Position numbers and translations under genes: made by a program. A stretch of DNA of 64,000 nt from Thioclava marina (lineage in GTDB: Bacteria; Pseudomonadota; Alphaproteobacteria; Rhodobacterales; Rhodobacteraceae). Shown in pieces: positions 1 to 64,000 of the stretch. Numbering within the stretch: the stretch's first letter is position 1; each line of letters opens with the position of its first letter. A model generated the notes under the pieces. The model ran no database searches. It had not been told where the DNA came from and saw only the letters and a program-made list of their open reading frames with translations. The stretch lies in NCBI RefSeq assembly GCF_002020135.1, contig NZ_MPZS01000001.1:806001-870000 (forward strand), read 5' to 3'.

Positions 1-2
1 TG

Positions 3-314
3 GAGGGCGGCCGCATCGTCCAATGCGGCACCGCGCGCGACATCATCGCCAAGCCCGCAAACGGCTATGTGGCCGATTTCGTGGCCCATATGAACCCGCT
101 CGGCGTGCTCACCGCCGAAGACCTCGCCGACCCGCCCGGCACGCCCATAGGCGCCGCCACCGGTGCGCCGATGCCCGCCGACGCCCCGGTGCGCGAGGTG
201 ATGGAGCGGCTGCGTCACGAGGCGGCCGTTCCGCTCAGCGATGGCCGCGTCGTGACCCGCGAAGGCGTGATCACGCGACTCATCGACCCGCAGGGCAGCG
301 CGAGCGTGAACTGA
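3..314 (+). CDS. choV: Choline/glycine-betaine ABC transporter ATPase, 3' end (5' truncated)
   Basis: This is the last ~103 residues of an ABC ATPase of the ProV/OpuAA/ChoV type; the 5' part lies before the window. What is visible is the post-H-loop segment (EGGRIVQCGT, then DIIAKPANGYVADFVAHMNP), which in this family follows the nucleotide-binding core and leads into a short regulatory tail. The tail here is only one degenerate CBS-like stretch (VREVMERLRHEAAVPLSDGRVVTREG). The family energises uptake of choline, glycine betaine or proline at the inner membrane. The permease and binding protein are not in the window. A choline-sulfatase gene at 27.2-28.7 kb makes choline a reasonable substrate, but that link is inferred. 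Family call is fairly sure, substrate is not. Confidence 0.75.
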   Translation, partial: EGGRIVQCGTARDIIAKPANGYVADFVAHMNPLGVLTAEDLADPPGTPIGAATGAPMPADAPVREVMERLRHEAAVPLSDGRVVTREGVITRLIDPQGSASVN

Positions 315-329
315 GGGACGCTTCGCGGA

Positions 330-390
330 GGATATTTTGACCAAGTCGAAGACAAGGCACGCGCCCCCCTTCGACTTGGATCAAATATCC
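330..390. terminator. Inverted repeat between convergent genes, likely bidirectional terminator
   Basis: Two 22-nt arms (330-351 and 369-390) pair with only a few mismatches, around a 17-nt loop. It lies 15 bases after the choV stop and 40 before the end of the convergent EamA gene, where a shared terminator is expected. Each arm also matches the dispersed repeat seen near 24.2 kb and 50.5 kb (core GGTATTT-N-CAAGNNGAAG), so the hairpin seems to be made of two inverted copies of that repeat. Confidence 0.6.
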
Positions 391-430
391 CCGCCGGAGG
401 CATCCTCGCTTTGCCAGAAGAGCGCCCGTC

Positions 431-1336
431 TCAGATCTTGGAGGCCGGGGCCGGCGGCGTGACGCGGCGCTTGAGCTGCGCCTCGCGCCAGGTCATGTAG
501 CTCACGGACGCAATGATGATCGCGCCGCCGAGAATGACGTAGGGGTCCGGTTTCTCGTCGAAAATCGTCCAACCCGCGATCGCGGCCCAGACCAGCTGCA
601 AAAAGATCACCGGCTGCGTCACCGTCACCGGGGCGGCGGCGAAAGCGCGGGTCATGCAGTAATGCCCGCCCGTCGCAAAGACCGCCACCGCACCGAGCCA
701 GAGGGTTTCCGACAGCGAGATCGGCTGCCATTGCCAGATCGCGACCGGCGCAAGCGCCACCGTCACCACCAGCGTCATCATCGCCACCACCGTGCCCGCG
801 GGCACGTAATCGGTAAGCTTCTTCGCCGCGAGATAGGCGCCGCCGAAAAACAGCGCCGCGCCGAGCTGGGCGACATGGCCGGGCTCGATCTCGCGCATCC
901 CGGGCCGCAGGATGATCAGCGCCCCGATCAGCGCCACGATGACGGCCGTGATGCGCCGCCACGCAAGCCCTTCGCCCAGCAAGAGCGCCCCGCCCACAGT
1001 GACCACGATCGGGTTGAGATAGTTGATCGCGGTGACATCGGCGATCGGGATATTGCTCATGGCGAAGAACCAAAGCCCCACCGCCACTGCATGGAGCAAC
1101 CCGCGCAGCCCGAACAGAGCCCAAACCTCGCGGGGGAAGCTCTGGCGCAGGATGCGCATCAGCGCGGGCGCGAAAAACACGATCCCCCAAAGGAAGCGCA
1201 CGAAGGCCGATTGCGCGGCGGGCACCTGATCGCCCAGCCAGTGCACGATGATGTTCACCGCCACGAAACAGGCCGTGGTGGCAAGCATCCACAGAATGCC
1301 GACCAGAGGTTTGTTGGGTTTTTCTTGCGCGCTCAT
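431..1336 (-). CDS. EamA-family (DMT) transporter
   Basis: A 301-residue, very hydrophobic protein with about ten predicted membrane helices in two homologous EamA halves (roughly residues 10-140 and 150-285). The halves show the usual small-residue helix pattern (for example VTAINYLNPIVVTVGGALLLGE in the first and PVIFLQLVWAAIAGWTIFDE in the second). The family exports small metabolites across the inner membrane; the substrate cannot be read from the sequence. The frame stays open far upstream on the same strand, but the conserved protein begins at MSAQEKPNK, so I place the start at 1336. The upstream extension overlaps argO out of frame and has no family resemblance. It lies downstream of argO on the same strand with a 53-base gap, so co-transcription is possible. 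Confidence 0.85.
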   Translation of the reverse strand: MSAQEKPNKPLVGILWMLATTACFVAVNIIVHWLGDQVPAAQSAFVRFLWGIVFFAPALMRILRQSFPREVWALFGLRGLLHAVAVGLWFFAMSNIPIADVTAINYLNPIVVTVGGALLLGEGLAWRRITAVIVALIGALIILRPGMREIEPGHVAQLGAALFFGGAYLAAKKLTDYVPAGTVVAMMTLVVTVALAPVAIWQWQPISLSETLWLGAVAVFATGGHYCMTRAFAAAPVTVTQPVIFLQLVWAAIAGWTIFDEKPDPYVILGGAIIIASVSYMTWREAQLKRRVTPPAPASKI

Positions 1337-1389
1337 GGCCCCTCTTGGACGCGCTGTCGCGGGTTTGTGCAAGCGGCGTCTTGTATCGG

Positions 1390-1995
1390 TTATAATGCGC
1401 CCGCAGCAAGCTTCCACGCGATCGACCCCATCAGCACCGCGATCAGCGCATCGAGCACGCGCCAGGCGACAGGTTTCGCGAACAGGGGCGCGAGCAGGCG
1501 CGCGCCGTAAGCCAAGGAAAAGAAAAACACAAACGAGGCGAGGATCGCGCCTGACGCGAAACCGACCCCCTGTCCCGGGAACTGCGCCGAGACAGCTCCC
1601 AGAAGCACCACTGTATCGAGCCAGACATGCGGATTGGCCCAGGTGAAGGCCGCGACCGTAAGAAGTACCGCGCGCAAGGACGGCGCGCTGCCGGAGCTTG
1701 CCTCGAGATGCTCGCCGCCCCGGATCGCCGCGATCAGCGAGCGGATCGCATACCAGCCCAGAAACGCGACCCCGCCCCAGCGCAACAGCTCGGGTAGCCA
1801 CGGCAACGCGGTCGTGGCAGCGGCGAAGCCCGAGACGCCCAGCGCGATCAGCACCGCATCGGAGAGCGCACAGAACAGCGCGACCGCGAAGACATGCTCG
1901 CGCCGCAGCCCCTGACGCAGCACGAACGCGTTCTGCGCGCCGATCGCGACGATCAGCCCGAGGCCAAGTTTCAGTCCGGACCAGAATGGCAGCAT
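1390..1995 (-). CDS. argO: LysE-family arginine/lysine exporter ArgO
   Basis: A 201-residue inner-membrane protein of the LysE superfamily with the family's opening motif IVAIGAQNAFVLRQGL and five to six hydrophobic helices. The length is typical. The family exports basic amino acids (L-arginine, L-lysine, and the toxic analogue canavanine). The divergent neighbour is a LysR regulator of the ArgP/LysG type, the standard partner that switches the exporter on when the amino acid accumulates. Two near-identical 15-bp palindromes lie between the two starts. Together these make the ArgO call strong; which basic amino acid is preferred is not visible. Confidence 0.9.
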   Translation of the reverse strand: MLPFWSGLKLGLGLIVAIGAQNAFVLRQGLRREHVFAVALFCALSDAVLIALGVSGFAAATTALPWLPELLRWGGVAFLGWYAIRSLIAAIRGGEHLEASSGSAPSLRAVLLTVAAFTWANPHVWLDTVVLLGAVSAQFPGQGVGFASGAILASFVFFFSLAYGARLLAPLFAKPVAWRVLDALIAVLMGSIAWKLAAGAL

Positions 1996-2046
1996 GTCTC
2001 ACCTTCGGGCGGTTAAGGGTGGGCTTCTCTGTGGCGCAGCGCCCGG

Positions 2047-2061
2047 ATAAGCTCAACTTAT
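2047..2061. promoter_or_regulatory. Putative ArgP operator 1
   Basis: Reads ATAAGCTCAACTTAT, an interrupted palindrome of the T-N11-A type bound by LysR-family proteins. An almost identical copy begins exactly 30 bp later (about three helical turns). It lies 52 bp before the argO start and 29 bp before the argP start, in the divergent intergenic region, which is where ArgP should bind to activate argO and repress itself. Confidence 0.75.
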
Positions 2062-2076
2062 TTAATCTTATTCTGT

Positions 2077-2091
2077 ATAAGCTGAACTTAT
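2077..2091. promoter_or_regulatory. Putative ArgP operator 2, overlapping the argP start codon
   Basis: Reads ATAAGCTGAACTTAT and differs from operator 1 at one base. Its last two bases are the A and T of the argP start codon (2090-2092). No Shine-Dalgarno sequence precedes that ATG, so argP may be read from a leaderless or nearly leaderless mRNA, and bound ArgP would then cover its own transcription start. Confidence 0.7.
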
Positions 2092-2953
2092 GCTGGACTA
2101 TCCCGCCTTAGAGGCCCTCGCCGCCGTCGCCGATACCGGATCATTCGAGATCGCCGCCGCGCGGATCGGGGTTTCGCAACCCGCGATCTCGCAACGCATC
2201 CGCTCGCTGGAAGAGCGGATGGGCGCAGTGTTGGTGATCCGCGGCGCGCCCTGCCGGGTAACCGAGGAAGGCGCGCGGCTGATCCGGCACCTGCGCGAGG
2301 TGGCGCTGATGGAGGCGGCGCTAAGCCCGACCAATGCGCCGCCCGTTCTTCGCATCGCGGTGAACGCGGACAGTCTCGCGACCTGGGTGCTCCCGGCGCT
2401 GGCGGAGATCGAGGGCGCGCTCTTCGATCTGGTGATCGACGATCAGGACCATTCCGCCGACTGGCTGCGGCGCGGCGATGTGGTCGCGGCGATCACCTCC
2501 GATCCGGGGCCGGTCGCGGGCTGCGATACGGTGGCGCTGGGGCGGCTGCGCTACATCGCGACGGCGAGCCCCGATTTCATCGCGCGCCATTTCCGCAAAG
2601 GGATCAACAGCGAGAGCCTGCGCGCTGCCCCTGCCCTGCAATTCAATGCCAAGGACCGGCTCCAGGATGCCTGGGCCGCCCAGATCGCGGGCGGTCCGAT
2701 CAGCCTGCGCGCGCATCGCATCGCCTCGACCGAAGGCTTCGTCGAGGCCACGTTGCGGGGCATGGGTTGGGGACTGAACCCGGAGGTGCTGGTGCGCGCG
2801 CATCTGGCCTCGGGCGCGCTCGAAGCGCTTGGACCCGCACCGATCGACGTGCCGCTGCATTGGCAGAGCCAGCGGCGCATGAAGGCCCCGCTTGGCTCCC
2901 TTGGGCGGGCGGTGCGCCGGGCGGCGAAGGGTGTGTTGCTCGACACCCCTTGA
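2090..2953 (+). CDS. argP: LysR-family regulator ArgP (LysG) of the arginine/lysine exporter
   Basis: A 287-residue LysR-type regulator. The N-terminal winged helix (residues 1-65: MLDYPALEALAAVADTGSFE, then AAARIGVSQPAISQRIRSLEE) matches the ArgP/IciA/LysG branch closely, and the rest is the LysR co-inducer domain. The family senses basic amino acids and activates the exporter, here argO transcribed divergently. The ATG at 2090 is used because MLDY is the conserved start of this branch. The start lacks a ribosome site and overlaps a palindromic operator. Family call is sure. Confidence 0.9.
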   Translation: MLDYPALEALAAVADTGSFEIAAARIGVSQPAISQRIRSLEERMGAVLVIRGAPCRVTEEGARLIRHLREVALMEAALSPTNAPPVLRIAVNADSLATWVLPALAEIEGALFDLVIDDQDHSADWLRRGDVVAAITSDPGPVAGCDTVALGRLRYIATASPDFIARHFRKGINSESLRAAPALQFNAKDRLQDAWAAQIAGGPISLRAHRIASTEGFVEATLRGMGWGLNPEVLVRAHLASGALEALGPAPIDVPLHWQSQRRMKAPLGSLGRAVRRAAKGVLLDTP

Positions 2954-2976
2954 CCGGGCGCAAAAAGCGCGTAGAT
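2950..2976 (+). promoter_or_regulatory. Candidate sigma-70 promoter for the TPR-methyltransferase gene
   Basis: A -35-like TTGACC at 2950-2955 and a -10-like TAGATC at 2971-2976 are separated by 15-16 bp, directly after the argP stop. The same TTGACC-GGGCGC string occurs upstream of the tRNA-Gly gene at 22965, which supports reading it as a promoter element. Confidence 0.45.
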
Positions 2977-3022
2977 CGCGCTCGCGGGCAGGTTGGTCCC
3001 GTGTTTCTTTTCCGAAATCGCG

Positions 3023-3958
3023 ATGCTCCCCGTTCTGATGTCTTCCGGCGATCTGATCGCCGACCGTCGTGCCGATTATGCCGAAGCGCTGTTGCCCGAT
3101 GATCCGGGGGCTGCGAGCGAGCTTTATGCGCAGGCGCTGGAACTGGCGCCGGGCTGGGCTGCGGGCTGGTTCCGGCTGGGCGAGATCCGGGCCGAGGCGG
3201 GGCTGGCGGGCGCGGCGGAGGCGTTCGAGGCCGCGATTGCGGCCGATCCGGCGGACCGGCTGGGCGCGAGCCTGCGGCGCGATCTCCTGCGTGAGCGTTC
3301 ACTGGCCGATGCGATGCCCTCGGCCTTTGTCGAGACCCTGTTCGACCAATATGCGCCGGGCTTCGAGGAAGCTCTGGTCGAGAAGCTCGATTACCGCGCG
3401 CCGCAATTGCTCGCGGCTGAACTGGCGCAGCCCTTCGGGCGGGTGCTCGATCTGGGCTGCGGGACGGGGCTGATGGGGTTGGAGCTGCGCGAGGGCGCCG
3501 CGTGGCTGGAAGGCTGGGACATCTCGGCCGAGATGCTGCGCGAGGCCGAGGCGAAGGGGATCTATGACCGGCTGGAAAAGCGCGACCTTTCGGCGCTGGA
3601 GCCCGCTTTCGAGGCATGGGACCTGATCACGGCGGCCGATGTCTTCGCCTATCTCGGTGCGCTCGAACAGATCGTAGGTTGGGTCGCCGCAGCGCTGGCG
3701 CCCGGCGGACGGTTCGCCTTTACCGTCGAGGCGCATGACGGCGCCGAGGCTTATGTGCTGCGCGAAAGCCGCCGCTATGCCCATGCGGAGACACATCTGA
3801 ACGCGCTTATGTCCGAGGCCGGGTTCGAGACGCGCATCCGCCGTGCCGTGCTGCGCCGCGACCGGGGCGCGCCGATCGAGGGATTGGTGGTGCAGGCCCG
3901 CAAACTGGGAGAGGCGCGCGGGCAGATCTCCGGGGATATGCGCGAACTCGAGGCCTGA
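3023..3958 (+). CDS. SAM-dependent methyltransferase with N-terminal TPR-like repeats
   Basis: About 311 residues. Residues 20-75 form two TPR-like helical repeats (ASELYAQALELAPGWAAGWF is typical). Residues ~105-310 form a class I methyltransferase with SAM motif I VLDLGCGTGLMG at about 141-152, an acidic post-I residue in GWDIS, and a motif near DLITAADVFAYLG. Similar predicted methyltransferases with a TPR front are common in Rhodobacterales; the substrate is unknown. The start is uncertain: the frame is open from a TTG at 2993, and ATGs occur at 3023 and 3038. None has a clear Shine-Dalgarno sequence. I chose 3023 because it leaves room for a leader after the candidate promoter. Confidence 0.75.
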   Translation: MLPVLMSSGDLIADRRADYAEALLPDDPGAASELYAQALELAPGWAAGWFRLGEIRAEAGLAGAAEAFEAAIAADPADRLGASLRRDLLRERSLADAMPSAFVETLFDQYAPGFEEALVEKLDYRAPQLLAAELAQPFGRVLDLGCGTGLMGLELREGAAWLEGWDISAEMLREAEAKGIYDRLEKRDLSALEPAFEAWDLITAADVFAYLGALEQIVGWVAAALAPGGRFAFTVEAHDGAEAYVLRESRRYAHAETHLNALMSEAGFETRIRRAVLRRDRGAPIEGLVVQARKLGEARGQISGDMRELEA

Positions 3959-4032
3959 GCGGACGCATTGCGTGCACCGGGCGCGCGGCGCATAGTCGCC
4001 CCGCAACGCCCCCGCAAGCAGGAGAGACGCCC

Positions 4033-4368
4033 ATGGAGCTACCCGAATTCATCCAGGCCTTCCCCGCCCTCGATCTGCCCTTTCCGGAGGATCAGGTCCG
4101 CAGCCACGCGATCCGGTCTGATGCCGGGCTGGTGGTGTTCTTGCACTTCCTGACCGATTTCGAGCTGCCGCCCCATGCCCATAAGGGGCAATGGGGGACC
4201 GTGATCGAGGGCGAGGTAGAGCTGACGATCGACGGCGAAACCCGGCTTTACCGCCCCGGCGAGAGCTATGACATTCCCGCAGGCGCGGTGCATTCGGCGC
4301 GGCTCAAGGCGGGCACGAAGGCGATCGACGTCTTCGAGGAGGCCGATCGCTATCCGTTGAAAAGCTGA
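4033..4368 (+). CDS. Small cupin-domain protein
   Basis: A 111-residue single-domain cupin. The first motif appears around LPPHAHKGQWGTVIEGEVEL (metal-type His-X-His) and the second around YDIPAGAVHSARL. The barrel probably binds a metal or small ligand; the reaction is not known. A good ribosome site (AGGAGA) precedes the ATG by a usual distance. It stands alone between the methyltransferase and the convergent transglutaminase-like gene, so context gives no function. Confidence 0.75.
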   Translation: MELPEFIQAFPALDLPFPEDQVRSHAIRSDAGLVVFLHFLTDFELPPHAHKGQWGTVIEGEVELTIDGETRLYRPGESYDIPAGAVHSARLKAGTKAIDVFEEADRYPLKS

Positions 4369-4378
4369 GCCGCCGCGC

Positions 4379-5152
4379 TCAGGCGCGGATGACCGAGACG
4401 CCTTGATTGATCAGCGTGGCAGGCGCCTGCGATTCCATGAAGGCGATGTCATAGGCATCGCGCCCCACCGCGATCAGCGCCATCGACTCGGGCCCGCACA
4501 TCCCCGTCGCATCGACCAGGTGCCAGCCGCCATCGAGCCAGACCTCTCCCACCGCGTGAAAATCCTGCGGGGTCACGTCGGGCCCGTAGACCGAGGCCAT
4601 GCGCGCCGGGATTTGCGCCGCACGCACCATCGCGCAGAACAGATGGGCGTAGTCGCGGCACACGCCCTGACGGCCCGCGAAGGTTTCGAGGACATTGGTG
4701 TCGCTGTCGGAGGCTCCCGGCACATAAGAGAGGTTCATCTCGATCCAGTCGCGGATCGCGGCCACCTTCGCCCCGCCCTGCAGATCGAAGAAGCGCTTGC
4801 CGACGAAAGAGACGAATTTGTCGGACTGGACGTAGCGCGAGGGGCGGATATAGGGCGCGGCCTCGGTCGGCAGCGCATGGAGCGGCGCGGCCTGCATCCC
4901 GCTCAGGTCAGGCCCGGGGCGCGCGATGTCGATCTGAGCCTGATAATGCAGCTGCATCTCGGTGCCGACCTGCGCCCAGATTCGCTGGCCCACCCCGCTA
5001 TCGCCTGCAATCCGCGTCACGCGGGCATCACCGAGATCGAGGCTTTCGCGCACAATTTGCTGGCCCGGCGCATGCGCTGCCTCGAGCACCAGCGCAACCG
5101 TATTGGGCTGGGGGAATTGATAGGTCATCTGCACGTCGACAGAAATGCGCAT
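4379..5152 (-). CDS. Transglutaminase-like cysteine peptidase-fold protein
   Basis: A 257-residue protein with a transglutaminase-like core at about 105-225. The presumed catalytic triad is visible: Cys165 in GRQGVCRDYAH, His199 in DFHAVGEVW and Asp214 in HLVDATG. The N-terminal ~100 residues form the beta-rich domain often found before this core (MRISVDVQMTYQFPQPNTVA). No signal peptide is seen, so it is likely cytoplasmic. Such proteins may act as proteases or amidases; the substrate is unknown. The start at 5152 is preferred over the longer open frame because AAAGGAG precedes it. Confidence 0.8.
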   Translation of the reverse strand: MRISVDVQMTYQFPQPNTVALVLEAAHAPGQQIVRESLDLGDARVTRIAGDSGVGQRIWAQVGTEMQLHYQAQIDIARPGPDLSGMQAAPLHALPTEAAPYIRPSRYVQSDKFVSFVGKRFFDLQGGAKVAAIRDWIEMNLSYVPGASDSDTNVLETFAGRQGVCRDYAHLFCAMVRAAQIPARMASVYGPDVTPQDFHAVGEVWLDGGWHLVDATGMCGPESMALIAVGRDAYDIAFMESQAPATLINQGVSVIRA

Positions 5153-5380
5153 GTCGGCTCCTTTCGCGACTGGGACGGGGCCCGGACGCGAACGCCCGAG
5201 CAAAGGCGCTGTGCCGAAGGAAGGCGCGCGAACGTGGTTCGGTTCCCCTGAAGGCGGCGGAACGCGGCAAGCCTCGCCCCCCTCAGGCAAGCGGGGCACG
5301 ACATGCGGCCCGGAACGCGAAGGGCGGCGGAGCCTCCAAGGCGCCGCCGCCGCTCGATGGCCGCCAAGTCAGGCCGCGGA

Positions 5381-5809
5381 TCAGTCGATCTTCACCAGTT
5401 CCACGTCGAAGGTCAGCGCCTTGCCCGCGAGCGGGTGGTTGGCGTCGAGGAACAGCTCTGTCTCGTTCGCATCCGCGATCACGACATTGATCGTCTGACC
5501 ATCCTGGGTCTGCACCTGAAGCTGGGTGCCCGGTTCGGTCGGGATGTGATCGGGCACGGCGGCACGGTCGACAGCCTGCACGCGCTCGGGGTGATGGGGG
5601 CCGTAAGCCTCGTCGGGCTCGCAGCGCACGGTGCGCTTCTCGCCGACTTCCATGCCGGTCACACCCTTGTCGAGACCGGGGATGATCTGCCCCGAGCCAA
5701 GCGTGAAGGCGAGCGGCTCGCGGCCTTGGGAGCTGTCGAAAACGGAGCCGTCATCGAGCTTGCCGGTATAGTGAAGATGCAGGGTATCGCCCGGCTTTGC
5801 CTGGGTCAT
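5381..5809 (-). CDS. SlyD-type FKBP peptidyl-prolyl isomerase
   Basis: A 142-residue FKBP of the SlyD-like class: FKBP strands YTGKLDDGSVFDSS and GSGQIIPGLDKGVTGM flank an inserted chaperone flap at about residues 70-120, and FDVELVKID closes the domain. It catalyses proline cis-trans isomerisation and assists folding in the cytoplasm. It lacks the His/Cys-rich metal tail of E. coli SlyD. Start chosen at 5809, after AAAGGA. The 228 bases between its end and the transglutaminase-like gene hold only weak GC hairpins. Confidence 0.88.
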   Translation of the reverse strand: MTQAKPGDTLHLHYTGKLDDGSVFDSSQGREPLAFTLGSGQIIPGLDKGVTGMEVGEKRTVRCEPDEAYGPHHPERVQAVDRAAVPDHIPTEPGTQLQVQTQDGQTINVVIADANETELFLDANHPLAGKALTFDVELVKID

Positions 5810-5981
5810 GGTGAGATCCTTTCGGGGGGAGAGGGTGAATTTACCGAGGCCGCGTTCAGCGCGGGTGGCTCGTTGTTTCACCCCCCAAGCTGGCAATTCC
5901 GGGCGGGAATGTAAACCGGGGGGCGGGAATTGGGCACGAGCAGGCCGGAACAGGCAGCCGGGCGAGACCATGGCAAAACGT

Positions 5982-6007
5982 AAAAAGGCGCCCCGCGGGG
6001 CGCCTTT
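5982..6007 (-). terminator. Rho-independent terminator after yebC
   Basis: A hairpin with 11-base arms of the form AAAGGCGCCCC / GGGGCGCCTTT (5984-6007), followed on the minus strand by a run of T, 24 bases after the yebC stop. Confidence 0.85.
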
Positions 6008-6030
6008 CTGCATTCGATCGGTGGGGCGCC

Positions 6031-6771
6031 TTACAGCTGCGCCGCGACGTCCTCGGGCACGTCGAAATTGGCGGTGACCGACTGCACGTCGTCATCGTCT
6101 TCGAGCGTGTCGATCAGTTTCATCAGCTTCTGCGCGGTTTCCAGATCGACCTCGGTACGGTTCTGGGGCTTCCAGATCAGCTTGGCTTCATCGGCTTCGC
6201 CGAGTTCTGCCTCGAGCGCCTCGGACACTTCCGACAGGCTCTCCATCGGGCAGTAGATCCAGTGGCCTTCCTCGTCGCTTTCCACGTCCTCGGCACCGGC
6301 TTCGATCGCGGCCATCAGAACGGTTTCGGCGTCGCCCACCGAGGCCGGATAGGTGATCTCGCCCACGCGGTCGAACATGAAGCTCACCGAGCCGGTGGTG
6401 CCGAGGTTGCCGCCGTTCTTGGTGAAGGTCGAGCGCACGTTGGAGGCGGTGCGGTTGAGGTTGTCGGTCATCGCCTCGACGATCACCGCGATGCCGTTCG
6501 GGCCGTAGCCTTCGTAACGGATCTCGGTATAGTCGTCGCCCTCGCCCGCCTGCGATTTCTTGATCGCGCGGTCGATCACGTCCTTGGGCATCGACTGCGA
6601 CTTGGCCGCCTTCACGGCAAGGCGCAGACGCGGGTTCTTCTCGGGATCGGGGTCACCCATCTTCGCGGCAACCGTGATCTCCTTCGAGAGCTTGGAAAAC
6701 ATCTTCGAGCGCGCCGCATCCTGCTTGCCTTTGCGGTGCTGGATATTGGCCCATTTGGAATGGCCTGCCAT
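6031..6771 (-). CDS. yebC: YebC/PmpR-family protein
   Basis: A 246-residue member of the YebC/TACO1 family, starting with the invariant [19 protein letters not shown] and carrying [15 protein letters not shown] and [18 protein letters not shown]. Members were described as DNA-binding regulators and more recently as helpers of translation through proline-rich stretches. In many proteobacteria it sits near ruvC; here it does not. Length and all family blocks are intact. Confidence 0.95.
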
Positions 6772-6846
6772 GGGTATCTCCGTCGGATAATCGCGAAATC
6801 GCGCCCGATATAGTGCGGTTTGGGGGGGCGCTGCAAGCGCGATGGG

Positions 6847-7221
6847 TCAGCCGGGCAGTTTGAGCTGGCCCGCGCCCTGATCCTTGGTGGGGATCGGCTG
6901 GGGCGTCTCGAAGCGCCAGCTCATCCCCGTGGGCGTGGTGAGGCGCACCTTGGCATAGGGTTCGAACAGATCACCCAGCCCGCCCGGGGCGGTGGCGAGG
7001 TAGCTCGGTTTATAGCCCGTCACCTCGTAGCTCATCGGATAGGGACAGTCGTTCAGCGTGCCGGCAAACGTGCCCTCGATCTCGGCGTGGCAGAGCGTTC
7101 CGTCATTGAACGAGACCTCCATCCGCGTCCCCGTGAGATGCACCTTGTCGGGCCAGGACGGCGCGCGCGTTCCGGTCGCACATGCGGCCAGTGCAAGCGG
7201 CAGGATCAGCATGAAACGCAT
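6847..7221 (-). CDS. Small predicted lipoprotein
   Basis: A 124-residue protein with a lipoprotein signal peptide (MRFMLILPLALAAC, lipobox LAAC, acylated Cys at residue 14). The mature part is beta-rich with two further cysteines (DGTLCHAE and LNDCPYPM), which could form a disulphide. I do not recognise a functional family. It starts 12 bases after the stop of the SLC13 permease gene on the same strand, so the two are probably co-transcribed. Confidence 0.7.
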   Translation of the reverse strand: MRFMLILPLALAACATGTRAPSWPDKVHLTGTRMEVSFNDGTLCHAEIEGTFAGTLNDCPYPMSYEVTGYKPSYLATAPGGLGDLFEPYAKVRLTTPTGMSWRFETPQPIPTKDQGAGQLKLPG

Positions 7222-7232
7222 CGGCTTTCTCC

Positions 7233-9011
7233 TCAGAAGGGCCAGATCAGCGGGATCAGCAGGCAGGCGGTGAGGCCGGTCACGATATCCATCGGGATGC
7301 CGAAGCGCAGGAAATCGGAGAATTTGTAGCCGCCGGGCCCGTAGACCATCATGTGAGTCTGATAGCCGATCGGGGTGGCGAAAGCCACCGAGGCCGAGAA
7401 CATCACCGCCACCGCGAAGGGCCGCGGATCGAGCCCGAGCGCCGCCGCGAGCGAGATCGCAATCGGCGTGTAGATCACCGCAACCGCGTTGTTCGACAGC
7501 AATTCCGTCATGAAAAGGCCGAGGAAATAGACCACGATCAGCGCGGCCTGCGGGGGCAAGGTCTGGAGCCAGGGCGCGACGCCGCTCACGATGAGTTGTA
7601 CCGCGCCCGAATGTTCCAGCCCCACGCCCACCACGAGCATCGCGAAGATCAGCGCAAGCAGGCGGCCCTCGATGAAGGTGAAGGCCTCGTCGGTGTCGAT
7701 GCAGCGCAGGATGAGGATGCCCGCGACCGCGACCATGGCGAGCGCGAGGATGGGCGCCACGCCAAGCGCCGAGAGGATCACCACCGCCGCGAGCGCGCCG
7801 ATGGCGGCGGGCATATGCGAGCGGCGATAGGCGCGGGCCTGCGGTTTGGATACATCGACGAGATCCATATCCGCGGCAAGGCGCGCGATATCCTCGGGCG
7901 CGCCCTCGAGGAGCAGCGTGTCGCCCACCACGACCACGAGATCGTCGAGCTGGCGGCCGATATTCTGGTTCCGGCGATGGGCTGCGAGCACATAGACGCC
8001 GTAGCGGCGGCGCAGGCGCATGTCGCCCAGACGCTGCCCGATCATCCGGCAGCCGGGCGAGATCAGCACTTCGACCGTCTCGGTGCGTACCGAGGACAGC
8101 TTGTCGACCATGCGCAGGTCGCGGTTCTTCTGCATCCCGAGCAGCTCTTCCATTTCGGAGCGCAGCACGACGCGGTCGCCCGCCTCGAGTTCGACCGAGG
8201 GCAGATCGCGCCGGAGCGAGGCATCGCCGCGCAGCACGTCGATCACACGCACGCCCTCGCGTTTGAACGTGTCGGTTTCGAGAACCTTCTCACCGATCAG
8301 GCCGCTTTCCTCGGGGATCGCGACCTCGGTGAAATATTTCATCTTCGGGCGATCGCCGAGCAGGAAGGAGAGCGACTGACGCTCGGGGATGAGGCGGCGC
8401 GCGAAGAGCATCATGAACGCCCCGCCGACAAGGCAGATGGCGAAGCCGAGCGGCGCGATCTCGAAGATCGAGAAGGGCTCGATCCCGCGGGCGCGTACCA
8501 CACCGTCGACGAGAATGTTCGTCGAGGTGCCGATCAGGGTGATCATGCCGCCCATCACGGTCACGTAGCTCAGCGGCATCAGGAAGCGCGAGGGCGAGAT
8601 ATTGAGCTTGCGCGCGACCTGGATGAAGACCGGGATCATCACCGCGACGACGGGCGTGTTGTTCATCACCGCGCTGGCCAGCATGGTGATGACGAACATC
8701 AGCAGGATCGTGAGCTTGGGGCTGTCGTCAATGCGCGCCTCGGCATAGCGGGTCATCGCGTCGAGCGCGCCGGTGCGCACCAGCGCCCCCATGATCAGGA
8801 ACATGAAGGCGATGGTCCAGGGCGCGGGGTTCGCCAGCACCGCCGAGGCGCTCTCGTAAGGGGTCAGCCCGAAGACCAGCATCAGGGCCGCGCCCGCGAT
8901 CGCGGTAACCTCGGGCGGCCAGGTCTCGCGGATGAACATCACGAACATCCAGGCCACGACCAACAGCGCCAGAATGGCCATGCCGGTTTCACTGAAGGGC
9001 AGTTGGATCAT
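7233..9011 (-). CDS. SLC13/DASS-type permease with two TrkA-C domains
   Basis: A 592-residue inner-membrane transporter. Two hydrophobic halves (about 1-205 and 400-592) flank a soluble insert (about 215-390) with two TrkA-C/RCK-C-like domains (VRVIDVLRGDASLRRDLPSV and VYVLAAHRRNQNIGRQLDD). The SNT-type motif is seen in ASAVMNNTPVVAVMIPV and again in TELLSNNAVAVIYTPIAISL, as in sodium-coupled anion carriers. Substrates in this subgroup include sulfate and dicarboxylates; it cannot be decided here. The insert probably senses a ligand. The downstream small lipoprotein is likely in the same operon. Confidence 0.85.
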   Translation of the reverse strand: MIQLPFSETGMAILALLVVAWMFVMFIRETWPPEVTAIAGAALMLVFGLTPYESASAVLANPAPWTIAFMFLIMGALVRTGALDAMTRYAEARIDDSPKLTILLMFVITMLASAVMNNTPVVAVMIPVFIQVARKLNISPSRFLMPLSYVTVMGGMITLIGTSTNILVDGVVRARGIEPFSIFEIAPLGFAICLVGGAFMMLFARRLIPERQSLSFLLGDRPKMKYFTEVAIPEESGLIGEKVLETDTFKREGVRVIDVLRGDASLRRDLPSVELEAGDRVVLRSEMEELLGMQKNRDLRMVDKLSSVRTETVEVLISPGCRMIGQRLGDMRLRRRYGVYVLAAHRRNQNIGRQLDDLVVVVGDTLLLEGAPEDIARLAADMDLVDVSKPQARAYRRSHMPAAIGALAAVVILSALGVAPILALAMVAVAGILILRCIDTDEAFTFIEGRLLALIFAMLVVGVGLEHSGAVQLIVSGVAPWLQTLPPQAALIVVYFLGLFMTELLSNNAVAVIYTPIAISLAAALGLDPRPFAVAVMFSASVAFATPIGYQTHMMVYGPGGYKFSDFLRFGIPMDIVTGLTACLLIPLIWPF

Positions 9012-9153
9012 TTGTGAGGCTCGCGCAGACGCATCGCGCCGATACTACAAGTGCAGCGCGCCCGGGCAAGCGTGGCGTGACAGGCGGGATACGCTTTTGG
9101 AGGCAAATGCATGGTTTTCGGGCGATTTGTCGCGCTGGAGATGGGAGCTGGGA

Positions 9154-9969
9154 TCAGAACGGGCTTGCCTGCGCGAGACGCCCGCCGATGCGGACCGCCT
9201 CGCAGCGCTTGGCGCGGCCCGAGCGGTCGTCGGTCTCGATATAGAAGCCGCAGATCGTGACATCGCCGCGTGCGGGGCTGAAGCGCTCCTTTGCCATGCC
9301 GGTCACGAAACGGCGCATCGGTTCGGCCTTCTCCATGCCGATGACCGAGTTGTAATCGCCGCACATGCCCGCATCCGACAGGAAGGCGGTGCCGCCTTCG
9401 AGGATCTGCGCATCGCCGGTGGGCACGTGGGTATGGGTGCCCACGACCACCGAGGCGCGCCCGTCGCACCAATGGCCCATCGCCATCTTCTCCGAGGTCG
9501 CCTCGCAATGCATGTCGACCAGCGCCGCCTGCACCGCGCCGCCCAGCGGAAAGCGCTTCAGCTCGGCCTCGATGGCGGAGAAGGGATCGTCGAAGGCGCG
9601 TTTCATGAACACATTGCCCAGCACCTGCGCCACCAGCACCTTGCGGCCACGGCGATCGGAGAACACCCGCGCCCCTTTGCCCGGTGCCTCCTTGGCGTAG
9701 TTCAGCGGGCGGATGATGCGCGGCTCGCCCTCGATGAAACGCATCATGTCCTTCTGGTCGAACGCATGATCGCCAAGGGTCACCACATCGGCGCCCGCCT
9801 GCAACAGGGTCTTCGCATGATCGCCGGTCAGCCCCATGCCGCCCGAGGCGTTCTCGCCATTGACCACGACGAAATCGAGGCCCCAGTCATCGCGCAGTTT
9901 CGGAAGGCGATCGGTGATCGCGGCGCGGCCCGCGCGGCCCATCACATCGCCAAGGAAAAGTATCTTCAT
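9154..9969 (-). CDS. YmdB-type metallophosphoesterase (TIGR00282 family)
   Basis: A 271-residue protein of the YmdB calcineurin-like phosphodiesterase family: MKILFLGDVMGRAGR, VVNGENASGGMG, LGDHAFDQKDM and VGTHTHVPTGDAQIL contain the Asp/Asn/His ligands of the two-metal centre. Members hydrolyse 2',3'-cyclic nucleotides and affect RNA turnover and biofilm in Bacillus. Start at 9969 (MKILFLG is the conserved start); the longer open frame upstream has no support. It is divergent from the corrinoid-activator gene. Confidence 0.88.
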   Translation of the reverse strand: MKILFLGDVMGRAGRAAITDRLPKLRDDWGLDFVVVNGENASGGMGLTGDHAKTLLQAGADVVTLGDHAFDQKDMMRFIEGEPRIIRPLNYAKEAPGKGARVFSDRRGRKVLVAQVLGNVFMKRAFDDPFSAIEAELKRFPLGGAVQAALVDMHCEATSEKMAMGHWCDGRASVVVGTHTHVPTGDAQILEGGTAFLSDAGMCGDYNSVIGMEKAEPMRRFVTGMAKERFSPARGDVTICGFYIETDDRSGRAKRCEAVRIGGRLAQASPF

Positions 9970-10151
9970 GGCGCATGGGTTTAGGGCCTGAGCGCGCGCA
10001 AGGCAACGGCATTGATGCAGGCGCGGGCGATGGCGGGCTGCTTCGGGTGCAAGATCATCATGACGATTTCTCATGCGCGCGCGTCGGTTGCGGGCTTTGC
10101 TCCGGCGCGCGCGCGCCCTAGAACGGGGGCAAGCGAATGCGGGAGCAGGAC

Positions 10152-12173
10152 ATGAGTGACGACGTTCAGGTGATCTTTACCCCCTCGGGCAAGCGCGGCC
10201 GTGTGGCGCGCGGCACGAAGGTGCTGGCTGCGGCGCGCAAGCTGGGCGTCGATCTGGACTCGGTCTGCGGCGGGCGCGGTGTCTGCTCGAAATGCCAGTG
10301 CACGCCGTCGTTCGGCGATTTCCCCAAGCTCGGGTTGCATGTGGACCCCGACGCGGTGAGCCCGCTCAACGCGGTCGAGGAGCGCTATGACCGGGTGCGC
10401 GGGCTCAAGCCCGGGCGGCGTCTGGGCTGCCAGACCGAAATCCTGGACGATGTGGTGATCGACGTGCCGCCTGAAAGCCAGGTCCACAAGCAGGTCGTGC
10501 GCAAGGCCGCCTCCGAGCGCGTGATGGAAATGGATCCGGCAACCCGGCCCGTCTATGTCGAGGTCGAGGAGCCCGACATGCACCGGCCCGAGGGCGACTT
10601 CCAGCGGCTGGCGCAGGCGCTCGAAAAACAGTGGCAGGTCAAGGGCGTGCGCGCCGACCTTGAGGTTTTGCGCGTGCTTCAGCCGCTGCTGCGCAAGGGC
10701 GATTGGAAGGTGACCGTCGCGCTGCATGACGCGGGCGACGGACCGCGCGTCACGGGCGTCTTCCCGGGGCTGCGAGAGGCGCCGCTTTACGGGCTGGCGA
10801 TCGACCTCGGCTCGACCACCATCGCGGGGCATCTGGTCGCGCTCGATGACGGGCGGGTGCTGGCGAGCGCGGGCGTGATGAACCCGCAGATCCGCTTCGG
10901 CGAAGATCTGATGAGCCGGGTGAGCTATGCGATGATGAACCCCGGCGGCGATCAGGAAATGACGCAGGCGGTGCGCGACGCGATGGGCGATCTGGCACGC
11001 GAGCTTGCAGGCGAGGCGCAGGTCGAAACGTCCGAGATCGTCGAGGCGGTCGTGGTCTGCAACCCGGTGATGCATCACCTGCTGCTCGGCATCGACCCGG
11101 TCGAACTGGGTCAGGCGCCCTTCGCGCTTGCGACCTCGGACAGCCTCGACTTCCCCGCCCGCGAGATCGGGATCGAAGCCAGCCCCGGCGCGCGCGTCTA
11201 TATCCTGCCGCTGATCGCGGGCCATGTGGGCGCGGATGCGGCCGCGGTGGCGCTGTCGGAAGCCCCGCAGCGCCGCAAGGATCTCTCGCTGATCGTCGAT
11301 GTCGGCACCAATGCCGAGATCCTTCTGGGCAACGAGAGCCGCGTGCTCGCCTGCTCCTCGCCCACCGGTCCGGCCTTCGAGGGCGCGCAGATCTCGAGCG
11401 GGCAGCGTGCCGCTCCCGGCGCGATCGAGCGCATCGAGATCGACCCCGCGACCAAGGAGCCGCGCTTCAAGATCATCGGCAACGAGCACTGGTCGACCGA
11501 TCCCGAGTTCGGCACGCCGCGCATCACCGGCATCTGCGGCTCGGGCATCATCGAGGCGGTGGCGGAGATGCGCATGGCCGGGATCGTCGATGCCTCGGGG
11601 CTGATCGGTTCGGCCGAACAGGTCGGCACGCCGCGCTGCGTACCCAATGGGCGCACCCATGAATACGTGATCTTCGATGGCGGCAGCGAGGGCCCGCGCG
11701 TCACCGTCACCCAAGGCGATATCCGCGCGATCCAGCTGGCGAAATCCGCGCTTTATGCGGGCGCACGTCTGCTGATGGACGAGATGGGCGTGGACACGGT
11801 GGACCGGGTGGTGCTCGCGGGCGCGTTCGGGGCGCATATCTCGCCCAAGCACGCGATGGTGCTCGGGATGATCCCCGATGCGCCTCTGGACCATGTCACC
11901 TCTGCGGGCAACGCGGCGGGCACGGGCGCGCATATGGCGCTGTGTTCGGTGAAGGCGCGGCGCGAGATCGAGGATCAGGTGAAGAAGATCACCAAGGTCG
12001 AGACCGCGATCGAGCCGCGCTTTCAGGAGCATTTCGTGGCTGCCAACGCCCTGCCCCACGCAACCGCCCCCTTCCCCGAGCTGCGCAAGGTGGCGACGCT
12101 TCCCGATGTCAGCTTCAACACCGGCGGATCGGGCGAGGATGGCGGCGGGCGCAGGCGGCGGCGTCGGGGCTGA
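10152..12173 (+). CDS. Corrinoid activation protein: 2Fe-2S ferredoxin fused to ASKHA ATPase (RamA/AcsV-like)
   Basis: About 673 residues. The N-terminal ~95 residues are a plant-type 2Fe-2S ferredoxin with ligands Cys39, Cys45, Cys48 and Cys93 (C-x5-C-x2-C...C). A linker follows, then an ASKHA-fold ATPase domain (YGLAIDLGSTTIAGHLVAL near 210; SLIVDVGTNAEILLG; GICGSGIIEAV; VVLAGAFGAHI). The family uses ATP to reduce inactive Co(II) corrinoid to Co(I) in methyltransferase systems. The tail (SGEDGGGRRRRRRG) is basic. I start at 10152 because GGGAGCAGGA precedes it; an in-frame ATG also exists at 10137. No corrinoid protein or methyltransferase partner is adjacent, so its client is elsewhere. 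Confidence 0.85.
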   Translation: MSDDVQVIFTPSGKRGRVARGTKVLAAARKLGVDLDSVCGGRGVCSKCQCTPSFGDFPKLGLHVDPDAVSPLNAVEERYDRVRGLKPGRRLGCQTEILDDVVIDVPPESQVHKQVVRKAASERVMEMDPATRPVYVEVEEPDMHRPEGDFQRLAQALEKQWQVKGVRADLEVLRVLQPLLRKGDWKVTVALHDAGDGPRVTGVFPGLREAPLYGLAIDLGSTTIAGHLVALDDGRVLASAGVMNPQIRFGEDLMSRVSYAMMNPGGDQEMTQAVRDAMGDLARELAGEAQVETSEIVEAVVVCNPVMHHLLLGIDPVELGQAPFALATSDSLDFPAREIGIEASPGARVYILPLIAGHVGADAAAVALSEAPQRRKDLSLIVDVGTNAEILLGNESRVLACSSPTGPAFEGAQISSGQRAAPGAIERIEIDPATKEPRFKIIGNEHWSTDPEFGTPRITGICGSGIIEAVAEMRMAGIVDASGLIGSAEQVGTPRCVPNGRTHEYVIFDGGSEGPRVTVTQGDIRAIQLAKSALYAGARLLMDEMGVDTVDRVVLAGAFGAHISPKHAMVLGMIPDAPLDHVTSAGNAAGTGAHMALCSVKARREIEDQVKKITKVETAIEPRFQEHFVAANALPHATAPFPELRKVATLPDVSFNTGGSGEDGGGRRRRRRG

Positions 12174-12308
12174 AGCGACGGGCGGGCAAGGTCAGGGATC
12201 GGCACGGGCGCTATCGCGCGTTGGTGCACTACCACCTGCCCGCGTCCTCCTGCACGACCATTTTCAGGGCCGGGCGGCAATTGCGGCAATGCGCAGCCGG
12301 AGGCAGGC

Positions 12309-12728
12309 TCAGAGAGCCGCCAGCAGCATCCCCACCATCGCGAGCATCGCGAGGATCTGCGCGAAGTAGAAAGCGAAGCGCACGAAAATCACGGTATCGC
12401 TCTGCTCCAGCACGATATGGACGGTGCTTTGCAGGATACGCGCACCCAGAACGATCAGCGCCAGCGCATCGAGGGCGGGGCTCTCCAGGCCAACCCGGTC
12501 GATCACGTAGACGATCGTGCCGAAGACGGGAAGGTTCTCGATACAGTTCATATGCGCGCGCATCGCCCTCGGGTAGAGACCGGCGCCAGCGTTCGGATCG
12601 GCCGTCCAGTGGCTCGCGCGCGTGCGACCGCTGAGAATGCGCACCCAGCGATAGGGGCCGACGAAGGCAAAGAGAATGAGAAGAGTCCAGAGCGCGAAGC
12701 CAAGGAGTGCCAGAAGGGGGATTGTCAT
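12309..12728 (-). CDS. MAPEG-family membrane protein
   Basis: A 139-residue protein with four predicted membrane helices and the MAPEG pattern (RAMRAHMNCIENLPVFGTIV followed by ALIVLGARILQSTVHIVL). The family includes glutathione-dependent microsomal enzymes; bacterial members of this subgroup mostly have no known substrate. It is divergent from a MarR-like regulator gene with 143 bases between them, so that regulator may control it. Confidence 0.8.
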   Translation of the reverse strand: MTIPLLALLGFALWTLLILFAFVGPYRWVRILSGRTRASHWTADPNAGAGLYPRAMRAHMNCIENLPVFGTIVYVIDRVGLESPALDALALIVLGARILQSTVHIVLEQSDTVIFVRFAFYFAQILAMLAMVGMLLAAL

Positions 12729-12871
12729 CTTCGTCCTTTCCTGTGCGCGAAAACCCGAGCCAGTGTCGTCCGCGACTTGGCCTCGGGCGCGGGTCGCGTC
12801 ACTATTGGACCGCCCCTCCCCCGGAGGCCAAGCGACAACCTTTCCAGAGCGGAAACGTCAGGAAGTGACAG

Positions 12872-13321
12872 ATGACCCGGAACCGAGCCGAGACGATCTA
12901 CGACACCCCTCTCCCCGAGGAGTTGCGCCTTGCGGTGCGCGCGCAGACGCAGGCGCAGATCATCGAATGCCTCAACCGGTTCTACATGCTCGAGACCGAG
13001 ATGTGGGGCAAACCGGTGGATGCGCTGATCGTGCGGATGGTGGTGCAGGGGCGGCTTCAGGGGCGGCTTTATGATCTCAGCGCGCTCTCGGCCGCGCTCG
13101 GGCTTCCGATCGCCACGCTGCATCGCAAGGTCGCGGATCTTGTCGAAGGCGGGCATCTGCGCCGGGAGCGGCGGGGAAAATCCGTTTACCTCGTGCCGAC
13201 CGACGAAACCTGCGGGGCGCTCGATGAATCCTTCGAGGCCATGGTTGCGGCGCTGCGCCGCCTCTATCGCGGGGGCGTGCTGAAGGAGGGCGAAGGGGAC
13301 GGGCCTTTCTGTCCGCCCTGA
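12872..13321 (+). CDS. MarR-like winged-helix protein
   Basis: A 149-residue predicted DNA-binding protein. The winged helix is at about residues 45-115 (LYDLSALSAALGLPIATLHRKVADLVEGGHLRRERRGKSV, with the wing at RRERRGKSVYL). The flanking helices resemble MarR-type dimerisation helices (QAQIIECLNRFYML). Divergent from the MAPEG gene, which is its most likely target; the intergenic region holds an imperfect dyad around GTCGTCCGCGAC (12762-12773). No ligand can be named. Confidence 0.7.
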   Translation: MTRNRAETIYDTPLPEELRLAVRAQTQAQIIECLNRFYMLETEMWGKPVDALIVRMVVQGRLQGRLYDLSALSAALGLPIATLHRKVADLVEGGHLRRERRGKSVYLVPTDETCGALDESFEAMVAALRRLYRGGVLKEGEGDGPFCPP

Positions 13322-13527
13322 CGATCGCGACAGAGACCGGGGCGGGCGAAGAGGCGTCACGGATTTGCGTGCCCCGAGAGACGGCGGACGCGCCCGCTGC
13401 CCTCGATCGAACGGGGCGAGGTAGCTACGTGCGCCGACTGCGTTCGAGCCCCCCCGCGAAAAGCGGGAGGCTGGTCTGGTTTCGGGCAGGCCACGGCCCT
13501 ATCGCTTTGCCGGTCCTGCTTGCGCCC

Positions 13528-14565
13528 TCAGGCGTTGAGAATGACTTTCATCGCCTTCTCGCGCGCGGCATTCGAGAACACCTCATAGGCGTCGAGGATC
13601 TCATCGAGCTTGAAGCGGTGTGTCACGAGCTTGGCCGGGTCGACCTTGCCCGAACCCAGCGTCTTGAGAAGCATGGGCGTCGTGTTGGTGCTGACCAGCC
13701 CCATCGAGATGTTGATGTTCTTGATCCAGAGCTCTTCGATATGCAGCTCGACCGGCTTGCCATGCACGCCGACATTGGCGATCGAGCCACCGGCGGAGAC
13801 GATCTTCTGACAGGTATCGAAGGTCGCTGGCACGCCCACCGCCTCGATGGCGACATCCACGCCAAGCCCTCCGGTCATCTCCATGATCCGTGCGACGACA
13901 TCATCCGCCCCCACCTGAAGCGTGTCGGTCGCGCCGAATTGCTTCGCGAGTTCAAGACGCGCCGGGTCCATGTCGATCATCACGATCCGGCCCGGGGAAT
14001 AGAACTGCGCGGTCAGGAGAACCGACATCCCCACCGGCCCCGCGCCGATGATGGCAATCGTATCACCCGGTTTGACGCGGCCGTATTGCACACCGATCTC
14101 AAGCCCGGTCGGCATGATGTCGGAAAGCATCACCAGCGCCTCTTCATCGGCACCTTCCGGGATCGGATAAAGCGAGTTGTCGCCATGCGGGATGCGGACA
14201 TATTCCGCCTGCGTGCCGTCGATCAGGTGCCCGAGGATCCAGCCGCCATCGGAGCAATGGGCATAGAGCTGACGCTTGCAATTCGCGCATTTCCCGCAAG
14301 AGGTCACGCAGGAGATCAGCACCGGATCGCCGGGCTTGAAATTCGCCACGGCATCGCCGACCGCCTCGACGATACCGACGCCTTCGTGGCCCAGGGTGCG
14401 CCCGGGCGTGACCGCGGGCACATCGCCCTTGAGAATGTGAAGATCCGTGCCGCAGATCGTCGTCTTGGTGATCCGCACGATCACGTCGGTCGGTTTCTCG
14501 ATTTCGGGTTTTTCCTTTTCGACCCAGCTTTTCTGCCCCGGTCCGTTGTAAACAAGCGCCTTCAT
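13528..14565 (-). CDS. Zinc alcohol dehydrogenase, probable 2-propanol dehydrogenase
   Basis: A 345-residue medium-chain zinc dehydrogenase. Catalytic zinc ligands Cys38, His60 and Glu61 (TICGTDLH; GHEGVG), structural zinc ligands Cys90, Cys93, Cys96 and Cys104, and a Rossmann GAGPVG at 174-179 are all present. The family oxidises primary or secondary alcohols with NAD(P). It follows acxC on the same strand after a terminator, has its own leader with a good ribosome site (GGGAGG), and carries the same palindrome as the acxA and acxR leaders. I therefore infer that it oxidises 2-propanol to acetone for the carboxylase. Family sure; substrate inferred. Confidence 0.85.
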   Translation of the reverse strand: MKALVYNGPGQKSWVEKEKPEIEKPTDVIVRITKTTICGTDLHILKGDVPAVTPGRTLGHEGVGIVEAVGDAVANFKPGDPVLISCVTSCGKCANCKRQLYAHCSDGGWILGHLIDGTQAEYVRIPHGDNSLYPIPEGADEEALVMLSDIMPTGLEIGVQYGRVKPGDTIAIIGAGPVGMSVLLTAQFYSPGRIVMIDMDPARLELAKQFGATDTLQVGADDVVARIMEMTGGLGVDVAIEAVGVPATFDTCQKIVSAGGSIANVGVHGKPVELHIEELWIKNINISMGLVSTNTTPMLLKTLGSGKVDPAKLVTHRFKLDEILDAYEVFSNAAREKAMKVILNA

Positions 14566-14644
14566 GACACGCCTCCCAGCCTGTGTTCGCGGGCCGGTTC
14601 ACCGGCCCCGGATGCGACCCTAGCGGCACCAGCGGCAGCGCGCC

Positions 14645-14661
14645 TGTCCGGTTTTCGGACA
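14645..14661. promoter_or_regulatory. Putative AcxR operator upstream of the alcohol dehydrogenase
   Basis: TGTCCG-GTTTT-CGGACA, a perfect 6-5-6 inverted repeat (7-5-7 if one more base on each side is counted). It lies 80 bases before the dehydrogenase start. A further CGGACA half-site is at 14679-14684. Near-identical palindromes precede acxA and acxR. Confidence 0.7.
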
Positions 14662-14686
14662 GCCCGTGCGAGAGCCGTCGGACACC

Positions 14687-14720
14687 AAAAAGCGCCGCGC
14701 ATCCTGAAGATGCGCGGCGC
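14687..14720 (-). terminator. Rho-independent terminator after acxC
   Basis: Perfect 12-base arms (14692-14703 and 14709-14720) around a 5-base loop, followed on the minus strand by five T, 19 bases after the acxC stop. It separates acxABC from the dehydrogenase transcript. Confidence 0.9.
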
Positions 14721-14738
14721 CAGTCTCGGGGCGCCCGA

Positions 14739-15242
14739 TCAGGCGGCCCGCTCGGGGATCTTGAGGCCCAGCCAGTCGGTGTAGAAGGCGTCGATATCGG
14801 GCTCGAAATCATGGATCACCGGATACCAGGGCGTCGGCGCCTCGACATCGAGCAGATCGCCCGATTTCGGACAGTAATATTCCCGGATCACCTGCCAGTC
14901 CGAAGAAGGCGCCATCAGCTTGGGATAGAGCTCTTCCATTTCCTCGGGGGTTTCTCGGACGCGCATCACCGCGTGCAGCTTCCAGTTCTCGCGCCAGTCG
15001 CAGAATTCGTGACCGGCCTGCGATTTGACCACCCATTTCTTGTCCGAGGCCCGCTGTACGATATAGAGCTTGGGCCCGAGCGGCAGAATGATCCTGTCAT
15101 CCCACGGGACCTGCTCTTGCAGGATCTCGAGATATTTGACGAAGCGATCCGCATCCTTGGGCGTGGAGAGCATCGTCTGCAGGGTGTCGCGGTCGATCTT
15201 GCCATCGACCAGATCTTTGATCTTCGCTTTCGTGTAAGCCAT
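14739..15242 (-). CDS. acxC: Acetone carboxylase gamma subunit
   Basis: A 167-residue small subunit of the acetone carboxylase complex, which makes acetoacetate from acetone and bicarbonate using ATP. It matches the family over its whole length (MAYTKAKIKDLVDGKIDRDT; CDWRENWKLHAVMRVRETPE; REYYCPKSGDLLDVEAPTPW), including cysteines in FCDW and YYCPKSG suited to metal binding. It is the last gene of the acxABC transcript, starts 61 bases after acxB with AGGAGAAAA as ribosome site, and is followed by a strong terminator. Confidence 0.95.
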   Translation of the reverse strand: MAYTKAKIKDLVDGKIDRDTLQTMLSTPKDADRFVKYLEILQEQVPWDDRIILPLGPKLYIVQRASDKKWVVKSQAGHEFCDWRENWKLHAVMRVRETPEEMEELYPKLMAPSSDWQVIREYYCPKSGDLLDVEAPTPWYPVIHDFEPDIDAFYTDWLGLKIPERAA

Positions 15243-15303
15243 TGCTTTTCTCCTGAGTTTCTCGGGGCGCCGTGCGGGGAGGCGGATACGGCGCCCCGCG
15301 GGA

Positions 15304-17613
15304 TCATTCCTCGACGAACTTGACGGTCTTCACGTCCGGCAGATCGGAGAGGTCCATGGAATATTCGCGACCATAGGAGGGGATCGGCAGATCCTCTTCC
15401 TTCAGTTGCCACTCCTCGGGCAGATCCCAGAACTTGCGGAACCCTTCCTCCCATTTCGGGCCGAGCTTGAAGCTCGCCGCGAACATCTGCTGGACATGGG
15501 TGCCTGCGTCCTTCGCGAGGATGCGTTCGCGTTCCCTAGCCATCCACTCGCGGGTCGGCTGGGCCTTGGCCAGACGGTCCTTGCGGATTTGCGCGCGCAA
15601 CGCCTCGGTGCCCGCCTCATCCGCCGCGAACAGGCCATCGGCCCCTTTCGCGAGCACGACGCCGTAGACCGTCTCGGCGAAGCGTTCGAGCAGGTAGCCG
15701 CCATTCACATCCTCGGCCACCGACTGCGCCTCGCGATCAAGCGGATCGCCGAAGCCCGGACCACCACGCATGTAGTTGAGGTAGAGGTCGTAATCCTTGA
15801 ACATCTCCTCGGTGGTGATCGCCTGCTTGTCGCGCTTGATGCCCTCGGGGTTCACCATCGCGTCATAGGTCGGGTGTTCGGGATCGGTATCGCCGCCGAA
15901 GGGAATGGGATCACCGTTGGCGATCTTTTCCTTCAGCCCCGTGTCATGGGCCGCGAAGCGATAGCCCGAAGCCGCCGGATAGCCGCCCATCAGCCCCCAG
16001 TCGGAGCTGATATGGCCGTTGCCCATGAAGAACATCGTCCAGTCCTTCGCATTCCAGACCATGCGCAGGGATTCAAAGCCGCAGCCGCCGCGATACTTGC
16101 CCGCGCCGCCCGAACTGGCCTTGATCTGGCGACCCAGATAGACCAGCGGTTCGGCCAGCTCCCAGATCTCCATATCGCCCATGTCGCCTTCGGGGTTCCA
16201 GATCGCCGCCGCGTGGCTGATGCCGTCGGCGATGGCGCTGGCGCCGACCCCGTTGGCCGCGCATTCGAAGGAGTTCACCGCATGGATCTCGTCATACTGG
16301 TTGAACCCGCCGCCCTGCAGCCAGTTCGAGGTATTGGCGTTGCCCGCGTTCACCTCTTCGAGATAGCCGCGCCCGAAATAGCTGCGCGAGAGCCCGCGCC
16401 AGAGCGCCGTCCAGCTTGAGACCAGGAAGTGCCAGCTATAGGCGAAGGCCACGCGCCGGTCGTCGGGGTTCATCCAGGTGCCCTTGGGCAGGCGAAACTC
16501 GGTCCCGTAGGCGGCCCCGTCATTGATCATCTCGGTCGGGATCAGGGTCTGGGTCATCATCACCCAGATACCCGAGGTGAACGAGACCGAATGGGCGTTG
16601 TAGGTGTGCCAGCCCCAGCGTGACGAGCCCTCGAAATCGAGCCGCCAAGTCCCGTCCTTGCGGATCGTCATCTCGGAGGGAGTGTGCATGATCGTGTCGA
16701 CCTTGGCGAAATCCGAAGGCACGCGCACGTCTTCATGGTTGTAGGGCACGTCGACGAAGCCGACCTGACGATAGGTGCCCGGGATGGTCATCGCCTTGAT
16801 CCGGTTCTGCAGACCGATCCGGCCATGCTCGACCGCCTCATAGGCGAATTTCCAATAGGCCTCGATCCCCTCCTCGGCGATCACCTCCTCGACCAGCTTG
16901 CGGATCATGTGGCAGCCGGCGACGCGGGTGCGTTCGTCTAGCATCCAGTAGCGCGTGGTGCGCACCGCGCGCTGGCTCTCATGCAGCCAGTCGCGTTTCA
17001 GCTCGTCATTCTCGCCGATCTTGCGGCAGGTCACCGAATAGCCGTCGCCGAAGCGCTGCACCTGACCCGTCGTCATCGAGCCCGGGCCGACCGCGCCGGT
17101 GTCGATCACATGGGTCACGCCGCCGACCCAGCCGATCAGCTCGCCCTCGTGGAAGATCGGCACGATGGTGTGGATGTCGCACGGATGGACATTGCCGATC
17201 AGGCTGTCATTGTTGCAGAAGATATCCTTGTCCTTGATCCCCGGATTACTCTCCCAGTCGTTCTCGATCATGTATTTGATCGCGGCGCCCATGGTGCCGA
17301 CATGGATGATGATCCCGGTCGAGGTCAGGATGGAATCCCCGGCCGCGTTATAGAGGGTGAAGCACAGCTCGCCCTCCTGCTCCACGATCGGGGACGCGGC
17401 GATCTTCTTCGCGGTTTCGCGCGCATCGACAACGCCGGCCCGCAAGCGCGAGAACAGCTTGTTGTAGAGGATCGGGCTTTCCTTGTGCAGCGCCCGTTCC
17501 GTGAGCCCGGCATAATGCCCGGTGCCCTTGGTCTTGGCCATGATCTCGTCGCGGTGCTGCTTGAGCGTTTGACCGCCACGGACGATGCCCTTGATGTCAG
17601 TTTGCATATTCAT
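15304..17613 (-). CDS. acxB: Acetone carboxylase alpha subunit (HyuB-like)
   Basis: A 769-residue large subunit of the hydantoinase-B/HyuB type. Typical blocks are IVRGGQTLKQHRDEIMAKTK near the N-terminus, DKDIFCNNDSLIGNVHPCDI, GRDYGWW-like sequences replaced by SSRWGWHTYNAHSVSF, and YLNYMRGGPGFGDPLDREAQ. In acetone carboxylase this subunit holds the manganese site where activated acetone and bicarbonate are joined. It begins 21 bases after the acxA stop with GGAGGAAG as ribosome site, so acxA and acxB are surely one transcript. Length fits the family. Confidence 0.95.
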   Translation of the reverse strand: MNMQTDIKGIVRGGQTLKQHRDEIMAKTKGTGHYAGLTERALHKESPILYNKLFSRLRAGVVDARETAKKIAASPIVEQEGELCFTLYNAAGDSILTSTGIIIHVGTMGAAIKYMIENDWESNPGIKDKDIFCNNDSLIGNVHPCDIHTIVPIFHEGELIGWVGGVTHVIDTGAVGPGSMTTGQVQRFGDGYSVTCRKIGENDELKRDWLHESQRAVRTTRYWMLDERTRVAGCHMIRKLVEEVIAEEGIEAYWKFAYEAVEHGRIGLQNRIKAMTIPGTYRQVGFVDVPYNHEDVRVPSDFAKVDTIMHTPSEMTIRKDGTWRLDFEGSSRWGWHTYNAHSVSFTSGIWVMMTQTLIPTEMINDGAAYGTEFRLPKGTWMNPDDRRVAFAYSWHFLVSSWTALWRGLSRSYFGRGYLEEVNAGNANTSNWLQGGGFNQYDEIHAVNSFECAANGVGASAIADGISHAAAIWNPEGDMGDMEIWELAEPLVYLGRQIKASSGGAGKYRGGCGFESLRMVWNAKDWTMFFMGNGHISSDWGLMGGYPAASGYRFAAHDTGLKEKIANGDPIPFGGDTDPEHPTYDAMVNPEGIKRDKQAITTEEMFKDYDLYLNYMRGGPGFGDPLDREAQSVAEDVNGGYLLERFAETVYGVVLAKGADGLFAADEAGTEALRAQIRKDRLAKAQPTREWMARERERILAKDAGTHVQQMFAASFKLGPKWEEGFRKFWDLPEEWQLKEEDLPIPSYGREYSMDLSDLPDVKTVKFVEE

Positions 17614-17634
17614 TGGTTCTTCCTCCCTTGGCCG

Positions 17635-19788
17635 TCACACTTCTTTCAGATGGAACAGGCGGTGACCGTCGAGCCATGTCTCGAACCCTCCCGGCACGAC
17701 GAAGGTCGTGGCGTCGGATTCGATGATCGCGGGACCGGTGACCCGGTTGCCGGGCACGAGCCTTTCCATCTGGTAGAGCTGCGCATCGACCCATTTGCCC
17801 TTGCGATAGAATTTGCGGGTGCCGAGCTTGGCCTCGTCCGGCGGGGTCGGGCTACCTTCTTCCTCCTTGGGGATGTTGGGTTTCGGGATCGGCACGGTGC
17901 CGCGCATGATCGCGCCGGTGATCGAATAGCCCAGCTCGGGCGAACGCGCCGAGGCGGCATAGACCCGCCCGTAAGTGTCGTTGAACGCATCGACGAGCTT
18001 GTCCCAGTCCGCCGCCGTCTTTGCCGACTCGATCGGGCTTTCGATCTCGAGATCGTTGAGCTGGCCGCGATACTGCATCCGGTAGCCGGGTTGCAGCGTG
18101 ACCTGATCGCGCGAATAGCCGTTGAGTTCGAACTCCTCGAGCACGCGCTCAGCCAGTTCGTGCCAGGCGTCGTTCAGGGTCTTCGCCTCGATCTCCTTGG
18201 CATCGTCCGACGCCTCTTCGGCGATGTTCACGTCGAGCGACTTGTCGTAGCGATATTCGAAATCCGCCGCGGCGCAGCCGAAGGCCGAGAAGCCCGCAGC
18301 CCAGGCCGGAACGATCACGTCCTCGAAGCCCAGGCCTTCGGTATAGCCATAGGTATGGACCGGACCGGCCCCGCCATAGCTGAAGCAGGTGAAGGAGGAC
18401 GGCGAATAGCCCTTGCCCGAGATCATCGAGCGCAGATAATCGCGCAGGTCGCTGTCCAGAAGCTCGATGACGCCCGCCGCCGCTTCCTCGACCGTCAACC
18501 CGAGCGGATCGGCGATCTGTTCCTTCATGGCATCATAGGCGCGCTGCCGGTCGAGCTTGACCTGACCGCCGAGGAAGTTGTCGGGGTTCAGGTAACCCAG
18601 AATGACGTGGCAATCCGAGATCGTCACCGTGTCGATGCCGCTATCGGCCCAGCACACGCCGACCCGATAGCCCGCGCTGTCGGGACCAAGCTTGATCGCC
18701 TTGGTATACGGATCGAGGCGGATGAAGCTGCCCGCTCCTGCGCCCACGGAATCAAGCCCCACGAGCGGCAGCGACAGCACCAGCCGCGCCATGTCGGGGT
18801 CGTTCTGGATCGTCAGTTCGCCTTGCGTGATCAGCGCCACGTCGAAGGAGGTCCCGCCGATATCCGAGCAGGCGATGTTCTTGTAGCCCAGAACCTCGCC
18901 GAGATATTTCGCGCCGATCACGCCGCCGATCGGCCCCGAGACGATGGTGCGCGCCAGCTCCTTCGCCTTCCAGCTGATCGTGCCGCCATGCGTGGCCATC
19001 ACCCGGAAATCGAATTTCGAGCCATTGTCCTTGAACGCGGCCGAGATCTTCTTGAGCGTCTGGCGCGAGGGCTCGGCGGCGAAGGCCTCGAGCACGGTGG
19101 TATTGGTGCGGTGGGTCTCCTTGCGCACCGGGTAGTAATCGGTCGAGGCGAAGACCGGGATCTGCTTGCCCGATTTCTCGACCTCCTCGGCCACGATATC
19201 GCGCACCCGGCGCTCATGCGCGGGGTTCTTGTAGCTGTGCAGAAGCGAGATCACGATGCCCTCGACATCCTGCGCGATCAGCTCCTGCGCCGCGCTGCGC
19301 GCCGTGTCCTCGCGCAGCGGAATGACCACGTCGCCGAACATGTCCACGCGCTCCATCACGCCGCGCGTCAGGTGACGCGGCACGAGCGGATCGTCATAGT
19401 AATGGGTGTTGAGGTGGATGCGGTCCTCGTAGGCCATCCCCAGATAGGCCTGACAGGCGCGACCCATGCGGTGGAAATCCTCCATCCCCGCATTGACGAT
19501 CAGCCCGGTCTTGAGCCCCTTGCGCTGCACCACGCGATTGAGCATCGCGGTGCCGGAATAAACCCCGGTCTGGATCGAGCCCAGCGCCTCCTCCAGCGAC
19601 AAGCCCCAGTGCTCCAGCCCTTCGCGGCTCGACTCGATGAGGCCGCGCGCTTCGTTATCCGGCGTCGATTGCGCCTTGCCGACGACGAATTCCCCATCCG
19701 CATCGACAAAAAACGTGTCAGTCATCGTCCCGCCCGCGTCGATGCCCAGCACCTGCACGGAACGGCTGTTTTTCTTGTCCAGTGGCAC
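17635..19788 (-). CDS. acxA: Acetone carboxylase beta subunit (HyuA-like ATPase)
   Basis: A 717-residue subunit of the HyuA type, the length usual for this subunit. The ATP-binding ASKHA pattern is VLGIDAGGTMTDTFFVDADG near the N-terminus, with YSGTAMLNRVVQRKG, SDIGGTSFDVALI and SYGGAGPVHTYGY further on. It phosphorylates bicarbonate and acetone for coupling in the alpha subunit. I use the GTG at 19788 because GGAGG lies 9 bases before it; the open frame runs on upstream to 20028 without family similarity and through the regulatory region. First gene of acxABC. Confidence 0.93.
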   Translation of the reverse strand: MPLDKKNSRSVQVLGIDAGGTMTDTFFVDADGEFVVGKAQSTPDNEARGLIESSREGLEHWGLSLEEALGSIQTGVYSGTAMLNRVVQRKGLKTGLIVNAGMEDFHRMGRACQAYLGMAYEDRIHLNTHYYDDPLVPRHLTRGVMERVDMFGDVVIPLREDTARSAAQELIAQDVEGIVISLLHSYKNPAHERRVRDIVAEEVEKSGKQIPVFASTDYYPVRKETHRTNTTVLEAFAAEPSRQTLKKISAAFKDNGSKFDFRVMATHGGTISWKAKELARTIVSGPIGGVIGAKYLGEVLGYKNIACSDIGGTSFDVALITQGELTIQNDPDMARLVLSLPLVGLDSVGAGAGSFIRLDPYTKAIKLGPDSAGYRVGVCWADSGIDTVTISDCHVILGYLNPDNFLGGQVKLDRQRAYDAMKEQIADPLGLTVEEAAAGVIELLDSDLRDYLRSMISGKGYSPSSFTCFSYGGAGPVHTYGYTEGLGFEDVIVPAWAAGFSAFGCAAADFEYRYDKSLDVNIAEEASDDAKEIEAKTLNDAWHELAERVLEEFELNGYSRDQVTLQPGYRMQYRGQLNDLEIESPIESAKTAADWDKLVDAFNDTYGRVYAASARSPELGYSITGAIMRGTVPIPKPNIPKEEEGSPTPPDEAKLGTRKFYRKGKWVDAQLYQMERLVPGNRVTGPAIIESDATTFVVPGGFETWLDGHRLFHLKEV

Positions 19789-19869
19789 GAAAAACTCCTC
19801 CCTTAGCCAAAGCCGGCCCGACCTGGGCGCGGCTGAGTCACAGGATGGCGGCGTGATTTCAGGTCGCGG

Positions 19870-19909
19870 TGTCCGATTTTCGACGGGTCTGACGGACACG
19901 CTGCGGACA
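19870..19909. promoter_or_regulatory. Putative AcxR operator cluster upstream of acxA
   Basis: A palindrome-like site TGTCCG-ATTTT-CGACGG at 19870-19886 is followed by two CGGACA half-sites at 19893-19898 and 19904-19909, one helical turn (11 bp) apart. The cluster lies 82-121 bases before the acxA start. No -24/-12 (GG-N10-GC) promoter is visible between it and the gene. Confidence 0.65.
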
Positions 19910-20004
19910 CGAAATCGCGGCGAAGGTCGGCCCGATACGGCCATATCGAGGGCCACCCGGGAAGAGCTGTCGAAACGTTCAGCTCGGAATGTCTTCAATG
20001 ATAG

Positions 20005-20035
20005 GAAAATCCCGTGAGTGATCGTCACTCACGGG
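20005..20035 (-). terminator. Rho-independent terminator after acxR
   Basis: Perfect 11-base arms (20011-20021 and 20025-20035) around TCG, followed on the minus strand by ATTTTCC, 29 bases after the acxR stop. It makes acxR a separate transcript from acxABC. Confidence 0.85.
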
Positions 20036-20064
20036 TCGCAGGGGGATTGCCGCCCCATAGGCCT

Positions 20065-21861
20065 TCAGACCTTTTGCGATCGCGCGATCCCGAAACTGTC
20101 GAGCTTGAGATAGAGCGTCGAGCGCGCGATCCCGAGGCGGCGCGCGACCTGAGAGAGATTGCCGTTCTCGGCAGCGATCGCGCTGATGATTTCGGCCCGT
20201 TCCAGATCACGCAAAGTCGTCTCCGCCCCGTTTCGCGTGTCGCGCTGACGGAACTCCGGCGGGAGCGTCCGGTCATCAATGAGCCCGGTCGGGGACAAGG
20301 CGTCGAGTGTTGCGACAAGGTTGCGCATCTCGCGGATATTGCCGGGCCAGGCATAGGCTTTCAGAGCATCCATCGCACCGGACGTGAAGCGAATTTCGCG
20401 ACCGCATTGCCTTGCGCTGTGACAACGGACGAGCTGCTGGAGAAGCGGCGCGATCTCTTCGGGGCGCTCACGCAGAGGCGGAATGTGGAGCCGCACCCCG
20501 GCGATCCGATAGTAGAGATCGCTTCGGAAAGCCCCTTTGCGCATTTCGTCATAGAGCGAACGCTGCGACAGGGAGATGATACGCATTCCACGCAAGGAGG
20601 CCTGCTCGACCGCCGCCAGCAAGAGCTTCTGAACGGGCGCGATCGCGGCGCCCGGGCTGTTGAGGCACAGCACCCCGACTTCCAATCCGTAGCGAGCCTC
20701 GGCGAGATCCTCGCGAAGCCCCGCTTCCGTCAGTTGCGGGCAATCGATGAGGGTGAAGGGACCCTCGGCTTCGGTGCTCGCGTGATGAATGGCTTCCGCC
20801 AGATAGGTCTTCCCGGTTCCCGTCTCGCCTTCGATGAGGATCGGGATCGTGGTCTGCGCGAGCTTTCGGGCCTGAGCGCAAAGCCGCGCGCTCGCCTCTC
20901 CGAGCTTGCTTGCCTGATCCAGCTGCGCCGACATATCGAGGGCCTTCGCGCGGCGTTGCCGCATGCAGAGCATGACACCGATCGCCTCGCCCTGATCCTC
21001 GATCACCTCCAGATCCGCGCCATGCAGGCAATCGGAAAGAGTTTCGGCGATCGTGTCCGGGGTCTGGTCGATGATTTGGGGCACCTGACCGCGCAGCCAT
21101 GTGAGCGCTTCATCATCCTCGCAGAACCGCGCGAAATCCTCGGTCGCGAAGACATCCGCGCCGCTGCGATCCATGATCAGCAACGGATCATTCCCCCGAC
21201 GCAGACGCCGCAAGTGGATGCGTTCGGCCAGAGTTTCGCGTTCACGCGAAACCATGCGGGTCAGTTCCGTCTCCACCTGCAATGCCAGCGCGGCGGACAA
21301 GGCGGCCGCGCTGGTCTGATGAAGAGCTTCCGGCCAGGAGATATCGACCACCCCGAGGAGCCGGCCGGTCCCCGGCTCGGCGATCGGCGTCGCGACACAG
21401 TTCCATCTCTGGATCGCTTCGCAGAAATGTTCCGCCTCGCGGATCATGACCGGAAGCCCCAGCTTGATCGACGTTCCGATCGCGTTGGTCCCGATGGCCT
21501 CCTCGGTCCATTGCCCGCCAAGGTTCAGATGGTTTTCGCTGCCGCGCGCGAGTGTCCGGCTGTCGCCGACGGCGTCGAGCACCACCCCCGCATCATCGCA
21601 GAGCAACAGGATCTCGCCGCTTTTGTTCAGCAGTCGCCCGGCGCGCTGCAGCGCCGTGTGCGCGCCGCGGCGCAACCGGCGCGCAGATGTTCGCTGCGCC
21701 GCCAATTCATCTTCCGTCAGGGTCGGCGCAAATCTGAGATGGGAAAAGGAATGGCGCGCGGAACGCTTCCAGCTCTCGAGAACCTCAAGGCGGATCTGGC
21801 GTGGAACCCGCCCTACGGCCATGAAGTCTTCCCAATCTCCCTTCTGTACTGTCTGCTCCAT
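20065..21861 (-). CDS. acxR: AcoR/AcxR-type activator of acetone metabolism, AAA+ domain degenerate
   Basis: About 598 residues. A GAF-type sensor region (about 70-200, with WTEEAIGTNAIGT), a PAS-like segment (220-310), an AAA+ domain (about 335-500) and a C-terminal Fis helix-turn-helix (about 570-592, LSQVARRLGIARSTLYLKLD). Walker A GETGTGKT is intact at 345-352 and the arginine region DLYYRIAGVRLHIPPLRERPEE is kept. The stretch between Walker A and Walker B is ~25-30 residues shorter than usual, lacks GAFTGA, and Walker B reads VLCLNS without the Asp-Glu pair. It therefore probably does not work with sigma-54. It precedes acxABC on the same strand and likely binds the TGTCCG palindromes. 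Start at 21861 after GGGGAGGAG. Confidence 0.88.
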   Translation of the reverse strand: MEQTVQKGDWEDFMAVGRVPRQIRLEVLESWKRSARHSFSHLRFAPTLTEDELAAQRTSARRLRRGAHTALQRAGRLLNKSGEILLLCDDAGVVLDAVGDSRTLARGSENHLNLGGQWTEEAIGTNAIGTSIKLGLPVMIREAEHFCEAIQRWNCVATPIAEPGTGRLLGVVDISWPEALHQTSAAALSAALALQVETELTRMVSRERETLAERIHLRRLRRGNDPLLIMDRSGADVFATEDFARFCEDDEALTWLRGQVPQIIDQTPDTIAETLSDCLHGADLEVIEDQGEAIGVMLCMRQRRAKALDMSAQLDQASKLGEASARLCAQARKLAQTTIPILIEGETGTGKTYLAEAIHHASTEAEGPFTLIDCPQLTEAGLREDLAEARYGLEVGVLCLNSPGAAIAPVQKLLLAAVEQASLRGMRIISLSQRSLYDEMRKGAFRSDLYYRIAGVRLHIPPLRERPEEIAPLLQQLVRCHSARQCGREIRFTSGAMDALKAYAWPGNIREMRNLVATLDALSPTGLIDDRTLPPEFRQRDTRNGAETTLRDLERAEIISAIAAENGNLSQVARRLGIARSTLYLKLDSFGIARSQKV

Positions 21862-22316
21862 CTTCTCCTCCCCGAAAAGACAGGTCATCAGAGCAAGCCA
21901 ACGGACCTTCTCGCTCCGGAAAGCCTCCGCACTGATTCAGAATACACGAATCATGCGGCCGTGGATGCTGGACACTTTCATAGCAAAGACGATGAAATCC
22001 GAGTGTCCGATTTTCGGACGCCCGCAGCATCCCCCCAAATGACGGCTGTCGGCCGGAGCGTCTTCTTCCGCCACCTTTTTTCGCGGTGCACCTGCGTCGC
22101 GTCTGACGCCCCGTCACGGCCGCGCGATGGCCGCGCTCCGTGCGCGCCGAAAGGGAGCCCCGCCCCCTCTGCGACGAAGCCCCCGAGAGGTCTGACACTG
22201 GTATTGGATCTGCGCTCACGCCTTCGTGATCGCGCCCGAGTGATCGCTATCCCGCCTCTCCTGCGTAGCCCTTGCACCAGACGGAAACACTCCGTCACAT
22301 CACAGGGAGAACCACT
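21862..22316. other. Intergenic region between acxR and the fasciclin gene
   Basis: 455 bases between divergent genes. It holds the AcxR-like palindrome at 22004-22020 and a TGGACA half-site at 21969-21974, both nearer acxR. The fasciclin side has a ribosome site GGGAG before 22317. I see no further gene and no clear -35/-10 pair. Confidence 0.6.
22004..22020. promoter_or_regulatory. Putative AcxR operator upstream of acxR
   Basis: TGTCCG-ATTTT-CGGACG, a 6-5-6 inverted repeat with one mismatch, 143 bases before the acxR start. It shares TGTCCG-ATTTT-CG with the acxA site and the overall palindrome with the dehydrogenase site, suggesting autoregulation. Confidence 0.65.
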
Positions 22317-22889
22317 ATGTCTTTGAACTTCCGCGCATTTGTCGCGTCGATTTCGGCTGCCGCAACGCTTGCTGTCGCGGGCCCTGCCCTTGCGGACGAT
22401 CACATGAACCCGATGGTCGGCGGCGCCAAGATGTACGAGAGCAAGCCGATCGCGGCCAATGCCTCGGCGGCGCCGAACCTGACCACGCTCGTCGCGGCCG
22501 TGAAAGCTGCGGGCCTCGTCGAGACCCTGTCCGGCCCCGGCCCCTTCACCGTCTTCGCGCCGACCAATGACGCGTTCGACAAGCTGCCCGCGGGCACCGT
22601 CGAGACGCTGGTCAAGCCCGAGAACAAGGAGACGCTGACGAAGATCCTGACCTGCCATGTGGCATCGGGCGTGATCACCGCCGAGAACATCGTGGCGACG
22701 ATCGAAAAGGGCAAAGGCATGGCCAAGATCGAGACGCTTGGCGGGTGCGAGCTGACGGCCACGATGAAGGATGGCATGGTGATGCTCACCGCTCCCAAGG
22801 GCGATGTCGCGACCGTCGAGACGGCCGATGTGCGCCAGTCGAACGGCATGGTCCACGTGATCTCGACCGTGATGCTGCCGAAGATGTAA
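22317..22889 (+). CDS. Secreted fasciclin (FAS1) domain protein
   Basis: A 190-residue exported protein. A Sec signal peptide (about residues 1-25, ending near GPALADD) is followed by one FAS1 domain at about 50-188, with LTTLVAAVKAAGLVETLSGPG, FTVFAPTNDAFDKLPAG and the C-terminal SNGMVHVISTVMLP. Single FAS1 proteins of this kind are common in bacteria and may mediate adhesion; no specific partner is known. GGGAG precedes the start and a terminator follows. Confidence 0.88.
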   Translation: MSLNFRAFVASISAAATLAVAGPALADDHMNPMVGGAKMYESKPIAANASAAPNLTTLVAAVKAAGLVETLSGPGPFTVFAPTNDAFDKLPAGTVETLVKPENKETLTKILTCHVASGVITAENIVATIEKGKGMAKIETLGGCELTATMKDGMVMLTAPKGDVATVETADVRQSNGMVHVISTVMLPKM

Positions 22890-22913
22890 GCCCGCTCCCT
22901 TAGGGTTTGCGAG

Positions 22914-22950
22914 AAACGCCCGGTCGGCCTCTGGCCTTCCGGGCGTTTTG
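22914..22950 (+). terminator. Terminator after the fasciclin gene
   Basis: Arms AAACGCCCGG (22914-22923) and CCGGGCGTTT (22939-22948) pair perfectly and are followed by TTG, 24 bases after the stop codon. Confidence 0.75.
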
Positions 22951-22964
22951 CTGCGCGATCCCTC

Positions 22965-22993
22965 TTGACCGGGCGCGGCGCCTGACTTACCTC
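22965..22993 (+). promoter_or_regulatory. Candidate promoter of tRNA-Gly
   Basis: TTGACC (22965-22970), a 17-bp spacer and TACCTC (22988-22993), 14 bases before the mature tRNA end. The -10 is poor but the -35 and distance fit, and the same TTGACC-GGGCGC string occurs at 2950. Confidence 0.45.
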
Positions 22994-23007
22994 TGCGCTC
23001 GCACCAT

Positions 23008-23081
23008 GCGGGTATGATGTAATGGTAGCCTGTCAGCTTCCCAAGCTGAACGCGCGGGTTCGATTCCCGCTACCCGCTCCA
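23008..23081 (+). tRNA. tRNA-Gly (anticodon CCC)
   Basis: Cloverleaf read by eye: acceptor GCGGGTA pairs with TACCCGC, anticodon stem TCAGC/GCTGA holds a seven-base loop TTCCCAA with anticodon CCC, and the T arm contains GGTTCGATTCC. The 3' CCA is encoded (23079-23081). It decodes GGG. Confidence 0.93.
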
Positions 23082-23089
23082 AGCTCCCC

Positions 23090-24169
23090 TCAGTTCGGAA
23101 CCAGCCGGTAGAGCGTGCCGTCATCGGCGTCTTCGATGATCCAGACCTGCCCCTGTGGACCGACCGCAACATCGCGCACGCGCATCTCGAGATCCCAGCG
23201 CGCAAGCTGGTCCGAGCCATCTCCAGCGATCAGCGCCACGCCGCTCCCCGCCAATCCACCGATCAGCATATCGCCTTGCCATTGCGGGAAGTCGCCGCCC
23301 TCGTAGACCGCCATCCCGGAGGGTGCGATAACCGGCGTCCACCACAGCTTCGGCGGCTCGAACTCGGGCCGGGTATTGTGATCGGGGATCGGCAGACCCG
23401 AATAGTGCGTCCCGTTGGAGACTTCGTTCCATCCGTAATTCTTCCCCGGCTCGATCAGGTTCAGCTCGTCGCCGCCGCGCGGGCCCATCTCATGCTCCCA
23501 AAGCTTGCCATCGGGGGTGAAGGCAAGGCCGTAGGCATTGCGATGCCCCTCGGTCCAGGTCTCGGCGCGAACGCCGCCTTTGTCGTAGTTCGGATTGCCC
23601 GGCGCGGCTTTGCCGTCGCGGGTGAGCCTCAGGATCTTGCCGCGCGGATTGTCGGGATCTTGCGCGGTGTCGGGCTGCATCCGGTCGCCCACGCTGAGAT
23701 AGAGCATCCCGTCCGGCCCGAAAGCGATGATCCCGCCGGGCTGACCGCGTCCTCCGGGCGTCTGCTGCCAGAGCGTCTTCAGGCCCGCGATCCGGTCGCC
23801 GTCGAGCGTCCCGCGCGCCAGAACAAGCGCGTTCCCGCGCGAGACATAGGTCAGATAGACTTCGCGCGTCGCATCGAAATCAGGCGGCACCGCCACGTCG
23901 AGCAAGCCGTTCTGGCCGCGATACTGGACCTTCGGCAGGCCCGACAACTCCCGCGCCCCCGAAGGGCCGACATGCCACATCCGCCCCGCCTTGCCCGTGA
24001 CCAGCACCGAAGCATCGGGCAGCGCCGCGATCGCCCAGGGGTTCTGCAATTCGGCCACGGCTTTGAGCGTAAAGGGCCAGTCGCGCGTAGCCGGTTTCTC
24101 GCCCACGTTTTGCGCGAAAGCGGGTGCGGCCAGCGCAAGGCTCAGTAACAAACTCGAGAAACGGGTCAT
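23090..24169 (-). CDS. PQQ-dependent sugar (aldose) dehydrogenase, periplasmic
   Basis: A 359-residue exported protein: signal peptide at 1-22 (MTRFSSLLLSLALAAPAFAQ), then a soluble-glucose-dehydrogenase type six-bladed propeller. Family blocks are LQNPWAIAALPDASVLVTGKAGR, GPDGMLYLSVGDR, AYGLAFTPDGKLWEHEMGPRGGDELN and GKNYGWNEVSNG. E. coli YliI-type members oxidise aldoses with PQQ and calcium in the periplasm. No pqq genes are in the window. AGGAGG precedes the ATG at 24169; a GTG two codons earlier is less likely. Confidence 0.88.
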   Translation of the reverse strand: MTRFSSLLLSLALAAPAFAQNVGEKPATRDWPFTLKAVAELQNPWAIAALPDASVLVTGKAGRMWHVGPSGARELSGLPKVQYRGQNGLLDVAVPPDFDATREVYLTYVSRGNALVLARGTLDGDRIAGLKTLWQQTPGGRGQPGGIIAFGPDGMLYLSVGDRMQPDTAQDPDNPRGKILRLTRDGKAAPGNPNYDKGGVRAETWTEGHRNAYGLAFTPDGKLWEHEMGPRGGDELNLIEPGKNYGWNEVSNGTHYSGLPIPDHNTRPEFEPPKLWWTPVIAPSGMAVYEGGDFPQWQGDMLIGGLAGSGVALIAGDGSDQLARWDLEMRVRDVAVGPQGQVWIIEDADDGTLYRLVPN

Positions 24170-24465
24170 CGGCACACCTCCTGTCCCTTCAAAGATGGGA
24201 CCGATCTTCCTGAGGAAAACCCCTTGCTTCTTCTTGAATTAAATATCTCGGGGGGCTGCCGCCAGGCAGCGGGGGCGGCGCCCCCTGCCCGGTCACAATT
24301 TGTCGCCCTCCGGCGACGGGGGCAGCGCCCCCTGCCCGCTTCCCCGCTCCTGCGCGCTGTGGCAGAATTGCAAGGTATGCCGATGCATGCCCCCAAAGCC
24401 TTGATCGCGGCGGGTTTTCGCAGCAGGCAAAGGTGTAACAGCCGCGTGATCGGGAACCGCCGCAG
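24170..24465. repeat. Intergenic region with a dispersed repeat and a GC-rich direct repeat
   Basis: 296 bases between divergent genes. 24224-24263 carries a minus-strand copy of the dispersed repeat (core GATATTT-N-CAAGAAGAAG). 24271-24291 and 24318-24338 are two 21-base copies of a GGGGGCNGCGCCCCC-type palindrome plus CTGCCCG, one mismatch apart and 47 bases offset. No gene is seen. Confidence 0.6.
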
Positions 24466-25755
24466 ATGAGCCAAAGACCAGACCATCCCCAGCGCTATGC
24501 GCTCGTCAACGAACTTCATGCCCGGCCCTACCCGAAGCTGGGCGTGCCGGGCCATGCAGTCTATCTCGCTTTCAAGGAGCCCCGCGACGCGGCGAACCGG
24601 GATCGTTCGAAGGACCAGGCGCATCTGGCCGAGCTGCTCACGCTCAACGGCGCGGCCCAGCCCGAAGCCGGGATTACCCATTACACCGGCAAGATCGGGC
24701 GGCACGAGCTGAAATGGGAGAGCCATACCGAGTTCACCACCTATCTCGCCTTCGGCAAGGGCGTGTCCTCGCGCGCCTTCGACCCGGCCGAGACAGAGAT
24801 CTTCCCCGACGCCTGGATCGAGAAAGGCCCCGGCGGACGCATCGCCGCGGTACAGATCCGCATCGTGGACCTGCCCGAAAACCCCGACGATATCGCGCCG
24901 ATGCTCGAACAGTGGTTCGTGGCCGAAAGCCTCGTCTGCACCTGGGTGCTGGATGGCGCGGCGGTGGTCGCGGGCGATTTCCGGATCGACCCGAACGGGC
25001 AGATGCGCTTTGCGATCTTCGCGCGGCCCGGCACCGGACCGGGGCGGATCGGGCGCACGGTGCAGCGGCTGTGCGAGCTGGAAACCTACCGCGCCATGTC
25101 GATGCTGGGGCTTGCGCGCGCGCGTGATCTGTCGAAGCGGCTCAACGCGCTCGACCCGCGCCTGACCGAGATCGTCGAGGGGATGGGCGACGATGCCAAT
25201 TCCGCCGAAGAGACCCTGCACGAGCTGCTGGAAATCTCGGCCGAGCTGGAAAGCCTCGCGGTGCAGCATTCCTTCCGCTTCTCCGCCACAGGCGCCTATG
25301 AGGCGATCGTGCGCGAGCGGGTCGAGAGCTTGCGCGAAAGCCGGTTCGAGGGGCGCCAGAAACTCAGCGAGTTCATGGCACGACGTTACGATCCGGCGGT
25401 GCGCACAGTGAAATCGGCGGAAACACGGCTGCGCCAGATGGTGACACGGGCGGCGCGCGCGGGCGAGCTCTTGCGCACGCGGGTCGATGTCGAACGCTCG
25501 GCGCAGAACCAGAAACTGCTCGAAAGCATGGACCGCCGGTCCGACCTGCAACTACGCCTGCAACACACGGTCGAAGGGCTCTCGGTCGTCGCGATCAGCT
25601 ATTACGCGATCTCGGTCGCGGGCTATCTCGCCTATCCGGTCTCGAAGAAGATCGGGCTGACGAAAGAGATCATGATGGCGGGGCTGACCCCGATCGTGAT
25701 CCTCGCGGTCTGGCTGATGATCCGGCGCATCCGCAAGGGTGTGGGCGGTCACTGA
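24466..25755 (+). CDS. DUF3422 family membrane-anchored protein
   Basis: A 429-residue protein of the DUF3422 family, recognisable by the N-terminal ALVNELHARPYPKLGVPGHA and the C-terminal pair of hydrophobic helices (about 368-388 and 405-423, the latter followed by RRIRKG). The central part has long charged helices (LRTRVDVERSAQNQKLLESM), likely a coiled coil before the membrane anchor. Function is unknown in the family; the layout suggests a large cytoplasmic domain attached to the inner membrane. Its last 7 bases overlap the convergent ybaK-type gene. Confidence 0.82.
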   Translation: MSQRPDHPQRYALVNELHARPYPKLGVPGHAVYLAFKEPRDAANRDRSKDQAHLAELLTLNGAAQPEAGITHYTGKIGRHELKWESHTEFTTYLAFGKGVSSRAFDPAETEIFPDAWIEKGPGGRIAAVQIRIVDLPENPDDIAPMLEQWFVAESLVCTWVLDGAAVVAGDFRIDPNGQMRFAIFARPGTGPGRIGRTVQRLCELETYRAMSMLGLARARDLSKRLNALDPRLTEIVEGMGDDANSAEETLHELLEISAELESLAVQHSFRFSATGAYEAIVRERVESLRESRFEGRQKLSEFMARRYDPAVRTVKSAETRLRQMVTRAARAGELLRTRVDVERSAQNQKLLESMDRRSDLQLRLQHTVEGLSVVAISYYAISVAGYLAYPVSKKIGLTKEIMMAGLTPIVILAVWLMIRRIRKGVGGH

Positions 25756-26228
25756 TCGGCGATCAGCGGCTTGGCCTCTGCCTTGGCGGCGCTGAGCGCG
25801 TCGGCGGGCGCAAGTTCGATCATCAACCCGCGTTTGCCGCCATTGACGATGATCCGCTCAACCCCGAGCGCACTCTGTTCAAACGCCACCGGGCTTGCGC
25901 GTTTCTGGCCGAACGGGCTGATGCCCCCGGTGTGGAACCCGGTCAGTTTCTCGGCCTTCGCGGACTCCATCATCTTCGCGGATTTACCCCCGAAGGCCGC
26001 CGCCACCTTCTTCATCGAGAGCGACGCATCCGACGGGATCACCGCGCAGGCGGGCTTGCCATCCACCTCGACCATCAGGGTCTTTAGAACCCGCGCGGGC
26101 TCGGCCCCGATCGCCTCGGCCGCATGAAGGCCGATCTGCGCCAGACCGGCCTCATAGGCATATTCGTGCAGATCGAAGGCGAGCTTGGCGCGGCTGAGCG
26201 CCTGTGTCGCCGGGGTGGCATGGCCCAT
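25749..26228 (-). CDS. ybaK: YbaK/EbsC-type Cys-tRNA(Pro) deacylase
   Basis: A 159-residue aminoacyl-tRNA editing-domain protein of the YbaK type: LHEYAYEAGLAQIGLHAAEAIG, RVLKTLMVEVDGKPACAVIPSD, the Lys of LSMKKVAAAFGGKSAKMM and GGISPFGQKR. It removes cysteine mischarged onto tRNA-Pro in the cytoplasm. Length and motifs are standard. The 3' end overlaps the convergent DUF3422 gene by 7 bases. The aldo/keto reductase gene begins its 3' end ten bases beyond its start on the same strand. Confidence 0.88.
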   Translation of the reverse strand: MGHATPATQALSRAKLAFDLHEYAYEAGLAQIGLHAAEAIGAEPARVLKTLMVEVDGKPACAVIPSDASLSMKKVAAAFGGKSAKMMESAKAEKLTGFHTGGISPFGQKRASPVAFEQSALGVERIIVNGGKRGLMIELAPADALSAAKAEAKPLIADQ

Positions 26229-26237
26229 CGGCTCCTC

Positions 26238-27065
26238 TCAGAACTTGGCGGTGGCCGGGTCCGGCCCGATCCGGCCCTCGGCGCTGTCGAGACCCTTGAT
26301 CTGCGCCATCTCCGCCTCGGTCAACTCGAAATCGAAGATCGAGATATTCTCGCGCATCCGGTCATGGTTCGCCGATTTCGGGATCGTCACGAGGCCCAGC
26401 TGCACCTGCCAGCGCAGGATCACCTGCGCCGCCGACTTGCCGTAGCGGCTCGCGATCTCGGTCAGGATCGGGTCCGAGAGCGCCTCGCCCTGACCCAGCG
26501 GCGACCAGCATTCGGTGGCGATCCCGAGTTTCGCATGCACCTCGCGCTGCTTGGACTGCTGGAAATAGGGATGCAGCTCGATCTGGTTGATCGCGGGCGC
26601 CTCGCCGGTCTCCTCGATAAGCCGCTCCAGATGATCGGGCAGGAAATTCGACACGCCGATCGCGCGGATACGGCCCTCCTCCCGCAACCGGATCAACGCC
26701 TTCCAGCTGTCGACATACTGATCCTGCGCCGGCATCGGCCAGTGGATCAGGTAAAGATCGAGAGTGTCGAAGCCGAGCTTGTCCATCGTCTCGTCAAAAG
26801 CTCGCAGCGCCGCGTCATATCCCTGCCGGTCGTTCCAGAGCTTCGAGGTCACGAAAATCTCTTCGCGTGGCACGTCGCTTTCCGCGATACCCCGCCCGAC
26901 GCCCGCCTCGTTGCCATAGGCGGCGGCGGTGTCGATATGACGATAGCCCGCGTTGAGCGCGCTGAGGATGATGCCGGGGGCCTCGTCATCGGGCATCTTC
27001 CAGACGCCAAGGCCAAGTTGCGGGATCTTCGTTCCGTCGTTGAGGGTGAGGATGGGAGTGCTCAT
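26238..27065 (-). CDS. Aldo/keto reductase (2,5-diketo-D-gluconate reductase-like)
   Basis: A 275-residue AKR5-like protein. The catalytic tetrad is Asp45, Tyr50, Lys75 and His108 (AGYRHIDTAAAYGNE; FVTSKLW; DLYLIHWP), with IGVSNF and the NADPH-binding IPKSANHDRMREN near the C-terminus. It reduces carbonyl compounds such as methylglyoxal or diketogluconate in the cytoplasm; the physiological substrate is not determined. It lies directly upstream of the ybaK-type gene on the same strand with 9 bases between, so they may be co-transcribed. Confidence 0.88.
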   Translation of the reverse strand: MSTPILTLNDGTKIPQLGLGVWKMPDDEAPGIILSALNAGYRHIDTAAAYGNEAGVGRGIAESDVPREEIFVTSKLWNDRQGYDAALRAFDETMDKLGFDTLDLYLIHWPMPAQDQYVDSWKALIRLREEGRIRAIGVSNFLPDHLERLIEETGEAPAINQIELHPYFQQSKQREVHAKLGIATECWSPLGQGEALSDPILTEIASRYGKSAAQVILRWQVQLGLVTIPKSANHDRMRENISIFDFELTEAEMAQIKGLDSAEGRIGPDPATAKF

Positions 27066-27231
27066 GGTCGTCTCCTTTTGCCTGAGGGCTGTGCATCAGA
27101 CTAGGGCGCGGCGGACCGGAGGAAAGGCGTTCAAAAACTCTTGAAAGCAATGGCCCGCGACCGGGCGGTCAGTGCGAACTTCATCTCGCCAGAGCGAAGA
27201 TCGCGCACCCCTCGCGAAATGGGTTTCGGCC

Positions 27232-28740
27232 TCACTCTGTGCGCGGGAAACGTTTGCGCTCTTCGAGGTCGTTCAGGTCCATGTGGTTGCGCATATATTG
27301 CTCGGAGGCGCGCTTGAGCGGCTGGTAGTCCCACGGGTAATAGCCGCCCTGCCGCAGGGCCTCATAGACCACCCAGCGCCGTGCCTGAGAGGCGCGCACA
27401 TCGGCGTCGAACCGCTCCAGATCCCAGCGCTCGCGCGCCTCGGCCTTCAATGCAGCCAGTGTCTCGGCATGGGCCGGATCGCCCGCGAGGTTCGTCAGCT
27501 CATGGGGGTCGGCCGCAAGGTCGAAAAGCTGATCTGGATCGAGCGCGCAGAGGTTCAGCTTCCAGCGACCCTTGCGCAGCGAGACGAGCGGCGCGTAGGA
27601 GGCCTCGGCGGCATATTCCATCGCCACGGGCTCGGCGCGCGGAATGCCTTTTGCCGTCGGCAGAAGACTTTGCCCGTCAATCCAGGGCGCGATTTCGTCG
27701 AGCGAGATCCCCGCCAGATCGCACAGCGTCGGCGTCACGTCGATGGTCGAGACCGGATCGGTCACGACACCCGGTTCAAGACCGGGGCCCGCGATCATCA
27801 TCGGCACGCGCGACGAGCCCTCGTAGAAGCTCATCTTGAACCAAAGCCCGCGCTCGCCCAGCATGTCGCCGTGATCGGATACGAACAGGATCGTGGCCTC
27901 CTGCCGGGTGTCCTCGAGTACCTGCAACAGCGCGCCGATCTTGTCATCGAGATAGGACAGGTTCGAGAAATAGGCGCGGCGCGAGCGGCGGATGTCTTCC
28001 GTGGTGATGTCGTATTCACGCCAGTCATTGGCGTCGAAAATGCGTTTGGAATGCGCATCCTGCTCGTCATATGGGATCGCGTCGATCTCGGGGTCCAGAT
28101 GCGCGCAATCCTCGTAGAGATCCCAGTATTTCTTGCGCGCGACGTAGGGATCATGCGGATGGGTGAAGCTCACCGTCAGCATCCACGGGCGCGCATCATT
28201 GCCGCGCGCCAGATCGTAGAGCTTCATCTTCGCCTCATGGGCGACGTTGTCGTCATACTCCATCTGGTTCGAGATCTCGGCCACCCCCGCCCCGGTCACC
28301 GAGCCCATGTTGTGATACCACCAGTCGATCCGCTCGCCGAGCTTGCGATAGTCCGGCGTCCAGCCGAAATCGGCGGGATAGATATCGGTGGTCAGGCGCT
28401 CCTCGAACCCGTGGAGCTGGTCGGGGCCCACGAAATGCATCTTTCCCGACAGGCAGGTCTGATAACCCGCACGGCGCAGGTGGTGAGCATAGGTGGGAAT
28501 GTCCGAGCGAAACTCGGCCGCGTTGTCATAGACGCCGTTGCGCGAGGGGAGCTGACCCGACATGAAGGCGGCACGCCCCGGCGCGCAGAGCGGCGAGCCG
28601 GTATAGGCGTTCTGGAACCGCACCGATTTCGCGGCGAGCTTCTTCAGATTTGGTACATGCAGCCATTCGGCCGGGCCATCGGGAAAAAGCGTCCCATTGA
28701 GCTGATCGACCATCAGGACGAGAAAATTGGGTCGGCGCAT
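27232..28740 (-). CDS. betC: Choline-sulfatase
   Basis: A 502-residue type I sulfatase. The formylglycine site is Cys52-Ala-Pro-Gly-Arg56 in TGSPLCAPGRAAFMSG, N-terminal metal ligands are in LVLMVDQLNG, and the second metal site is VSDHGDMLGERGLWFK. The overall sequence, including KMHFVGPDQLHGFEERLTTD and the C-terminal ERKRFP end, resembles BetC, which releases choline from choline-O-sulfate in the cytoplasm for glycine-betaine synthesis. No signal peptide is seen, as for BetC. It needs the formylglycine-generating enzyme, not present here. betI/betB/betA are not adjacent, so this copy is outside a bet operon. Confidence 0.82.
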   Translation of the reverse strand: MRRPNFLVLMVDQLNGTLFPDGPAEWLHVPNLKKLAAKSVRFQNAYTGSPLCAPGRAAFMSGQLPSRNGVYDNAAEFRSDIPTYAHHLRRAGYQTCLSGKMHFVGPDQLHGFEERLTTDIYPADFGWTPDYRKLGERIDWWYHNMGSVTGAGVAEISNQMEYDDNVAHEAKMKLYDLARGNDARPWMLTVSFTHPHDPYVARKKYWDLYEDCAHLDPEIDAIPYDEQDAHSKRIFDANDWREYDITTEDIRRSRRAYFSNLSYLDDKIGALLQVLEDTRQEATILFVSDHGDMLGERGLWFKMSFYEGSSRVPMMIAGPGLEPGVVTDPVSTIDVTPTLCDLAGISLDEIAPWIDGQSLLPTAKGIPRAEPVAMEYAAEASYAPLVSLRKGRWKLNLCALDPDQLFDLAADPHELTNLAGDPAHAETLAALKAEARERWDLERFDADVRASQARRWVVYEALRQGGYYPWDYQPLKRASEQYMRNHMDLNDLEERKRFPRTE

Positions 28741-28828
28741 CGCGGGGCTCCTTCACGTCACGGGGGCTGGGCTCCCGGTGTAGCGAGGAGCGGAGCAGGG
28801 AAGCAACCCCGGCCCCGCAGCGCACGGA

Positions 28829-31075
28829 TCACGCCGCAGCGATGATACGCGCCTCATGGCGCTTCAGGCTGGGCCGTGCCGCAGGGTAACTGCCTTCGGC
28901 ATCGGCAAGCTCGGGGAAGAGCGCGAGGATCTCGTCGCGCTGCGCGCGGCCCATCTCGGAGAGCGTGGCGCGACCGGGCTGGAAGCTCTCGGTCCAGAGC
29001 CCGTCCGAGAAGACGATCTCATGCATGTCGAACATGATGTGGATATAGGTGACCTCTTCGGCGGCGCGATCGACCTCGATTCCCGGGAGGCCTTCAAGAT
29101 GGCGTGCCGCTGCCAACGCCTCGGGCTCGCCCGAGATCAGCTCGGCACGCACCCCGCTCAACAGCACCCTGTGCTGCGGCGAGACGCGCATCTCGCGCTC
29201 GGGCTGGTTCGAGCCGAGCGCGCCGGGCGCGATGCGAACGGGACAGAACTCGGGGCGCTCGTCCAGTTCAGCGCGGGTGAGGCTGCGCCGCCCGATCCAG
29301 CGGATCGGCTGATAGCCATTGTCGCGGGTAAGAACCCGGTCGCCCAGACACAGATCCTCCACCGCGATCTCGCCGTGCAGTGTCGCGACCCGGGTTCCCG
29401 GGGTGAAACAGGGGATGACCTTTTCGATATTGGTGTAGGTCATCGTGCCCACGACAGCGCCGGTGCCGTCGAGGAAGTTGATCGTGCCGTTCTCGGGGTT
29501 GGCCGTGTCGCGATTGACGACGACATTGCTCCAGCCCCAGTCGCTGAGGTCGAGCACGTCGTAATCCGCCCCGCCCTCGCCGCCGTCGATGACCGCGCCA
29601 TCGGTGAGATTGACGAACGTATCCTGATCGTCGCCACCGATCAGGGTATCGGCCCCGCCACCGCCGGTGAGCGTGTCATTGCCGGTGCCGCCCTCGACGA
29701 GGTCGTTGCCCGCGCCACCGTCGAGGCTGTCATTCCCCTCGTCGCCCGCGACATAATCATTGCCCGCCCCGCCCAGCACCGTGTCATTGCCGGTGCCGCC
29801 GTAGAGGCTGTCATCCGCGCCCAGACCGTCGATGTAATCGTCGCCGCCGTTGCCATAGATGACGTTGGTATACCCGTCGACCGGATCGGAGGAGAAACCA
29901 TCGAAACCGATCAGCGTGTCGTTGAACTCCGAGCCGATGATCCCGTCAACGCCGCTGAGCACGTCGCCCGCCGCATCCCCGCCCGAGGCAGTGCCGTTGC
30001 TCAGGTTGATCGAGACGCCCGACCCGCTGTCGCTATAGGAGACGTAATCCATCCCCGTTCCGCCCGAAAGCGTATCCGCCCCGGCCCCGCCATGCAGCGT
30101 GTCGTTGCCGCCGTTGCCGATGAGCGAGTCATTGCCGGAGCCGCCGTCGAGACTGTCATTGCCAAGCCCGCCATCGAGCGTGTCGTTCTCGGTCCCGCCG
30201 AGCAGCGTGTCGTCCCCCGCACCGCCGAGCAGGCTGTCGAAGCCCGCGCCGCCGACGAGCAGATCGTTGCCCGCGCCGCCATTGAGCGTGTCGTTGCCGG
30301 TATTGCCGATCAGCGTGTCGTTGCCGTCCTCGCCCAGAAGCGAGTCGTTGCCCGAGCCCCCATCGACGTAATCGTTGCCGGTGCCGGCCGTGACCGTGTC
30401 GTTGCCGAGCCCCGCGAACACGGTGTCGTTGCCGTCGCCCGCGCGGATGTAGTCGTCATTGCCGCTGGTTCCGGCGAGACCGGCATCATTGTTGTCGACC
30501 TTGTCCGAGCCATTCGCGATAGGCTCGACATAGTTGTTGTCGATCAGGTCGTCGCCTGCGGTGCCGTCGACATAGCCGTCATCGAACCCGGTCACCCAGC
30601 GGTCGGCGGCCATGTTGGTATTGGTCGCGTTGCTGACGCTGTTGAGCCGGATCGACTGGATCGGCTTGGCCTCATAGGCCGTGGTGTCGGCATTTGCCGT
30701 GATCTCCGGCGCGAGGAAGACGCTGCCATCGGTGGTCTGCACGATCACCGCGGTCACATTAGCGGTGGTGCCATCGACATAGGTGATCGTGGCGTTGTAG
30801 ACGGCCAGACCATCATAGGTGAGCGTCGTCGGACCCGAGCCGATATCGGTGACGATCTGGTCGTTCGAGACGTTGTTATTGGTGTCGAGCGCGCCAACCG
30901 TGCCGCCGTTGTCGATCGTGGTGGCCGAAACGATATTCTGGAACAGCGGATTCGTGGTGGAGCCTGCGGTCGCGCCGACAAAGCGGCTCGCATTCTCCAT
31001 ATCGGAATTTCCCTCGTTCGGGTCGAGCATCGTGCTCGAATATCCGAGGTAGATCCAATTAAACGTCGTCGCCAT
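28829..31075 (-). CDS. Large RTX (haemolysin-type calcium-binding repeat) protein with C-terminal Hint domain
   Basis: A 748-residue acidic protein. Residues ~1-170 are a unique Asn/Thr-rich region, ~170-510 hold many GGxGxDxLxG nonapeptide repeats (calcium-binding beta roll) with a short interruption near 350-410, and 556-700 is a Hint_2-type domain starting at Cys556 ([10 protein letters not shown], then [19 protein letters not shown] and VSPQHRVLL). RTX proteins are exported by type I secretion and fold with calcium outside. The Hint domain may cleave its own chain at Cys556. No type I exporter is adjacent. AAGGA precedes the ATG. Confidence 0.85.
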
Positions 31076-31406
31076 TCGTTACTCGTCCTTGCACACAACA
31101 CGCCCCGGCGACAAACAAGCGGCTCGCCCCCATCGCGATAGGGACGATACGGGCATCACACACACCCGGAGCTCTGAAGTTGTCGCCAAGAAACTCAGCT
31201 GCTCGTCTACACGTTTTTTTTCAACGGTTAACGCTCCTGCTCACTGAAATGCAATGGTGATTTCAGTTGGGCAGCTTTGTGACGAAGCTGTGAACTTCTC
31301 ATGTGTGGGACAAAGATCACACGCTTGCGCGCGCACCCGCAAAATCCCGGGCGACGCACCGCCGGATTGCAGGCTTTTGCGGCCCCGCCTGACGAGCGGT
31401 GTTCCT
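31076..31406. other. AT-richer intergenic leader of the RTX-Hint gene
   Basis: 331 bases between tenA and the RTX-Hint gene, both on the minus strand. It is less GC-rich than its surroundings. It contains an inverted pair CCGCAAAA/TTTTGCGG (31337-31344 and 31375-31382), which could end the thi transcript, a small stem CAGCTT/AAGCTG near 31269-31287, and a run of eight T near 31215. No gene is seen; the RTX promoter is probably here but I cannot place it. Confidence 0.5.
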
Positions 31407-32093
31407 CTAGACCCGCTCTTCGAACGGTTCGGGCTGGCGCCAGGTCTCGCGGTGATAGGCGCTGTCCCAGAACCGCCATTCGTGCCAGCAACTGCGTGCG
31501 AAGGCCCGATGCATCCGGGCGCGGACCGCGTCATCGGCCGCCGCGCCCAGCCGGTCGGTGAGGTCCAGCATTCGGGCTACGCTCTGGTCGAAGGCATCGC
31601 CCGAATAGGTCGCGATCCAGGCCGCATAGGGGTTTTCCGAGCCGCTGTGCTGCGCGATCTCGTGACCGATATCGCGATAGATCCAGAAGCACGGCAAAAG
31701 GGCCGCTACCGCTTCGGGAAAATCCCCGATGGTGGCAGAGCGCAGCAGGAAAGAGACATAGTGATCGCAGGCGGCCGAGGGCGCGATGGCGGCGAAATCG
31801 TCCGCGGACACGCCGAATAACCCCATGTAATGGTTGTGCAATTCTCGCTCGACCGCGATCGCGCCCGCCGCCGATCCCGCAAGCTGCGCCACGCTCGGCG
31901 CATCGGGGGCCTTGGATGCGGCCAAAGCGAGGGCGCGGGCAAAACCTTCGAGGTAATGCGCGTCCTGAATGATGTACCCCTGGAAGATCGCCGGATCGAG
32001 CTGCCCCTCGGCCAGCTCCCGATTGAAGGGCATCGCGTGGATCTGGCGGCGCAGCGAGGCCGTCTCGCGTGCGAGGTCTCGGGTGAAGCTCAT
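31407..32093 (-). CDS. tenA: TenA thiaminase II / aminopyrimidine aminohydrolase
   Basis: A 228-residue TenA-type protein that hydrolyses thiamin breakdown products to recover HMP. The catalytic cysteine is Cys135 in LLPCFWIYRDIG, the same number as in the well-studied Bacillus enzyme; also present are QGYIIQDAHYLEGFARAL and AWIATYSGDAF, with the C-terminal acidic residue region ARSCWHEWRFWDSAY. It overlaps thiD by four bases (ATGA) and is the last gene of thiM-thiE-thiD-tenA behind a TPP riboswitch. Confidence 0.93.
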   Translation of the reverse strand: MSFTRDLARETASLRRQIHAMPFNRELAEGQLDPAIFQGYIIQDAHYLEGFARALALAASKAPDAPSVAQLAGSAAGAIAVERELHNHYMGLFGVSADDFAAIAPSAACDHYVSFLLRSATIGDFPEAVAALLPCFWIYRDIGHEIAQHSGSENPYAAWIATYSGDAFDQSVARMLDLTDRLGAAADDAVRARMHRAFARSCWHEWRFWDSAYHRETWRQPEPFEERV

Positions 32094-32893
32094 TGGTCGT
32101 CCTCGTGATATGCGTGGAAATGATGCACCGGCCCATGCCCCGACCCGACCGAGAGACGGTCGGCGGCGGCGAGTGCTCCGCTCAGATAGGCTTTGGCGCG
32201 CCGCGTCGCCTCGGGCAGAGGCAACCCCATGCCAAGCCCCGTCGCGAGCGCGGAGGACAGGGTGCAGCCTGTGCCATGGGTATTGCGCGTGGCGATCCGG
32301 GGCGCGTCGAAGCGGAGTTCATCGTGCCTGGTGACCAGCATGTCGGGGCTCTGATCGCCTTTCAGATGTCCCCCCTTCATCAGAACCGCACGCGGGCCGA
32401 GCGCCAGCAGCGCATGGGCCTGCTCGCGCATCTGTTCGAGGGTTTCCGCCTCGTCGCAGCCCAGCAGGTCGGCGGCCTCGGGCAGGTTCGGGGTGATCAG
32501 ATCGGCGCGCGGCAGAAGGGTTCGCAACGCGCTCACGGCCGCCTCCTCCAGAAGACGGTCGCCACCCTTGGCCACCATCACCGGGTCGAGCACTACCGGG
32601 CAGTCGAGCCCGTCGATCCCCCCGGCCACGCACTCGATGATCGCGGCGTCTCCCAGCATCCCGATCTTGATCGCGTCGATCCGGATGTCGTCGCGCAGAG
32701 CTGCGATCTGCGCCGCAATCAGATCCGTGTCGCAAAGGCTGACCGCCCGCACTCCGCGCGTGTTCTGTGCGGTCAGAGCGGTGAGCACGCTCATCGCATA
32801 GCCGCCATTGGCCGAGATCGCCTTGATATCGGCCTGGATACCGGCGCCGCCGGAGGGATCGGAACCGGCGATGGAAAGAATGTTGGGGATCAT
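32090..32893 (-). CDS. thiD: HMP / HMP-phosphate kinase ThiD
   Basis: A 267-residue ribokinase-fold enzyme that phosphorylates hydroxymethylpyrimidine and its phosphate. Typical are MIPNILSIAGSDPSGGAGIQAD, LTALTAQNT, VLDPVMVAKGG and the anion-hole motif NTHGTGCTLSSALAT. Start at 32893 (MIPNILSIAGSD is conserved), overlapping the thiE stop as ATGA; GGAG lies inside thiE. Overlaps tenA likewise. Confidence 0.95.
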   Translation of the reverse strand: MIPNILSIAGSDPSGGAGIQADIKAISANGGYAMSVLTALTAQNTRGVRAVSLCDTDLIAAQIAALRDDIRIDAIKIGMLGDAAIIECVAGGIDGLDCPVVLDPVMVAKGGDRLLEEAAVSALRTLLPRADLITPNLPEAADLLGCDEAETLEQMREQAHALLALGPRAVLMKGGHLKGDQSPDMLVTRHDELRFDAPRIATRNTHGTGCTLSSALATGLGMGLPLPEATRRAKAYLSGALAAADRLSVGSGHGPVHHFHAYHEDDQ

Positions 32894-33501
32894 GTGTCGC
32901 TCCATGCGTTGCACAGGGTTCTGGCGGCAAGCGCCATGTCGGGGGCACGCGAGATCGCCGAGATCACCGCCATCCCGGCACCGCCAGCCGCGCGTATCGC
33001 GGCGGCGTCGGCTTTGGTGATGCCGCCGATCGCGAGGCAAGGGAGCTCCGTACGCGCGACGATCGCCGCGAAGCCCTCATGCCCGATCGGCGGGGCGTGA
33101 TCGGGCTTCGATCCCGTGGCATGGACCGGCCCAACGCCGAGATAGTCCACGCCCGCAGGCACGGCGGAGATTTGCGCCTCGGCCTCGATCGAGAGACCAA
33201 GGATCATCTCCGGCCCGATCCGGCTGCGGATCGCCGCCGGATCGCCGTCGCTCTGGCCGATATGGAGCCCCGGCGCACCGACGGAGATCGCAATCTCCAC
33301 CCGATCATTGACGATGAGTGGCACCTCATGAGGCGCAAGCGCTGCGATCAGCGCCCGGGCGAGCGCCGCGAACTCCGTATCCGGCAGGGTCTTGTCGCGC
33401 AGCTGCACCCAGCCCGCACCGCCCTCGGCCGCGGCGAGGGCCTGAGCGATCACCGGCTGCGGCGCGACCGGATCGGTGACGAAACAAAGCGGCGGGATCA
33501 T
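32890..33501 (-). CDS. thiE: Thiamin-phosphate synthase ThiE
   Basis: A 203-residue TIM-barrel enzyme that joins HMP-PP and thiazole phosphate. Recognised by WVQLRDKTLPDTEFAAL, LIVNDRVEIAISVGAPGLHI, YLGVGPVHATGSKPDH and the phosphate loop CLAIGGITKADAAAI. ATGA overlaps link it to thiM upstream and thiD downstream. Confidence 0.94.
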   Translation of the reverse strand: MIPPLCFVTDPVAPQPVIAQALAAAEGGAGWVQLRDKTLPDTEFAALARALIAALAPHEVPLIVNDRVEIAISVGAPGLHIGQSDGDPAAIRSRIGPEMILGLSIEAEAQISAVPAGVDYLGVGPVHATGSKPDHAPPIGHEGFAAIVARTELPCLAIGGITKADAAAIRAAGGAGMAVISAISRAPDMALAARTLCNAWSDT

Positions 33502-34286
33502 GCGAGTTCGATCCTCGCACCGGCGTTCAGAGCTGCCGGATCAATTGCATGGAGCGCATCCAGGAAAGCCGGCTGGAAGGTTCCGGGGCCCTCGCTCGCG
33601 GCCCCCGCGCGTTCCCCCGCAAGGCCGTAATAGGCCAGCGCCGCGACCGTCGCCTCGAAGGGCGACTGACCTGCGGCAAACGCGGCCACCACCCCGGTCA
33701 GCGAACACCCCAGGGCCGTCACGCGCGGCATCATCGCATCGCCATTCGCGATCCGCACCGCACGCGTGCCATCGGTCACGAAATCGACCGCACCCGTCAC
33801 CGCGACCACCGCGCCGCCATGCCGGGCGAGCGCGCGCGCGGCGTTCTCTGCGGTCTCGACGCTTTCGCCCGCATCCACCCCTTTGCCTGCCGAGACCGCC
33901 CCCGCGAGCGCGAGGATCTCTGACGCATTCCCACGGATCACCGTGGGGCGGAGCGCCAGGAGCCGCGCGCCTAGCGCGCGCCGATACCCCGTCGCGCCGA
34001 CCGCGACCGGGTCAAGCACCCAAGGCACATCCTTTTCGCCCGCGACCGTTGCCGCCGCCTCCATCGCCTCGGCCCAGGGCGGCGAGACCGTCCCGATATT
34101 GACACTCAGCGCCTGCGCGATGCCCGCGAACTCGGCCGCCTCCTCGCGGGCATGGATCATCGCGGGCGAAGCCCCCGCCGCGAGCAGAACATTCGCCATC
34201 ACGTTCATCGCGACGTAATTGGTGATGTTGTGAACGAGCGGCGCGGTCTGTCGCATCATCGCGAGATATTGGCCGGGATCTTCCAT
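33498..34286 (-). CDS. thiM: Hydroxyethylthiazole kinase ThiM
   Basis: A 262-residue kinase of the thiazole alcohol, a salvage enzyme. Typical are PLVHNITNYVAMNVMANVLLAAGASPAM, VLDPVAVGATGYR, IRGNASEI and the active-site ALGCSLTG. The ATG at 34286 follows GGAGAG; the frame is open six codons further. First gene after the TPP riboswitch. Confidence 0.94.
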   Translation of the reverse strand: MEDPGQYLAMMRQTAPLVHNITNYVAMNVMANVLLAAGASPAMIHAREEAAEFAGIAQALSVNIGTVSPPWAEAMEAAATVAGEKDVPWVLDPVAVGATGYRRALGARLLALRPTVIRGNASEILALAGAVSAGKGVDAGESVETAENAARALARHGGAVVAVTGAVDFVTDGTRAVRIANGDAMMPRVTALGCSLTGVVAAFAAGQSPFEATVAALAYYGLAGERAGAASEGPGTFQPAFLDALHAIDPAALNAGARIELA

Positions 34287-34354
34287 CGCACTCTCCTTGA
34301 GCATTTGGCGTCAGGAAGGGTGCGAGAGGGAAGGCGGGAACGCGCCGGACCGTC

Positions 34355-34434
34355 TCGTGCGCCTCCCTCCGCCGGCATTATCCGGTTCAGGTTCTAAGGG
34401 TTCGTCTCAGCCCGGTTGCCCGAGCGCCCCTGTC
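34355..34434 (-). ncRNA. TPP riboswitch (THI box)
   Basis: On the minus strand the conserved elements appear in order: CAGGGGCGC, GCTGAGACG, ACCCTTAGAACCTGA and CCGGATAATGCCGGCGGAGGGAGG. This is the thiamin-pyrophosphate aptamer, 70 bases before thiM. A TTGACG at 34470-34475 could be the -35 element. It should shut off thiM-thiE-thiD-tenA when TPP is plentiful. Confidence 0.93.
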
Positions 34435-34610
34435 GCTTCGCGCTCAGAGGTGACATTCTCGCGCGCGCCCGTCAAGCGGGTGTGCCGGGTCAGGCGTCGC
34501 GCGGCGCCGAAAAAGTGGCTGGAATGGTCATGAAAGGCGCTTCCGCCTCCCGAAAACTTGCGGGCCAGCCGATCCCCCGTTCGCAGTCGCACAGGCGAGG
34601 TCTCGCAGGT

Positions 34611-35372
34611 TCAACCGATCCGGCGCAGCAGATAGATATCCATCACCCAGCCGTTTTCCGCCCGCAGGGTCTCCCGGACCTTTACGATCTCCGCAGCGAC
34701 ATCGGACAGAACTCCGGCGACAAGGCGCTCTTGCGGCATCGCCACGCACCCACCCCACCAAATCCGGAATCCCTCGGGATCGAGCGACCGGAACGAGCAC
34801 TCTCCATCGAGCATCACGACGATGGTTTCCGCATCACCCGGCCAACCGTGGTCGCGCAGCTGCCGCCCCGTCGTGATCATGACCGGCGCCCCCACCTCGT
34901 TGAGCGGAATGGCATGGGCTGCGCAAAGCGCCTGTATCGCGGTGATGCCGGGAATGACGCGCGGTCTCAGCGGAATGCGACGCCCCAATATCCCGGCGAT
35001 ACGCAGGCTGCTGTCGTAGAGCATCGGATCGCCCCAGACCAGCAGGGCGACCCTGCCGGGGGTTCCGGGGTCGAGCGTGTCGACGATCACCGTCTCCCAG
35101 GCCTCGGCAATCGCGCCATGCCAATCCGCGACGGTCGCGCCATAGCTGGTCGTAACCACGTCGCGCACCGGCAGGTCGAACTCGACCACGCGCGTTTCGG
35201 GATTTTTCAGATGCGTCGCGAGCAATGTCCGGCGCAGTTCGGCCAGTTCGGTTTTCTCGGGGCCTTTGACCGGGATCATGATGAGGTCCGCAGCGTTCAT
35301 CGCCTCGATCGCCTGCAAGGTGACGTGATCAGGGTTTCCGGTGCCGATACCGATCAGGGCAAGTTCGATCAT
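34611..35372 (-). CDS. cobF: Precorrin-6A synthase (deacetylating) CobF
   Basis: A 253-residue SAM-dependent methyltransferase of the aerobic corrin pathway that methylates C1 and removes the C20-derived acetyl group. It begins MIELALIGIGTGNPDHVTLQAI, has VLLVWGDPMLYDSS-type and PGITAIQALCAAHAIPLNEVG motifs and ends in the CobF-specific region EGFRIWWGGCVAMPQERLVAG. Start at 35372 after GGAGAG. It follows cbiM on the same strand; a hairpin at 35387-35414 lies between them. Confidence 0.93.
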   Translation of the reverse strand: MIELALIGIGTGNPDHVTLQAIEAMNAADLIMIPVKGPEKTELAELRRTLLATHLKNPETRVVEFDLPVRDVVTTSYGATVADWHGAIAEAWETVIVDTLDPGTPGRVALLVWGDPMLYDSSLRIAGILGRRIPLRPRVIPGITAIQALCAAHAIPLNEVGAPVMITTGRQLRDHGWPGDAETIVVMLDGECSFRSLDPEGFRIWWGGCVAMPQERLVAGVLSDVAAEIVKVRETLRAENGWVMDIYLLRRIG

Positions 35373-35386
35373 GCGTCTCTCCAGGG

Positions 35387-35414
35387 GAAAGGGGGCCATT
35401 GGCGGCCCCCTTTC
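35387..35414 (-). terminator. Hairpin between cbiM and cobF (terminator or attenuator)
   Basis: Perfect 11-base arms GAAAGGGGGCC / GGCCCCCTTTC around a 6-base loop. It starts 22 bases after the cbiM stop and ends a few bases before the cobF ribosome site. There is no clean T run after it, so it may reduce rather than stop read-through into cobF. Confidence 0.5.
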
Positions 35415-35436
35415 GTCGTCGTTCAGCGGACGTCGC

Positions 35437-36102
35437 TCAGGCGTAGAGGCGCGGCGTGACGAAGCCGCTGCCGCGCAGGGCGGACGCACGCTTCGCAAGC
35501 GCCAGCACCGCCAGATCGACAAGCGGCTCGAGAAGGATCACCGACATATAGGCCGCCCCGAAGGTCAGCACCTGCCCCACCTCGGCAAACCCCTGACCGT
35601 AGAGCGCCCAGAACGCGACCCATGCCACGATCCCGCCCTGATAGGCCGTCGAAAGCGCCAGAGCCTGACCGTATTTCAGGTCGACGTAAGCCGTGCCCGG
35701 CGCGATCAGACGCTTGGCAAGAAGTTGCAGCCCGAAGAGCGGCACGAGAAGCGTCGTCACGTTCATCCCGTATTGCGGCAGGTCGAAGGGCGCGAAGAAC
35801 AGGCCCTGAATGAGAAGCCCCAGCGCCAGCCCGATCGCCGCAGGCGCGGCACCAAGCAGTAGAAACAGCGTCGAACCGAGGATCAAATGCACCTCGGAAA
35901 CGCCAACCGCATGATGCGGCAATATCTGGAAGAAGGTGAAGACCGCGCCGGTGGCGATGGCGGCGCGGGCGATCAGTGAAACGGGGCCCTGTTCGCGTAC
36001 GGCCTGCGCGGCGATCTTGAGGGTATAAAGACCGGCGGTGGCCGCCGTGGCATAGCTCAGGACGATCTTGGCACCGGTGACGATGCCGGGTTCGATATGC
36101 AT
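35437..36102 (-). CDS. cbiM: CbiM-like cobalt ECF transporter S component
   Basis: A 221-residue membrane protein of the CbiM/ECF permease type. It starts MHIEPGIVTGAKIVLSYATA; the His2 near the N-terminus is the metal-binding residue known in CbiM, and PHHAVGVSEVHLILGSTLFL supplies further histidines. About six to seven helices. It imports cobalt for corrin synthesis. No cbiN, cbiQ or cbiO is beside it. It lies directly after a B12 riboswitch and before cobF, which supports cobalt as substrate. Confidence 0.8.
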   Translation of the reverse strand: MHIEPGIVTGAKIVLSYATAATAGLYTLKIAAQAVREQGPVSLIARAAIATGAVFTFFQILPHHAVGVSEVHLILGSTLFLLLGAAPAAIGLALGLLIQGLFFAPFDLPQYGMNVTTLLVPLFGLQLLAKRLIAPGTAYVDLKYGQALALSTAYQGGIVAWVAFWALYGQGFAEVGQVLTFGAAYMSVILLEPLVDLAVLALAKRASALRGSGFVTPRLYA

Positions 36103-36144
36103 ATCGCGTTCTCCTTGCCGTCACACCCGACGGCGGTTGATGTG

Positions 36145-36341
36145 GCTGCTGGCCGGTTTCCTGGCTCGCGGGTCGAAGCGCCACTCCACCTTCCCGGGGG
36201 CAATCCCCAGTGGTCTTGTCGGAGCGCGCTCACCGCATACAGTCGCGGGGGCGGCCGGGGCTTCGGGTGCCGCAATTTGGTCCACCCTTCCCCGTTCCCG
36301 ATTGAGCCCTGCGCTTTGCGCATCTGCGGGCACCAAACAGG
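36145..36341 (-). ncRNA. Cobalamin (B12) riboswitch upstream of cbiM-cobF
   Basis: On the minus strand: a 5' GGTGCCCGC element, CCCCCGCGACTGTATGCGG, the ACCACTGGGG...CCCGGGAAGG pair and the B12-box AGCCAGGAAACCGGCC (ending near 36147). Order and spacing fit the cobalamin aptamer. The cbiM start is 43 bases beyond it. Confidence 0.92.
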
Positions 36342-36347
36342 GTTTCA

Positions 36348-36376
36348 GGTAAACGCGACCCGCCGGGCCGCGTCAA
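36348..36376 (-). promoter_or_regulatory. Promoter of the cbiM-cobF riboswitch transcript
   Basis: On the minus strand TTGACG (36371-36376), a 17-bp spacer and TTTACC (36348-36353). The start point would fall at about 36341, just before the aptamer, and just after the cobA stop at 36384. Confidence 0.6.
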
Positions 36377-36383
36377 GTTTCGA

Positions 36384-37130
36384 TCACTCTTCATGCGCGC
36401 TTTTCGCGCCTCCATCAGGGGCAAGCGGGCCGTAAAGGATCAGCGCGGGCTGGTCGGATCGGCTTTGTGCCAATCGCTCCGCCAGTTCAGACACGGTGGT
36501 GCGGATGAGGTGCTGCTGCGGGTGCCCCACGGCCTCGGCCAGAAGCGCGGGCGTCTCGCCCGGCAGGCCGTGATCGCGCAGGCTCGCGGCGAGGCGCGGG
36601 AAGGTGCGCTTGCCCATGAAGACGACCGTCGTCGCCCCCGGATCGGCCAGCGCGGACCAGTTCAACGCCTCGGGCAGATCCCCGGTGATATCGGCCCCGG
36701 TCACGAACTGCACCCTGCGCGCCGTCAGCCGCCGCGTGAGCGGCAGACCCGCCGCCGCCGCCGCCGCGCAGGCCGAGGGCACGCCGGGAATGATCTCGTA
36801 TTCGATCCCCGCCGCATCAAGTGCGCGAAGTTCTTCCTCGAGGCGACCGAAAATCCCGCTATCGCCCGATTTGAGCCGCACGATGCGGGGCGCGGCGCGC
36901 GCGTGATCGACCAGAAGCCGGCTGACATGATCCTGTTTCGGCGAGGGCCGCCCCGCCCGTTTGCCGACCGCGATCAGCTCGGCCCGAGCGCTCGCATGTG
37001 CGAGGATGGGGCCCGAGGCGAGATCGTCGAACAGGATCACATCGGCGCGCTGGAGCCGATCGACCGCTTTGAGGGTCAGAAGCTCGGGATCGCCCGGCCC
37101 CGCCGAGACGAAGGAAACAAAACCGCTCAT
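36384..37130 (-). CDS. cobA: Uroporphyrinogen-III C-methyltransferase CobA
   Basis: A 248-residue SUMT that makes precorrin-2 from uroporphyrinogen III with two SAM. It shows FVSAGPGDPELLTLKAVDRLQ, VRLKSGDSGIFGRLEEE, IIPGVPSACAAAAAAGLPLT and the Arg-rich substrate-side motif. It lacks the CysG precorrin-2 oxidase/ferrochelatase domain, so it serves the corrin branch. Start at 37130, overlapping the cobB stop (ATGA). Last gene of the cobL-cobE-cobM-cobB-cobA run. Confidence 0.93.
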   Translation of the reverse strand: MSGFVSFVSAGPGDPELLTLKAVDRLQRADVILFDDLASGPILAHASARAELIAVGKRAGRPSPKQDHVSRLLVDHARAAPRIVRLKSGDSGIFGRLEEELRALDAAGIEYEIIPGVPSACAAAAAAGLPLTRRLTARRVQFVTGADITGDLPEALNWSALADPGATTVVFMGKRTFPRLAASLRDHGLPGETPALLAEAVGHPQQHLIRTTVSELAERLAQSRSDQPALILYGPLAPDGGAKSAHEE

Positions 37131-38446
37131 GCGCTGGCCTCCGCAATGAGGTGAAAGAAAGTGCCGGTGACGCGCCCGCCGCCCGGCATCTCGCACAGCG
37201 ATCCGGTTTCGGGCACCGCGTCGCCATTGGGATCGAAGACACGGGCGAGCGGCGCATCGGGCTGCGACAGGATCGAGGCATAGTGAAACTCGTGGCCACG
37301 CAATGCCGACCCCGCGCGATGGCCCGGCAGCGGCGCGATCAGCTCGGCGCGGCGATAGCCCAGATGCATCTTGCGTTTGGCAAAGCTGGTCGCGAGCCCC
37401 AGAAGCCCCAGCATCTCGTGGCGCTTTCCCTCGGCGTCGACGATCCCCGCCCCAAGCGTCATGTAACCGCCGCATTCCCCGTGAACCGGACGGGTCTGCG
37501 CGAAGCGGCGGATCCCGTCGAGGAAGGTTCCATTGCCCGCAAGCTGCCCTGCGTGAAGCTCGGGATAGCCTCCGGGCAACCAGCAGCAATCGGCACTCGG
37601 ATCGGGGGCCTCATCGGCCAGCGGCGAGAAGGGAAGGATCGTGGCGCCCGCCGCGCGCCAGCCCTCCATCAGGTGCGGATAGACGAAGGAAAACGCGGCG
37701 TCGCGAGCAAGCGCGATCCGGCTGCCGGGAGGCGGCACCGGGCGGCATGGCGAGGCGTCGGGTGGCGAGGCCTTCGCGCAAGCCAGGATCGCGGCGAGGT
37801 CACAGTGCTCGGCCACGATGCGGCCGGCCTCGCTCAGGAGCCGCGCAAGACCCCCCGTCTCCTCGGCTTGCACGAGGCCCAGGTGGCGCGAGGGCAATTC
37901 GATCCCTGCCGAACGTGGCAGCACGCCCAGCACCGGCACCCCGATCCCCTCGAAACCCTGTCGCACCAGCGCCTCGTGACGGGGCGAAGCGACCTTGTTG
38001 AGCACGACCCCCGCGACCGTGACGCCCTTGCGAAACCGCGCGAGGCCCTGCGCCACCGCCGCGGCCGTCTGCGCCTGCCCCGAGGCGTCGATCACCAGCA
38101 CCACCGGCCAGCCCATCAGCGCCGCGATATCGGCGCTGGCCCCGGTGCCGGTCTCGCCCTTCGAGGCCACCCCGTCGAACAGCCCCATCGAGCCCTCGGC
38201 CACGACGATATCCGCCGCGCGATCCGCAAGGCCCGCGATCTGCGCGGGCGTCATCGCCCAGGCATCGAGATTGAACGAGGCCTGTCCCGCCGCCGCGCGG
38301 TGAAAGGCCGGGTCGATGTAATCGGGCCCGCATTTGAAGGGCTGGACATCCAGTCGCTGCGCGCGCATCGCCGCAAGAAGCCCCAGTGTCAGCGTCGTCT
38401 TTCCGGTCCCCGACGCCGGGGCGGAGATCACCAGTCCCGGTGTCAT
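37127..38446 (-). CDS. cobB: Hydrogenobyrinic acid a,c-diamide synthase CobB
   Basis: A 439-residue ATP- and glutamine-dependent amidotransferase. The N-terminal P-loop is [17 protein letters not shown] and [11 protein letters not shown] follows; the C-terminal class I glutaminase-like domain contains [10 protein letters not shown] with the catalytic Cys and ends in the conserved His region [10 protein letters not shown]. It amidates the a and c side chains. ATGA overlaps link it to cobM and cobA. Confidence 0.94.
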
Positions 38447-39240
38447 TCCCCCCGCTCCGGCGCGGTTTCGGGAAAGCGCGGATCGGAGCCGACGGGGCGG
38501 TAACGGCGGTCGTAATCGCCCGCGTAAAGGCGGCTTTCATCGAAATCCTCGGCCCCGATGGAGCGTCCGACAAGGATCAGCGCGGTGCGCTCCATCTCGG
38601 CGCCGATGGCGGTGCGCAACGTACCGAGCGTTGCGCGGACCACACGTTCATCGGGCCAGCTTGCGCGCCAGACGACGGCGACAGGGCAATTGGCGCCGTA
38701 ATGCGGGCTAAGATCCGCGATGACCTTCTCGAGCACATGCACCGAAAGGTGGATCGCCAGCACCGCGCCCGTGCGCGCGAAATTCTCCAGCGTCTCGCCG
38801 GGCGGCATCGCCGTCGCACGGCCCGAGGTCCGCGTGAGCACCACAGACTGCACCACCCCGGGAAGGGTCAGTTCCGCGCTGAGCGTCGCCGCTGCGGCGG
38901 CAAAACTCGGCACGCCCGGCGTCACGTCATAGGGAATGCCCAGTTCGCGCAGGCGGCGCAGCTGTTCTCCCATAGCCGACCAGACCGACAAATCGCCCGA
39001 GTGCAGCCGCGCCACGCCCTGCCCCGCCGCATGGGCCGCCGCGATCTCTTCGATGATCTCGTCGAGGCTCAGCGGCGCCGTGTTCACGATCTTCGCCCCC
39101 GCCGGGCAATGCGCAAGCAAGGCCTGCGGCACCAGACTGCCCGCATAAAGGCAGACCGGACAGGAGGCGATCAGGTCGCGCCCGCGCAGCGTGATCAGAT
39201 CGGGCGCTCCCGGCCCTGCTCCGATGAAGTGAACCGTCAT
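38443..39240 (-). CDS. cobM: Precorrin-4 C11-methyltransferase CobM
   Basis: A 265-residue SAM-dependent methyltransferase: [49 protein letters not shown] and the CobM motif [17 protein letters not shown] with [17 protein letters not shown]. Start at 39240 with ATGA overlap to cobE. The longer open frame upstream runs through cobE and is not real. Confidence 0.94.
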
Positions 39241-39566
39241 CCCTCGTCTCCTTCTGCGACGGCGATGGTCACGCCGCCGATGATCTTTCGTGCCTGTATC
39301 AGTCGCGCACCCTGCCCTGCGGCCACCAGCGCCGCCGCCTCGGCCACGGATCCTGTGGCGTGCGCCGCAAACGACGCCTGCGATTGCGTCGGTGTGGCGA
39401 CCCCTGTCACGTCGACGCCCTCGATCTCGCGTCCAATCGCCGCCGCCAATTCCCCGGCCTTCGGCGCTGCCGTCGCGACCCGGTCCACCGGCCCGACAGA
39501 TACCAGCGCGGCACGCAGTGACGCCGCAGACGCGCCGCGCTGAAAACCGATCCCCGCAACCCTCAT
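39237..39566 (-). CDS. cobE: CobE (CbiG C-terminal-like) small cobalamin protein
   Basis: A 109-residue protein of the CobE/CbiG-C family: [21 protein letters not shown], then [14 protein letters not shown] and [15 protein letters not shown]. In Pseudomonas denitrificans CobE is needed for efficient corrin synthesis though its reaction is not settled. Starts by ATGA overlap with cobL and ends by ATGA overlap with cobM. Confidence 0.88.
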
Positions 39567-40753
39567 CGCGTGACGCTCCATTGCACCACGGGCCGCGCAG
39601 CCGACCAGCCGCGCATTGAGCCGAGTGGCTCGGCGCGCGACAGTTCAATTCGCAGAAGGCTGCCGCCGTGGCGGGATTGAAGCCCCGCAAGCAGCGCCTC
39701 GGTCTCGAGCGTCACGCCATTGGCGACGATCCGTGTCCCCTCGGGCAGATGCGGCCAAAGCCAGTCATAGAGTACCGTCGAGCCGCCGCCGCCGATGAAG
39801 ACCGCATCGGGCGACGCCAGATCGGCCAGCGCGTCGGGCGCGCGCCCCTCGACGGTTTCCATCTGCCGCGACAGACCGAATGTCTCGATATTGGCGCGAA
39901 TATTGGCGATCCGGTCGGCGCGGGGTTCGATGGTGATCGCGCGTCCTCCGGCAAGGCACCACTCGACCGAGACCGAGCCCGATCCGCCCCCGATATCCCA
40001 GAGCAACTCCCCCGGTCGTGGTGCAAGTGCTGCCAGCGTCAACGCCCGTACCGGAGACTTCGTGATCTGCCCGTCATGGACGAAGCGATCCTCGGACAGT
40101 CCCGGCGACTTCGGCAGACCGCTACCCTGCGGAAGATCGACCGCGTCGAGCGCCACCGCAACCGGAGCCGCGATATCCTCGAAAGAGAACCGATCGGCGC
40201 GGGCAAATCGGACGCGTTCATGCGCCCCCCCCAGACGTTCAAGCACATGGATCCCGACCGCCCCGAAGCCGTGCGCAACCAGCCATGCGGCCAAGGTCGC
40301 CGGGGCCTCTCCATCGCGCAGCGTCACGACCAACCTCGCCCCGCGATGAAGCGCCCGATGCAGCCCCCCGAACCCCGCCGCGTGAAGGGCGAGCGCCGAG
40401 ACCTCCTCGATTTTCCATCCAAGCCGCGCACAGGCCAGAGACACGGTGCCCGCCACAGGATAGGCGCGCCATTCCCCCTGCGCGAGATGTGCGGCAAGCG
40501 AGCTGCCCGCGCCGAACCAGAACGGATCGCCCGAGGCGAGAACCGCGACCCGACGCCCGCGCAGGGCCAGAACCGGGGCGATATCGAAGGGTACGGGCCA
40601 GGCCCTGCCACGTTCGCCCGCCGCGACCAGATCGAGGTGGCGCGGCCCGCCGAAGATCACCTCGGCCTGCGCCAGCGCGCTTCGGCTTGCATCCGAAAGC
40701 CCGCTCAGGCCATCTTCGCCCAGACCCACGATGCTCAACCACGGATCAGCCAT
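39563..40753 (-). CDS. cobL: Precorrin-6Y C5,15-methyltransferase (decarboxylating) CobL
   Basis: A 396-residue two-domain enzyme. The N-terminal half is a CobE/CbiE-type tetrapyrrole methylase ([40 protein letters not shown]). The C-terminal half is a CbiT-type SAM methyltransferase/decarboxylase ([31 protein letters not shown]-like [15 protein letters not shown]). Start at 40753 after AGGAGG, whose bases lie inside the divergent cobK. The start codons of cobL and cobK share CATG. Confidence 0.94.
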
Positions 40754-41522
40754 GACGCGCCTCCTGCTGCTCGGCGGCACCACCGAAGCCAGCCGCCTCG
40801 CCCGCCATCTGGCGGAGCACGGGATCGACGCGGTCTTTTCCTATGCGGGGCGCACCGACCATCCGTTGCCGCAGCCGCTGCCGACGCGGATCGGCGGGTT
40901 CGGCGGCGTGAAAGGGCTGCGCGATTACTTCCTGCGCGAGCGCATCACCCATGTCATCGACGCGACCCACCCCTTCGCCGCGCAGATGAGCCGCAATGCA
41001 ATCGAGGCCTGCGGTCAGAGCAGCCTCCCCCTTCTGTCCCACGAGCGCATGCCGTGGCAGGCAAGCCCGGAAGATCGCTGGACGCGCGTGCGCGACATGA
41101 CGGCGGCCTGCGCCGCCCTGCCCGAGAGCGGCGCGCGCGTGTTTCTCGCCATCGGCAAGCAGCAACTGGCCGAGTTCGCGGCCAAGCCCGCAAATCACTA
41201 CCTGCTGCGCTTGGTCGACCCGCCAGAGGGTCCGCTGCCGCTGCCCGATGCGCATGCCGTGATCGCGCGCGGACCGTTCGACGTGGCGGGCGATACCGCG
41301 TTGATGCAGGACCATCGCATCACCCATATCGTCGCCAAGAACGCAGGCGGGCGCGGCGCGGAGGCCAAGCTGATCGCCGCCCGCGCACTCCGCCTTCCGG
41401 TGATCCTCGTTGACCGGCCAGCCCTGCCGCCGCGCGAGAGCCGCGACACGCTTGAAGGCGTTATGGAATGGCTCGCGGCTCATCCGGCGGCTCCGGCAAC
41501 GGAAGTGCCGCGCGGCGTGTAG
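40752..41522 (+). CDS. cobK: Precorrin-6A reductase CobK
   Basis: A 256-residue NADPH-dependent reductase: [58 protein letters not shown] and THIVAKNAGGRGAEAKL. It is the only + strand gene inside a long minus-strand cob run: its start codon shares CATG with the cobL start and its 3' end overlaps cobJ by 43 bases, so it has no intergenic space on either side. An in-frame ATG at 40731 exists but would lie deeper in cobL. Confidence 0.93.
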   Translation: MTRLLLLGGTTEASRLARHLAEHGIDAVFSYAGRTDHPLPQPLPTRIGGFGGVKGLRDYFLRERITHVIDATHPFAAQMSRNAIEACGQSSLPLLSHERMPWQASPEDRWTRVRDMTAACAALPESGARVFLAIGKQQLAEFAAKPANHYLLRLVDPPEGPLPLPDAHAVIARGPFDVAGDTALMQDHRITHIVAKNAGGRGAEAKLIAARALRLPVILVDRPALPPRESRDTLEGVMEWLAAHPAAPATEVPRGV

Positions 41523-42232
41523 ACCCAACGCCCGACGCGGCGGGTCTGCGAGTTTCCGACCAGAACGACGGTGCGCATATCTGCCATCTCGGGCGCGGCC
41601 TCGGCCAGCGTCACCACCCGCAGCGCCTCGTCCGGGGTCGAGACCGCGCGGGCGAAGATGATCAGCCGTTCGGGTTCACATTCCTCGCGCAAGACCTCGA
41701 GCACGCGGGCGAACTGATGCGGGCGCGACTTCGAGCGCGGATTGTAGAAGGCCATCGCGAAATCGCCCCGCGCGGCATGGCGCAGGCGGTGTTCGACCAG
41801 ATCGAAGGGCTTGAGATTGTCGCTCAGGTTGATCGCGCAGAAATCATGTCCCAAAGGCGCACCCGCGCGGGCGGCCGCCGCCAGCATCGCGGTGATACCG
41901 GGCAGGATGCGGATCTCGGTGCCAGCGAAATCGGGCGCGGTCTCGAGCCGCTCGAACAAGGCCGAGGCCATCGCGAAAACCCCGGGATCGCCGGAGGAGA
42001 CGATCACGACCCGCCGCCCCTCCCGCGCCATCTCCAGCGCATGAAGCGCGCGGTCCAGCTCGACCCGGTTGTCGCTCGCATAAAGGCGTAGCCCCGCGCG
42101 CGGGGCGACGCGCGCGACGTAGGGAATGTAGCCCACCACATCGGTCGCCTCGGCCAGCGCGGCGCGGACCTCCGGCGTCACCAGATCCTCCGCTCCGGGG
42201 CCAAGCCCGGCAACCGCGACCCAGCCGCTCAA
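41480..42232 (-). CDS. cobJ: Precorrin-3B C17-methyltransferase CobJ (TTG start)
   Basis: A 250-residue SAM-dependent methyltransferase that drives ring contraction: VAVAGLGPGAEDLVTPEVR, VVGYIPYVARV, VSSGDPGVFAMASAL, ILPGITAMLAAAARAGAPLGHDFC and NLSDNLKPFDLVEHRLRHAA. The only start next to the conserved N-terminus is a TTG at 42232-42230, overlapping the cobI stop as TTGA; the frame is open further upstream but without similarity. Its 3' end overlaps convergent cobK by 43 bases. Confidence 0.92.
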   Translation of the reverse strand: MSGWVAVAGLGPGAEDLVTPEVRAALAEATDVVGYIPYVARVAPRAGLRLYASDNRVELDRALHALEMAREGRRVVIVSSGDPGVFAMASALFERLETAPDFAGTEIRILPGITAMLAAAARAGAPLGHDFCAINLSDNLKPFDLVEHRLRHAARGDFAMAFYNPRSKSRPHQFARVLEVLREECEPERLIIFARAVSTPDEALRVVTLAEAAPEMADMRTVVLVGNSQTRRVGRWVYTPRGTSVAGAAG

Positions 42233-42984
42233 AGCGAGGCCTCGACGAGCGAACGCGCGGGCAATTCGGGTCGACGCCCCCGCCCATGAACCAGCACGAT
42301 CGCGAAATAGGGGCAGTCGGCCTCGTCGGTCTCGCAAAGCCGCACGATCCGCTCGCCCTTCATCGTGCCGCGCTCGACCAGCCAGGCCTCGTCTAGCCGC
42401 CCCGCACGAGCAAGCGCGCGTTTGACCTTGGGCAGATTGCGCCCGGTCTTCATCACGACCAGCGCATCAGAGGCCGCCATGCGCGTCACCATCTCGTCTT
42501 CGGGCATCGTCCCCATCAGCACGGTCAGCACATCGTCGCCCCAGGTGATCGGCGTGCCGGTCGCGGTCCAGCAACCGGTCATCCCGGTGATGCCGGGGAT
42601 CACCTCGATCTCGACCGTGCCGCGCAGGCGCGTGTAGAGATGCATGAACGAGCCGTAGAAGAAGGGGTCGCCCTCGCACAGCACGACGATGTCATGGCTG
42701 CGCGCAAGCTCTGTCAGCCGCGCCGCCCAGTCGTCGTAAAAACGCGCAAGCTGCGTGATGTATTCTGGGCTGTCGAAGGGGATCTCGGTCGTGACGGGAT
42801 ACTCCATCGCAAGCTCGATCGCGCCCTCGTCGATCATCCCCTCGACGATCTGGCGCGCTTGACCCTTGCGGCCCTTCTTGCGGAAATAGGCGACATGGCT
42901 GGCGCCGCGCACCGCCCGCTCGGCGCGGCGCGACATCAGATCGGGGTCGCCGGGGCCGAGGCCCGCACAGATGATCCGTCCCAT
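42229..42984 (-). CDS. cobI: Precorrin-2 C20-methyltransferase CobI
   Basis: A 251-residue SAM-dependent methyltransferase: IICAGLGPGDPDLMSRRAERA, LCEGDPFFYGSFMHLYTRL, VIPGITGMTGCWTATGTPITWG and VVMKTGRNLPKVKRAL. It methylates precorrin-2 at C20. Three bases separate it from cobH, and the cobJ TTG overlaps its stop. Confidence 0.94.
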   Translation of the reverse strand: MGRIICAGLGPGDPDLMSRRAERAVRGASHVAYFRKKGRKGQARQIVEGMIDEGAIELAMEYPVTTEIPFDSPEYITQLARFYDDWAARLTELARSHDIVVLCEGDPFFYGSFMHLYTRLRGTVEIEVIPGITGMTGCWTATGTPITWGDDVLTVLMGTMPEDEMVTRMAASDALVVMKTGRNLPKVKRALARAGRLDEAWLVERGTMKGERIVRLCETDEADCPYFAIVLVHGRGRRPELPARSLVEASL

Positions 42985-42987
42985 CGC

Positions 42988-43617
42988 TTACTCCTTGCGC
43001 GAGGCGAGCGCGTTGACCGACGCCACGGTGATTGCCGATCCGCCCAGCCGCCCCTGCACGATCATCGAGGGCACCGGGGCCGCCTGCATCAGCGCGTCTT
43101 TCGACTCCGCTGCGCCGATGAAACCCACCGGACAGCCGATGATCGCGGCCGGGCGCGGACATGCCGGATCTTCGAGCATGTTGAGCAGGTGAAAGAGCGC
43201 GGTCGGCGCATTGCCGATCGCCACCACCGCGCCCTCGAGATGCGGGCGCCACAGTTCGAGCGCCGCCGCCGAGCGCGTGTTGCCCATTTCGCGAGCCAGA
43301 CCCGGTACCGAAGGGTCGTGCAAGGTGCAGATCACCGCGTTGTCCGCAGGCAGTCGTGCGCGCGTGATCCCTTCGGAGACCATCCGTGCATCGCACAGGA
43401 CGGGCGCGCCCGCCTCCAGCGCGTCCCGCGCGGCAATGGCCATTCCGGGGGTGAAGCGGATGTCACGCTCCAGACCCACCAGCCCCGCCGCATGGATCAT
43501 CCGCACCGCGACGACCTCTTCCTCGGGGGTGAAGCGGGCGAGATCGGCCTCTCTGCGGATCGTCGCGAAGGACTGTTCGTAGATCTTCGCGCCGTCCATC
43601 TCGTAGGTGTAGGGCAT
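42988..43617 (-). CDS. cobH: Precorrin-8X methylmutase CobH
   Basis: A 209-residue enzyme that moves the C11 methyl to C12, giving hydrogenobyrinic acid. Conserved parts are MIHAAGLVGLERDIRFTPG (with the catalytic His), PVLCDARMVSEGITRARLPADN, VAIGNAPTALFHLLNML and IIGCPVGFIGAAESKDALM. TGATG overlap with cobG. Confidence 0.95.
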   Translation of the reverse strand: MPYTYEMDGAKIYEQSFATIRREADLARFTPEEEVVAVRMIHAAGLVGLERDIRFTPGMAIAARDALEAGAPVLCDARMVSEGITRARLPADNAVICTLHDPSVPGLAREMGNTRSAAALELWRPHLEGAVVAIGNAPTALFHLLNMLEDPACPRPAAIIGCPVGFIGAAESKDALMQAAPVPSMIVQGRLGGSAITVASVNALASRKE

Positions 43618-44753
43618 CAGGAAAACTCCGGCAGATCGGGAAGGGCGGCGGGCGAAATTCGGGTGTGCGCCGGGTGGTCAGAGGCACGCCCGTCACGGAC
43701 GAGATCGAAGCCTTCGAGCGTGGCGATCAGGGTCAGATCGGCAGGCGCGGGCCAGGCACAGCCCTTGGCGCAGCCCGAGACATGCAGCGTCTGACCGGCG
43801 GCGACCCGGGGCGCGAGGACGCGTGCGATCTCGCGCGTGGGACGCGCGGCCTGCGGGCAACCAGGCGCGCCGGTGCAGGCGAAGACGCGGAGGCGCGGGT
43901 CGCCCGCTTCGGTGATCAGGTCGGGCAGGCCCGGCAGCGTCGAGAGCCCCTCGATGAGCAGCATCCGCCAGGGCGTGACCCGGATCGGGCCGAGAGAGGC
44001 CAGTGCCGCAAGCGTCTCGGCGTGCATCTGGCCGAACTCGAACCCGACCAATGCGCCTTGCACGGTCAGACCCGGCTCGGGCCTTGAAAGGGCCGTCGCA
44101 GGCGCGATCTGCGGGTACAATGTCCCCTCGGGGCTCACCCCCGACGCAATCAGCCGCGCCATGCGGCCACGGCCATCGACGACCCCACCCGCGCGCACGA
44201 ACCATTCCGCCAGATCCAGCGCGGCTTCTGCCGCACGGCCTTCGGTCACGGGCGCGCCGAGATCGCAGCCCGCGCAACGCAGCAAAAGCTGCCCGTCCGG
44301 CGCGCGTTCAAAGCGAATATCGGCCTGCGTATCGGCCATCACCGGCGCCGAACCGCAATCGAGGAGGAAGCCGAACTTGCCCGGAAGCTCCGGCCCTGCC
44401 GCGAGCGCCGCCTGCAAGCTCTCCGCCAGCGCATAGGTCGCGGCATCGGCGAAGGGCGTCACGATGATGTTGCGCCGCGCTTCGGTCGCGATGTCCGGGT
44501 CGATCAACCCGAGCTGCGCCAGATCCGCGATGAGTGCGGGATGGCTCTCGGGCGTGACCCCGCGCAGTTGCACATTGGCCCTGCCCGACAGGTCGATCAG
44601 CCCGTTTCCATGCGCGCGCGCGGCCTGCGCGATCCCTGCCGCCTGAACCTGGGTCAGCCGTCCCGCAACCGGGCGCACGCGCACAACCAGACCGTCGCCT
44701 GATTGCATCGGACGCAGCGCGCCGGGGCACCAGCCTTTCACGGTGAAGCTCAT
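43617..44753 (-). CDS. cobG: Precorrin-3B synthase CobG (oxygen-dependent)
   Basis: A 378-residue nitrite/sulfite-reductase-like protein that hydroxylates precorrin-3A with O2, the step that defines the aerobic pathway. Ferredoxin-like repeats at the N-terminus of each half (VKGWCPGALRPMQSGDGLVV) and the Fe-S ligands CTGAPGCPQA and CAKGCAW are present. Start at 44753 by ATGA overlap with cobN. Its presence makes CobZ unnecessary. Confidence 0.92.
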   Translation of the reverse strand: MSFTVKGWCPGALRPMQSGDGLVVRVRPVAGRLTQVQAAGIAQAARAHGNGLIDLSGRANVQLRGVTPESHPALIADLAQLGLIDPDIATEARRNIIVTPFADAATYALAESLQAALAAGPELPGKFGFLLDCGSAPVMADTQADIRFERAPDGQLLLRCAGCDLGAPVTEGRAAEAALDLAEWFVRAGGVVDGRGRMARLIASGVSPEGTLYPQIAPATALSRPEPGLTVQGALVGFEFGQMHAETLAALASLGPIRVTPWRMLLIEGLSTLPGLPDLITEAGDPRLRVFACTGAPGCPQAARPTREIARVLAPRVAAGQTLHVSGCAKGCAWPAPADLTLIATLEGFDLVRDGRASDHPAHTRISPAALPDLPEFS

Positions 44754-47700
44754 GCGTCGCCCTCCAACCCGGCCGCGATGGAGTTGCGCCGTGTCTGCCA
44801 CAGCCCCGCCTCGGCCAGCCGCGCGAAGAGGTCGCGCATCGCCTCGAGCGCCTGCGGGTTGGCCTCTTGCAGGAAGGCCACGAGATCGGGGCGACCAAGG
44901 GTGGCCTCGTGGTAAAGGTCGAAAAGATGGGCCGGCACGACCTGCGCCAGATGCGCGAAGGCCGCGAGGTGATCGAGGGTCGCGGCGATCTCCGCCCCGC
45001 CCCGGAAGCCGTGACGCATCATCCCCTCCGCCCAGGCCGGATCGGTGGCACGCGCACGCACGGTGCGGGCGATCTCTTCGGTCAGGCTGCGCGCGCGCGG
45101 GCGATCGGGCTGCGTCGCATCCAGATGATAAAGTGCGGCTTGCGGTGTGCCGAGCCGCGCAAGCGCCGCGGCAAAGCCTGCCTCATGCGCGGCGTAATCG
45201 GATGCGAGCAACACGTCGCTTTCGGGCAGGTCCTGCGCATGAACGAAACTGTCCGCAGAGCGCAGCCGCGCCTCGAGCGCGCCCCGGTTCGCCTGAACCT
45301 CACCACTGCGCGAGATGCTGTAGGACGATGCCACGAGCCACGCCTCCCCGGCGGCGGCGCGGGCCTCCGGCGTGAACTGGTCGAGCGCCTCTCCCATTCC
45401 GAGCCCGTATCGGCCGGGGCGCGGCGCGAAGACCCGGGCGATCCGGGTCAGGTAAGGATTGTCGGCGGGGTCCTCTTCGCGCAAGGCCAGAGCCTCGGCC
45501 CCGGTCTCGAACAGCTGCGCGAGGCTGGGGAAGATGTCGCGAAAGAGGCCCGAGACCCGCAGCGTCACGTCGATGCGCGGACGGTCCAAAAGCGCGAGCG
45601 GGATCACCTCGACCCCGGACACCCGCGCGGCGTTTTCATCCCAGACCGGCTTGAGCCCCGCGAGATGCAGCGCCATCGCGAATTCCTCGCCCGCCGTGCG
45701 CATCGTGGCCGACCCCCAGAGATCGACCACCAGCCCCTTCGGCCAGTCGCCATGATCCTGAAGGTGCTTGCGCAGCAACTCCTCGGCCAGTTTCACGCCC
45801 TGCGCATGAGCCGCGCGGGACGGCACCGCACGTGGATCGACCGAGAACAGGTTGCGCCCTGTGGGCAGCACGTCCGAGCGCCCGCGCGCCGGGCTTCCCG
45901 ACGGACCGGGGGCAACGCGGCGGCCCGCAAGCGCCGCGATCAATCCCGCGCGTTCCTGTGCTCCGCACGCGCCCTGCCCCAGCACATGCAGCCCGTCGCC
46001 GAACTGGCTTTCCTTGATGTCGCAGACGAAGCGGTCGATCCGGGTGATCGCCTCGGCTGCGCTCGCATCGCGCGGGATGCCCAGATCCTCCGACACGCCA
46101 CTCGCCCAGGCCTCGTCCTGAATATCCGCGATCAGCCGGTCGCGCCGCGCCGGATCGAGCCCGTCGGCGGTCGAATATTCGTCCAGAAGCCGCTCGAGAT
46201 GCAGCATCCCCGCAGGCACGCTTGCCGCGCGCATCGGCGGCGGCATATGGCCAAGCGTGAGCGCCCCGATCCGGCGCTTGGCCTGCGCGGCCTCGCCGGG
46301 ATCGTTCACGATGAAGGGGTAAATGACCGGGGTGGCGCCCAGCAGTGCCTCGGGCCAGCAATTCTCCGAGAGCGCCACGGCCTTGCCGGGAAGCCATTCG
46401 AGCGTTCCATGCGCGCCCATATGCACCAGCGCATCGATCCCCTGCCCGCGCAGCCAAAGATAGAAGGCGACATAGGCATGGCGCGGGGTGCGCCCCAGAT
46501 CATGGTATTCGTCGTCGCGCATCGCGGGATCGCCGCGTTCTGGCTGGAGCGCGAGCGTCAGGGGGCCGCGCCGAAGTGCTGCGAAATGAAACGCCCCGTC
46601 CGTCACGGCGGTATCGTCCTCGGGCGCGCCCCAGACGGCGGTCAGATCGTCTTGCAAGGCCTGCGGCAAGGCGGCGAGTGCCACGCGGTAATCGGACAGC
46701 GGCCAGGCGACGCGCGCGGTCTCGAGGGCCTGCGGTCCCGCGCCCTCGGCGATGTCATAGCCCTCGCCTCGCAACGCCTCGACCAGCGCCTCGGTCGAGG
46801 CCAGCGCATCGAGGCCCACCGCATGCGCCATCTGCCAAGCCCGGCCCGGATAGGTCGAAAGCACAACCGCCAGCCGGCGCTCTGCGGCCGGGGTTCGGGC
46901 CAGCCGATGCCAGCCGCAGATCCGGTTGAGCGCGGCCTCGATCCTCTCGGGGTCGGCGCGGTGCGAAAAGCGGGAATATTCAAGATCCGGATCGCGCGGC
47001 TCGGGGGCCTTGAACGAGATCACACCCGCATGAAGCCGCCCGTCCACCTCGGGCAGCACGACATGCATCGCCAGATCGGCAGGCGACAGACCGCGCTCGG
47101 CCTGCGCCCATTCCTTGCGACGCGCCGTCGAGAGCGCGACCTGAAACACCGGGCAGCCATAGCGGTCGAACGGCGTGGTGCCATCGGGCGATTGCGCCGA
47201 AAAGGCCGTCGCATTGACGACCAGCGACGGGGCGCGTGTGCCAAGCGACCCGGCCAGCCAATCCGCAAATCCCGGCGCCTTGAGCGAGGACGCATAGACC
47301 CCGTAGGCTGCAAAGCCACGCGCCCGGAGCCCCGCGATCAGCGCATCCACCGGGGCAGTGTCAGCGGCGGTCACGTAGGAGCGGTAAAAGCTGACAAGGG
47401 CGAGCGGCTTATCGCACTCCGCCGCCAGAACCGGTGCCGCGACCGGCCCGAGATCGGGACAGTAAAACCCCTCCTCCGGCAGCCGCTTGTCGCCCGGAAC
47501 CGGCCCCGCATAAAGCCCCGAGGCCAGCGCCAACTGCGCCAGCGCCGCCTGAGACGCGACCGCGCCCCCGGCATCGCAAAGTTCCTTCAACCGCCGCAGG
47601 GTCGAGACCGGAAGCGACGACAGCTGATCGAGCCGCGCATCCTCGCGCCCATCGGCGGGCAGCACCGCAAGCGCGATCCCCCGCCGCCGCGCGAGATCCT

Positions 47701-48001
47701 GAAGGCTCGCGAGCCCATAGGGCCAATAGGCCTCGCCCCCGATCAACCGCACCAGAATGCCCTTCGCCCCGCAAAGCGTGTTCTCGGCATAGGTATCGAC
47801 CGAGACCGGGTGGCGAAGATTGACCAGATTGGCCAGCCGCAGCGAGGGCAGCCCGCCCTGAGCGCGTCGCCAGCCCGCCGCGAAAGCCCCGAGGTCGCTA
47901 TCGGAAAACGACAGCACCACCAGATCCGCGGGCCGTTGCCCCAGATCCGTCGGCACCTCGGTTTCCTCAAGGCCGTGACTTTCGCGGAAGGTGACGTGCA
48001 T
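44750..48001 (-). CDS. cobN: Cobaltochelatase subunit CobN
   Basis: A 1083-residue large subunit of the ATP-dependent cobaltochelatase, related to magnesium chelatase BchH. Family blocks are SVDTYAENTLCGAKGILVRLIGGEAYWPYG, the metal-site DALVHMGAHGTLEWLPGKAVALS, PYLTRIARVFAPRPGRYGLG and GGAEIAATLDHLAAFAHLA. It inserts cobalt into hydrogenobyrinic acid a,c-diamide together with CobS and CobT, which are not in the window. It starts by TGATG overlap with cobW. Confidence 0.95.
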   Translation of the reverse strand: MHVTFRESHGLEETEVPTDLGQRPADLVVLSFSDSDLGAFAAGWRRAQGGLPSLRLANLVNLRHPVSVDTYAENTLCGAKGILVRLIGGEAYWPYGLASLQDLARRRGIALAVLPADGREDARLDQLSSLPVSTLRRLKELCDAGGAVASQAALAQLALASGLYAGPVPGDKRLPEEGFYCPDLGPVAAPVLAAECDKPLALVSFYRSYVTAADTAPVDALIAGLRARGFAAYGVYASSLKAPGFADWLAGSLGTRAPSLVVNATAFSAQSPDGTTPFDRYGCPVFQVALSTARRKEWAQAERGLSPADLAMHVVLPEVDGRLHAGVISFKAPEPRDPDLEYSRFSHRADPERIEAALNRICGWHRLARTPAAERRLAVVLSTYPGRAWQMAHAVGLDALASTEALVEALRGEGYDIAEGAGPQALETARVAWPLSDYRVALAALPQALQDDLTAVWGAPEDDTAVTDGAFHFAALRRGPLTLALQPERGDPAMRDDEYHDLGRTPRHAYVAFYLWLRGQGIDALVHMGAHGTLEWLPGKAVALSENCWPEALLGATPVIYPFIVNDPGEAAQAKRRIGALTLGHMPPPMRAASVPAGMLHLERLLDEYSTADGLDPARRDRLIADIQDEAWASGVSEDLGIPRDASAAEAITRIDRFVCDIKESQFGDGLHVLGQGACGAQERAGLIAALAGRRVAPGPSGSPARGRSDVLPTGRNLFSVDPRAVPSRAAHAQGVKLAEELLRKHLQDHGDWPKGLVVDLWGSATMRTAGEEFAMALHLAGLKPVWDENAARVSGVEVIPLALLDRPRIDVTLRVSGLFRDIFPSLAQLFETGAEALALREEDPADNPYLTRIARVFAPRPGRYGLGMGEALDQFTPEARAAAGEAWLVASSYSISRSGEVQANRGALEARLRSADSFVHAQDLPESDVLLASDYAAHEAGFAAALARLGTPQAALYHLDATQPDRPRARSLTEEIARTVRARATDPAWAEGMMRHGFRGGAEIAATLDHLAAFAHLAQVVPAHLFDLYHEATLGRPDLVAFLQEANPQALEAMRDLFARLAEAGLWQTRRNSIAAGLEGDA

Positions 48002-49056
48002 CAGGCGGAGGCACCTTCGCAGGCGCCCAAAAGAACGGCGCGGATCGCGGCCTCGTCCACATCGTCATGCTCGGCGATCACCACCAGCGCCGAGCGACGC
48101 GGATCGGCACCCCAGGGACGGTCGAACTGATGGCGCACCCGCTCCCCTACGGCCTGCACCAGCAGGCGCATCGGTTTGCCCGCCACCGCGATGTGGCCCT
48201 TGACGCGCAAGATCCGCTGTTCGCGCGCAAGACGCTCGATCGCAGAGACCAGCGACGCCGGGTCCTCGATCTCGGGCAGCTCGATCACCACCGTGTCGAA
48301 ATCGTCGTGCTCGTGTTCGTCGGCCCCGTCATGGTGGCTCGGGCGTGCGGCCAGATCGTCCTCGGCGGCGGCCTCGAGCCCGAGAACCACCTTCGCGTCG
48401 ATCACCCCTTCGGTCAGCGGCAGGATCGGCAGCTTGCGCGGCGCTTCGGCCTCGATCACCGCACGCGCCGCGGCAAGACCTTCCTCGCCCGCCAGATCGG
48501 CCTTGGACAGAAGCACGAGATCGGCGCAGCCGATCTGGTCCTCGAACACTTCCGAAAGCGGCGTCTCGTGATCGAGGCTGTCATCGGCCTGACGCTGCGC
48601 ATCCACAGCGGCCACGTCGGGGGCGAAACGACCCGCAGCGACGGCCTCGGCATCGGCCAGAGCGATCACGCCGTCGACCGTGATCTTCGAGCGGATCGCG
48701 GGCCAGTCGAACGCCTTGAGAAGCGGCTTCGGCAGCGCAAGGCCCGAAGTCTCGATCAGGATGTGATCGGGCTTTTGCGCACGCGCCATCAGCGCCTCGA
48801 TCGTCGGGATGAACTCGTCGGCGACGGTGCAGCAGATGCAGCCATTGGCAAGTTCGACGATGTTCTCGTCGGGGCAGTTCTCGTCCGCGCATTGGCGCAG
48901 GATCTCGCCATCGACGCCCACGGTCCCGAACTCGTTGACCAGAACGGCCAGTTTGCGCCCGCCCGAATTGGCCATCAGGTGACGGATCAGCGTGGTTTTG
49001 CCCGCGCCGAGAAAGCCGGTGATCACGGTGACGGGGATCTTGGTCAGATCGGACAT
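48001..49056 (-). CDS. cobW: CobW G3E GTPase metallochaperone
   Basis: A 351-residue G3E GTPase. Walker A GFLGAGKTTL starts at residue 14, the metal-binding GCICC is at 72-76, and a His/Asp-rich stretch around 250 (HHDGADEHEHDD) precedes the CobW C-terminal domain with ILRVKGHIAVAGKPMRLLVQ. CobW proteins are thought to deliver cobalt to the chelatase. It sits directly before cobN in a B12-riboswitch operon. Confidence 0.94.
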   Translation of the reverse strand: MSDLTKIPVTVITGFLGAGKTTLIRHLMANSGGRKLAVLVNEFGTVGVDGEILRQCADENCPDENIVELANGCICCTVADEFIPTIEALMARAQKPDHILIETSGLALPKPLLKAFDWPAIRSKITVDGVIALADAEAVAAGRFAPDVAAVDAQRQADDSLDHETPLSEVFEDQIGCADLVLLSKADLAGEEGLAAARAVIEAEAPRKLPILPLTEGVIDAKVVLGLEAAAEDDLAARPSHHDGADEHEHDDFDTVVIELPEIEDPASLVSAIERLAREQRILRVKGHIAVAGKPMRLLVQAVGERVRHQFDRPWGADPRRSALVVIAEHDDVDEAAIRAVLLGACEGASA

Positions 49057-49059
49057 GAG

Positions 49060-49428
49060 TTACTCCTGCTCGGGTTCGGGAAAGGGGGGAATGCGCGCAA
49101 GGCTCTGCTTGCGGAAGATCACCGGGCGTTCGCGCCAAGGCACCAACCCGTCATCGGTCGCGGCATAGGCGGCAGCGCCCGCGAGGATGTCGGCGGCATC
49201 CTCGGAACTCATCCGGCCATAGACATAGGACCATTTTCCGGGTTCGGAGAGCGCAACCGCGCAGCCATTGGAACATGCCGAGAGACATTCGACCTCGTGG
49301 ATCTCAACGCCATCGGGCACGCCCTGATCGCGCAATGCGCGCAGCAGATGCGTGCCCGGCCGCGTCTCGTCAGCCGGATCGGCATCCGTGCGCTTGCAGG
49401 TCGTGCAAACCGTCAAGATCGTTGGCAT
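49060..49428 (-). CDS. DUF1636 thioredoxin-like [2Fe-2S] protein
   Basis: About 122 residues: ILTVCTTCKRTDAD near the N-terminus and VECLSACSNGCAVALSEPGKWSYVYGRM in the middle give the cysteine set typical of thioredoxin-like [2Fe-2S] proteins. The family often accompanies cobW/cobN; its role is unknown, possibly electron transfer or metal handling at the chelation step. It is the first gene after the B12 riboswitch, with cobW 3 bases on. The start is uncertain: ATGs at 49428 and 49437 are close together after AAAGGG, and the frame is open to 49503. Confidence 0.75.
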   Translation of the reverse strand: MPTILTVCTTCKRTDADPADETRPGTHLLRALRDQGVPDGVEIHEVECLSACSNGCAVALSEPGKWSYVYGRMSSEDAADILAGAAAYAATDDGLVPWRERPVIFRKQSLARIPPFPEPEQE

Positions 49429-49547
49429 CGCGCCCATCCCTTTCGCTGTCGGCGGCAGGGGATCGAGCCAGAGGGACATGGGGTCATGCAAAGCGACCGG
49501 CATTGTCCACCCGGTCGCGAAACACCCCGTTCGCCCGTAATCATCAA

Positions 49548-49748
49548 CGCTGGCAGGTCTCCCGGCTTGCGGATCCCGGACCCTTTGTCAGGGCCCTGCG
49601 GTCTCCTCTCCTTCCCGGCCCGAGAGCCAGTGGCTTGAGGCGACCTCTCCGGTCACGGTCGCGGGGGCGGCTGCGCTCAGGACCGATCCGTTTCGGATCG
49701 CAAACCTGTCGCATTCCCTCTTCGCCTGCCGTAATGACAGGAACCAGC
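49548..49748 (-). ncRNA. Cobalamin (B12) riboswitch upstream of DUF1636-cobW-cobN
   Basis: On the minus strand: GGGAATGCGACAGG, GCCGCCCCCGCGACCGTGACC, AGCCACTGGC...CCGGGAAGG and AGCCGGGAGACCTGCC at the 3' end. All aptamer elements are in order. A perfect TTGACA at 49780-49785 is a likely -35 element, with a poor -10. It controls the minus-strand operon running through cobJ, while cobO starts on the other strand only ~50 bases away. Confidence 0.92.
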
Positions 49749-49800
49749 GCGCCCCCTGATTGGGCGAGCGCCCCCCTTTTGTCAAGCGAAGGAGCGCAGC

Positions 49801-50427
49801 ATGAGCATCGAAACCGACAGCCCGGAAACGCTGGCCCGCCACAGCGCGAAAATGGCCAAGAAAAAAGCCGCGCGCGACAAGATCATGGCGGGAAAATCGG
49901 GCGAAAAAGGGCTGATCATCGTCCATACGGGGCCCGGCAAGGGCAAATCTTCCTCGGGTTTCGGGATGATTCTGCGCTGTATCGCCCATGAGATGCCCTG
50001 CGCCGTGGTGCAGTTCATCAAGGGCGCTTGGGACACCGGCGAGCGTCGCCTTCTAACGGAAAATTTCGGCGACCTGTGTCAATTTCACGCAATGGGCGAA
50101 GGCTTCACCTGGGAGACGCAGGACCGCGAGCGTGACATCGCAGCGGCCCGTGCGGGATGGGAAAAAGCCAAGGAACTGATCCGCGACCCCGAGATCCGGA
50201 TGGTCCTGCTCGATGAAATCAACATCGCGCTGCGCTACGATTACCTACCGCTCGACGAGGTGCTCGATTTTCTGCGCGAGGAAAAACCCGAGATGACCCA
50301 TGTCGTCCTGACCGGGCGCAACGCCGCCGAAGGCTTGATTGAAGCCGCCGATCTGGTCACCGAGATGACCCTGATCAAGCACCCGTTCCGCTCGGGCATC
50401 AAGGGTCAGGCCGGGGTGGAGTTCTGA
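49801..50427 (+). CDS. cobO: Cob(I)yrinic acid a,c-diamide adenosyltransferase CobO
   Basis: A 208-residue CobA/BtuR-type ATP:corrinoid adenosyltransferase. The P-loop is VHTGPGKGKSSSGFG at about 41-55; later motifs are VVQFIKGAWDTGERR and MVLLDEINIALRYDYLPLDEV, with VVLTGRNA near the end. GAAGGAG precedes the start. It is divergent from the DUF1636-cobW operon; its promoter must lie within or beside the riboswitch DNA. A repeat-containing 263-base gap separates it from cobQ. Confidence 0.94.
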   Translation: MSIETDSPETLARHSAKMAKKKAARDKIMAGKSGEKGLIIVHTGPGKGKSSSGFGMILRCIAHEMPCAVVQFIKGAWDTGERRLLTENFGDLCQFHAMGEGFTWETQDRERDIAAARAGWEKAKELIRDPEIRMVLLDEINIALRYDYLPLDEVLDFLREEKPEMTHVVLTGRNAAEGLIEAADLVTEMTLIKHPFRSGIKGQAGVEF

Positions 50428-50465
50428 GCCATCCGCGCGGCCTTCCCGATGCTACGGTCGGTTTC

Positions 50466-50651
50466 AGGTATTTGAAGCAAGATGAAAGGTAAGGGATTGT
50501 TAACCTCGCTCTGCAAATCTGGCCGTGCGGTACAGGGAGAGGTCCCGACGACCGCGCAAGGTGAAAGCGTCGCGCTGCCCCCGGATGATCGGGCTGTGGC
50601 GCGGCGCCCCTCCTGCCCTTTCATCTTGCCCGGAAATACCTCCGCCGGAGG
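50466..50651. repeat. Inverted pair of dispersed intergenic repeats between cobO and cobQ
   Basis: 50466-50488 (AGGTATTT-N-GCAAGATGAAAG) and 50618-50651 on the other strand (CCTCCGGCGGAGGTATTT-N-GGCAAGATGAAAG) are inverted copies of one repeat, 129 bases apart. The second copy starts with a self-complementary CCTCCGGCGGAGG. Related copies are at 330-400 and 24224-24263. The bases between hold no gene that I can support. Confidence 0.65.
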
Positions 50652-50690
50652 CTCCCGAACGCCTCGCAAATGCACGGTCGGTGCTTCGCG

Positions 50691-52136
50691 ATGACGGCAC
50701 TGATGATTCAGGGCGCCGGGTCGAATGTCGGCAAGTCGATGCTGGTGGCGGGGCTGTGCCGGGCGGCGCGGCGGCGTGACCTGAGTGTCGCGCCTTTCAA
50801 GCCGCAGAACATGTCGAACAATGCCGCCGTCACCGCCGATGGTGGCGAGATCGGACGGGCGCAGGCCTTGCAGGCGCTGGCCTGCGGGCTTGAGCCGATG
50901 GTCGACATGAATCCGATCCTGCTCAAACCCGAAAGCGATGTCGGTGCGCAGGTGATCGTGCAGGGCCGTCGGCTGACCACGACGAAGGCGCGCGATTACG
51001 CGGCGATCAAGCCGCAGCTGATGGGCGCGGTGCTGGAAAGCTTCAGTCGTCTGCGCGCGGCGCATGATCTGGTCATCGTCGAGGGCGCGGGCTCTCCGGC
51101 CGAGGTCAATCTGCGCGCGGGTGACATCGCGAATATGGGTTTCGCACGCGCGGCGGGCGTGCCGGTCGTGCTGGCGGGTGACATCGATCGCGGCGGGGTG
51201 ATCGCGCAGATCGTGGGCACCCAAACGGTGATCGATCCCGCGGATGCGACGATGATCGAAGGTTTCCTGATCAACAAGTTTCGGGGCGATGTGAGCCTGT
51301 TCGAAGATGGCTACGCGATGATCGAGGCGCGGACCGGCTGGCGCGGCTTCGGCGTGCTGCCCTGGTTCGCGCAGGCACATCTGCTGCCTGCCGAAGATGC
51401 GCTCGACCTCACGCGCGCCCCGCGAGGCAGCGGGCTCAAGGTGGCGTGCCTCGCGCTGTCGCGGATCGCGAATTTCGACGATCTCGACCCTCTCGCGGCC
51501 GAACCCGGGATCGATCTGGTGATGGTCGGCCCCGGCCAGCCGATCCCGGGCGATGCGCATCTTGTGATCCTGCCCGGCACGAAATCGACGCGCGGCGATC
51601 TGGCCTTCCTGCGCGAACAGGGCTGGGACATCGACCTGGTGGCGCATTACCGGCGCGGCGGGCATGTGCTGGGGATTTGCGGCGGCTACCAGATGCTCGG
51701 CCGCTCGGTCGCAGATCCGGAAGGGATCGAAGGTGCGCCCGGCGTGACCGAGGGGCTGGGGCTGCTGGATGTGGAAACGGTGATGTCCTCCGACAAGCGA
51801 CTGACGCGGGTGACAGCTGAGCACGCGGGCACCGGGCTTTCGGTCGAGGGGTACGAAATCCATATCGGACGCACCGAAGGCCCCGACCGCGCGCGGCCTT
51901 TCGCACGGATCGACGGGATTGACGAGGGCGCGATCTCGGGCTGTGGCCGGGTCACCGGCAGTTACCTGCACGGGCTGTTCGGGGCCGACGAGTTCCGCGC
52001 CGCCTGGCTGGGCGGGCTTGGGGTCAAAGCGAGCGGGCAGAGCCATGCGGGGCGCATCGAGGCGACGCTCGACGCGCTGGCCGATCACATGGAGGCGCAT
52101 CTGGACGTCGACGGGTTGCTGGCGCTCGCGCGCTGA
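50691..52136 (+). CDS. cobQ: Cobyric acid synthase CobQ
   Basis: A 481-residue amidotransferase that adds four amides to adenosylcobyrinate diamide. The P-loop-like start is [20 protein letters not shown] with [13 protein letters not shown], and the glutaminase domain has [16 protein letters not shown] with the catalytic Cys and [10 protein letters not shown]. Start at 50691 (another ATG at 50703); no strong ribosome site. Its stop codon abuts that of the convergent cobC, forming TGATCA. Confidence 0.93.
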
Positions 52137-53090
52137 TCAGGCGAGGGCGGCCTCGAGACGCGCCCATTCCCCTTCCGAGCCGGGCAGGCCGAGGCGCAGC
52201 CAGGTCGGCGACCACGGGAAGATCCGGCTCCAGATCCGGGCACGGGCAAGGCGGTCACGCACGGCGATCGCGTCGGGTGTCTCGTAGCTGCGGAAAAGAT
52301 GGGTGCCGCCGATCACCTCCCATCCGGCGCGGGTGGCGAGCGCGTCGAGTCGCTCGGTCTCGGCACTCAGGCGGGCGACGGTTGCCGCGTGCCAGTCGCG
52401 ATCGGCCAAAGCCCGGCGGCCGATCTCGAGCGCGGGACCGGCCACGGGCCAGGGCCCCGCCATTTCGGAGAGCTGCGCGACGGTCGCGGCATCGGCGAAG
52501 GCGAAGCCGAGCCGCAGCCCCGCAAGCCCCCAGAATTTCCCGAAGGAGCGGAGCACGATCAAGCGCTCTCCGGCAGCCCCGGCCACTGACAGCTCCGGCA
52601 CCGGATCGGCAAAGCTCTCATCGACCACCAGCCGTCCGACATCGGGCGCGAGCGCGCGCAAGGCCTGTGCGGGATGGTGGGTGCCGTCGGGGTTGTTGGG
52701 GTTGACCACGATGGCCAGTTCGGCCCCGGCTAGATCGGCGAGGCGAGAAACCTCGTCGACCTGCCACCCGGCGCTGCGCAGCGCGGCGGCATGTTCGTTA
52801 TAGGTCGGGGCGAGAATGCGGGCGCGGCCCGGCGGGACGAGACGCGGGATCAACTGAATCGCCTGCTGCGCGCCGGCGAGCGCCACGACGGGCGCGCGGG
52901 TCGCGAAGGCCTCCTGCGCGGCGGCGACGAGGGCCGATTTCGCGGCCTGCGTCGGCAGATCGGTCCAGACGTTCGGCGGCAGATCGGGCACGGGCCAGGG
53001 CTGGCGGTTGATCCCGGTCGAGAGGTCTATCCAATCCTCGCCGCCCCAGAGCGCCTTCGCCCGGTCGATATTTCCACCGTGATCGCGCAT
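52137..53090 (-). CDS. cobC: Threonine-phosphate decarboxylase CobC
   Basis: A 317-residue PLP enzyme (Salmonella CobD-like) that makes (R)-1-aminopropan-2-ol phosphate for the nucleotide loop. It starts MRDHGGNIDRAKALWGGED, has DLSTGINRQPWPVP and VVNPNNPDGTHHPAQ, and the PLP lysine is in VLRSFGKFWGLAGLRLG. It directly abuts cobD (stop and start adjacent) in the same direction. Confidence 0.92.
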   Translation of the reverse strand: MRDHGGNIDRAKALWGGEDWIDLSTGINRQPWPVPDLPPNVWTDLPTQAAKSALVAAAQEAFATRAPVVALAGAQQAIQLIPRLVPPGRARILAPTYNEHAAALRSAGWQVDEVSRLADLAGAELAIVVNPNNPDGTHHPAQALRALAPDVGRLVVDESFADPVPELSVAGAAGERLIVLRSFGKFWGLAGLRLGFAFADAATVAQLSEMAGPWPVAGPALEIGRRALADRDWHAATVARLSAETERLDALATRAGWEVIGGTHLFRSYETPDAIAVRDRLARARIWSRIFPWSPTWLRLGLPGSEGEWARLEAALA

Positions 53091-54038
53091 TCATCCCCTC
53101 CAGATCGCCCAGGCGACAAGGCCAAGCAGCACCGCCCCAAGTCCCATGGCCCGGGCGTAGAGCGCAAGCCCTCGCGCTAGATCGAGCGGCTCCGGATCGG
53201 GTGCCGCGCCGTTGAGCCAGGGTTCCTGCGCGATCCGATCCCCATAGATGCGCGGACCGGACAGCCGGATCCCCAGCGCCCCGGCAAGCGCCGATTCCGG
53301 CCAGCCCGCATTGGGCGAGCGATGCGCACTGGCATCGCGGCGCATCACGTCAAATGCGTCCTTCGCCCGGACACCGGAGGCCAGCGCGAAAAGCGCCCCC
53401 GTCAGCCGCGCGGGCAGCAGGTTCACCCCATCGTCGATCCGCGCAGAAGCCCAGCCGAAGGCTTCGTAGCGCGCATTGCGGTGGCCGATCATCGAATCGA
53501 GCGTGTTGATCGCCTTGTAACCCGCGATGCCGGGAAGCCCGAAAAAGGCGCCCCAAAAAAGCGGCGCGACGATCCCGTCCGAGCTGTTCTCGGCCAGGCT
53601 CTCGAGGGCGGCGCGCGCGACACCGGCTTCGTCAAGCCGCGCCGGATCACGCCCGACGATCATAGCGACTGCTTGGCGCGCGCCGGCCATATCGCCCGAG
53701 AGCAGCGGCTTCGCGACGCGCGCCACATGATCATGCATCGAGCGCAGCGCAACCAGCGGCCAGGCCAGTGCACCGCCGAGCACCAGACCCAGCCAGCCCT
53801 CGGGCAGGAGCGCTTGCACAGCCGCCCCGATCCCCGCTGCGATCCCCGTCACGAGCAGCGCCGTCAGAACGCCGCGCACGCGCCGGTTCGTTCCCACCCG
53901 GTTCAGCCGGGCCTCGAGCACGCCGATCAATGCGCCAAGCCAAGTCACCGGATGACCGATCCGCTCGAACAGGGCTTTCGGCCAGCCAAATGCGAGATCG
54001 AACGCCATGGCGACCAGCATCATCGCGGCAAAATTCAT
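53091..54038 (-). CDS. cobD: Adenosylcobinamide-phosphate synthase CobD (CbiB)
   Basis: A 315-residue inner-membrane protein with several helices that attaches aminopropanol (phosphate) to cobyric acid. Family blocks: DLAFGWPKALFERIGHPVTWLGALIG, VGRDPARLDEAGVARAALESLAENSSDGIVAPLFWG, YKAINTLDSMIGHRN and GWASARIDDGVNLLPARLTG. Overlaps bluE by ATGA at its start. Confidence 0.93.
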   Translation of the reverse strand: MNFAAMMLVAMAFDLAFGWPKALFERIGHPVTWLGALIGVLEARLNRVGTNRRVRGVLTALLVTGIAAGIGAAVQALLPEGWLGLVLGGALAWPLVALRSMHDHVARVAKPLLSGDMAGARQAVAMIVGRDPARLDEAGVARAALESLAENSSDGIVAPLFWGAFFGLPGIAGYKAINTLDSMIGHRNARYEAFGWASARIDDGVNLLPARLTGALFALASGVRAKDAFDVMRRDASAHRSPNAGWPESALAGALGIRLSGPRIYGDRIAQEPWLNGAAPDPEPLDLARGLALYARAMGLGAVLLGLVAWAIWRG

Positions 54039-54841
54039 CGCTCGCCTCCGCGAAACTGGCGCAATTGGCGCAAGCCCGCCGCGCGCAACAACGCTGCGGC
54101 GCCATCGGGAACGGTGCCGGGCGCAAAGATCAGACCGCGTGCCGCTCCGGTATGGGCACGAAGCCAGCCGAGCGCGCCAAGATCACGCACGAGCCGCGGT
54201 GTCGGGTCTGCCTTTGGTCCGCGAAGATCGGTGCAACGCAGGGCGCTTTGCGTGGCGAGGGCTGCGAATTCCTCAAGCCCGCGCGCTTGGCGCCACTGCG
54301 CGACAAGATCCGAAATGTCGGCGAAATTCGTATCCTGCGGATTGGTGAAGCTCGGACCACCGCAGAGACCGCCAAGGATCTCGTATCGTGGCAGCGGCGG
54401 CAGATGATCCAATGGCCGCCCGATGCGCGACGCCCAAAGCATGCGCTCGGGCGCTGGGAAGGCCAGCGGATCGGCGGCCCCCTCACTCGCGATGCAGGCG
54501 GAGGACAATGCCTCGGGCGGTCCCTGCCAGCCGGCAACCCGCGCCAATCCGACAAGCCGCGCGGTCGATACACCCGTGCCGAGACCGAGAGGCGTTTGCG
54601 CGCGCATCCTCACGATACCCCGCAGGTCGAGCCCCAGCGGCCGCAGGAACCGGCGCACCTCCACCGGCCCCAGCCAGACGCCGTGAAGGTGCAGGCCCCG
54701 GCGCTGCGGGACGTGCCAGAGACGGACGTGATCCGCGACGGGCAGCGTGATCAGGGCCACGGGGCCTTGCGCGCCAATCCGTCCCTGCATCCATTCCCCG
54801 AAATGCCCCGGCACCGAAAGATGCGTCACGCGGCCGGTCAT
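54035..54841 (-). CDS. bluE: GHMP-family L-threonine kinase (BluE/PduX-like)
   Basis: A 268-residue GHMP kinase-like protein. The ATP loop is MRAQTPLGLGTGVSTARLVG at about 80-100 and the N-terminal strand is VPGHFGEWMQGRIG. BluE in Rhodobacter and PduX in Salmonella phosphorylate L-threonine to supply CobC/CobD. The position between cobD and the phosphatase gene, with four-base overlaps on both sides, supports this. Symbol by context; divergent in the C-terminal part. Confidence 0.78.
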   Translation of the reverse strand: MTGRVTHLSVPGHFGEWMQGRIGAQGPVALITLPVADHVRLWHVPQRRGLHLHGVWLGPVEVRRFLRPLGLDLRGIVRMRAQTPLGLGTGVSTARLVGLARVAGWQGPPEALSSACIASEGAADPLAFPAPERMLWASRIGRPLDHLPPLPRYEILGGLCGGPSFTNPQDTNFADISDLVAQWRQARGLEEFAALATQSALRCTDLRGPKADPTPRLVRDLGALGWLRAHTGAARGLIFAPGTVPDGAAALLRAAGLRQLRQFRGGER

Positions 54842-55416
54842 CCGATCCCGCCCTCGTTGACGCAGCCGATCGACCAGGCCTCACCGGCGAGAGCGGTGAT
54901 CCGCGTGACCGAGAGCGGATCGACGCGGAAGGTCAGCCCCAAAGCCTCCTGCCCGAGGGCCAGGGCCAGGGCCGCGCGCACCACGCCCGCATGGGCCATG
55001 ACGGCGACCCGTCCCCCCTGCCCCGCGATCTCCTGCAGGGCGGGCGCCACCCGGGCGCAAAGATCGGCAAAGCTCTCGCCCCCCGGTGGCCTGTGGCGTG
55101 CCAGATCCGCACCGGACATCGCGCCGAGATCGGGCAATCGGCCAAAGGAGACCCCCTCCCAGTCCCCGAAATCCTGCTCCCACAGGCGAGCGTCGGTGGC
55201 GAAAGCGAGATCGGGCCAGAGCACGCGCGCGGTCTGGACGCAGCGGAGCGCCGGGCTTGCGACGACTCGCGACGTGCCGAGCCTGTCGCGCAGCGCCCTG
55301 AGCGTGCCCTGATCGGGCAGAAGCGCCCCCACATCGCGCCGTCCGGCCAATGCGCCGCCATGATCTGCCGGTGCGTGCCGCAGCAAGATCAGCTCTGTAG
55401 GCGCCCTCTCCGCCAT
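54838..55416 (-). CDS. Histidine phosphatase, probable alpha-ribazole-phosphate phosphatase-like
   Basis: A 192-residue histidine (phosphoglycerate-mutase-type) phosphatase. The phospho-histidine motif is ELILLRHAPADHGG, with SPALRCVQTARVL, the acidic WEQDFGDWEGVSFG and the second catalytic His in VAVMAHAGVVRAA. In the cobalamin setting it would remove phosphate from alpha-ribazole phosphate or cobalamin phosphate. AAGGAG precedes the start at 55416. It leads the run phosphatase-bluE-cobD-cobC and is divergent from cobP. Confidence 0.82.
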   Translation of the reverse strand: MAERAPTELILLRHAPADHGGALAGRRDVGALLPDQGTLRALRDRLGTSRVVASPALRCVQTARVLWPDLAFATDARLWEQDFGDWEGVSFGRLPDLGAMSGADLARHRPPGGESFADLCARVAPALQEIAGQGGRVAVMAHAGVVRAALALALGQEALGLTFRVDPLSVTRITALAGEAWSIGCVNEGGIG

Positions 55417-55497
55417 GGCGGTTTTTCTCCTTCCGTAACCGCGCCTTTTCTGCTTTGTCTGCACGCCGGTAACAAGAGACAACAGCGCGAACCAGCC

Positions 55498-56001
55498 ATG
55501 GCACGCATTCATCTGATCACTGGCGGCGCGCGATCCGGCAAAAGCGCCCTGGCCGAAGCGGTCACGCTAAGCCTTCGAAATCACGCGCATTATATTGCCA
55601 CCGCCCAGGCGTTCGACGATGAGATGAAGGCCCGAATTTCCACGCATCGCGCCCGGCGCACGGAGGTCTGGAAGACGCATGAGGCCCCATTCGAACTCGC
55701 CGCGACGCTACGTGCGACCGACGACGCGCCGCGCCTGGTGGACTGCCTGACGCTCTGGCTGAGCAACCTCATTCTGGCCGATCGCGACTGGGAAGCCGAG
55801 ACGCGGGACCTGCTCGCGCTGCTGCCCGCTCTCGCGCATCCGGTGGTGTTCGTGAGCAACGAGGTCGGGATGGGCATCGTGCCGGAAAACGCGCTCGCGC
55901 GGGGGTTTCGCGACGCAGCGGGGCTTTTGAATCAACGGATCGCAGCAGCAGCCGACGAGGTGACCCTGGCGGTCGCTGGCCTGCCACTAAAGGTGAAATG
56001 A
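55498..56001 (+). CDS. cobP: Adenosylcobinamide kinase / guanylyltransferase CobP (CobU)
   Basis: A 167-residue bifunctional enzyme. The P-loop is LITGGARSGKSALAE, the guanylylated His lies in RISTHRARRTEVWKTHE, and LVDCLTLWLSNLI and FVSNEVGMGIVPENALARGFRD follow. It phosphorylates cobinamide and adds GMP. Start at 55498 by conserved MARIHLITGG. First of cobP-cobU-cobV. Confidence 0.94.
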   Translation: MARIHLITGGARSGKSALAEAVTLSLRNHAHYIATAQAFDDEMKARISTHRARRTEVWKTHEAPFELAATLRATDDAPRLVDCLTLWLSNLILADRDWEAETRDLLALLPALAHPVVFVSNEVGMGIVPENALARGFRDAAGLLNQRIAAAADEVTLAVAGLPLKVK

Positions 56002-56004
56002 CAT

Positions 56005-57009
56005 ATGGAAATTCTCTCCCTCTCCGAGATCGCATCGCTTGCCGAGCGCCTGCCCGCCTTCGACACCGAGATGGCGGATGCCGCGCGCGCCCGCCAGGAC
56101 AGCCTGACCAAGCCGCCCGGGTCGCTGGGACGGCTTGAGGAGCTTGCGATCTTCATGGCGGGCTGGCGCGGCACGGCGCGACCGGACATCGTCAAGGCAC
56201 AGGCGGTGATCTTTGCAGGAAATCATGGCATCTGCGCGCAGGGCGTGAACCCCTACCCGCAGGAAGTCACCGCCCAGATGGTGATGAATTTCGAGCATGG
56301 CGGGGCCTCGATCAACCAGCTTTGTCGCGCGAACGGGGCGGATCTGTCGGTCGTCGCGCTCGATCTCGATCGCCCGACCGCAGATTTCACCCAAGGCCCT
56401 GCCATGAGCGAGGCTGAAACGCTTGATGCGATCAATCGCGGGATCGCGGCCGTCGATCCCGAGGCCGATGTCCTGATCCTCGGCGAGATGGGAATCGGCA
56501 ACTCGACGATCGCCGCGGCGCTGGCCTCGGCGCTGTTCGGCGCGACGCCCGCAGATTGGGTCGGCCCCGGAACCGGCTCGAACGCAGAGGGGATCCAGCG
56601 CAAGATCGCAGCGATCGAGGCGGGGCTGAAGCGTCATGGCGGCGCCTCCGCGATGGCGACGCTCGCAGCCCTCGGCGGGCGCGAACAGGCCGCGATTTGC
56701 GGTGCGGTCCTCGCCGCGCGCGCCCATCGGATCCCGGTCATCCTCGACGGTTTCATCTGCACCGCGGCGGCAGCCACCCTGTACGCCGCCGATCCGCGCC
56801 TGCTCGATCATTGCCTTGTCGGGCATGTCTCGCCAGAGCCGGGCCACCGTCGCCTGCTTGACGCGATGGGCAAGAAAGCCGTGCTCGAGTTCGACATGCG
56901 GCTGGGCGAAGGCTCGGGCGCGGCGCTTGCACTGGGCATCCTTCGTTCGGCCCTCGAATGCCATAACGGGATGGCGACCTTTGGCGAGGCCGGGGTCAGC
57001 GAGGCATGA
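56005..57009 (+). CDS. cobU: Nicotinate-nucleotide:dimethylbenzimidazole phosphoribosyltransferase
   Basis: A 334-residue enzyme (CobU in Pseudomonas denitrificans, CobT in Salmonella) that activates the lower ligand. Recognised by RQDSLTKPPGSLGRLEELAIFMAGWRG, VIFAGNHGICAQGVNPYPQEV, GEMGIGNSTIAAAL and VILDGFICTAAAATLY. Three bases after cobP and four-base overlap with cobV. Confidence 0.95.
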   Translation: MEILSLSEIASLAERLPAFDTEMADAARARQDSLTKPPGSLGRLEELAIFMAGWRGTARPDIVKAQAVIFAGNHGICAQGVNPYPQEVTAQMVMNFEHGGASINQLCRANGADLSVVALDLDRPTADFTQGPAMSEAETLDAINRGIAAVDPEADVLILGEMGIGNSTIAAALASALFGATPADWVGPGTGSNAEGIQRKIAAIEAGLKRHGGASAMATLAALGGREQAAICGAVLAARAHRIPVILDGFICTAAAATLYAADPRLLDHCLVGHVSPEPGHRRLLDAMGKKAVLEFDMRLGEGSGAALALGILRSALECHNGMATFGEAGVSEA

Positions 57010-57776
57010 TCGCGCGCCGCGTGACAGAGGCGCATCTCGCGCTCGTGCTGCTCACGCGGCTTCCGCTGCCGCGCCTGCGTGACCCGGTGCCGAGTATCGG
57101 CGCAGCGGCCTGGGCGTTTCCGCTGGCCGGTCTTGCGGTTGCTCTGATCGCCGCCGCGATCTTCTGTCTCGGCCTCGCGCTGAACCTGCCGCTTCCGCTC
57201 GTCGCGGGGTTTTGTCTCGCCGCACAGGTGCTTACCACCGGCGCGCTGCACGAAGACGGGCTGGCGGATTTCGCGGACGGGCTCTGGGGGGGCACCACCC
57301 CCGAGCGACGCCTCGAAATCATGCGCGACAGCCGGATCGGGAGCTACGGCACGATTGCACTCATTCTGGGCCTGGGGCTGCGCTGGCAGGCCCTCGCAGC
57401 CCTCACCGCTCATCCCGCGATCATGTGCCTGGCTCTTGTGGCGAGCGCGATGGCGAGCCGCGCCGGTGCCTCGATCCTCCTCGCAGCGCTCCCGGCCGCA
57501 CGATCAGACGGGCTTGGACACAGTGCGCGCGACGCTGGAAAGGGAGCGGCGATCACTGCCGCCTTAATGGCCGTGCCGCCATTCCTCGGTCTCGCCGCCT
57601 GGGCGGGTCCATTGGTCCTGCCCGCGATGGTCATCGCGACTGGCGCTGTTCTCTGGCTGGTGGCCAGCCTCGCCAAAACGCGGCTGGGAGGTCAGACGGG
57701 TGACGTTCTCGGCGCGACTCAGCAACTCATTGAAATTGCGGGGCTTGCAACCGTCGCGGCGGTTGTCGCCCTCTGA
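57006..57776 (+). CDS. cobV: Adenosylcobinamide-GDP ribazoletransferase CobV (CobS)
   Basis: A 256-residue inner-membrane enzyme that joins alpha-ribazole to adenosylcobinamide-GDP, the last step. Family motifs are LLTRLPLPR, FPLAGLAVALI, TGALHEDGLADFADGLWGG and the metal-site RRLEIMRDSRIGSYGTIALI. ATGA overlap with cobU. The name cobS is also used for it and must not be confused with the chelatase subunit. Confidence 0.94.
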   Translation: MIARRVTEAHLALVLLTRLPLPRLRDPVPSIGAAAWAFPLAGLAVALIAAAIFCLGLALNLPLPLVAGFCLAAQVLTTGALHEDGLADFADGLWGGTTPERRLEIMRDSRIGSYGTIALILGLGLRWQALAALTAHPAIMCLALVASAMASRAGASILLAALPAARSDGLGHSARDAGKGAAITAALMAVPPFLGLAAWAGPLVLPAMVIATGAVLWLVASLAKTRLGGQTGDVLGATQQLIEIAGLATVAAVVAL

Positions 57777-57848
57777 AACGCAGATCGCCCCGGTTCGCGC
57801 GGCCCTAAGCGCTGGAAACCATGCTGTGCAAGGAGAGCTGGGGGAAGA

Positions 57849-57925
57849 TGGTAGGCCCGGCAGGACTTGAACCCGCAACCAAGGCGTTATGAGCGCCCTG
57901 CTCTAACCAATTGAGCTACAGGCCC
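57849..57925 (-). tRNA. tRNA with anticodon CAU, probably tRNA-Ile2 (lysidine-type)
   Basis: Cloverleaf on the minus strand: acceptor GGGCCTG/CGGGCCT, D arm AGCTCAATTGGTTAGAGC, anticodon loop CTCATAA within GGCG/CGCC, T arm GGTTCAAGTCC, encoded CCA at 57851-57849. The anticodon arm and T arm resemble the minor isoleucine tRNA read with lysidine rather than elongator tRNA-Met, but the gene would be labelled Met by anticodon alone. Confidence 0.88.
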
Positions 57926-57938
57926 ACCATTGCCCCCT

Positions 57939-57966
57939 CCTCTACCACGGCGCGCGCGGGCGTCAA
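57939..57966 (-). promoter_or_regulatory. Candidate promoter of the CAU tRNA
   Basis: On the minus strand TTGACG (57961-57966), a 16-bp spacer and TAGAGG (57939-57944), 13 bases before the mature tRNA 5' end. Confidence 0.5.
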
Positions 57967-58059
57967 GAAAAGGCGGCGCGGGGCGCGGCTTGGCGTTGCG
58001 AGCCGTGCGCCATTACGCTAGGGCTTCGCCCCAAGGAATCCCTGATGGAGAGCGCCGCC

Positions 58060-59106
58060 ATGAGCGAGACAAAACCGGGCCTGACCTATGCCGATGCGGG
58101 CGTCGATATCGACGCGGGCAATGCGCTGGTCGAACGTATCAAGCCGGCGGCGAAGCGCACGCAACGCCCGGGCACCATGTCGGGGCTCGGCGGCTTCGGC
58201 GCGCTCTTCGATCTGAAGGCGGCGGGCTATAGCGATCCGATCCTCGTGGGCGCGACCGATGGCGTGGGCACCAAGCTGCGCATCGCGATCGACACCGGCA
58301 ACGTGGACACGATCGGGATCGATCTCGTGGCGATGTGCGTCAACGATCTCGTGTGCCAGGGTGCCGAGCCGCTGTTCTTCCTCGACTATTTCGCGACCGG
58401 AAAGCTCGAACTCGACCAGGCGACGCGGATCATTGAGGGCATCGCTGAGGGCTGCGCGCAGTCGGGCTGCGCGCTGATCGGCGGCGAAACGGCGGAAATG
58501 CCGGGCATGTATCACAAGGGCGATTTCGATCTTGCCGGCTTTGCCGTGGGTGCGATGGAACGCGGCGCGGACCTGCCCGCGGGCGTGGCCGAAGGCGATG
58601 TGCTGCTGGGCCTTGGCTCGAACGGGGTGCATTCGAACGGCTATTCCTTCGTGCGCAAGGTGGTCGAGCTGTCCGGCCTTGGCTGGGACGCGGATTGCCC
58701 CTTCGGCGAGGGCTCGCTGGGCGCGGCGCTGCTGGCGCCGACCCGGCTTTACGTCAAACAATGCCTCGCGGCGGTGCGTGCGGGCGGCGTTCATGCGCTG
58801 GCGCATATCACCGGTGGCGGGCTGACCGAGAACCTGCCGCGCGTGTTGCCCGAGGGCATGGGCGCTGAGATCGACCTCGATGCGTGGGAGCTGCCCGGCG
58901 TGTTCCGCTGGCTGGCCGAGACCGCGTCGATGGAAGAGGCGGAACTGCTCAAGACCTTCAACTGCGGCATCGGCATGATCGTCGTGGTCGCCGCCGACAA
59001 GGCCGACGAGATCGCGGCCCTGCTGGCAGGCGAAGGCGAGAGCGTGACCCGCATCGGCACCGTCACCGCCGGTCAGGGCGTCGCCTATGAGGGCAAACTC
59101 CTGTGA
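58060..59106 (+). CDS. purM: Phosphoribosylformylglycinamidine cyclo-ligase PurM (AIR synthetase)
   Basis: A 348-residue enzyme of purine synthesis that closes the imidazole ring of FGAM. It shows [68 protein letters not shown] and [14 protein letters not shown]. Start at 58060 with GGAGAG upstream; an in-frame ATG at 58045 exists. purN overlaps its stop. Confidence 0.95.
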
Positions 59107-59690
59107 TCCGGGTCGCGATCCTGATCTCGGGGGGGGGGTCGAACATGGTCCGCCTCGTCGAGAGCATGGTGGACGACCACCCTGCCCGTCCGGTCCTGAT
59201 CGCGTCGAATGATGCGGGCGCGGCCGGGCTGGAGAAGGCCGCGCGCATGGGCGTGCCGACCGCCGCCATCGACCATCGCCCCTATGGCAAGGATCGCGCC
59301 GCCTTCGAGGCAGAGCTGCTCAAACCGATCCTCGCGGCGAAACCCGATATCCTTTGTCTTGCCGGTTTCATGCGCGTGCTGACCCCGGATTTCGTGGGCC
59401 GGTTCGAGGGACGGATGCTGAACATCCACCCCTCCCTGCTGCCGAAATATCCCGGCCTGCACACCCATAAGCGCGCCATCGAAGCGGGCGATACCGAGGC
59501 GGGTTGCACCGTCCACGAGGTGACACCTGTCCTTGATGACGGGCCGACCCTTGGCCAGGCGCGCGTGCCGATCGCGGCGGGCGATACGCCCGATGATCTC
59601 GCCGCGCGGGTGCTGGTGCAGGAGCATCGCCTGTATCCTGCGGTGCTGCGCCGCTTTGCCGAGGGCAATCGCGAACCACTTTACCTTTAA
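59103..59690 (+). CDS. purN: Phosphoribosylglycinamide formyltransferase PurN (GTG start)
   Basis: A 195-residue folate-dependent transformylase: [49 protein letters not shown] with the catalytic Asn-His, and [12 protein letters not shown] with the catalytic Asp. The start is a GTG overlapping the purM stop (GTGA). The SGGG phosphate loop is encoded by ten consecutive G (59129-59138), prone to slippage or sequencing error. Confidence 0.94.
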
Positions 59691-59757
59691 GCGCGCTCAC
59701 GCCGAAATGCACCGGGCCCCGCTTGCGGGCGGGCGCGGCTTCGCGCATGAAAGTCGC

Positions 59758-60510
59758 ATGGCAAGCACCGAGCATACGGCCCCGCGCGGGCGGATGATCG
59801 CACCCGACCTGATCCGGGCGGTCGCGCTGATCGGCATGGCGATCTTTCACCTGACCTATGATCTGGAGAATTTCGGCTTCCTCCCTGCGGGGACGGTCTT
59901 TCACCCCGCCTTCCTGGATTTCGCCCGCACCGTGGCGAGCACCTTCATCTTCATGGCCGGACTGAGCCTCGTTCTCGCCCACCGGGGCGGATTTCGCGCA
60001 GGCCCGTTCTGGCGGCGCATCGGCAAACTCGCAGGTGCGGCGGCGCTGGTGAGTGCGGCGACCTATGTGATGATGCCGGAATATTTCATCTATTACGGCA
60101 TCCTGCATTCGATCGCGGTCAGCTCGCTGATCGGCGCGGCGCTGCTGGCCCTGCCCTGGCTCGTGCTGGCAGCGCTTGGCGTGCTCGCGATCTGGGTCAA
60201 TCTCTATTACGCCTTCCCGGCCTTCGATCATGCATGGCTCTGGTGGATCGGCCTCTCGACCCATTGGCGCCCGTCCATGGATTTCGAGCCGGTCTTTCCC
60301 TGGATCGGTCCTTTCCTGATCGGGATGAGCGTGGCGAAGCTGGCCGAGCGCGTGCGCTATTGGCGCCGTGCGGCGCGTTACCAGCCCACGGAGGTCACGG
60401 GCGCGCTCAAAATCGCGCTTTTCGCGGGGCGCCACACCTTGCCGATCTACCTGATCCATCAGCCCGTGCTCTATGGGCTGACCTGGGCGGCCTACCTGCT
60501 CACCCACTGA
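59758..60510 (+). CDS. DUF1624 (heparan-acetyltransferase-like) membrane protein
   Basis: A 250-residue inner-membrane protein with about seven helices. DUF1624 signs are DLIRAVALIGMAIFHLTYDLENFG and the C-terminal GRHTLPIYLIHQPVLYGL, similar to acyltransferase-3-like proteins. The acceptor is unknown. Start placed at 59758 (MASTEHTAPRG); the frame is open upstream through purN. Downstream of purN on the same strand with 67 bases between. Confidence 0.75.
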   Translation: MASTEHTAPRGRMIAPDLIRAVALIGMAIFHLTYDLENFGFLPAGTVFHPAFLDFARTVASTFIFMAGLSLVLAHRGGFRAGPFWRRIGKLAGAAALVSAATYVMMPEYFIYYGILHSIAVSSLIGAALLALPWLVLAALGVLAIWVNLYYAFPAFDHAWLWWIGLSTHWRPSMDFEPVFPWIGPFLIGMSVAKLAERVRYWRRAARYQPTEVTGALKIALFAGRHTLPIYLIHQPVLYGLTWAAYLLTH

Positions 60511-60632
60511 ACCTTGGCGCTTCTGCCACGCTGCGCGGCGCACGACACGCGCCGCCCTTCCCTTTCGCCCTCCGAGGGGCTAGGGAACTTTCAGATGCGC
60601 GGGATGACCCCGCACCCAAGTGAAAGCGCGAC

Positions 60633-61796
60633 ATGCAGACCATCTCCACGACCGAGGCCCTCGCGGCCTTCTGCGAAAAGGCCAAGGCCGAAGCTTACGT
60701 CACCCTCGATACCGAGTTTCTCCGAGAGCGGACCTACTGGTCCAAGCTCTGCCTCGTACAGATGGCGCTGCCATCGCATGGCGATCAGGAGGGCGAGGCG
60801 GTTCTGGTCGATCCGCTGTCCGACGGTCTCTCACTCGAACCGCTTTACGATCTGTTCCGACACACGCCGACCGTGAAGGTGTTTCACGCCGCGCGGCAGG
60901 ATCTCGAGATCTTCTTCACCGACGCGCAGGTCTTCCCCGACCCGCTGTTCGACACCCAGATCGCGGCGATGGTCTGCGGTTTCGGCGAGCAGGTGGGCTA
61001 TGAGACTCTGGTGCGCAAGATCGCCAAGCAGTCGCTGGATAAATCCTCGCGTTTCACCGACTGGTCGCGCCGCCCGCTGACCGAGGCGCAGAAGAAATAC
61101 GCCATCGCGGATGTGACCCATCTGCGCGTGATCTACGAATTCCTCTCCGACCAGCTGAAAAAGACCGGCCGCGAGGCCTGGGTCGAAGAGGAAGAGGCGG
61201 TCCTGCTGAACCCCGAGACCTATATCAACCGTCCCGAGGATGCCTGGCAGCGTGTCAAGACACGCACCAATTCCGGCCGTTTCCTCGGCATCGTGCGCGA
61301 GCTGGCGCGGTTCCGCGAGGGCTACGCGCAGGCGCGCAACATCCCCCGGTCGCGCATCTTCAAGGATGACGCGCTGCTCGAGCTCGCCTCGACCAAGCCG
61401 AGCTCGATCGACGAGCTGGCCAAGTCGCGCCTCCTTCTGCGCGAAGCCCGCAAGGGCGAGATTGCCGAAGGGATTTTAAACGCGGTGAAGGAAGGGCTCG
61501 AGATGCCCTCCGAGAAACTGCCGCGCCCGGCGGATCAGGGCCAGCAATTGCAGGTGGATACCGCGCTTGGTGATCTTCTGCGGGTACTTCTCAAATCGAA
61601 ATCGCAAGAGGCCGGGGTCGCTGCGAAACTGATCGCGACCTCATCGGATCTCGACCGGATTGCGGCGGGCAAGCGCGATGTGGCGGCGCTCAATGGTTGG
61701 CGCCTCGAAGTGTTCGGCCATGACGCTCTGCGCCTTGCCAAGGGCGAGGTGGCTCTGACGGCCGATAGCGGCGCGGTGAAGCTGATCGAAGTGTGA
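60633..61796 (+). CDS. rnd: Ribonuclease D
   Basis: A 387-residue 3'-5' exoribonuclease for tRNA maturation. The DEDD exonuclease has Asp26 and Glu28 in TLDTEFLRERTYW, Asp90 in FHAARQDLEIFF and the last Asp/Tyr in KKYAIADVTHLRVIYEFL. An HRDC domain follows at about 215-290 (ARFREGYAQARNIPRSRIFKDDALL). Length is typical. A terminator follows 37 bases after the stop. Confidence 0.94.
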   Translation: MQTISTTEALAAFCEKAKAEAYVTLDTEFLRERTYWSKLCLVQMALPSHGDQEGEAVLVDPLSDGLSLEPLYDLFRHTPTVKVFHAARQDLEIFFTDAQVFPDPLFDTQIAAMVCGFGEQVGYETLVRKIAKQSLDKSSRFTDWSRRPLTEAQKKYAIADVTHLRVIYEFLSDQLKKTGREAWVEEEEAVLLNPETYINRPEDAWQRVKTRTNSGRFLGIVRELARFREGYAQARNIPRSRIFKDDALLELASTKPSSIDELAKSRLLLREARKGEIAEGILNAVKEGLEMPSEKLPRPADQGQQLQVDTALGDLLRVLLKSKSQEAGVAAKLIATSSDLDRIAAGKRDVAALNGWRLEVFGHDALRLAKGEVALTADSGAVKLIEV

Positions 61797-61833
61797 GGCC
61801 CGCGTCGCGGCTTACGCCTTGCTGGAAGAAACA

Positions 61834-61864
61834 AAAAGGCTCGGGAATCGCCCGAGCCTTTTCG
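61834..61864. terminator. Bidirectional terminator between rnd and the lipoprotein gene
   Basis: Arms AAAAGGCTCGGG and CCCGAGCCTTTT pair perfectly around a short loop, with A and T runs on either side, between two convergent genes. Confidence 0.88.
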
Positions 61865-61885
61865 CTATTGGAATATGATTTGTCC

Positions 61886-62383
61886 TCAGCGCCGCACGGA
61901 GCGGGCGTTTCCGGCGCTTTCCACCACGATCTTGCGCACGCCTTCGAGCTTGTAATTGCTCAGGAAGGCCGCGGCCGAGACCTCGCGCGATTGCGGCGTC
62001 ATCACCCGGCGCGCGGCCGCGCTGTCGGCGGGCGGCGGGGCGACCATGAACATGTAGGTGAGGGTGCCGGTTTCGTCGGGCTTGCCGTCATTGAGCGGCA
62101 CCAGATCGGTATCCCAGAACCCTTGCGTCGGGGGCAGGCCCATCGCGGTGATGATCGCACCCGAGGGGATCTTCTCGACCGTCAGGCTCGAGACTTGCGC
62201 GACGGGCTGCTGATGGGCCTTGCCCACCTTCGTCGGATAGCCGCCGCGCGGGGCAAGCGTCTGGCTCTGCTCGACGCGATCCTTGCCGAACCAGTTGAAC
62301 GGATTGATCTTGCTGTCGCGGATACGGCCGCAGCCGGCGGTCGCGATAGTCAAGGCAAGTGCCGCGATCAAAGCTTTCTTCAT
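61886..62383 (-). CDS. Predicted lipoprotein
   Basis: A 165-residue protein with a lipoprotein signal peptide (MKKALIAALALTIATAGC; acylated Cys at 18). The mature part (INPFNWFGK, then SLTVEKIPSGAIITAMGLPP and TGTLTYMFMVAPPPADSAAARR) resembles small conserved lipoproteins of Rhodobacterales without known function. Convergent with rnd, divergent from sufE. Confidence 0.75.
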   Translation of the reverse strand: MKKALIAALALTIATAGCGRIRDSKINPFNWFGKDRVEQSQTLAPRGGYPTKVGKAHQQPVAQVSSLTVEKIPSGAIITAMGLPPTQGFWDTDLVPLNDGKPDETGTLTYMFMVAPPPADSAAARRVMTPQSREVSAAAFLSNYKLEGVRKIVVESAGNARSVRR

Positions 62384-62509
62384 GGTGGCTCCGATACTGT
62401 CCCTGCCCTCTGGTAGCCCATTGCGTCAGTTTTGAAAAGCCGCGTCTGGACCCTGCGCGGGAGAGCCGCTACCCAAGGGACAGACGAGAAGTGCAAGGAT
62501 GGCAAACCC

Positions 62510-62938
62510 ATGGCAAGCGAAGCCTTTGAAGAGATCGCCGAGACCTTCGAATTCCTCGATGACTGGGAGGACCGCTATCGTCACGTAATCGAGCTGGGCC
62601 GCGAATTGCCGCCCCTCGACGAGGCGGTGAAGGTGCCCGCAACCAAGGTGGAGGGATGCGCGAGCCAGGTCTGGCTCCTGCCGCGCATCGAGGGCACCGG
62701 ACCGCAGGCAAGCTTCGATTTTCAGGGCGAGAGCGACGCGATGATCGTGCAGGGCCTGATTGCGATCCTGCATGCGCTGTATTCGGGCCTGAGCGTCGAA
62801 GAGGTTCTGAAAGTGGATGCCACGGCAGAGCTGGGGCGTCTGGGGCTGAACGACCACCTCTCGGCGCAGCGCTCCAATGGCTTGCGCGCGATGGTGGAGC
62901 GGATCCGCAAGCTGGCCGGTGAAGCGGCTGCGGCCTGA
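62510..62938 (+). CDS. sufE: SufE-type sulfur acceptor
   Basis: A 142-residue SufE protein that takes sulfane sulfur from SufS for Fe-S assembly. The active-site cysteine is Cys50 in VPATKVEGCASQVWLLPRIE; FEFLDDWEDRYRHVIELGREL and LHALYSGLSVEEVL are also typical. Start at 62510 after AAGGA. No suf operon genes adjoin it, so this is a stand-alone copy. Confidence 0.92.
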   Translation: MASEAFEEIAETFEFLDDWEDRYRHVIELGRELPPLDEAVKVPATKVEGCASQVWLLPRIEGTGPQASFDFQGESDAMIVQGLIAILHALYSGLSVEEVLKVDATAELGRLGLNDHLSAQRSNGLRAMVERIRKLAGEAAAA

Positions 62939-63123
62939 TCTTATCGCCAAGCCGCGACGAGGGACGCACCCGACCCTTGGGTGGGCGCGTTACCGTCCTG
63001 CGTGGTCTGCGCTTTATCTCAAAAGCCCGCATGCCGGGTGAACCCGCGAGACCTCGCCAATGCGCCCTCCCGGGGGGAGGGTCGGGCGCGGCCCGGGGCT
63101 GGTCGCCCCGCGCCAGAGCTCAA

Positions 63124-63154
63124 AACGAAAACGGCCGGTCCATCGACCGGCCGT
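63124..63154 (-). terminator. Terminator after pntB
   Basis: Arms ACGGCCGGTC and GACCGGCCGT around CATC (63131-63154), followed on the minus strand by TTTCGTTTTG, 24 bases after the pntB stop. Confidence 0.88.
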
Positions 63155-63177
63155 CTCCATTTCCATTCATCCGAAGA

Positions 63178-64000
63178 TCAGTCGATCAACGGCAGAAGCT
63201 GGTTCACCGAGTCCTTGGCGTCGCCATAGAACATCCGCGTGTTCTCCTTGTAAAAGAGCGGGTTCTCGATGCCCGAGTAGCCGGTGCCCTGACCACGCTT
63301 CGAGACAAACACCTGCTTGGCCTTCCACACTTCCAGAACCGGCATGCCGGCGATCGGCGAATTCGGGTCTTCCTGTGCGGCGGGGTTCACGATGTCGTTC
63401 GAGCCGATCACGATCACCACGTCGGTATCGGGGAAGTCCTCGTTGATCTCGTCCATTTCCAGAACGATGTCGTAAGGCACCTTCGCCTCGGCCAGCAGCA
63501 CGTTCATGTGGCCCGGCAGACGGCCCGCGACCGGGTGGATCGCGAAGCGCACGTCCTTGCCCTGCGCGCGCAGCTTGCGGGTCAGTTCCGACACCGCTTG
63601 CTGAGCCTGCGCCACGGCCATGCCGTAACCCGGCACGATGATGACCGAATCCGCGTCACGCAGCGCCGAGGCCACGCCATCGGCGTCGATCGCGACCTGC
63701 TCGCCCTCGACTTCCATCGCGGGACCGGTGGTGTTGCCGAAGCCGCCGAGGATCACCGAGACGAACGAACGGTTCATCGCCTTGCACATGATGTAGGACA
63801 GGATCGCACCCGAAGAGCCGACCAGCGCGCCGGTCACGATCAGAAGGTCGTTGCCCAGCGAGAAGCCGATCGCCGCCGCGGCCCAGCCCGAATAGGAGTT
63901 CAGCATCGAGACCACGACCGGCATGTCGGCGCCGCCGATCCCCATGATCAGGTGGTAGCCGATGAAGAAGGCCAGAAGCGTCATCGCGATCAGCGCCCAG
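63178..64000 (-). CDS. pntB: NAD(P) transhydrogenase subunit beta, C-terminal part (runs off the window)
   Basis: The last ~274 residues of PntB; the 5' end lies beyond the window. Visible are the final membrane helices ([48 protein letters not shown]) and the NADP-binding domain III ([72 protein letters not shown]). The enzyme couples proton entry to NADPH formation at the inner membrane. Confidence 0.95.

Follow-up and report, generated by a model that had tools for sequence, protein, structure and literature searches.

The acetone regulator AcxR of Thioclava marina: a probable change from sigma-54 remodeller to class II sigma-70 recruiter on a kept operator

The sigma-54 polymerase has an obligatory need for activators, which run on ATP, whereas most sigma-70 activators work by recruitment. 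To our knowledge, the conversion of a sigma-54 activator into a sigma-70 activator is known mainly from its end products, e.g. TyrR and the NtrC of Rhodobacter capsulatus. The closest described systems are those of Xanthobacter autotrophicus Py2 and Cupriavidus metallidurans CH34, in which, according to the passages of PMC2864759 that treat them, AcxR carries GAFTGA, a sigma-54 promoter lies between acxR and acxA, and the AcxR gene adjoins acxABC as it does here. Other members of the sigma-54 activator family lack the motif. NtrC of R. capsulatus and Caulobacter acts without GAFTGA at sigma-70 promoters, and the R. capsulatus protein needs ATP binding but not hydrolysis, as stated in the relevant part of PMC10274813. 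TyrR, DhaR and HupR are described in a section of PMC3162934 as sigma-54 activator homologues with a defective GAFTGA and sigma-70 dependence, and that section compares none of them with a sigma-54 version of the same operon. VpsR of Vibrio cholerae is likewise without GAFTGA and works in vitro with sigma-70 polymerase in the passages concerned (PMC10274813, PMC9303241), although it is termed sigma-54 dependent elsewhere in PMC9303241; as described there it differs from AcxR in working with cyclic di-GMP and on other target genes. EtgR, a tested activator of Paracoccus denitrificans, was rejected as a GAFTGA-less precedent because the frame presumed to be EtgR from its neighbouring dehydrogenase (L175) reads NAFTGA.

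The window, i.e. the whole 64,000-nucleotide stretch of Thioclava marina that we analysed, carries an acetone island on its minus strand. It consists of acxR (20065-21888), encoding a regulator with GAF, AAA+ and Fis-type HTH domains, acxA (17635-19788, GTG start; hydantoinase-A type), acxB (15304-17613; hydantoinase-B type), acxC (14739-15242) and a zinc-dependent alcohol dehydrogenase gene (13528-14565). Family matches to PF01968, PF02538 and PF08882 mark the A, B and gamma subunits of acetone carboxylase in the order acxABC, which recurs in those fetched relatives whose stretch suffices to show it. The open frame of acxR begins at 21888, and the ATG at 21861 behind GGGGAGGAG is by eye the probable start. 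Terminators had been claimed after acxR and acxC, and terminator-like hairpins with T tails are indeed found there, at 20011-20035 (minus strand, 11-pair stem) and 14691-14721 (minus strand, 14-pair stem). Their stems are the longest among the six hairpins found under a dinucleotide-shuffle control. Since six hairpins against 5.3 expected in the shuffles is no excess, stem length and position carry the weight. Another stem-loop (19811-19834, minus strand) lies where the acxA leader is predicted to begin, directly before the ribosome-binding site, and is seen in relatives including L007, a near-copy of the window's island that is counted as one locus.

The initial annotation had proposed a TGTCCG-N5-CGGACA palindrome at all three promoter regions of this island, and two of the three stood. 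The putative operator before the dehydrogenase (14645-14661, TGTCCGGTTTTCGGACA) is an exact palindrome with no mismatch, and the one before acxR (22004-22020, TGTCCGATTTTCGGACG) has one mismatch and is present in part of the relatives. The degenerate site before acxA (19870-19886, TGTCCGATTTTCGACGG) keeps its right arm intact (CGGACA at 19870-19875, minus strand), but its left arm at 19881-19886 has decayed to two matching bases out of six. With four of 12 arm bases mismatched, as also in L007, it was ruled out as a palindrome and is read as a single arm plus two direct TGTCCG half-sites. These half-sites, claimed with 11-bp spacing, are present on the minus strand at 19904-19909 and 19893-19898, and an extra half-site lies upstream of the dehydrogenase operator in the window sequence (14679-14684, minus strand). 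The distance between site and start codon, claimed as 80-145 bases, is by coordinate differences 80 for the dehydrogenase, 82 for acxA and, according to which start codon is taken, 116 or 143 for acxR.

The 3.65 Mb genome contains the exact 6-5-6 palindrome a single time and one-mismatch forms at six more places, so that two of the seven best places sit 7.4 kb apart in the island. An exact copy of its core GTCCGRNNNYCGGAC is found three times in the genome: twice in the island and once within open reading frames that overlap. Allowing up to one mismatch gives 27 genome places against 69 for the reversed control, which does not indicate a regulon beyond the island, and the idea of a wider one was dropped. 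Looser matches are not in excess either: the window contains 39 at up to three mismatches (43 expected from dinucleotide shuffles), the genome 123 at up to two (174 for the reversed pattern). These numbers would suit palindromes that match by chance or are functionless repeats, a reading that we find hardly credible against their conservation and fixed spacing over many genera.

We examined this conservation in 80 acx loci kept out of 356 reported, 75 of them with an AcxR-like gene, defined as the best tblastn hit of the window AcxR in the fetched stretch and sometimes not adjoining acxA. The loci without such a gene are L018, L026, L062, L066 and L083, and L062, whose contig starts inside acxA, is absent from the upstream counts. 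With up to two mismatches and within 300 bp upstream, the palindrome precedes acxA in 23 of the 32 loci whose AcxR is GAFTGA-less (shuffle expectation 0.66) and in 29 of the 43 of the GAFTGA type (0.69 expected), the linked dehydrogenase in 8/8 (0.12 expected) and acxR in 12 of the 32 GAFTGA-less loci (0.59 expected), where the loci are related and hence not independent, and where a single palindrome between divergent acxR and acxA may count for both. The shuffles keep base composition only, dinucleotide shuffles being confined to the motif and hairpin counts of the window. The same palindrome also stands before acxA in the fetched Xanthobacter loci. The motif search upstream of acx orthologues, which could have found no conservation, thus found it in both groups. 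Among the dehydrogenase orthologues examined, linked and unlinked, the palindrome is upstream in 11/11, and two of the three unlinked motif-bearing genes adjoin their own AcxR paralogue. A small regulon of the acx genes and the dehydrogenase, as initially annotated, is hence well supported by motif conservation. Membership of acxR itself held only in part: 20 of the 32 GAFTGA-less acxR genes have no palindrome, and its autoregulation is not general.

The window AcxR lacks GAFTGA, the sigma-54 contact loop; it keeps Walker A and has lost the acidic pair of Walker B (LCLNSP). It matches PF02954, PF00158 and PF14532 above cut-off, i.e. a Fis-type HTH and the sigma-54 interaction domain, while its best NCBIfam hit, DhaR, reaches 217 bits against a cut-off of 551 and by that model makes AcxR a non-member. 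Across 75 AcxR-like proteins, 43 have the loop (39 GAFTGA, three GSFTGA, one GTFTGA) and 32 do not. Walker A is kept in 75/75, whereas the DE of Walker B is found in 43/43 loop-bearing and 16/32 loop-less proteins, its loss including the window's clade. In the AcxR tree of 71 rows, midpoint-rooted and with long branches flagged, loop loss is one change nested among loop-bearing proteins with support 91; L045, L048, L054 and L056, whose frames are cut or shifted, enter the loop and Walker figures but not the tree. AcxR thus has the domains of the sigma-54-dependent enhancer-binding proteins by sequence and descends from GAFTGA proteins, with the loop and Walker B pair absent and no -24/-12 promoter at its operon. 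Its kept Walker A and lost Walker B would fit the need for ATP binding only that is stated for R. capsulatus NtrC in the relevant part of PMC10274813; NtrC as described there differs in being a two-component nitrogen regulator, while AcxR, with its GAF domain, is encoded next to one catabolic operon.

The recognition helix tracks the motif: loci whose AcxR reads [AS]RSTLY have the palindrome in 54/58 cases, those with [AT]TFY in 0/4. This supports, at the level of sequence, AcxR as the probable binder, which is what the initial annotation had suggested. A family-wide scan found the exact A/T-centred palindrome in 28 of 394 genomes. Among the 27 such loci fetched besides the window's, 23 match one gene, and the stretch that matches includes the palindrome. 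This gene by eye resembles a prophage replication/HTH gene. L142 and L145 lie at acx or the dehydrogenase, L128 at some other gene, and L131 matched no query. The sequence is therefore not exclusive to AcxR neighbourhoods, given the prophage-like gene in 23 genomes. One could suppose that another regulator of the genome uses the palindrome while AcxR acts elsewhere, since AcxR binding is deduced from sequence and a like 17-mer sits in that gene of 23 other family genomes. We consider this improbable, as the motif lies close to AcxR genes in widely differing hosts, follows the recognition helix, and at two of three unlinked dehydrogenase genes is found beside an AcxR paralogue.

The promoters differ between the two groups of loci. 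We scored sigma-54 elements with our own weighting of the consensus (threshold at least 17.5) and found them at acxA in 41 of 43 loop-bearing loci (0.93 expected) but in 0 of 32 loop-less loci (0.79 expected), where the best score was 17.0. In 29 of the 43 loop-bearing loci the palindrome lies upstream of the -24 element with a median gap of 76 bp (65-110), a placement like that of an enhancer. The window thus differs from the systems treated in those passages of PMC2864759 in having neither GAFTGA nor a sigma-54 promoter, and on these two absences sigma-54 control of the window copy was rejected. An AcxR that still depends on sigma-54, with the sites as ordinary enhancers, could point to its AAA+ domain match, its retained Walker A and the two rpoN genes of the genome. 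It appears very improbable to us, with GAFTGA and the Walker B pair absent, a -24/-12 element in none of the 32 loop-less acxA promoters, and the sites near the start. The change does not stem from a loss of sigma-54, for which the host genome carries two genes.

What the loop-less loci have is a -10-like hexamer at a fixed distance. Predicted -10 elements, all on the minus strand, follow the operator by 22 bp at acxA (CATCCT, 19842-19847) and the dehydrogenase (TAGGGT, 14617-14622) and by 21 bp at acxR (TATGAA, 21977-21982), offsets shared with relatives. We tested 45 palindromes that have at most two mismatches and stand 50 bp or more ahead of the start: 25 of acxA (including L018 and L026, without AcxR), eight of the dehydrogenase and 12 of acxR. 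A hexamer with A2 and T6 lies 21 or 22 bp downstream of 38/45, against 3.6 in shuffles (maximum 10 in 2000), and the best other offset pair reaches 8/45. By gene, acxA gives 25/25 (shuffle maximum 7), acxR 9/12 (maximum 6) and the dehydrogenase 4/8, which equals its shuffle maximum of 4 and is alone not decisive. An earlier version of the test took acxA sites 60-95 bp from the start with up to four mismatches, a choice dropped in the later rerun; that version and the half-site test left out L066, L083, L038 and L039 and kept L018 and L026. Among the dehydrogenases, the unlinked L155 and L154 have their only TAnnnT hexamer 44 and 45 bp instead of 22 from the palindrome, the unlinked L181 has TAGAAA at 22 without the final T, and the linked L029 and L008 have TTTCCG at 22 and TAGAAT at 20. 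No -35 element was seen, the mean match to TTGACA at spacers of 14-20 being at most 1.92 of 6; the right arm CGGACA matches it at 4/6, but its distance of 21-22 bp to the -10 exceeds the usual spacing. Canonical -35/-10 pairs precede 2 of 18 acxR genes without the palindrome and 2 of 12 with it, giving no contrast. The half-sites are also phased. In the 32 acxA promoters tested (30 with a GAFTGA-less AcxR plus L018 and L026), GTCCG stands at positions -23 and -12 relative to the left arm in 30/32 each, the register of the two window half-sites, and at both in 28/32, whereas in the GAFTGA group any single place has at most 3/29.

This geometry puts the centre of the palindrome near -42 of the predicted start, with a -10-like element and without a -35. 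Class II activators bind at sites centred near -41.5, in promoters that have a -10 and a -35 that is weak or absent. Given the loss of the loop and of Walker B, AcxR has most likely ceased to remodel sigma-54 polymerase from a remote enhancer. We think it probable that AcxR, by descent a member of the sigma-54 activator superfamily that lost the contact loop and, in the window's clade, the Walker B pair, has become a class II recruiter of sigma-70 polymerase that kept its operator and activates three transcripts. AcxR would bind TGTCCG-N5-CGGACA through its Fis-type HTH domain, its GAF domain may sense acetone or a related signal, and from about -42, over the place of the missing -35, it would recruit the ordinary sigma-70 holoenzyme to the promoters of acxABC, the dehydrogenase and acxR itself. 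At acxA two further half-sites, 11 and 12 bp apart, would lengthen the array upstream. The same position could suit a repressor: AcxR over the -35 region, overlapping the predicted polymerase footprint, would block polymerase until released with acetone, and the GAFTGA-less Caulobacter NtrC is said in the relevant part of PMC10274813 to repress some promoters. We regard repression as unlikely, though the least so of the alternatives. Promoters without a -35 should be weak unaided, the loop-bearing AcxR type pairs with sigma-54 promoters, which require an activator, and the two extra phased half-sites at acxA would suggest recruitment.

The dehydrogenase had been tied to acetone use in the initial annotation, and the palindrome shared by all orthologues examined argues for that tie. 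Its best solved relative is 5yln, an unspecified zinc alcohol dehydrogenase (489 bits), while isopropanol dehydrogenases match with 163 bits and less. The co-regulation alone leads us to infer 2-propanol as a substrate.

GAFTGA-less regulators are already known, and in none of the papers cited here did we find a matched pair of both states at one operon. As loop loss and promoter change fall on one branch, their match across loci comes close to a single evolutionary event. With somewhat less confidence than for recruitment itself, we favour a sigma switch matched at one operon, in which an operator that stood some 76 bp ahead of a sigma-54 promoter came to lie at -42 of a sigma-70-type one, two phased half-sites were gained, the regulator lost its loop and, in one clade, subsequently its ATPase, and regulator and promoter moved between genera as a cassette. 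The same operon and operator occur in both states across dozens of genomes, including species pairs within one genus, so that the geometry of the promoter, the number of half-sites and the ATPase motifs are each open to separate testing. The 17-bp operator with its promoter geometry is a candidate for acetone-responsive expression, and a specific dehydrogenase family may be linked to acetone use. If true, the switch would provide both end states, and possibly intermediates (Rhodovulum, L038 and L039), of the path from an ATP-driven activator to a simple recruiter.

The palindrome TGTCCG-N5-CGGACA is conserved upstream of acx orthologues in related genomes, as the test named beforehand had asked, being far more frequent there than in shuffled sequences. 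We examined 80 loci from a single scan for relatives of AcxA, 75 of which have an AcxR-like gene, and counted palindromes upstream at no more than two mismatches against shuffles that keep base composition only. In the 32 loci whose AcxR lacks GAFTGA, the sigma-54 contact loop, we found the palindrome before acxA in 23 (0.66 expected), before acxR in 12 (0.59 expected) and before the linked dehydrogenase in 8 of 8 (0.12 expected). The 43 loci with a GAFTGA-type AcxR have it before acxA in 29 (0.69 expected) and before acxR in 12 (0.73 expected), where one site may count for both divergent genes.

All genes in this finding are on the minus strand of the window. Based on the domain search, they are acxR (20065-21888, probable start 21861; GAF, sigma-54-interaction and Fis-type HTH domains), the acetone carboxylase subunit genes acxA (17635-19788), acxB and acxC, and a zinc-dependent alcohol dehydrogenase gene (13528-14565). 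The initial annotation divided this island by terminators after acxC and acxR, and T-tailed hairpins were found at both places. It also proposed a palindrome for each promoter region, which is exact at 14645-14661 before the dehydrogenase and present with one mismatch at 22004-22020 before acxR. The site at 19870-19886 before acxA is not a palindrome, with an intact arm only at 19870-19875, and the two direct half-sites it described are present upstream of this arm. Across the whole genome the palindrome occurs once exactly and six times with one mismatch, and the island accounts for two of these seven copies. Elsewhere in this genome, C3:276796-278838 encodes another protein of the hydantoinase-A type, with 30% identity to AcxA.

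The acxA promoters fall into two types according to the regulator. A sigma-54 -24/-12 element precedes acxA in 41 of the 43 loci with the loop (the failures are L079, with masked bases upstream, and L053, which scores 17.0) and in none of the 32 loci without it. The distance from the end of the palindrome to the downstream -24 element is 65-110 bp (median 76) in 29 first-type loci, which is what an enhancer would show. Second-type promoters have an A2..T6 hexamer 21-22 bp after the palindrome at 38 of 45 sites versus 3.6 expected, namely 25/25 for acxA, 9/12 for acxR and 4/8 for the dehydrogenase, the last count by itself being equalled by the best shuffle. The window promoters fit, with TAGGGT, CATCCT and TATGAA at 22, 22 and 21 bp for the dehydrogenase, acxA and acxR, respectively. 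If the hexamer is the -10 element, the palindrome would cover the -35 place, with its centre near -42 or -43; a TTGACA-like element at spacers of 14-20 is absent from these promoters. Chelatococcus (L015/L055) and Acidocella (L028/L074) each have one species per type among the fetched loci, and the promoter type follows the regulator gene, not the genus.

Measured from the left-arm GTCCG, second-type acxA promoters carry a direct GTCCG at -23 in 30/32, at -12 in 30/32 and at both in 28/32, while any single place has one in at most three of the 29 first-type loci. The closest relatives of the window (L007-L014, L065 and L069) mostly retain these half-sites despite a left arm decayed by 2-4 mismatches. 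A stem starts at the predicted 5' end of the message in 32/32 acxA (20.7 expected in shuffles), 8/8 dehydrogenase (4.4) and 10/12 acxR promoters (7.7). These stems, at 19811-19834 (acxA) and 14591-14608 (dehydrogenase) in the window, differ in sequence and possibly stabilise the message.

The window AcxR has no GAFTGA loop, and LCLNSP replaces the LCLDE (or similar) of its loop-bearing relatives. The loop is present in 43 of the 75 AcxR-like proteins (39 GAFTGA, 3 GSFTGA, 1 GTFTGA) and absent in 32. Walker A is retained in all 75, and the Walker B pair DE in 43/43 with the loop and 16/32 without; the other 16 form exactly one tree clade with support 100. This tree was built by a quick method from 71 rows with the loop columns taken out, and drawn with a midpoint root; on it, one change suffices for the loop, with support 91. 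Long branches were flagged, including the one joining L038/L039 (Rhodovulum) to the other rows, and the loop could therefore have been lost a second time, independently. The L038/L039 AcxR has lost GAFTGA but retains LCLDE, and the promoter of acxA there contains many half-sites, with neither a palindrome at up to two mismatches nor a sigma-54 element. These loci may represent an intermediate or such a second loss.

The presence of the palindrome goes with the recognition helix of AcxR. Of the 58 loci with [AS]RSTLY, 54 have it before acxA or acxR; the counts are 4 of 8 with AKSTLY, 0 of 4 for the Geobacter group with [AT]TFY, and 4 of 5 with other or unread helices. By eye, several AKSTLY loci lacking the palindrome have a CGTYCG-type variant. 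This correlation supports AcxR as the binder, as initially proposed, but does not prove it. Separately, 23 of the loci L127-L153 have one to three similar palindromes inside the frame of one gene, as does L156 (5593-5785), often 83 and 93 bp apart. By eye, this looks like a prophage replication/HTH gene, and the palindromes are perhaps an origin within an initiator gene.

All 11 dehydrogenase orthologues (at least 86% identity) have the palindrome. Eight are linked, one being the near-copy of the island in L007, and three are unlinked, in Pseudodonghicola, Sinirhodobacter ferrireducens and S. populi. The S. populi orthologue was located by protein and the Pseudodonghicola one by protein and palindrome; the S. 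ferrireducens case is not an independent test since it was located via the palindrome. The Pseudodonghicola and S. ferrireducens genes adjoin an AcxR paralogue of 36-37% identity, and their sole TAnnnT is at 44-45, an exception to the 21-22 rule. The S. populi promoter has TAGAAA at 22, with no AcxR paralogue within the 1.5 kb fetched. Only two of ten genomes searched, drawn from the 72 loci without a linked copy, have an orthologue, and hence the dehydrogenase is an optional partner of the acx locus.

A 10.9 kb block (12434-23351) including the island is 99.25% identical to L007 of Paracoccus binzhouensis, and no AcxA orthologue was found in 15 other genomes of the genus to which the window belongs, where the matches listed are only 27-33% identical. 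Together these sequence comparisons point to a recent horizontal transfer of the island. A tRNA-Gly (23008-23081) is close to one edge of the block, and a fasciclin-domain gene (22272-22889) is divergent from acxR.

One article (PMC2864759) describes GAFTGA in AcxR of Xanthobacter and Cupriavidus, with acxR and acxA separated by a region containing a sigma-54 promoter sequence, and cites a personal communication that the Cupriavidus enzyme is induced on acetone and 2-propanol. GAFTGA-less regulators as such are already known: NtrC, TyrR, DhaR, HupR and VpsR without the loop act at sigma-70 promoters, according to PMC10274813, PMC3162934 and PMC9303241. Among the matches listed in the open-licence literature, the titles and abstract beginnings hold no description of a GAFTGA-less AcxR or of this operator sequence. 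The acetone carboxylase of Paracoccus denitrificans, whose locus L025 (strain DSM 413) encodes an AcxR without GAFTGA, is strongly raised also on ethylene glycol, as PMC12214560 reports. We suggest that AcxR would bind the palindrome as its operator and activate rather than repress its target transcripts, with sigma-70 polymerase serving the second-type promoters; acetone may be the signal, and 2-propanol the putative substrate of the dehydrogenase.
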